Virus record (IMG/VR): IMGVR_UViG_3300025450_000112
Location: 1 to 25,558 of that record
Strand: one strand, 5' to 3'
DNA from: a virus
Length of the DNA stretch: 25,558 bases
The notes below the pieces were generated by a model, which was not told the DNA's origin, did no database searches, and saw only the letters and a program-made list of their open reading frames with translations. This document shows positions 1 through 25,558 of this stretch, in pieces. How positions within the stretch are numbered: the stretch's first letter is position 1; each line of letters starts with the position of its first letter. Both the position numbers and the translations under genes were made by a program.

Positions 1-91
1 ACCGGCTACCGGCTACCGGCTACCGGCTACCGGCTACCGGCTACCGGCTACCGGCTACCGGCTACCGGCTACCGGCTACCGGCTACCGGCT
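1..91. repeat. 7-bp tandem repeat (ACCGGCT)13, truncated by window edge
   Basis: Thirteen perfect head-to-tail copies of ACCGGCT fill the left edge and stop exactly at 91; the array probably continues leftwards out of the window. Because 7 is not a multiple of 3, all three forward frames read the same cyclic heptapeptide (TGYRLPA), so the tract could be the end of an upstream gene (one frame reaches a TAA at 100-102) or non-coding. The reverse strand has stops (TAG) in every frame. Function unknown. Confidence 0.95.
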
Positions 92-141
92 ATAATCTGT
101 AATGCGCTGCAGCAAACCCCAAGGATTTTCTGTGGTGCGGC

Positions 142-251
142 GCACCAATTCGCGTGTTGCAATGCACCAATTCTCTCGCCGCAATGCACCAATTCTCTCG
201 CCGCAATGCACCAATTCGCGTGTTGCAGTGCACCAATTCGCGTGTTGCAAT
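142..251. repeat. Five tandem 22-bp iteron-like repeats
   Basis: Five directly adjacent 22-bp units begin at 142, 164, 186, 208 and 230. All share a GCACCAATTC core. The second half comes in two versions, GCGTGTTGCAAT (units 1, 4 and 5, with one A-to-G change in unit 4) and TCTCGCCGCAAT (units 2 and 3), giving an A-B-B-A-A order. Unit size and head-to-tail arrangement match iterons bound by replication initiators or by a packaging protein. There are no spacers, so this is not a CRISPR array. The link to terminase or replication is inference from position. Confidence 0.85.
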
Positions 252-408
252 GCAGCATTTTTGCCCACAAAATCGACTTTTTGCGGCCTCCCCCACACCT
301 CCACAACATTTTTTGTAAAAATCAAACTTGCAAAAGAAATTCTTACACACACCACGCATAAAGCCTTCAAGTAAAACCCCTAAAAAAAATTTTATTTTTT
401 GAAAACAG

Positions 409-424
409 GTTAGTGACCACTAAC
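409..424. promoter_or_regulatory. 16-bp palindrome, operator-like
   Basis: GTTAGTG-AC-CACTAAC: two 7-bp arms are exact reverse complements around a 2-bp centre. It directly follows an A/T-rich tract (about 381-405) and lies about 66 bp before the first credible start codon at 490. The symmetry suits a dimeric regulator, and no run of T follows, so a terminator is unlikely. I cannot identify flanking -35/-10 boxes with proper spacing, so control of the downstream genes is inference. Confidence 0.45.
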
Positions 425-489
425 TTGGTTGCTTTTTGATCGCACATAGATTACCTTTCACTTATAGCCACCCTTGCGAGGCATCCGAA

Positions 490-876
490 ATGACCGATGA
501 CACCCAGTCCGTAGATACGACTCTCTCCACACCCACAGTAGAAACCACGCCAGCTATGGATTCGCCCGTAGATACGGCTCTCTCCACACCCACGGTAGGA
601 GCTGCACCCGCTCCTGCTGCACCGGCACCTGTTGATGCTCCTGCTGCACCTGCACCTGCACCGGCACCTGTTGATGCTCCTGCTGCACCTGCACCTGCAC
701 CTGCACCTGCACCTGCACCTGCACCCGCACCCGCGCCCAATGTTTTTGAGACCTTCCTGAATGAATTGGAAGCGCAGGTGGGAAAAATGGAAATGGCAAT
801 AACGATATTTCACTTTTCTGTTATTAAGCAGAAGCTGCGGGAAATGATAGCTAAGGCGCGGAGTGCGCCTAAGTAA
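490..876 (+). CDS. Pro/Ala-rich low-complexity protein upstream of terminase
   Basis: A 128-residue protein of unknown function. I chose the ATG at 490 rather than the in-frame ATG at 436 because GCGAGG lies about 8 bases ahead of it. Residues 1 to about 35 contain two near-identical Val-Asp-Thr-x-Leu-Ser-Thr-Pro-Thr-Val units; the middle is an (Ala-Pro)n tract with Val-Asp-Ala-Pro-Ala inserts; the last ~45 residues (from about NVFETFLNELEAQ) are non-repetitive and look helical. The layout suggests a flexible linker with a C-terminal interaction domain. Its stop overlaps the next start (TAATG), so it is probably translationally coupled to the small terminase. No family recognised; a structural or accessory packaging role would be a guess. 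Confidence 0.7.
   Translation: MTDDTQSVDTTLSTPTVETTPAMDSPVDTALSTPTVGAAPAPAAPAPVDAPAAPAPAPAPVDAPAAPAPAPAPAPAPAPAPAPNVFETFLNELEAQVGKMEMAITIFHFSVIKQKLREMIAKARSAPK
511..732 (+). repeat. In-frame internal repeats of the Pro/Ala-rich gene
   Basis: Three nested repeat types lie in the coding frame. A 30-bp direct repeat occurs at 511-540 and 568-597 with three mismatches. A 39-bp unit is perfectly duplicated in tandem at 622-660 and 661-699. A CCTGCA hexamer array follows to about 723 and decays into CCCGCA variants. All units are multiples of three, so changes in copy number would keep the frame; the perfect 39-bp duplication suggests recent expansion. Confidence 0.9.
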
Positions 877-1313
877 TGAAAGTCTATAACATGGGCACTG
901 CGATCTTCACGATCAAAAAAGAGCCTATAGACTTTAAAGCTACCGAAGCCGAGCTTCGCAAAATATACGACGCGGCGTTCAAAGGGCTGCGCGGCGATTC
1001 AATGGCTATCAAAGTAGGCTATATGCCTTCTGCTTTTACTGCCCTGCGTGAAATTGATCCTCTCGTCAATTACGCCATCATGCGCGGGCAGGCGGATTTT
1101 GAAGAAGCCATCAGCGACGGGATGCTCACCAACGCCATAAATAATAACGACGCTAAAATGCAGATTCATCTGTCTACGCATCGCATGGGCTATATGCCTG
1201 CCAAACCAGCGGAAGGCGAACGTCAGGACATACGCATAGTTGTGGAAAATTCCCTGCCCGACCCTAAGCTCCCGATAAGCACTTCTACGGCTATAAACGG
1301 CGTAGATGGCTGA
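876..1313 (+). CDS. terS: Terminase small subunit
   Basis: A 145-residue protein that fits the DNA-recognition subunit of the packaging motor. The middle (ALREIDPLVNYAIMRGQADF, then a helical stretch ending in a His-Arg-Met-Gly-Tyr segment) resembles phage TerS proteins, in which an N-terminal helix-turn-helix is followed by an oligomerisation helix. The tail (KPAEGERQDIRIVVENSLPD) is a TerS-type basic-to-acidic strand that usually precedes the TerL-binding end. The start ATG overlaps the upstream TAA by one base; an alternative ATG lies at 891. The 3' end overlaps terL by 8 bp. Identity rests on sequence feel plus the directly adjacent TerL; the helix-turn-helix boundaries are not certain. 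Confidence 0.8.
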   Translation: MKVYNMGTAIFTIKKEPIDFKATEAELRKIYDAAFKGLRGDSMAIKVGYMPSAFTALREIDPLVNYAIMRGQADFEEAISDGMLTNAINNNDAKMQIHLSTHRMGYMPAKPAEGERQDIRIVVENSLPDPKLPISTSTAINGVDG

Positions 1314-2592
1314 ACTCCGCGTCACCCTCCCGGTACTGCACAGTGGACAACTAGCGCTATTCAGTCAGCAGCAACGGCTCAATGTCCCACGCTGCGGACG
1401 GCGCTGGGGCAAGACTCGCTTTTTGGAGTATCTAGCGGGTAAAAAGTCATGTAATGGGGGCTCCGTGGGCATCTTCGCGCCGGAGCATAAGCAACTGGCC
1501 GAGCCGTGGGATCATCTACGCGATATGCTCGACCCTATCGTGCGCTCCGCCAACCGCAACGATGGCACCATCAAGCTCATAGGTAATGGCAAGATTGACT
1601 TCTGGACGCTGAACGACAATGAATTGGCGGGCCGGGGGCGGGAGTATGACTTGGTGCTGGTGGATGAAGCGGCCTTCACCAAATCACCACAAATGAAAGA
1701 AGAAATTTGGTTCAAGTCAATCAAGCCTACTATGCTGACTACGCGCGGCATTGCGTGGGTGTTCTCCACCCCCAGCGGGGTAGACCCGGACAACTTCTTC
1801 TACGCGGCCTGCAATGATGACACGATGGGGTTCAAGTCGTTCCATGCCCCTACGTCGAGTAACCCCTTCGTGCCCTTGGATGAATTGGAGCGCGAGCGCG
1901 AGCGCAACCATCCTGCGGTATTCAGACAGGAATATCTGGCGGAATTCGTGGATTGGTCAGGTGTGGCGTTCTTCTCCGCCGATAAATTGCTAATCAATAA
2001 TTTACCCGCTCCCTACCCCGAGCGCTGCGACTTGGTGTATGCCGTCATGGACTGCGCGGTGAAAGGTGGCAAGGAACATGACTCTACCGCAGTGGTGTAT
2101 TTCAGCTATTCCGAGCGCGCGCCCAATCCGCTTACCATCTTGGACTATGACGCCATCAATATCGACGGGGCCATGCTGGAAACATGGATACCCAGTGTGT
2201 TCTCCCGGTTGGATGAATTATCCATTATGTGTAAAGCGCGCCAAGGTGTTGCAGGTACCTTCATCGAAGATACCGCAGCGGGGAGCATTCTGCTGCAACA
2301 AGGCGTCAACCGGGGATGGAACATACACCCCATAGACAGCAAACTGACACAGGCAGGTAAGGATGAACGGGCTATCAGCGTGTCAGGCTACTACCACCAA
2401 GAGAAGCTGAAAATTAGCAACTATGCCTATGACAAGCTGCTGAACCTGAAGGGCTCAACCCGCAACCATCTGCTGACCCAGCTTGCGAATTTCCGCATTG
2501 GGGATAAAGAAGCCAATAAGCGCGCCGATGACTTGCTGGATTGCGTGGTGTATGGTCTAGCTATTGGAGTAGGCAACAAATTAGGGTACTAA
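1306..2592 (+). CDS. terL: Terminase large subunit
   Basis: A 428-residue packaging ATPase/nuclease that drives DNA into the prohead and cuts concatemers. Visible ATPase motifs: Walker A-type CGRRWGKT at residues 30-37 (arginine-rich form typical of terminases), Walker B LVLVDEAAF at 116-124 with catalytic Glu121, and the coupling motif STPSG at 154-158. The C-terminal RNase H-like nuclease is marked by YAVMDCAVKGG (first Asp, about residue 245), an FIEDTAAGS segment and RADDLLDCVVYG near the end, which supply three acidic metal ligands. Length is typical for a compact TerL. The start overlaps terS by 8 bp, implying coupled translation. High confidence. Confidence 0.97.
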   Translation: MAELRVTLPVLHSGQLALFSQQQRLNVPRCGRRWGKTRFLEYLAGKKSCNGGSVGIFAPEHKQLAEPWDHLRDMLDPIVRSANRNDGTIKLIGNGKIDFWTLNDNELAGRGREYDLVLVDEAAFTKSPQMKEEIWFKSIKPTMLTTRGIAWVFSTPSGVDPDNFFYAACNDDTMGFKSFHAPTSSNPFVPLDELERERERNHPAVFRQEYLAEFVDWSGVAFFSADKLLINNLPAPYPERCDLVYAVMDCAVKGGKEHDSTAVVYFSYSERAPNPLTILDYDAINIDGAMLETWIPSVFSRLDELSIMCKARQGVAGTFIEDTAAGSILLQQGVNRGWNIHPIDSKLTQAGKDERAISVSGYYHQEKLKISNYAYDKLLNLKGSTRNHLLTQLANFRIGDKEANKRADDLLDCVVYGLAIGVGNKLGY

Positions 2593-2642
2593 TCTCTGCG
2601 CGTTTAATATACCATTGCCAATAAACCAAATAGAGGCATCCT

Positions 2643-4055
2643 ATGGCTGATGTTTCCATAAGTAACACCAATATACCGTCCCAACTGATGACGCTGTTAG
2701 AGGCCAACTCCATTGAACCGGGGACGGATATTGGGTATTCGCTATGTAAAATAATCTGGGAATTTCACCCGCTCGCAGGCAAATTGGTGGAAAAGCCTAT
2801 TGTTTTAGCCCTCTCCAAACAGCGCTTTATCAATGTGGATACTCAGCCCAAAGATATGCTGACAATGGCATTTCAGAAGGAGTGGGACTCTCTCGGGGCC
2901 ACCAACCATATCCGGGACGTGACTTTTTTAAAGCGGGTATATGGTGTGGCAGCTATTGTTTATGGGGCTGATGACATACCTACCGACGAGGCCATAGACC
3001 CGTGGACACTACCGGACTTAAATATCTATTTTAATCAATTAGACCCATTAAATCTGGCGGGTTCTGTTGTTACCAATCAAAACCCCAATGCGCCGGATTT
3101 TCAGAAGCCCAAGAATTATATCACCGCCGCAGGACAGCCCTACCATCCAAGCCGTAGTGTGGTGGTGTTTCATAACACACCTATTTATCTGGCCTACCAA
3201 GCCTCCGGCTTTGGCTATACAGGCCGGTCTATCTTCCAGCGCGCGCTGTACCCCCTGAAGTCTTTTGTCCAATCCATGATTACGGATGACATGGTAACGA
3301 TGAAGGCGGGGCTTCTGATTATTAAACAAAAAGCGGCTGGCTCCATTGTGAACCGCCTCATGCAGACCGCTGCGGGGATCAAGCGCACCTATTTGCAGCA
3401 AGGTACTACCGGCAATGTATTGAGCATAGATATAGATGAATCCATTGAAGCGGTTGATCTTCGCAATACCGATACCGCCATGACTACCGCGCGCGACAAC
3501 ATCATTGCCAACATTGCAGCAGCCTCTGATGTGCCTGCCATGCTCATAAAAGATGAAGCCTTCACCAATGGTTTCGGAGAAGGAACGGAAGATTCCAAGG
3601 CTATCGTGCAATATATTGAGGGTATTCGCGCTGATATGCGGCCCTTATTTGAGTTTTTTGACAAGATTGTGCAGCATCGGGCATGGAATAAAAACTTTTT
3701 CGAGTCAGTTAAGGCTGCATACCCTGAAAAATACTCAAAAATGACCTACGAACGAGCTTTTTATGAATGGAAGGACGCATTCAAGCCTTCGTGGCAGAGC
3801 CTCATGGAAGAACCCCTATCGGAAAAGGTTAAGGTTGATGAAATTAAATTGAAAGGAATTACGGAAGTGCTGCGTACCGTATTGCCGGTCATGGATGGTC
3901 CCAACCGAGCGCGCGCAATCGAGTGGGCGCAGGATAACTTGGCGGAAATGCCAGATACATTTAAGAGCGACCTTAATTTAGATATTGTGGAAATTGCAGA
4001 ATATGAACTGCCCGTACCCTTAACCGCGCCTACTGATCCCCCAAGCAAAGATTAA
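2643..4055 (+). CDS. Portal protein (DUF1073-type)
   Basis: A 470-residue protein forming the dodecameric ring at the capsid vertex through which DNA passes. Segments typical of the DUF1073 portal family are an N-terminal region with a Lys-Pro-Ile-Val loop, the middle FLKRVYGVAAIVYG, and a core ASDVPAMLIKDEAFTNGFGE, where a Pro-x-x-x-Leu-x-Gly/Asp-like element precedes a long acidic helix rich in Asp/Glu. It follows terL after 50 bp with a good AGAGG site 7 bases ahead of the ATG. The Pfam family for this portal also carries an 'anti-CBASS Acb1-like' label, so automated naming may mislead; position and length say portal. Confidence 0.92.
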   Translation: MADVSISNTNIPSQLMTLLEANSIEPGTDIGYSLCKIIWEFHPLAGKLVEKPIVLALSKQRFINVDTQPKDMLTMAFQKEWDSLGATNHIRDVTFLKRVYGVAAIVYGADDIPTDEAIDPWTLPDLNIYFNQLDPLNLAGSVVTNQNPNAPDFQKPKNYITAAGQPYHPSRSVVVFHNTPIYLAYQASGFGYTGRSIFQRALYPLKSFVQSMITDDMVTMKAGLLIIKQKAAGSIVNRLMQTAAGIKRTYLQQGTTGNVLSIDIDESIEAVDLRNTDTAMTTARDNIIANIAAASDVPAMLIKDEAFTNGFGEGTEDSKAIVQYIEGIRADMRPLFEFFDKIVQHRAWNKNFFESVKAAYPEKYSKMTYERAFYEWKDAFKPSWQSLMEEPLSEKVKVDEIKLKGITEVLRTVLPVMDGPNRARAIEWAQDNLAEMPDTFKSDLNLDIVEIAEYELPVPLTAPTDPPSKD

Positions 4056-4056
4056 T

Positions 4057-6772
<2,716 letters not shown>

Positions 6773-6782
6773 AGGATAAGCC

Positions 6783-7415
6783 ATGAGCGCACAAATTTCT
6801 CTGAACCCTATGGCTACAACTAATGGTGCTGGTCTATTTACGACCAACACCGCTGGTTATACCCAAGGCGATGCACAAGATGATCCCGCAGTACGTTTTC
6901 AATTAGCGGGCGGCGTATTAAGTGCTGCTGCCCCTACCCCGATTTGGGGCGGGCTTCCTATTGAAGAACTCGTACCTACCGCCCAAGCAGGGGCTTTGGG
7001 CCAAGTTCAACCCGGCACGGATATTTTGGGGGCAACTATTCTCCAATCGGTATCGCTTGCAACCAGTACAGGTATTTGCGTATTTAATCAAGCTTTTGCC
7101 GGTATTACAACGCCTCAGTCTACAGTGCCACTGTATTCACCGGGGATGTCGGTGAACTTCTACCGTTTTGGTAGCAGCGCGCGTGTTCCCCTTCGCCTTA
7201 ATCCTGCTTTGGTAACTTTGGAAGGTGAAATAATTAACACCCCATTGACTTGGGATTTTACTAGCAATTGGTTGACTACCTTTGACGGTACAAATGCTTT
7301 CCCGGTAAAAGTTTTGCGGGTTAGCACTTCTGGCAATAAGTCTGTCAGCTATAATTCTGGCACTGGCAATGCTAATTGGATTACCACTGAAACTATGGCT
7401 CTTTGCCTACTCTAA
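6783..7415 (+). CDS. Putative capsid decoration/structural protein
   Basis: A 210-residue protein between the scaffold and the major capsid protein, with an excellent AAAGGA site ahead of the ATG. It is rich in Thr, Gly, Ala and Pro, and predicted beta-strand. The N-terminal half has AVRFQLAGGVLS and TPIWGGLPIEEL segments, a pattern I associate with capsid-associated proteins of phages with this gene order. No membrane segment or enzymatic motif. Position next to the capsid gene suggests a decoration or cement role, but a minor structural or scaffold-partner function is possible. The 3' end overlaps an upstream extension of the capsid frame; the real capsid start lies after its stop. Confidence 0.65.
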   Translation: MSAQISLNPMATTNGAGLFTTNTAGYTQGDAQDDPAVRFQLAGGVLSAAAPTPIWGGLPIEELVPTAQAGALGQVQPGTDILGATILQSVSLATSTGICVFNQAFAGITTPQSTVPLYSPGMSVNFYRFGSSARVPLRLNPALVTLEGEIINTPLTWDFTSNWLTTFDGTNAFPVKVLRVSTSGNKSVSYNSGTGNANWITTETMALCLL

Positions 7416-7428
7416 AAGGATAATTATT

Positions 7429-8454
7429 ATGTCAGGCTTTGCACCCTCATTTGTTACAGTAAATCCTCACCTGATGTTGCCTGAACTGATTATGCAATAC
7501 AGTTTGGCTTCAGGTGCCTTCACAACCCTTGCTACTGAAAACCCAATGCCCCGCTTAGGCGAAGCTGACCTGTATGTGTACGCTAAAAAGGTTCAGTTAA
7601 CCACTCAGGTATCGGCTAATCAGTCCCAACAAAACCAGTTGCCTAGCGCTTCTGTCATTCCGAGCATGATTAGCACGGCGACTTATCGCTTGCAAACCCG
7701 CGCTCAATACGACAATTTTGACGAGGCCGCTACCGGGGCTTGGGGTTATGCTCTGCCCCAAGCAATGCGGCTAGCAGCGCGCCAAGGTATTGCCCAACAA
7801 CTGCGTAACGCGCTGTTGTATGGCTATAACCCCGCCAACGGCGAAGGGTTGCTGAACACTAATGGCGCTACCATCGCGTCTTTAGGATCGGACACCAACG
7901 GCAATACCGGGTATTCAACTTGGGACAGCGGACAACTGGCGCAATATCTCTTGAACATGATCGGCGCTCTAAAAGTCCGTACTCTGCAAATTGGTCAGCC
8001 TTTACGCTTGGTATTTTTGGCCCCCCAACGCTTCATTAGTCAAATCTCCTACTCCGGCGTGGTTTCATTGACCCAATTCCAACGAATTGGCGCTGGTGTT
8101 GAAACCGCCGCCGGGTTGGTGGAAACCGTTGCTTCATGGGCGGGCGGCGACGATGTTTCGTTCGCGGCTGATGATACTTTGCTCGGGCAAGGGGCTGGCG
8201 CTACCGACGCGATTCTGTTGATTGCACCGGAACTGAAGATTCCTAAAGCCAACAACAACATCAACACAAACGTCTTTGCAACTTTAACGCCTAATATGAC
8301 AGCGACTTCGTTGATGTTGACGGATGTATCCGCACCTACAGAAATTCCAACGCCTATTGCCGATGGGGGCATCACCACCCTCTACACTATGCGTTCTACT
8401 TCTGGCTGGGGTATTCGTCCTGAAGCTTTAACGATTCTGTCCGCAGCGTATTAA
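7429..8454 (+). CDS. Major capsid protein (DUF2184-like, HK97 fold)
   Basis: A 341-residue protein forming the capsid shell. The start at 7429 is chosen over an upstream in-frame ATG at 7369 because AAAAGGATAATTATT gives a strong ribosome site, and the upstream extension lies inside the preceding gene. Segments such as PMPRLGEADLYVYAKKVQ, the Tyr/Phe/Asp-rich YDNFDEAATGAWGYALP and the C-terminal MRSTSGWGIRPEALTILSAAY match DUF2184 family capsids. Order (scaffold, decoration, capsid) fits. It ends with three in-frame stops (TAA TAG TAA, 8452-8460) and is followed by a strong terminator, both features of a highly expressed gene. Confidence 0.9.
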   Translation: MSGFAPSFVTVNPHLMLPELIMQYSLASGAFTTLATENPMPRLGEADLYVYAKKVQLTTQVSANQSQQNQLPSASVIPSMISTATYRLQTRAQYDNFDEAATGAWGYALPQAMRLAARQGIAQQLRNALLYGYNPANGEGLLNTNGATIASLGSDTNGNTGYSTWDSGQLAQYLLNMIGALKVRTLQIGQPLRLVFLAPQRFISQISYSGVVSLTQFQRIGAGVETAAGLVETVASWAGGDDVSFAADDTLLGQGAGATDAILLIAPELKIPKANNNINTNVFATLTPNMTATSLMLTDVSAPTEIPTPIADGGITTLYTMRSTSGWGIRPEALTILSAAY

Positions 8455-8473
8455 TAGTAAAAAGTAGACATTC

Positions 8474-8503
8474 AAAAACCCCGCTCTCTTTGGCGGGGTT
8501 TTT
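8474..8503 (+). terminator. Rho-independent terminator after the capsid gene
   Basis: AAAAACCCCGC (8474-8484) pairs perfectly with GCGGGGTTTTT (8493-8503) across an 8-base loop, an 11-bp GC-rich-cored stem ending in a T run. It starts about 20 bases after the capsid stop codon and would end or attenuate transcripts from the head module. Confidence 0.9.
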
Positions 8504-8518
8504 GTTACTTCGTGTGAT

Positions 8519-8577
8519 GCCGAAGTTAGCTTCAATGGGGGAGTCGGGGGCTTGAAAAAGCCCCGCATCATCGGCTC
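8519..8577 (+). other. Second structured intergenic segment
   Basis: Downstream of the terminator, GCCGA (8519-8523) can pair with TCGGC (8571-8575), enclosing a small GAAG-TTAG-CTTC hairpin (8522-8533, competing by two bases) and a stronger GGGGCT/AGCCCC hairpin (8547-8552 with 8559-8564, loop TGAAAA). There is no T run after the second stem. It ends about 20 bases before the next gene's AGGGG ribosome site. It may be a leader or processing structure for the neck genes; function unknown. Confidence 0.45.
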
Positions 8578-8600
8578 TCCCACCCTTTTAGGGGAATACT

Positions 8601-9107
8601 ATGAAAATATTTGTGGCAAATTGCAGTAAACAAGAGTTTCATTTCACCTATATGCTGCTCGAAAATCCGCGCCCTTTTTCGCATAGAATACGGGCTGGAT
8701 CGCAAATGGAAGTTAACGGCACGGCAGAAGAAATAGGCCATATAATTAAACAGCATGAAATATATGGCATGATGGAAGTTACCAAGGTCAAAAAAGGCTT
8801 CGGAGGTATCGCCTATCGGGTAGGAACTCCTATTAGCATTGAAGCCATTGAACACGGCTTGGAGCAACGCGATCAGGAATTGATTGATCGGGCCTTGGAA
8901 GCGCGTAAAATAACCGCTGTAGCCGCCGATCAGATGATATCTACTAAAGCGCAAGAAATGGGGCTCAAGCAACGAACGGGGCTTGAAGTGGAAGTAGTGG
9001 AAGAAAAGAAGAATGCGGGGGATAATGAGCCCAAGTTCGAGCAAACCATTGAAGTGGTGCGCGAAGGCATTGCGCCTAGAGGCCGTGGAAGGCCCAGAAA
9101 ACCTTAA
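8601..9107 (+). CDS. Unassigned neck-region protein with C-terminal AT-hook-like motif
   Basis: A 168-residue protein, preceded by TTAGGGG and a good spacing to the ATG. The N-terminal half is beta-rich (MKIFVANCSKQEFHF, then a hydrophobic/His segment), a middle part is charged and helical (about residues 80-120), and an acidic linker follows. The tail PRGRGRPRKP (residues 159-168) matches the Gly-Arg-Pro core of AT-hook minor-groove DNA binders. Located between the capsid gene and neck proteins, it is likely structural or a packaging accessory. The DNA-binding idea rests on the motif alone; a basic tail for capsid or nucleic acid contact is equally possible. Confidence 0.6.
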   Translation: MKIFVANCSKQEFHFTYMLLENPRPFSHRIRAGSQMEVNGTAEEIGHIIKQHEIYGMMEVTKVKKGFGGIAYRVGTPISIEAIEHGLEQRDQELIDRALEARKITAVAADQMISTKAQEMGLKQRTGLEVEVVEEKKNAGDNEPKFEQTIEVVREGIAPRGRGRPRKP

Positions 9108-9116
9108 AGGGACACT

Positions 9117-9575
9117 ATGACAGACCCCATTACTTCTCCACCAACATTAGCAGGCTTTATAGCGTGGTCACGGGCGGTAATGGGGCTAACTACCATTGTT
9201 ATAGCTGATACCGATATTGGCTATTCGTATGCCTACCAAGTTTCCCTCGACTTGGTTCCAATGGATTTTTCTGTTCTAGCCCCAGATATTTACACACTGG
9301 CTGTTTATAACATGGCGGGCAGCAATTTATTACAGTGGCAGCAAGATATGCCCGGTCAGACATTCTTTGCCTATGCTAGGGCTTCCTATGGCATTAACAA
9401 TTTTGTGGCGGGGGTTATTAACTCCGCTGCTGATTCGACCACCAGCGAAGCCCTATCAGTCGGCAAAGGGTTACAAAACCTCGACCTTATATCCTTGCAA
9501 GCCATTAAAAACCCCTATGGTCGGCAGGCCATTGCATTTATGCAAAGTTTGGGCACCCTCTGGGGCTTGACTTAA
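9117..9575 (+). CDS. Putative neck/connector protein
   Basis: A 152-residue protein with an AAAGGGA ribosome site. It has a hydrophobic N-terminus with alternating helical pattern (GFIAWSRAVMGLTTIVIAD) and an aromatic segment around YAYQVSLDLVPMDFSVLAP, and ends in GRQAIAFMQSLGTLWGLT, a tail I associate with a conserved unnamed protein found between capsid and sheath genes in myoviruses of this type. Its stop overlaps the next start (TAATG). A role in the head-tail joint is inferred from position; no enzymatic motif is visible. Confidence 0.6.
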   Translation: MTDPITSPPTLAGFIAWSRAVMGLTTIVIADTDIGYSYAYQVSLDLVPMDFSVLAPDIYTLAVYNMAGSNLLQWQQDMPGQTFFAYARASYGINNFVAGVINSAADSTTSEALSVGKGLQNLDLISLQAIKNPYGRQAIAFMQSLGTLWGLT

Positions 9576-10036
9576 TGAGTCTTATTTTACATCTAGGCGT
9601 AATTGATGTGGCAGAGCCGGGGGGTAAAACAACCGGGCAGGTAGGCGTTAACCTAGAACAAAAATACGGGCTATTTTCAGAATTTTACAGTAATAACGAA
9701 GATAAAATAGTCGTTTTTCTTGAGGACAGCGTTGCAAATTCCATAGCGGATATTGTAGCGGGAAGCCCCATTAAAAAAGACATTTTTGGGGATGCTACGG
9801 GGCAGATAGATAAGCGTTTCAAGGAATTTATCAGCTTGCAGGAAGTTGAAACATTAGGAATACCCGGTGTGCCTACTAAAGCCGCTTTGGAAGGTAAAAC
9901 GCTACGGCTGAAAGGTGGGAAGCGTATTATCAAAGTTAAAAAAGGGCAGAGCTACGAGGTTGTTAAAGGGGCTAGGCGACCTAGCTTTATTTATTCCGGG
10001 GTGTTTGAAGCATCACTTAAAAGCTGGATTGATTAA
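9575..10036 (+). CDS. Putative head-tail connector/tail completion protein
   Basis: A 153-residue basic protein starting inside the TAATG overlap with the previous gene and overlapping the next start by one base in the same way. The C-terminal region is Lys/Arg/Gly-rich (GKTLRLKGGKRIIKVKKGQ) and ends with RRPSFIYSGVFEASLKSWID, a shape typical of gp10-like neck or tail-completion proteins. The N-terminal part (ILHLGVIDVAEPGG...) is short and mixed. Function is assigned from position and general resemblance only. Confidence 0.55.
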   Translation: MSLILHLGVIDVAEPGGKTTGQVGVNLEQKYGLFSEFYSNNEDKIVVFLEDSVANSIADIVAGSPIKKDIFGDATGQIDKRFKEFISLQEVETLGIPGVPTKAALEGKTLRLKGGKRIIKVKKGQSYEVVKGARRPSFIYSGVFEASLKSWID

Positions 10037-11049
10037 TGGCCACAGTAACCGAGAGTTCGGGTGCAAAACCTCAACTAGCCTCTGGGCTGGCAGAAGGTAC
10101 AAATACGCTTTCAGGCAATCAGGAAGTAATTTTTACGCTGTATGCCAAGCTTATCTTACCTCTTGATGGATATGTATTCTGGGTAAATGCTTCTCTTTTG
10201 TCTAATTCGGCTCTTTATAATGCTTCTCAATATGGCAGGCTCGAATACGACGTTTATCCACTTGGCGTTCCTGCTAGACAAGTCACCGTTCAGGGCTCGT
10301 TTCATTTAACGACGGAACTGCTCCAACTGGAAGATAGAACCCCCGCGCATAATCACATAATTTTTACCGCTCTAACTGAAATTCAAGACTTCAATTTAAT
10401 AGCGCCGCAGTTCATGTATATCGCAACCTATGAAGAAACACGTTTCGCTTTTCTTCGCAGGGATAATTTTTATAAGCAAGCCGATCTGTACCACTATCGC
10501 GGTGACGCACTATATTCAGTAATGGATACTCAAGTTATTGATTCCATGACAAATTTTGATACCACTAGCGTTATAGTTTCCAATAGCTTACCGATCTGGC
10601 TCACTTTGAGCGCTTTTTTTCCGTTGTACCCTTCTTTTTTGGTGGGGCAGAATTTGCCCCCGCCTTATGCGGCGGTTCATATAGAGCCTGCCAGCACAAT
10701 AGCTTTGGGGCAGTTTCCTATAGTCAACAACATAATCCCTAGTTCTGGCTCTCCGACACAATCAGGCTCCAATCAACTGGTGAGCGATACGGTCAAAATA
10801 ACCATCTACGGAACGCGCAATAATGAAGCTATAAATTTTGCCAATTATGTGTTTCAATACAGCTTAAATACTGACAATATAGGCATAATGAATATGCCGG
10901 TTATTCAGGATGAAAAATTAAATCAGGCTGAATTGGGCATTATTGCTATGAAGAAATCTATTACGTTCAAGGTCAGCTATTATCAGAACACGGTTAGCGA
11001 TGTGGCAAAGAAATATATTACCTCGGCATTTATGAGTAGCACTCCGTAA
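10036..11049 (+). CDS. Unassigned structural protein upstream of the sheath gene
   Basis: A 337-residue beta-rich protein translated from a TAATG overlap. It contains segments such as ETRFAFLRRDNFYKQADLYH, SNSLPIWLTLSAFFPLYPSF and NFANYVFQYSLNTDNIGIMN that I recognise as belonging to a conserved but unnamed protein found at this position, two genes before the sheath, in related myoviruses. The C-terminal end has a conserved Asp-Glu-Lys patch and an Ala/Leu helix. Likely a virion or neck-tail-terminator protein; no catalytic residues can be identified. Confidence 0.6.
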   Translation: MATVTESSGAKPQLASGLAEGTNTLSGNQEVIFTLYAKLILPLDGYVFWVNASLLSNSALYNASQYGRLEYDVYPLGVPARQVTVQGSFHLTTELLQLEDRTPAHNHIIFTALTEIQDFNLIAPQFMYIATYEETRFAFLRRDNFYKQADLYHYRGDALYSVMDTQVIDSMTNFDTTSVIVSNSLPIWLTLSAFFPLYPSFLVGQNLPPPYAAVHIEPASTIALGQFPIVNNIIPSSGSPTQSGSNQLVSDTVKITIYGTRNNEAINFANYVFQYSLNTDNIGIMNMPVIQDEKLNQAELGIIAMKKSITFKVSYYQNTVSDVAKKYITSAFMSSTP

Positions 11050-11052
11050 CTT

Positions 11053-11064
11053 AACATTAATGTT
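11053..11064. repeat. 12-bp perfect palindrome in an intergenic gap
   Basis: AACATTAATGTT is exactly self-complementary and sits in the 35-base gap between two structural genes, just before a run of eight A and the AAAAGGAA ribosome site of the next gene. Symmetry is certain; function, perhaps a binding site or chance in AT-rich DNA, is not. Confidence 0.35.
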
Positions 11065-11084
11065 CAAAAAAAAGGAATACCAAA

Positions 11085-11399
11085 ATGGCTATCAATTCAA
11101 ACCCAGCAATTATTAACGGTGCAATTATTAGCGGGCAAGGCATCAACACCGTATTGAATATTTCAGCACCTACGGTAGTAAAAGCTATGAAAGGCCGCAT
11201 TACTAAAGTCAACGTGACTACGGCGGGCTCTACTACCGGATCAGTTTATGACCACCCTACTACTGCTGGCGTGGCTGCGGCTAACTTAGTTGGCGTTATC
11301 CCCGATGTAGTAGGCAATTATCTTTTTGATTTTCCTTGCGGCACGGGTATCGTAATTGTACCCGGCACAGGCATGGTTGTTTCTGTAAGTTATAATTAA
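11085..11399 (+). CDS. Small unassigned structural protein
   Basis: A 104-residue beta-rich, Gly/Thr/Val-rich protein with low charge, ending in hydrophobic strands (IVIVPGTGMVVSVSYN). The ATG has an AAAAGGAA site 7 bases ahead. It contains no transmembrane helix or known motif. Lying immediately before the sheath gene, with its own strong ribosome site, it may be a decoration-type or tail-associated protein. Composition resembles the small gene at 23897-24163, but I see no clear homology. Confidence 0.55.
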   Translation: MAINSNPAIINGAIISGQGINTVLNISAPTVVKAMKGRITKVNVTTAGSTTGSVYDHPTTAGVAAANLVGVIPDVVGNYLFDFPCGTGIVIVPGTGMVVSVSYN

Positions 11400-11412
11400 T
11401 TAGGGGACTATT

Positions 11413-12732
11413 ATGTCAAACAACATTGTTAATGTATTAGTCTCCCAACAGGTTGCAAGCGCGCCCACCACTCTGCAAAAAACTGGCGCGTTTGTATCTC
11501 AAGGGGCGACCACGCTTACAGCAGGGGGTACCGCCCTCTTAACTCAAATGAGCGATTTGACCAGCATTCTTGCTGGCGCTATCTCTACAACTTCATTGGT
11601 GTGGAATACCGGAGTAGTTACGGTAACTTTAGCGGGGCCACATGGCATTCCTATCACTGACACCATTCTGGGGATTATAACTGGCGTAACCCCAGCGGGA
11701 TATAACGGCACTTTCAATATCACTTCTACGGGTGCTAACACATTTACGTTTCCGTTAACTTCCAGCCCCGGCATCGCCACCGTTCAAGGCGTTTATACTA
11801 ATGAAGCCGTGCAAGATTTGGTTGCTATGGCAACCACTTATTTTGCACAAGGCAATACTAATGCTGTGTATGTTCTGGAACTAGGTCTTGGCACAACGGG
11901 GCAAGGGGTTACGGCTTTGGCGGCCTATATTGCGGCCCCGACTATTCAGTTCTATTCGTACTTGCTATCCACTGAAATGTCGGCAGATACCACAATGCCT
12001 GCTTTAGTAACAGCCCATTCTTCGCCTATTTCGCAGGTGTATTTCTTCCTGACTACCTCGGATATAACTACCCCTTCTAACCCCGATTCATACGGCCCGT
12101 ATGAGACCATGAAAGGTGCGATAGTTACTTATGAAGCAGTAGGCGCTCCTGTAACCCAATGGTCAGCAGCAGCGATCATGTACCAAACTTTGAGCTACGC
12201 GCCTGCCGCTAATAATCTGGCCTCCCCGCTGGAATATACCTTCGTGTATGGCATCGTACCGCCTGCACTAACCAGTGCTCAACAAACTACGCTGGCAGCA
12301 GCAGGCGTGAACTGGATAGGTACAGGAGCACAAGGGCAGATCAGCAACACGCTGATTCAAACTGGCGAAACAATGGATTTGAAGCCCTTTAACTATTGGT
12401 ATTCTACGGATTGGGTTGCCATCAATGTAGCCATTGCTTTATCCGCAGCAATAATTAATGGCAGCAATACTCCGCAAAATCCTTTGTACTACAATCAAGC
12501 GGGGATTAACGCCCTGCAAAAAGTAGCGCAAGCCTTGGTTAACAGCGGCATATCCTTTGGGCTTATTCTATCTCCGGCTACAGTAAACGCGATTTCTTTT
12601 GTACTCTATATCGCGCAACATCCAAGTGATTATGCAGCAGGAGCATACAATGGGTTGAGTGTTACTTTTGTGCCGCTGAGAGGCTTTACTGAAGTGACTA
12701 TCTACTTAACCGCTTCCAACATTCCAGTTTAA
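11413..12732 (+). CDS. Tail sheath protein (DUF3383-like)
   Basis: A 439-residue contractile-tail sheath subunit. The N-terminus (SNNIVNVLVSQQ) and the segments TTYFAQGNTNAVYVLELG and INVAIALSAAI match DUF3383-type sheath proteins, and the next gene encodes the tail tube, the standard order. A ~70-residue module at residues ~58-127 (nt 11584-11793) interrupts the region between TQMSDLTSILAG and EAVQDLVAMATT; it is related to modules in two baseplate genes of this window. The ribosome site is AGGGGACTATT. Sheath contraction drives the tube into the host; the module is probably on the outer surface. Confidence 0.9.
   Translation: MSNNIVNVLVSQQVASAPTTLQKTGAFVSQGATTLTAGGTALLTQMSDLTSILAGAISTTSLVWNTGVVTVTLAGPHGIPITDTILGIITGVTPAGYNGTFNITSTGANTFTFPLTSSPGIATVQGVYTNEAVQDLVAMATTYFAQGNTNAVYVLELGLGTTGQGVTALAAYIAAPTIQFYSYLLSTEMSADTTMPALVTAHSSPISQVYFFLTTSDITTPSNPDSYGPYETMKGAIVTYEAVGAPVTQWSAAAIMYQTLSYAPAANNLASPLEYTFVYGIVPPALTSAQQTTLAAAGVNWIGTGAQGQISNTLIQTGETMDLKPFNYWYSTDWVAINVAIALSAAIINGSNTPQNPLYYNQAGINALQKVAQALVNSGISFGLILSPATVNAISFVLYIAQHPSDYAAGAYNGLSVTFVPLRGFTEVTIYLTASNIPV
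11584..11793 (+). repeat. Beta-rich module copy 1, in the sheath protein
   Basis: Residues ~58-127 begin at LVWNTGVVTVT and run through GPHGIP, ITGVTPAGYNGTF, NITSTGANTFTFPL to ATVQG. The pattern is shared with modules at 20044-20277, 20323-20541 and 21297-21509. The DNA is diverged at synonymous positions, so the copies are not recent duplicates. Confidence 0.8.
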
Positions 12733-12744
12733 GGAGCATGAATA

Positions 12745-13188
12745 ATGGCTAATCCACAAGTCGTACAGGGCACACTAAATAGACTGCTTGCAAGTGTAGT
12801 CTATTCAGATTTTGCTGCTCTAAATATAACCTCTCCTTATCTGGCTAAAGAAGCGATTAGCTTGGGCTTTGAAGGGGACACCTCGCTGTTGCTGGGAACC
12901 TTGACCGGAGCTATAACCAGTCCTGCGCCGTATATTTTTGCAAATGTGACAATGCACTTGCTTCGCACTCAGGCATTGGGCGACGCATATAAGGCGCAAA
13001 TCGAAACCAATACGACTCTGGGCTCTGTAACAATCTACCCGGATACTACAGCTTTAGCTCCGTTCCAGTTGAATACTTGCGTACTTTCAAGTATTCAGGA
13101 AGTAGCTTTTGATGGTACGCAAGCGGGCTTAATTGTTCGTCTGCGCGGTGTCTACTCTATCAACTCAACCATGTTCAATGCCGCATAA
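12745..13188 (+). CDS. Tail tube protein
   Basis: A 147-residue protein directly after the sheath gene, with AAGGAG 8 bases ahead of the ATG. It opens with a tube-protein-like N-terminus (QGTLNRLLASVVYSDF) followed by SPAPYIFANVTMHLLRTQ and ends with VRLRGVYSINSTMFNAA, all patterns of the inner tail tube of contractile phages. Size (about 150 residues) and position fit. It polymerises around the tape measure to form the DNA channel. Unlike the preceding gene it has no inserted module. Confidence 0.85.
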   Translation: MANPQVVQGTLNRLLASVVYSDFAALNITSPYLAKEAISLGFEGDTSLLLGTLTGAITSPAPYIFANVTMHLLRTQALGDAYKAQIETNTTLGSVTIYPDTTALAPFQLNTCVLSSIQEVAFDGTQAGLIVRLRGVYSINSTMFNAA

Positions 13189-13198
13189 AGGATAAAAA

Positions 13199-13783
13199 GT
13201 GAAAATTGACCGAAATCTGAATCTTGTGATGCAGGTTCAGACGGCTAAGAATGGAACGATCCATATACATTCAGTTTCAATTAGCCGATCTGTTTTTGAG
13301 CAGTTTTACTTGGAACTTGGAAAAGTATTTAGCCAATGCTTTGATAGCGTGAATCAGGCGCATTTGGTTCTGTCCGCGCCGCAGTTAGCTTATCCGGCGC
13401 TGAAGTCCATAGCTACCAAGGCGGGTAATTGGGAAGGCGCTGGCAGCGTTAAATTCGGCCTAATCAATGAAATAATCCGGCTAACCAATGTTCTTGTAAG
13501 CAGCGAAAAAGGCTGGGAATCAATACCTTTTGGTGTTGCGGTTAAACAAGGCATTTTAGACGAGGATGACGAGGCTGAAATCCTTAGCAGTCTTGTTTTT
13601 TTTATAGCAATCTCCAAGGTTGCTCCGAAGGATTTGAAAAATTCTTTCTTGGAGATGGCGGGGGCATTAAGAAATTGGGTACTTACATCCTTGGATGCTA
13701 CGGCATACATGAATGGTTTGCCGATATCGACCAAAAAAGAGCCTACTGGAAGGAAGGCAAAGGACTCGTCGGTGATCTCCTAG
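13199..13783 (+). CDS. Tail assembly chaperone, G-type (pre-frameshift product)
   Basis: A 194-residue mostly helical protein with a GTG start preceded by AAAGGA 6 bases away. It lies between the tube and tape measure genes, the usual place of the chaperone pair (lambda G/GT). The zero-frame product ends in a short basic tail (STKKEPTGRKAKDSSVIS). A slippery sequence at 13732-13739, close to its 3' end, allows extension in the -1 frame (separate entry). It probably coats the tape measure during tail assembly. Confidence 0.8.
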   Translation: MKIDRNLNLVMQVQTAKNGTIHIHSVSISRSVFEQFYLELGKVFSQCFDSVNQAHLVLSAPQLAYPALKSIATKAGNWEGAGSVKFGLINEIIRLTNVLVSSEKGWESIPFGVAVKQGILDEDDEAEILSSLVFFIAISKVAPKDLKNSFLEMAGALRNWVLTSLDATAYMNGLPISTKKEPTGRKAKDSSVIS

Positions 13784-13905
13784 ATTCTCTCAGCAATGAA
13801 TGGTTTTCCGAATTCATAAAAGAGAATGGGGGAAAATGGGCGGATGCTGAAGAATATAGAAACCGGCACTTAATAAAGGCCCTTAATAACAGGTCGTTTT
13901 TTTAA
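13199..13905 (+). CDS. Tail assembly chaperone G-T fusion by programmed -1 frameshift
   Basis: Zero-frame reading from GTG at 13199 to the lysine codons at 13733-13738, then -1 to the frame ending with TAA at 13903-13905. The predicted fusion has about 235 residues: ~180 shared with G plus ~55 T residues that start RAYWKEGKGLVGD and continue with a Trp-Phe-Ser-Glu-Phe helix to the C-terminus (NNRSFF). The T portion has no credible start of its own, runs open through the overlap, and is directly followed by the tape measure. Occurrence of the shift is inferred from arrangement and the slippery run, not shown. Confidence 0.75.
13732..13739 (+). promoter_or_regulatory. Slippery sequence C AAA AAA G for -1 frameshift
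   Basis: Zero-frame codons are ACC AAA AAA GAG. A -1 slip of tRNA-Lys in AAA AAA leads into AGA GCC TAC of the T frame. A lysine-codon run is the commonest type of -1 site for tail chaperones. The position, 45 bases before the zero-frame stop, fits. Confidence 0.72.
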
Positions 13906-13922
13906 TTTGATAAAGGTAAATC

Positions 13923-15857
13923 ATGGCCGTCAAATCAGTTATAGAAATAGACCTGTTAGACGAGAAATTTCAGGCGTTCAATACCCAGATGCTCGCTCTG
14001 CAAGCTATCCTTGCAGCCATGCCGGAGCAATGGAAGAAAGTAGCAAAAGAAATAAGCGAAGCTGAAAAAGCCGAAGCCAAGGTGCTCTCTGAAGAAGAAA
14101 AAGCACATCGCGCAAAAACCCGCCAAGAAAAAGACTTTCACAAATTGCTTGATGATAGACGCACCGCGCTTATTAATGTGGCGCGCGTCACGGGGCGTAT
14201 CGCCAAAGATATGGCGGATACCGCAGTATCGGTTGCCAAATGGCTCACACTTGGCGCAATCGGCAGCGGTTTCGGGTTAGGGGCTCTAGCTTCTGCTGTA
14301 AGTTCTGATCGCCGCACCGCGCAAGGACTAGGAATTACTCAAGGGCAACTTCGTTCAGCACAAATTTATGGCGAACGATATTTTGATGCTAATGCTTTGC
14401 TTGGTAATTTAGCCGATATTCAAAGCGATATTAGAAAACAACCTATGCTTTCGCGCATTGGTGTCGCCGATAGCAAAGGTAAAAACGCGGCTGAACTTCT
14501 CCCTGAAGTTGTTACTCATTTAAGAGAAATATATCAAAAGTATCACGGGCAACGCGCCATCATCGAAGCTACAGGCGCAACACAGATTATGCCTTTTGAA
14601 GATATGCGAAGGGTTGGTAATCTGTCAGATAAGGAATTTAAAGGCTTTCTTGAAAACCTTAAAAAAGGTAATGAGGCATTCAAAACCCCAGACGCGCTCG
14701 ACGAGGCATGGCAGACATTTAAACAAAACTTACAGACTGCTGGCAAAGGAATAGAACTCACCCTTATAAAAGGGTTAAATGCTTTGACAGGGCCGTTAGG
14801 TGAATTAGCTACAGCGATTAGCGAAGCTATAGGGTCTTTTATTGAAAATCCGCACTTGAAGGAATGGATACATGACTTTGGTGAAGGTATTAAAACTTTT
14901 GCCGCGTATTTAAAAAGCGATGAATTTAATAAGGACATTAGCACTTTCGTTGATGGCATAGGAAAATTAGCCAAAGCGGTTACGGATGTGCTGCGCTGGT
15001 TTGGGGTTTTGCCAGCATTAACCCAAGACAACTTAGCACCACCTGACGCTAACAAACCTAAACCCGGTTTAACGCCCCCTAATAAGGAAAACGTCGATAA
15101 ATTTTTGACGCGGCCTATCACAGAAAAAGAAAAGGCGAGCGTTGGCTCATCTTATCATTGGTACACACCTACTCAAGCAGAGGGAAAGGCAGGCATAGCA
15201 GAGCGCGACAGAAGTGTATTAAAATATCTGGAAGGGCAGGGCTATAAGACTATACCAGCGCTATCTATTTTAGCGTCTTTAAAGGCCGAAAGCGGAGTAG
15301 CACTAGACCCTTTTGCTGTAGGAGATAAGAACGCTAAAGGCGGCCCCTCTCTGGGGATAGCACAATGGCGTCCTGTTGGGCAACAAGAGTTCAAAAAAAT
15401 GTATGGGCATAGTATGGTAGGTAGTCTTTTAGACCGCAATGAACCCAACATAGACCCAAATCAGCTATTGATGGAGCAAATAGAATTTTTAGTCTATCAG
15501 CTTAAAAACGAGAATAAATCGGCTGATCTAAAAATATCTTCAGCTAAAAATATAGCCAGCGGCATAAAAGGAATGCTAATGTTTGAACAGCCAAAGGGGT
15601 GGAACGCACCAGATGAAATCAATTTTAAGCTGAGAGAACGCGAAGCTTTTGGGTCTGAACTTCTAAATCGTTATAATTTAGACTCTAATCTGCTATCACG
15701 CGATCCTAAAGATAATCCCGCCGCGGGGAAAACATCCTTCATGCAAACGCCGAATGTTAATGTAAGCACTACATTGGACTTTAAAGTGAATGTAGCCACG
15801 GGCGCTGATATTATCACGCAGATCAAGGCTATGAATCCAGTAGTAGGGTACGCATAG
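13923..15857 (+). CDS. Tape measure protein with C-terminal phage lysozyme domain
   Basis: A 644-residue protein after the chaperone pair, with AAAGGT ahead of the ATG. Residues ~1-100 are charged coiled coil; WLTLGAIGSGFGLGALASAV (107-126) is a hydrophobic Gly-rich segment that could cross a membrane. A helical rod follows to about 360, then a Pro-rich linker (PNKPKPGLTPPN region). Residues ~445-560 look like a phage tail lysozyme: LASLKAESG with candidate catalytic Glu456, LGIAQWRPVG, and a MEQIEFLVYQL helix. The protein fixes tail length; at 1.5 angstrom per residue the rod part suggests a short tail, below ~100 nm. The lysozyme would cut peptidoglycan locally during DNA entry. Confidence 0.88.
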   Translation: MAVKSVIEIDLLDEKFQAFNTQMLALQAILAAMPEQWKKVAKEISEAEKAEAKVLSEEEKAHRAKTRQEKDFHKLLDDRRTALINVARVTGRIAKDMADTAVSVAKWLTLGAIGSGFGLGALASAVSSDRRTAQGLGITQGQLRSAQIYGERYFDANALLGNLADIQSDIRKQPMLSRIGVADSKGKNAAELLPEVVTHLREIYQKYHGQRAIIEATGATQIMPFEDMRRVGNLSDKEFKGFLENLKKGNEAFKTPDALDEAWQTFKQNLQTAGKGIELTLIKGLNALTGPLGELATAISEAIGSFIENPHLKEWIHDFGEGIKTFAAYLKSDEFNKDISTFVDGIGKLAKAVTDVLRWFGVLPALTQDNLAPPDANKPKPGLTPPNKENVDKFLTRPITEKEKASVGSSYHWYTPTQAEGKAGIAERDRSVLKYLEGQGYKTIPALSILASLKAESGVALDPFAVGDKNAKGGPSLGIAQWRPVGQQEFKKMYGHSMVGSLLDRNEPNIDPNQLLMEQIEFLVYQLKNENKSADLKISSAKNIASGIKGMLMFEQPKGWNAPDEINFKLREREAFGSELLNRYNLDSNLLSRDPKDNPAAGKTSFMQTPNVNVSTTLDFKVNVATGADIITQIKAMNPVVGYA

Positions 15858-16465
15858 TGAGTTCATTAGGGCTATCAACTTTCCGGTTGGCGTATGAAAT
15901 ATCGCCTATTATTTTACAAGGCGGATTAGCACAACAAATCCCCGGCAATTTGCTACCCATTACGGTGCTAACGGAAATGTTTGATATACCGGGCATAGAA
16001 AGCGGCGCGTTCTTTGCCCATTATAAGCCGCTGCCCGGCAGCACTTTAGCGGATTTTGAAATAGCCAAATATCCTTTTGCCAGCCTTCAGGTAGCAGCTA
16101 ACGCTGTTATTCAGCAGCCTTTAAAAGTTAGTATGCTCATGGTATGCCCCGCGCAAACTGAAGGTGGTTATATACTAAAACGGTCTATTCTGACCGCTTT
16201 GCAAACAGAAATAAACACCCACGTTACAACAGGGGGCTCATTTACTGTGATTACCCCGGCATACACTTACACAAACTGTTTGTTGACTAGCCTCCGCGAT
16301 GTAAGCAGCCCTAGCGATAAGCAAGTACAGCTTATGTACCAATGGGATTTTGAGCAGCCATTGATTTCTCAAAGCCAAGCCGCGTCCGTTCTGGGCGGAG
16401 TAATGAATAGCATTACTAATGGGCTTCCCACTTTTACTACTTTAGGCGCGAGTTGGAGCGGTTAA
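15857..16465 (+). CDS. Unassigned tail/baseplate protein after the tape measure
   Basis: A 202-residue protein with a GTG start overlapping the previous TAG by one base (TAGTG) and TAGGG upstream. It begins with SSLGLSTFRLAYEISPIILQ and has a Pro-rich beta segment (FFAHYKPLPGS), then NTHVTTGGSFTVITP. This position, next to the baseplate plug and hub, is typical of a small baseplate-hub or tail-tip protein in myoviruses with DUF3383-type sheaths. The function is position-based; no motif is diagnostic. Translationally coupled to both neighbours. Confidence 0.55.
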   Translation: MSSLGLSTFRLAYEISPIILQGGLAQQIPGNLLPITVLTEMFDIPGIESGAFFAHYKPLPGSTLADFEIAKYPFASLQVAANAVIQQPLKVSMLMVCPAQTEGGYILKRSILTALQTEINTHVTTGGSFTVITPAYTYTNCLLTSLRDVSSPSDKQVQLMYQWDFEQPLISQSQAASVLGGVMNSITNGLPTFTTLGASWSG

Positions 16466-16734
16466 TGGCAACTATTTCTTTCAATCCTTCCGCCAATGCG
16501 AATTTTCAATTTAGCCCTGTGCTAGACGGACTAACTTATACTGCCATTTGTACTTGGAATATTTATCGCGGTGGCTATTACATCAACATATATAATTCTT
16601 CCCGAGCCTTGGTTATGAGCCGCCCAATCATTGCTTCGCCGGATGACTATAATATTAATTTGGTGTTTGGGTATTTCCGAACTTCTACACTTGTTTACAG
16701 AGCCAGCAGTACGGCGTTTGAGATCAATCCATAG
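16465..16734 (+). CDS. Baseplate plug-like protein (Pam3 gp18 type)
   Basis: An 89-residue protein. The start is the ATG at 16465 in TAATG, with GGAG 6 bases ahead, rather than an upstream ATG at 16453 inside the previous gene. The beta-rich sequence ISFNPSANANFQFSPVLDGL, then RGGYYINIYNSSRALVMSR and a hydrophobic C-terminal strand matches small baseplate plug proteins (Pam3 gp18/DUF6983 type) that close the tail tube at the baseplate. It sits between a baseplate-area protein and the hub, as expected. The stop overlaps the next GTG start (TAGTG). Confidence 0.65.
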   Translation: MATISFNPSANANFQFSPVLDGLTYTAICTWNIYRGGYYINIYNSSRALVMSRPIIASPDDYNINLVFGYFRTSTLVYRASSTAFEINP

Positions 16735-17738
16735 TGCGTTATTACAATATAACCATAACACCGCCGCCAGACTTAGAAGGTAATACGCCCTCCGCTTTGA
16801 TCTATAGCACTATGAATGGAGGCTTTGAAAATACTGGGGCTTTAAAAATAGACTTGGATATTTACCAATCCCCATTTCACCAACCTACGCAAAATGGCAC
16901 GGTAAAAATATACGGCGTGGATTTTTATGATCTATCACAGGCGACTAATTTAAACCCGGATTATACGCAGACTCCGCCGTTATTATCTTCCATACAAATA
17001 TCAGTGGGTATGTCCAACGGGCTTCCTTTCGCCGATGCGAGTCAACAAGGGCTTATTATTAATGGCTCTATTCTTCAAGCGTTTGGAAACTGGCAAGGTA
17101 ATCTCGTTACGCTAGATTTAATAGTTACATCAGCGGCATTTAACCCTAATATTGATGCTAACCTTTCATGGGATTGGCAACAAGGACAAACGATGGAGGA
17201 TGCTATAAGGATAGCGTTAAATGCTGCTTATCCAAATATCCCAATAGCTTCACCTTTAGGCTCTATTAGTCCTTACCTAGTTTACACAGAAAATCAGGCG
17301 GGGAAGTATAACGGGCTATTTCAGTTTAGCGATTATATAAACGAAACAAGTCTACAAGTACTTAACCAGCCTAACTATTATGGAGTGTTTATATCGCCTT
17401 CGCCTTTTGGATTTATTTTAGCCGATGGTACAATACCCCCAGACAAAACAACGACTATAAATTATACCGATATTATCGGAAACCTGACTTGGATTAATCT
17501 ATACACTATTCAAGCCAAGCTGGTAATGCGCTCCGATTTAAATGTAGGGGACAATATTACTTTTCCTTTAACTTCCCCTGTTGTTAATGTAGCTGCCAGC
17601 ACTTATTCACAGCTACGAAATAACATATCGTTTCAGGGTACATTTAACATTGTTCTAATTCGCCATGTTGGAAGTAGTAGACAATCCGACGGCAATAGCT
17701 GGGTTACGGTTGTTGACGCTGTATTTTTGCCACATTAA
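16734..17738 (+). CDS. Baseplate hub protein (gp27/gpD-like)
   Basis: A 334-residue protein with a GTG start coupled to the preceding stop by one base. Beta-rich opening (YYNITITPPPDLEG), then GTVKIYGVDFYDLSQATNL, which is typical of hub proteins: a recurring Gly-Asp-Phe-type loop and Tyr-rich strands, followed by TSAAFNPNIDANLSWDW. It lies directly before the spike gene. In the particle it forms the ring that connects tube and spike. Identification rests on gene order and general hub-like character. Confidence 0.75.
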   Translation: MRYYNITITPPPDLEGNTPSALIYSTMNGGFENTGALKIDLDIYQSPFHQPTQNGTVKIYGVDFYDLSQATNLNPDYTQTPPLLSSIQISVGMSNGLPFADASQQGLIINGSILQAFGNWQGNLVTLDLIVTSAAFNPNIDANLSWDWQQGQTMEDAIRIALNAAYPNIPIASPLGSISPYLVYTENQAGKYNGLFQFSDYINETSLQVLNQPNYYGVFISPSPFGFILADGTIPPDKTTTINYTDIIGNLTWINLYTIQAKLVMRSDLNVGDNITFPLTSPVVNVAASTYSQLRNNISFQGTFNIVLIRHVGSSRQSDGNSWVTVVDAVFLPH

Positions 17739-17741
17739 ATT

Positions 17742-18428
17742 ATGAGCCAAGCACAGAAAATACCCTTCCCATCTTCTCTGAGCCAATTTCTGCAACAGAG
17801 AATAGAAGCCAATCAACAGGCGGCGGGGCAGATTTACCCCTGCCATGTAACTAAGGTTAATGGCGCTATAGTGACCGTGAACTTTGATGTGGACGCGGGT
17901 CGCAATACCACGCTCCCCGCGGTGACTTGCCCTGTTATTGGAAGCATCTATATTAGGGCTCCTATACAAGTCGGCGATTTTGGTATCTGCATATCTGCCA
18001 GTACCCGATTAGGGGGTGTTACAGGGCTCGGTTCTGGGCTCGCGCCCTTGCTAAATCCGAGCAATCTCGGCGGATTAGTATTTGTACCTATTGGAAATTC
18101 TAATTGGCTTGAAGTTGATGCCAATGCGGTCATAATAAACGGGCCGAACGGCGTAGTTCTAAGAGACACTGATAGCAAAACTGTTTTTACTTTAACCCCT
18201 TCGGGGCTTGATGTTATAGCTCAAACTTCGTTAACATTAGAAGTCGGCAACAATTCAATAGTTATTAATTCAAGCGGCATAACTATTACAGGTAATTTAA
18301 GTGTTACTGGAACTATAGTTAGTACAGGTAATGTCACTGCCGGGGCTATAAGTTTGGAAACCCACGAACATAATGTAGTAAATGTGCAAAGCGGCACTTC
18401 TACTATCCCGACTTCAGCGCCATTTTAG
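17742..18428 (+). CDS. Baseplate central spike protein (gpV/gp45-like)
   Basis: A 228-residue protein. Residues ~25-85 resemble an OB-fold, PCHVTKVNGAIVTVNFDV and a Gly/Ile/Pro strand (IRAPIQVGDFGICIS). The C-terminal half is repetitive beta-strand (NSIVINSSGITITGNLSV), as in the triple beta-helix of puncturing spikes. The apex holds Thr-His-Glu-His at residues 207-210 (H208-E209-H210); the His-x-His apex motif binds iron in P2 gpV-type spikes. It starts 4 bases after the hub stop without a clear ribosome site, so coupling to the hub is likely. Confidence 0.82.
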   Translation: MSQAQKIPFPSSLSQFLQQRIEANQQAAGQIYPCHVTKVNGAIVTVNFDVDAGRNTTLPAVTCPVIGSIYIRAPIQVGDFGICISASTRLGGVTGLGSGLAPLLNPSNLGGLVFVPIGNSNWLEVDANAVIINGPNGVVLRDTDSKTVFTLTPSGLDVIAQTSLTLEVGNNSIVINSSGITITGNLSVTGTIVSTGNVTAGAISLETHEHNVVNVQSGTSTIPTSAPF

Positions 18429-18436
18429 GGGTTGAT

Positions 18437-19099
18437 ATGCGAACATACGGCTTAGATTCTGTAACTGGAAAGTGGACTCTGCTCACGCAGGGCATTGTTA
18501 CCGGCCCGCCTAACCCCATTACTACGCCTATCAGGGATGTATTGAAAAGCGGGTCTACCATAACAAGCACTCTCTATACGACGATTAGCGCTTTTATAGA
18601 TTCAGACCCTAATGGCTCACTTGTGAATGTAGCTAGAAACGATGTGCTATTGAATGACAAAATATTTGATGCGAATAATAATTTACTATCAAGTTTTTGG
18701 TCAGATTTAACCCAAAATGTAACCATTACAACGCCCCCCTTAACGGTCAATATCGCCCAGCAGATCGGCGGTTCGCAATCTTTTTTCAATAATTGGGGCC
18801 TATCCCAAGGCGAAACGGTTATAGTGGACGCAGGGTATATCTGGCTCACCGCGCTTGTTCAGACTTTGAGGCTGACTACGGGCGAGAGCCCTTTTTACGG
18901 TAACTATGGAATCCCCGGGCAGGAAGCGGTAATGACGCAGGTAGCCCCTGATGTAGCTCTCAACCGTACTCAGGCGCAATACGCCCCTTTTTTCGCAAGC
19001 TTAACCATAGTAAGGCAACAAAATGCCTCTGAACCCACCTACAATGTATATGCTACATTCCAGAATGGGACTAAGATTCAGACAATCGTAGCTACATAG
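18437..19099 (+). CDS. Baseplate wedge protein (GPW/gp25-like)
   Basis: A 220-residue protein between spike and baseplate J, with TAGGGG 5 bases ahead of the ATG. The C-terminal region TGESPFYGNYGIPGQEAVMT, with a Gly-Glu-x-Pro-Phe segment followed by Tyr/Gly-rich turns, resembles the Gly-Glu-Arg-based core of T4 gp25/P2 gpW-type wedge proteins. The N-terminus (RTYGLDSVTGKWTLLTQG) is a typical opening of this group. The gene order spike, wedge, baseplate J agrees. In the virion it sits at the start of sheath polymerisation. Family match is weaker than for the neighbours. Confidence 0.65.
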   Translation: MRTYGLDSVTGKWTLLTQGIVTGPPNPITTPIRDVLKSGSTITSTLYTTISAFIDSDPNGSLVNVARNDVLLNDKIFDANNNLLSSFWSDLTQNVTITTPPLTVNIAQQIGGSQSFFNNWGLSQGETVIVDAGYIWLTALVQTLRLTTGESPFYGNYGIPGQEAVMTQVAPDVALNRTQAQYAPFFASLTIVRQQNASEPTYNVYATFQNGTKIQTIVAT

Positions 19100-19107
19100 G
19101 GAGCATT

Positions 19108-20991
19108 ATGGCGACGTTAACTATTGCCGGGGCCGTCCCCAGCAGCCCGCAGGATTTATTAAACGCTGAAGTAGCAGCGGCTGTGGTGCTCTCGCCGGGG
19201 CTTACGACTAATTTACCCGGCTCTTTGATTGAAGATATGGCCTCAACCGCTGCCGGGGCTGTAATCATTCAAGATCAGGCTTATGTGGACTTGGTTAACT
19301 CCATTAGCCCCTATACCGCCAACCCTTTTATTCTCTACCAATTAGGCGCGGTTTATGGGGTTACTAAAGGAATCGGCGCTAATACTTCGGTCTATGTAAC
19401 CTTTTCCACCGTCACTCTGCTTAACCCTACGGGGACACCGGGGTTTGTAGTCCTTGCCGGTTTTGTAGTATCGGACGGTAGCTATCAATACGTTGTGCAA
19501 GACGGCGGTATTATAGGCTCGGGGGGCCAAAGTTCGGCATTATTCTGCCTCGCCACGAAAGCCGGGTCTTGGGCAGTACCAGAAGGCACCGTAACGACGA
19601 TTATTACCTCTGTACCGAGCGGCATTAGCCTCTCCTGTACTAATCTCACGGTAGGCACCGCAGGGGCCACAGCGCAGACTATACAAAGCTATCAGGCTCA
19701 AGTAATTCAAGCAGGTCAAGCTGTAGCCCAAGGGATGCCTTCCTTCCTAAAAACACAGCTACAGAATGTGTCCGGGGTGCAAAGTAATCTCGTGTCCATT
19801 TCTCAATCGGGGGCTAACTGGCAAATCCTGTGCGGCGGGGGCGGCGATCCCTACCAAATAGCCAATGCTATTTTCACGGGGCTATTCGACATATCTAATG
19901 TCATAGGCTCCACGCTCTCCGCTTCTACACTTACCAATGCCTATCCTGCTGTAGTTACCACCAATTTGACGCATGGTTTTACTACCGGGCAGGTTATATA
20001 CGTTAGCGGGGCCACCGGGCTAACAAGTATTAACAGTACCCCTAACATTGCTATTAGCACAATGACTTGGGCTTCCAGCGTAGTTACTGTAACTACGGCT
20101 ACCCCACACGGCGTTGCTTCAGGGGCCAAGATTTTAGGGCTGATCGCCGGAGTTACGCCTAATGGATACAATGGCACATTCACCATTACTTCCACGGGTA
20201 CCAACACTTTCACATATCCATTAGCATCTAATCCCGGCGCTGTAACTATTCAGGGCGCGGTATCCACCGAAGTTCCTTATGTAGCTGTAGTAAACAGCAT
20301 CAATAGCTTTAGCCTTAATGTGAAAATTGCCTCCTTGTCTTGGGCTACCGGCACGGTTACTGTCACCACCGTGACCCCGATGGGGCTCACAAGCGGAACG
20401 GTTACGGGCTCTATCTACGGCGTAACGCCTTCCGCATACAATGTTTCAGGTGTTACTTTCACTTATATATCCGCCAATTCTTTTAGCTATCCTTTAGCAT
20501 CAAATCCGGGTACTGCTACTGTATTGGGCTATACGCCTTTTGATAGCACCAGTCTTGCATCTTATACCGGAAACGGCGTGATTACGCCTAACCTTAGAAA
20601 TGTCACGGTATCTATTAATAACTACCCTAATACCTACAATATTTCTTTTATAAATCCGTTGCCCCAATTAGTAGCCATAACGATTTTATGGAATACAATC
20701 GCCACCAATTATGTATCCCCCATTTCAGTATCTACAGCCGCTAGTGTGGCAATCTCAAACTACATCAATGGGATTACTGTCGGGCAGCCTATTAATCAAT
20801 ATGAAATGCAAGCCATATTTCAGCAATCTATTGCATCATTAATCCCGATTCAATTTATTTCAGAGATTAATTTCACGGTGGTAATTAGCGGCGTGACCGT
20901 AGCCCCTGCCGTAACTACGGGGCTATATTATGGCGATCCGCAATCGTATTTTGTAACTAATTCTTCAAGCATTACGGTAACTCAAGCATAA
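19108..20991 (+). CDS. Baseplate J-like wedge protein with two inserted modules
   Basis: A 627-residue protein preceded by AGGGAG. Residues 1-~275 and ~485-627 match baseplate J-type wedge proteins (for example LLNAEVAAAVVLSPGLTTN and the C-terminal NYINGITVGQPINQYEMQA). Residues ~279-405 begin with an FCCH-like stretch (AVVTTNLTHGFTTGQVIYVS) whose second half (YVAVVNSINSFSLNV) comes after a ~78-residue insert at ~313-390; a second insert follows at ~406-478 before DSTSLASYTGNG. Both inserts contain a GVTP loop and a Thr-Ser-Thr-Gly-like turn. Both probably decorate an outer surface. Its stop overlaps the next start (TAATG). Confidence 0.85.
   Translation: MATLTIAGAVPSSPQDLLNAEVAAAVVLSPGLTTNLPGSLIEDMASTAAGAVIIQDQAYVDLVNSISPYTANPFILYQLGAVYGVTKGIGANTSVYVTFSTVTLLNPTGTPGFVVLAGFVVSDGSYQYVVQDGGIIGSGGQSSALFCLATKAGSWAVPEGTVTTIITSVPSGISLSCTNLTVGTAGATAQTIQSYQAQVIQAGQAVAQGMPSFLKTQLQNVSGVQSNLVSISQSGANWQILCGGGGDPYQIANAIFTGLFDISNVIGSTLSASTLTNAYPAVVTTNLTHGFTTGQVIYVSGATGLTSINSTPNIAISTMTWASSVVTVTTATPHGVASGAKILGLIAGVTPNGYNGTFTITSTGTNTFTYPLASNPGAVTIQGAVSTEVPYVAVVNSINSFSLNVKIASLSWATGTVTVTTVTPMGLTSGTVTGSIYGVTPSAYNVSGVTFTYISANSFSYPLASNPGTATVLGYTPFDSTSLASYTGNGVITPNLRNVTVSINNYPNTYNISFINPLPQLVAITILWNTIATNYVSPISVSTAASVAISNYINGITVGQPINQYEMQAIFQQSIASLIPIQFISEINFTVVISGVTVAPAVTTGLYYGDPQSYFVTNSSSITVTQA
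20044..20277 (+). repeat. Beta-rich module copy 2, in baseplate J
   Basis: Residues ~313-390: MTWASSVVTVTTATPHG, then LIAGVTPNGYNGTF, TITSTGTNTFTYPLASNPG and VTIQGAV. It interrupts the host's own FCCH-like domain between INSTP and YVAVV, with STP/STEVP bordering the insert like a small boundary duplication. Confidence 0.75.
20323..20541 (+). repeat. Beta-rich module copy 3, in baseplate J
   Basis: Residues ~406-478: LSWATGTVTVTTVTPMG, then IYGVTPSAYNVSG, an FTYISANSFSYPLASNPG stretch and TVLGYTPF. It sits just after SLNV. It is the most diverged copy in its middle (Gly-Val-Thr-Pro-Ser-Ala-Tyr in place of the usual Gly-Tyr-Asn-Gly-Thr). Confidence 0.7.
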
Positions 20992-21845
20992 TGTTAGCCA
21001 CTACGCTGCCTGCTTATCTTTATCAGCAATATAATTCCGACCCAGATTTGGAAGCGTTTTTTACCGCCTATAACAATACCTCTCAAGAATACTTAAATAC
21101 AATCAATGCGTTGAATTTGCCGGTCTATACTTCCGCATCTATTACCGGGGTTTTATTGGATTGGGTAGGAAACAGCCTTTATGGAATCGCTCGCCCGTAT
21201 ATAACTACGGGTTCATCGAGTATCAGTAAAGGTGTGTACGATACGACTATTTACGATACGATTGATTATAATACTGGAATTATAACAAGTTCACAAATAC
21301 CAATAGCTTCAATGTTTTGGAGTTTAGGTATTGTCACGGTTACGGTGGGCGCGACTTATAACTTATCCGGGATATCTTCAGGCAATATTCAGGGGGTAAC
21401 GCCCGCCGGGTATAACGGTGATTTTGCTTTAACTTCTATTGGCCCACACTCCTTTACATACGCTTTGGCAAGCAACCCCGGCGCAGTAACAACGCAAGGA
21501 TTCATAACTAATGCAGTAGAGCTGGCCTCTGACGATATTTACAAGCGGGTAATAACTTGGAATTTTTATAGGGGGGACGGCTACCAATTCAATATTAATT
21601 GGCTAAAAAGGCGGGTTGTTCGCTTTTTATCGGGAATAAACGGCTCTGACCCCTACCAAACAAATATTGATGGCGTTAATGCTTATCAAATAAGCATTAT
21701 TTTTCCAACACCTTCTTCATATAATGCGACGATTCAGATACTATCAGGGGCAATGGACACATCGCTGGCGGCTACATTACAGTCTTTTGTAAGTTCACAA
21801 GTTCTACAACTGCCGTTTCAGTATAATTGGGCTGTAACCTATTAG
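20991..21845 (+). CDS. gpI-like tail protein (DUF2612-like) with inserted module
   Basis: A 284-residue protein translated from a TAATG overlap with baseplate J. The N-terminus (TTLPAYLYQQYNSDPDLEAF), VLLDWVGNSLYGIARPY and the C-terminal DDIYKRVITWNFYRGDGYQF followed by a WLKRRVVRFLSG helix match DUF2612 tail proteins, which follow baseplate J and connect fibres. The region between these parts (residues ~103-173) is a beta-rich module related to those in the sheath and baseplate J proteins. Role inferred from order: wedge tip and fibre attachment. Confidence 0.85.
   Translation: MLATTLPAYLYQQYNSDPDLEAFFTAYNNTSQEYLNTINALNLPVYTSASITGVLLDWVGNSLYGIARPYITTGSSSISKGVYDTTIYDTIDYNTGIITSSQIPIASMFWSLGIVTVTVGATYNLSGISSGNIQGVTPAGYNGDFALTSIGPHSFTYALASNPGAVTTQGFITNAVELASDDIYKRVITWNFYRGDGYQFNINWLKRRVVRFLSGINGSDPYQTNIDGVNAYQISIIFPTPSSYNATIQILSGAMDTSLAATLQSFVSSQVLQLPFQYNWAVTY
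21297..21509 (+). repeat. Beta-rich module copy 4, in DUF2612-like protein
   Basis: Residues ~103-173: MFWSLGIVTVTVGATYN, then IQGVTPAGYNGDF, LTSIGPHSFTYALASNPG and VTTQGF. It sits between YDTIDYNTGIITS and ELASDDIYKR of the host. It lacks the Pro-His-Gly turn of the other copies. Confidence 0.78.
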
Positions 21846-21853
21846 GAATCGCT

Positions 21854-23878
21854 ATGATTTTAATATTCGCTAATAACGCAACGTCAACGCTATTAAATCC
21901 GATCACGGTTACAACCCCTACTACCTGTGTGCTTGCAGCGGGGCAAGGGGCGTTATTCCCAAGCCCGTCATTCGGGACATATTTTGTTATGACGCTCACC
22001 AACCCCACATCAGGCGCGAATGAGATTGTCTGGGTTACGGCGCGTTCTGGCGATACCTTAACTATCGCTTCGCGCGGCGTTGAAGGAACTTCGCCTACAA
22101 CATGGGTAGCGGGGACTGCGGTTAATTGTTTCCCCACCGCAGGAACTCAAGGGCTATTTGTTCAACCCGATCAGCTTCAGGATGGGGCTTGGACTTATGC
22201 AGTAGCAGCGGGTACAGCAAACGCGCTAACTGCCTCGGTTCCTTCCACGCTCACGCAGCTTCCAAACGGTTTTCAGCTTATTTTAAGTTCGGCTGCTGCT
22301 AATACCGGGGCGGCTACATTAGCCATGACTTTGGGGTCAAATGCCCCATTAATTTATCCTATCGTGAAAGGTAATAACCTTGCACTGGTGGCAAACGACA
22401 TACCCATTGCCGGGTATCCAATGGAACTGATTTTTGCAACCGCCTTCGGTTCGTCGGGTTCGTTTGTAATGAATAACCCCGCTACTATTTACCCCCCTAC
22501 TTTTTCCGCCAATCAGTTACAACAGCAATATTATTCTTATGCCACAGCTACAGGCGGCGCGGATACCATCGCGGTTACAATCCCGTCGTCCTTGGTGGCC
22601 TTAACAGATGGCTTTCAAGTGTCATTTAAAGCCGCATACGCCAATGCCTCATCTACTCCTACGCTCAATTTAACTCTTGGCTCTATAGCCACAGGGAATA
22701 TACCAATCAAGAAATGGGCAAACGCTGCGCTCAATGCAGGCGATATTTCAGGTGCAGGCTATATCTGCCAGATGGTATATAGCACTTCAGGCAGCGGCGG
22801 GTGGATATTTATAAATCCGGTTATCCCTGTAGCTACTTCTCCGGTTACATCGTTCTCTGCTGGCACCACGGGGCTTACCCCGAATATAGCAACCACCGGG
22901 CCGATCACGCTCGCAGGCGTATTATTGCCAGCCAGCGGCGGCACCGGCTCGTCTACTACGCCTATTAACGGAGCTATACCCATCGGCAATGGCTCCACAT
23001 ATACCAGCACCACATTAACAGCGGGGGCAGGCATCACCATTACTAATGGCTCTGGCGCTATAACAATTGGCAATACTGGTATTTCAGCTTACCCCGGCGC
23101 AGGAATCGCGGTGTCCGCTGGCACGGGGGGGCCGTGGGGGGCTTCTTTAGGCACTACGGGCTCGGGCTCCGTTGTTCTGAGTGTTGGCGCAGCACTTATA
23201 ACCCCCAACTTGGGCACTCCAAGTTCAGGCGTTCTATCCGGCTGCACTAATGTTAATTTAGGGCCTTCAGGCTACCCCTCTGGGGTTTTAGGCATACTTA
23301 ATGGCGGTACTAATTCAAATGCTGCGGTTACGCAAGGCGGCGTTGCGTATGGTACAAGTTCTGCTTTCGCATTTACTGCGGCAGGCACAGCAGGGCAAGT
23401 TTTACAATCAAATGGTTTAGGTGTGCCTAGCTGGTTGAATCAATCTTTAATGTCTGTTGGCTATGCTACTAACGCTATTAATCTGACAGGTTCAGGCACC
23501 GTATCTGGCACAACAACAGGCGTCACAAAAGCTTATGGAACCAACGATTTAACGCTTGCTACTACGGCTTTTGTATATACAGAGCTTACGACTTATGTAC
23601 CCTCTCCTATAGTTTCCGGCGGCTCTTGGCATTCGGGGGGAATAGCATTAGCAACATCGTATACAAATTCTTATGGGTATCCAATCCATGTAAGCGCGTG
23701 GTGTGTACCGCAGTCTAATGCGATTATTGAGTTATCTTCTAACGGGGTAGTAATAGATCATCTAGCGACTAGTTTAAGCGGGATTACCCCCCGCGTTTCG
23801 GGATATATCCCTGCGCTTGCAACATGGGTTGTGAGTGCCCCCGGTTGCACACTAGCTGGATCGGCTATCTGCTATTAA
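21854..23878 (+). CDS. Tail fibre protein with tandem fibre domains
   Basis: A 674-residue protein; the ATG at 21854 has AGGA 6 bases ahead and follows the previous stop, so the upstream in-frame ATG at 21827 is rejected. Residues ~1-97 are an anchor domain also present in the last gene. Two tandem ~90-residue domains lie at ~119-209 and ~233-322, each with a Pro-Ser-x-Leu ... Gly-Phe-Gln ... Ala-Asn ... Gly-Asp/Asn-Ile pattern. From ~340 Gly/Thr/Asn-rich strands include LITPNLGTPSSGVLSGCTN and GTAGQVLQSNGLGVPSW, standard for shafts of host-binding fibres. The C-terminal ~90 residues are likely the receptor-binding tip. Confidence 0.8.
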   Translation: MILIFANNATSTLLNPITVTTPTTCVLAAGQGALFPSPSFGTYFVMTLTNPTSGANEIVWVTARSGDTLTIASRGVEGTSPTTWVAGTAVNCFPTAGTQGLFVQPDQLQDGAWTYAVAAGTANALTASVPSTLTQLPNGFQLILSSAAANTGAATLAMTLGSNAPLIYPIVKGNNLALVANDIPIAGYPMELIFATAFGSSGSFVMNNPATIYPPTFSANQLQQQYYSYATATGGADTIAVTIPSSLVALTDGFQVSFKAAYANASSTPTLNLTLGSIATGNIPIKKWANAALNAGDISGAGYICQMVYSTSGSGGWIFINPVIPVATSPVTSFSAGTTGLTPNIATTGPITLAGVLLPASGGTGSSTTPINGAIPIGNGSTYTSTTLTAGAGITITNGSGAITIGNTGISAYPGAGIAVSAGTGGPWGASLGTTGSGSVVLSVGAALITPNLGTPSSGVLSGCTNVNLGPSGYPSGVLGILNGGTNSNAAVTQGGVAYGTSSAFAFTAAGTAGQVLQSNGLGVPSWLNQSLMSVGYATNAINLTGSGTVSGTTTGVTKAYGTNDLTLATTAFVYTELTTYVPSPIVSGGSWHSGGIALATSYTNSYGYPIHVSAWCVPQSNAIIELSSNGVVIDHLATSLSGITPRVSGYIPALATWVVSAPGCTLAGSAICY

Positions 23879-23896
23879 TTTAACTAAGGAACTGCT

Positions 23897-24163
23897 ATGA
23901 CATATAACTACGGAAGCCCAATTAAAGGAACTCTTACAGCAGCAACTGCTATTGTAGCTCTGCCTAATGTAATGAGTCCTTCAACGATTGTATTTAGATC
24001 CGCTACAAGCCCCACCATTCAGTTTTCGCTGGATGGTACTAATTTCTATCCGGCGGTTACTCCTACAGGGTCAATGACCGGACAAATTTACTTTGTGCTG
24101 ACTTTCCCCGTAGCGGCTTTGAAATTTACGGGCGCAATTAACGATACTTACGGAATTCTGTAA
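23897..24163 (+). CDS. Small unassigned protein between fibre genes
   Basis: An 88-residue beta-rich protein with TAAGGAA ahead of the ATG. Sequence includes STIVFRSATSPTIQFSLDG and NFYPAVTPTGSMTG, with no motif, signal peptide or membrane segment. The Ser/Thr/Pro-rich strand pattern (ISFS-type and Leu-Asp-Gly-Thr) looks like a small sandwich domain that might bind sugar or bridge fibre and baseplate. The stop is followed after one base by the next fibre's ATG. Function unknown. Confidence 0.55.
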   Translation: MTYNYGSPIKGTLTAATAIVALPNVMSPSTIVFRSATSPTIQFSLDGTNFYPAVTPTGSMTGQIYFVLTFPVAALKFTGAINDTYGIL

Positions 24164-24164
24164 C

Positions 24165-25558
24165 ATGTCCATATTACTTTTTCAAAATCAGGCGCAGACA
24201 ACTTTAGCGCTATCTGTTATCAACACAGATACTATTATCTATGTTGCTGCGGGCACGGGCGTATATTTCCCCGCCCCCGGCGCAGGCGAAGCGTTACCGT
24301 TGACGATTGTTAAGTCAACCAATAGCCTGATTGTTGAAATTGTATACTGCACCAATATCACCGGCGATGCGCTCACTGTCATGCGCGGGCAGGAAGGTAC
24401 TATAGCTCAGGCATGGGCTCGGGGGGACTTTGTAACTAATTTAATGACCGCCGGGACTGCGAGCACTTTTATACAAGTTCCACAGTTACTAACTGGAACG
24501 CTCTCTGCACATCTTAATAATACGCGCTCTACTACAGGGCAAGTAGATACTGCACCTGTAAATCCAACTGATATTGTTAATAAGAATTATGTTGATAATC
24601 TTGTTATCGGCTTTACGCCCAAACCTGAATGCCAATGCGCTACCACCCCTGCGGATGGAAACCAAAGCTTATCCGGGTTGCCTATCATTGATGGTTACCA
24701 AACGCTCGTAAATGACCGCGTTCTAATAAAGAACCAGAGCAATGCAAACTATAACGGCATCTATGTAGCGGCAGCGGGTGCATGGGCTCGTTCGGCGGAT
24801 ATGGATATATGGGCCGATGTGCCCGGCGCATTTACCTTTATCCTTAATGGCAATGTCAACATCAACACGGGCTGGGTTTCTATCGCCCCTGAAGTGGGAT
24901 TTATAGACCATACACCTATTGTATTTACTATTCTGACAGGTGTAGGTACTTCAGGTTATTCGGGTTTTTCCGGTTATAGCGGAAGCTCCGGCTATTCAGG
25001 ATATAGTGGATTCAGCGGCTATAGGGGGTTAAGTGGATACAGTGGATGGTCGGGTATATCCGGCTATTCTGGCATTAGCGGTTATAGCGGATCGGGCATA
25101 TCCGGCTATTCAGGTTTCTCCGGCTATAGTGGATTTGGACTTTCCGGCTATTCTGGCTTATCAGGATATTCCGGTATTAGCGGTTACAGCGGTTCAGGAA
25201 TATCTGGCTATAGTGGGTTAAGTGGATATAGTGGACGGTCTGGTATATCCGGCTATTCCGGCATTAGCGGTTATAGCGGCAGCGGTATCAGTGGTTACAG
25301 TGGGGCTGGGCTATCTGGCTATAGTGGCATTTCAGGATACAGTGGCATTTCAGGATACAGTGGTATTTCAGGTTATAGCGGTTACTCAGGCATCAGCGGC
25401 TATAGCGGTTATTCAGGCATCAGCGGCTATAGCGGTAGCGGTATTAGTGGCTATAGCGGTTCTGGCATAAGCGGATATAGTGGTTCCGGTATTAGTGGTT
25501 ATTCCGGCGTTAGCGGATATAGCGGTTTCTCAGGCATTAGTGGTTATAGTGGCTTCTC
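24165..25558 (+). CDS. Fibre protein with collagen-like Gly-Tyr-Ser repeats, partial at 3' end
   Basis: An open frame from ATG 24165 (one base after the previous stop) to the window edge with no stop, about 464 codons so far. Residues ~1-103 share the anchor domain of the 21854 gene: a Phe-Pro-Ala-Pro-Gly element, EIVYCTNITGDALTVMRGQE and the following Ala-Trp-Ala-Arg-Gly-Asp. Residues ~145-260 contain a fibre domain with GYQTLVNDRVLIKNQSNANY and NGIYVAAAGAWARSADMD. From residue 264 on, the chain is a Gly-X-Ser collagen-like repeat. Ribosome site is weak (stop-start coupling likely). It is presumably a long side or tail fibre. Confidence 0.85.
   Translation, partial: MSILLFQNQAQTTLALSVINTDTIIYVAAGTGVYFPAPGAGEALPLTIVKSTNSLIVEIVYCTNITGDALTVMRGQEGTIAQAWARGDFVTNLMTAGTASTFIQVPQLLTGTLSAHLNNTRSTTGQVDTAPVNPTDIVNKNYVDNLVIGFTPKPECQCATTPADGNQSLSGLPIIDGYQTLVNDRVLIKNQSNANYNGIYVAAAGAWARSADMDIWADVPGAFTFILNGNVNINTGWVSIAPEVGFIDHTPIVFTILTGVGTSGYSGFSGYSGSSGYSGYSGFSGYRGLSGYSGWSGISGYSGISGYSGSGISGYSGFSGYSGFGLSGYSGLSGYSGISGYSGSGISGYSGLSGYSGRSGISGYSGISGYSGSGISGYSGAGLSGYSGISGYSGISGYSGISGYSGYSGISGYSGYSGISGYSGSGISGYSGSGISGYSGSGISGYSGVSGYSGFSGISGYSGF
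24954..25558 (+). repeat. Collagen-like (GYSGxS)n coding repeat
   Basis: About 200 residues of Gly-X-Ser triplets, mostly alternating GYS with GFS, GIS, GLS or GSS, with occasional GSGIS interruptions that break triplet register by one residue. No proline; only two charged residues (both Arg). Codons vary widely (Ser AGC/AGT/TCC/TCA/TCT/TCG) but DNA-level repeats remain: three 18-nt GYSGIS-type units around 25317-25374, two 27-nt units at 25380-25433 differing at one base, and a ~60-nt block at about 25026 repeated 189 nt later. Confidence 0.93.

Follow-up and report, generated by a model that had tools for sequence, protein, structure and literature searches.

FCCH-like beta modules in the tail sheath and baseplate proteins of a contractile-tailed phage

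The tail sheath protein, the baseplate J-like wedge protein and a DUF2612-like baseplate protein of the uncultured phage examined here carry four related segments of approximately 68 residues. These are probably copies of an autonomous FCCH-like beta-barrel domain that has spread among loops of virion proteins, reaching the sheath first and the baseplate later. The DNA analysed is a 25.6-kb IMG/VR record (IMGVR_UViG_3300025450_000112; 25,558 nucleotides, the whole of which is referred to as the window) that contains phage genes for the head and the contractile tail. Its gene order is that of Klebsiella phage Chronis, Pantoea phage PdC23, and Yersinia, Shewanella and E. coli Rac-SA53 phages. 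The homologues compared came from IMG/VR, phage records and GTDB genomes. The relevant features, all on the + strand, are as follows.

11413..12732, +, tail sheath protein (phrog_205), carries module S; PHROG 9.5e-28 over 1-433, Foldseek to phage sheaths with E down to 4e-14
11587..11790, +, module S (sheath aa 59-126); HMM E 1.2e-26
19108..20991, +, baseplate J-like wedge protein (phrog_6), carries unit F together with modules N and T; PHROG 6e-21, orthologues annotated baseplate J
19900..20037, +, older FCCH-like unit F, first part (aa 265-310); Pfam E1_FCCH E 0.0017, below cut-off; uninterrupted in relatives
20038..20271, +, 78-codon inserted stretch breaking unit F (alignment A8)
20053..20256, +, module N (baseplate J aa 316-383), lies within unit F; HMM E 2.9e-30
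20272..20322, +, unit F, second part (VPYVAVVNSINSFSLNV; alignment A8)
20326..20529, +, module T (baseplate J aa 407-474), directly 3' of unit F; HMM E 3e-22
20991..21845, +, DUF2612-like baseplate protein (phrog_8212), carries module D; PHROG 1.6e-56, orthologue annotated DUF2612
21303..21500, +, module D (DUF2612 aa 105-170); HMM E 2.9e-22

Elsewhere in the window, a 635-aa protein (4868-6772), Nudix-like in its N-terminal part and very acidic along a KDD-rich stretch, occupies the position of a head maturation or scaffold gene; its Chronis orthologue is annotated as a Nudix hydrolase. A tail-fibre-like protein (24165-25556) possesses a long collagen-like GYSG repeat (Pfam Collagen, 4.5e-19) and runs off the end of the record. 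One related contig (L167), encoding a sheath of 80% identity and all four modules, was binned to a Mucilaginibacter MAG, a weak hint as to the host.

Homology, age and predicted fold of the modules

All four modules lie in frame within their host proteins. Alignment of the segments agreed with the original prediction that they are related: pairwise amino acid identity is 47-60% (Z 12-21 against 500 shuffles), and an iterated HMM built from the four recovers each of them with E-values of 1e-22 to 1e-30. These Z values, together with the same predicted strand order, rule out chance or low-complexity similarity. Across module pairs, identical residues use the same codon in 21-51% of cases versus the 32-37% expected from codon usage, with values above expectation only for sheath/nested (49%) and nested/second (51%). 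Synonymous sites between the copies are thus close to saturated and the copies are therefore not recent, as had been proposed; recent tandem duplication is ruled out on the same grounds. The window allele recurs in independent assemblies, being identical in two (L018, L019) and approximately 91% identical in baseplate J in four more (L011, L012, L021, L167), and so is not an assembly artefact.

The AlphaFold model of the sheath (mean pLDDT 85) matches solved phage sheaths over its full length in Foldseek. Module S is predicted to form a separate five-stranded domain (pLDDT ~95; strands at 57-65, 68-73, 84-90, 99-105 and 110-114). The fold of the baseplate stretch was predicted from a clean alignment (A8), and the structure alignments were made without rows from annotated phage records. 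The predicted strand order of N and T is that of S, with T modelled confidently (pLDDT about 80-95), N at low confidence (about 60) and unit F below 50.

Many Foldseek entries for the baseplate copies are the E1 FCCH domains of UBA6/UBA1, with probabilities of 0.9-1.0 but E-values of 0.1-1 that are non-significant alone; the match to the isolated FCCH domain 2v31 has a TMt of 0.52. The resemblance to FCCH-like beta domains noted previously is consistent with these matches. Foldseek also links the baseplate stretch to cyanophage fibres and to many uncultured-phage proteins; matches include BFVD proteins named 'Ubiquitin-activating enzyme E1, FCCH domain containing protein' from uncultured Caudovirales. 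The curated cut-off of Pfam E1_FCCH (PF16190; 29.5 bits) was not reached by unit F (18.8 bits) or by the modules (best E 0.0076), weak matches being given by 4 of 28 module copies, and comparison of the module profile with PDB sequences gave no meaningful match. Unlike E1_FCCH domains, the modules have no link to ubiquitin chemistry and are inserted in sheath and baseplate proteins. Foldseek did not assign them to the Ig-like beta sandwiches: Ig-type matches occurred only at low probability, and the best repeated matches were FCCH barrels.

Occupied and empty module sites among relatives

The module is present in 78 of 79 distinct sheath homologues, the sole exception being that of a Shewanella phage; the carriers include Klebsiella phage Chronis and Pantoea phage PdC23. 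In more distant prophage sheaths (L177, L180-L186; homologues of 360-379 aa) the flanks are joined and the site is empty. Module S is therefore an old, nearly fixed part of this sheath family, and the four modules are not equivalent insertions. The proposal of a module moving between contractile sheath and baseplate stands as regards its sharing and the empty sites, but not as four insertions of the same kind. The Shewanella sheath (L004 13242-14561) has, at aa 127-202, a different repeat of a kind that tail fibres and baseplate wedges also contain. In a further sheath (L174 9998-11605), the region of the module site holds an insert of unknown type that is well over 100 residues long.

Module D is optional in the DUF2612-like protein, with 15 of 67 homologues carrying it and the remaining 52 showing no module match. 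The empty site spans approximately 41 aa in most homologues and is found in all six isolate phages (6/6). On the weak DUF2612 host tree, presence and absence of D need three changes.

In baseplate J, a further and more distant FCCH-like unit (F; aa ~265-310 and 389-405) was identified, inside which module N sits. Most homologues possess the single unit F and others possess F with module T. In L030/L031, F is interrupted by a module, and in the window clade F is interrupted by N and accompanied by T. An empty site, where the conserved flanks lie only 21-26 aa apart, is seen in E. coli Rac-SA53, L106, L120, L143, L159, L162 and others. In alignment A8, ten relatives have an uninterrupted unit F, and in the window clade it is split by a stretch of 78 residues that is missing from relatives of the F and T arrangement; the break starts after 'SINS' and F resumes with 'VPYVAVV'. 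A8 is the clean set: N and T came out misplaced when the nested protein was aligned together with sheath fragments and single-unit homologues. As judged from this alignment, the nested copy is one FCCH-like domain inserted into a loop of another.

On the host-flank tree of baseplate J the six states need 14 changes versus a shuffled mean of 34.5. The module of L030/L031 lies in the same loop as N, but the pair falls in another supported set of the tree than the window clade, one that includes relatives with uninterrupted F and with an empty site. In one relative (L117 17062-18453), an unrelated beta repeat of tail-fibre type (phrog_21413, phrog_38233) replaces the FCCH unit.

Relatives thus have empty counterparts of precisely these positions in baseplate J and DUF2612, and so do distant prophage sheaths. 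This bears out the original prediction that the segment lies between conserved family halves, and the segment is not a constant part of all three families.

Source of the baseplate copies and spread among virion proteins

Outside its own orthologues, N is closest in DNA to a sheath module (73% over 176 nt, E 7e-26), and the best matches of D are likewise sheath modules (74-78% over about 100 nt). Because sheath copies outnumber baseplate copies, the pools were equalised in size before donors were compared. For N, the sheath then comes out ahead of the baseplate pools in 98.5-100% of draws; for D, it wins 99.7% of draws on DNA and only 20% on protein. Transfer from sheath to baseplate is accordingly the likely direction for N and a possible one for T and D. 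By DNA the likely reservoir of both the nested and the DUF2612 copies is the sheath, and for D the protein comparison does not single out a donor. In no bootstrap tree does a branch separate the sheath modules from all others, and N requires two changes in every one. AU tests did not reject the scenario of only one transfer from the sheath (p 0.17), nor single origins for the nested (p 0.35) and the DUF2612 (p 0.25) copies; these module trees rest on 68 columns, which do not fix the number of transfers.

The module profile also found the family in a head protein (phrog_6268) of other phages or prophages (L209-L231), the window's own homologue of which (6783-7415) is without the module. One, two or four copies occur in the phrog_5107 family, one tail protein (L058) carries the module, and a protein of 1,490 aa has five copies. 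This wider scan was made with a single-copy query, alignment A9 being too variable for it. The same domain is hence present in unrelated virion proteins and present or absent between orthologues, as in a promiscuous virion beta domain.

Promiscuous beta domains on phage virions are already known for Ig-like domains. In the work of Fraser et al. (2006), as cited in PMC9230969 and PMC10684548, these too are small, optional beta domains common to unrelated virion proteins, with horizontal exchange and a proposed accessory role in adhesion. They differ in fold, and the present module lies inside proteins at fixed loops and nested in another domain. The window sheath, with its conserved main domain and one extra beta domain, corresponds to the Type 2 tail sheath proteins of Evseev et al. 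(2022; PMC9230969), but its extra domain is FCCH-like and common to baseplate proteins of the same phage. Domains common to functional classes of tail proteins have been described as phage protein domain mosaicism (Smug et al. 2023, PMC10684548), a text search of which returned neither 'sheath' nor 'FCCH'. The literature searched yielded no account of FCCH-like domains from phages. New here are the FCCH-like family in the promiscuous-domain role, its sharing between sheath and baseplate, and the nested insertion.

Origin, constraint and possible role

An old insertion of the domain into the sheath, a protein present in many copies per tail, would have been followed by the capture of sheath-type modules by baseplate J and DUF2612 at a small number of permissive loops, one of them in the FCCH unit already in baseplate J. 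Host proteins may tolerate the module because it probably folds on its own. Capture could have proceeded through infrequent recombination joining non-allelic genes, either within one phage or between co-infecting phages, with purifying selection subsequently keeping the copies. The near fixation in the sheaths of this family would also suit a module ancestral to all three protein families and lost many times, and losses of T and D are possible on the host trees. This is very unlikely, as sheath, baseplate J and DUF2612 are different protein families, between which the common segment must therefore have been copied at least twice. Moreover, DUF2612 sites in the isolate phages and some baseplate J sites are cleanly empty, and the nested copy breaks a unit found uninterrupted in relatives.

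Between the window and L011, dN/dS is 0.01-0.11 for every module, lowest in the nested copy (0.012), the ratios being rough as dS is high. All copies thus appear to be under purifying selection, which argues for use of the module and against diversifying, antigen-like evolution. Diversifying selection is rejected on these low ratios, and the suggested 'immunity to antibodies' is left unsupported. That the inserted stretches are a functionless, neutral by-product of recombination would agree with the variable presence of the module and with the unrelated beta repeats accepted by the same sites or proteins, such as those of L117 and the Shewanella sheath. We consider it unlikely given a dN/dS far below 1 in every copy, part of which a need for folding may explain, with dS near saturation.

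To our knowledge, no function has been established for the extra domains of most phage sheaths. Adhesion or virion stability has been proposed for them (PMC9230969), and in phage 812, by an account cited there, an extra sheath domain contacts a neighbouring subunit. This contact and the purifying selection, strongest in the nested copy, lend some weight to the possibility that the module is a structural part cementing neighbouring sheath and baseplate subunits without touching the host cell. On the other hand, most DUF2612 and many baseplate J homologues do without it, so that it is not needed for assembly, and the same module occurs in head and other virion proteins. We favour instead an autonomous domain spread from sheath to baseplate, whose copies probably decorate the phage particle. 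Their function would most likely be repeated, weak, high-avidity contacts with cell-surface or matrix glycans and, next to this, contacts between neighbouring tail subunits that stabilise the tail.

More tentatively, tail proteins in this group of phages may have fixed docking loops that take up small beta domains time and again, the sheath gene serving as a reservoir for baseplate genes and for nesting; sheath and baseplate would then come to bear the same surface chemistry. The common module ties the contractile sheath to the baseplate, and the natural series within one gene family (empty, one unit, two units, nested) shows how a virion protein gains domains. With the module in several proteins and natural module-free alleles available, the function of extra sheath domains becomes testable.
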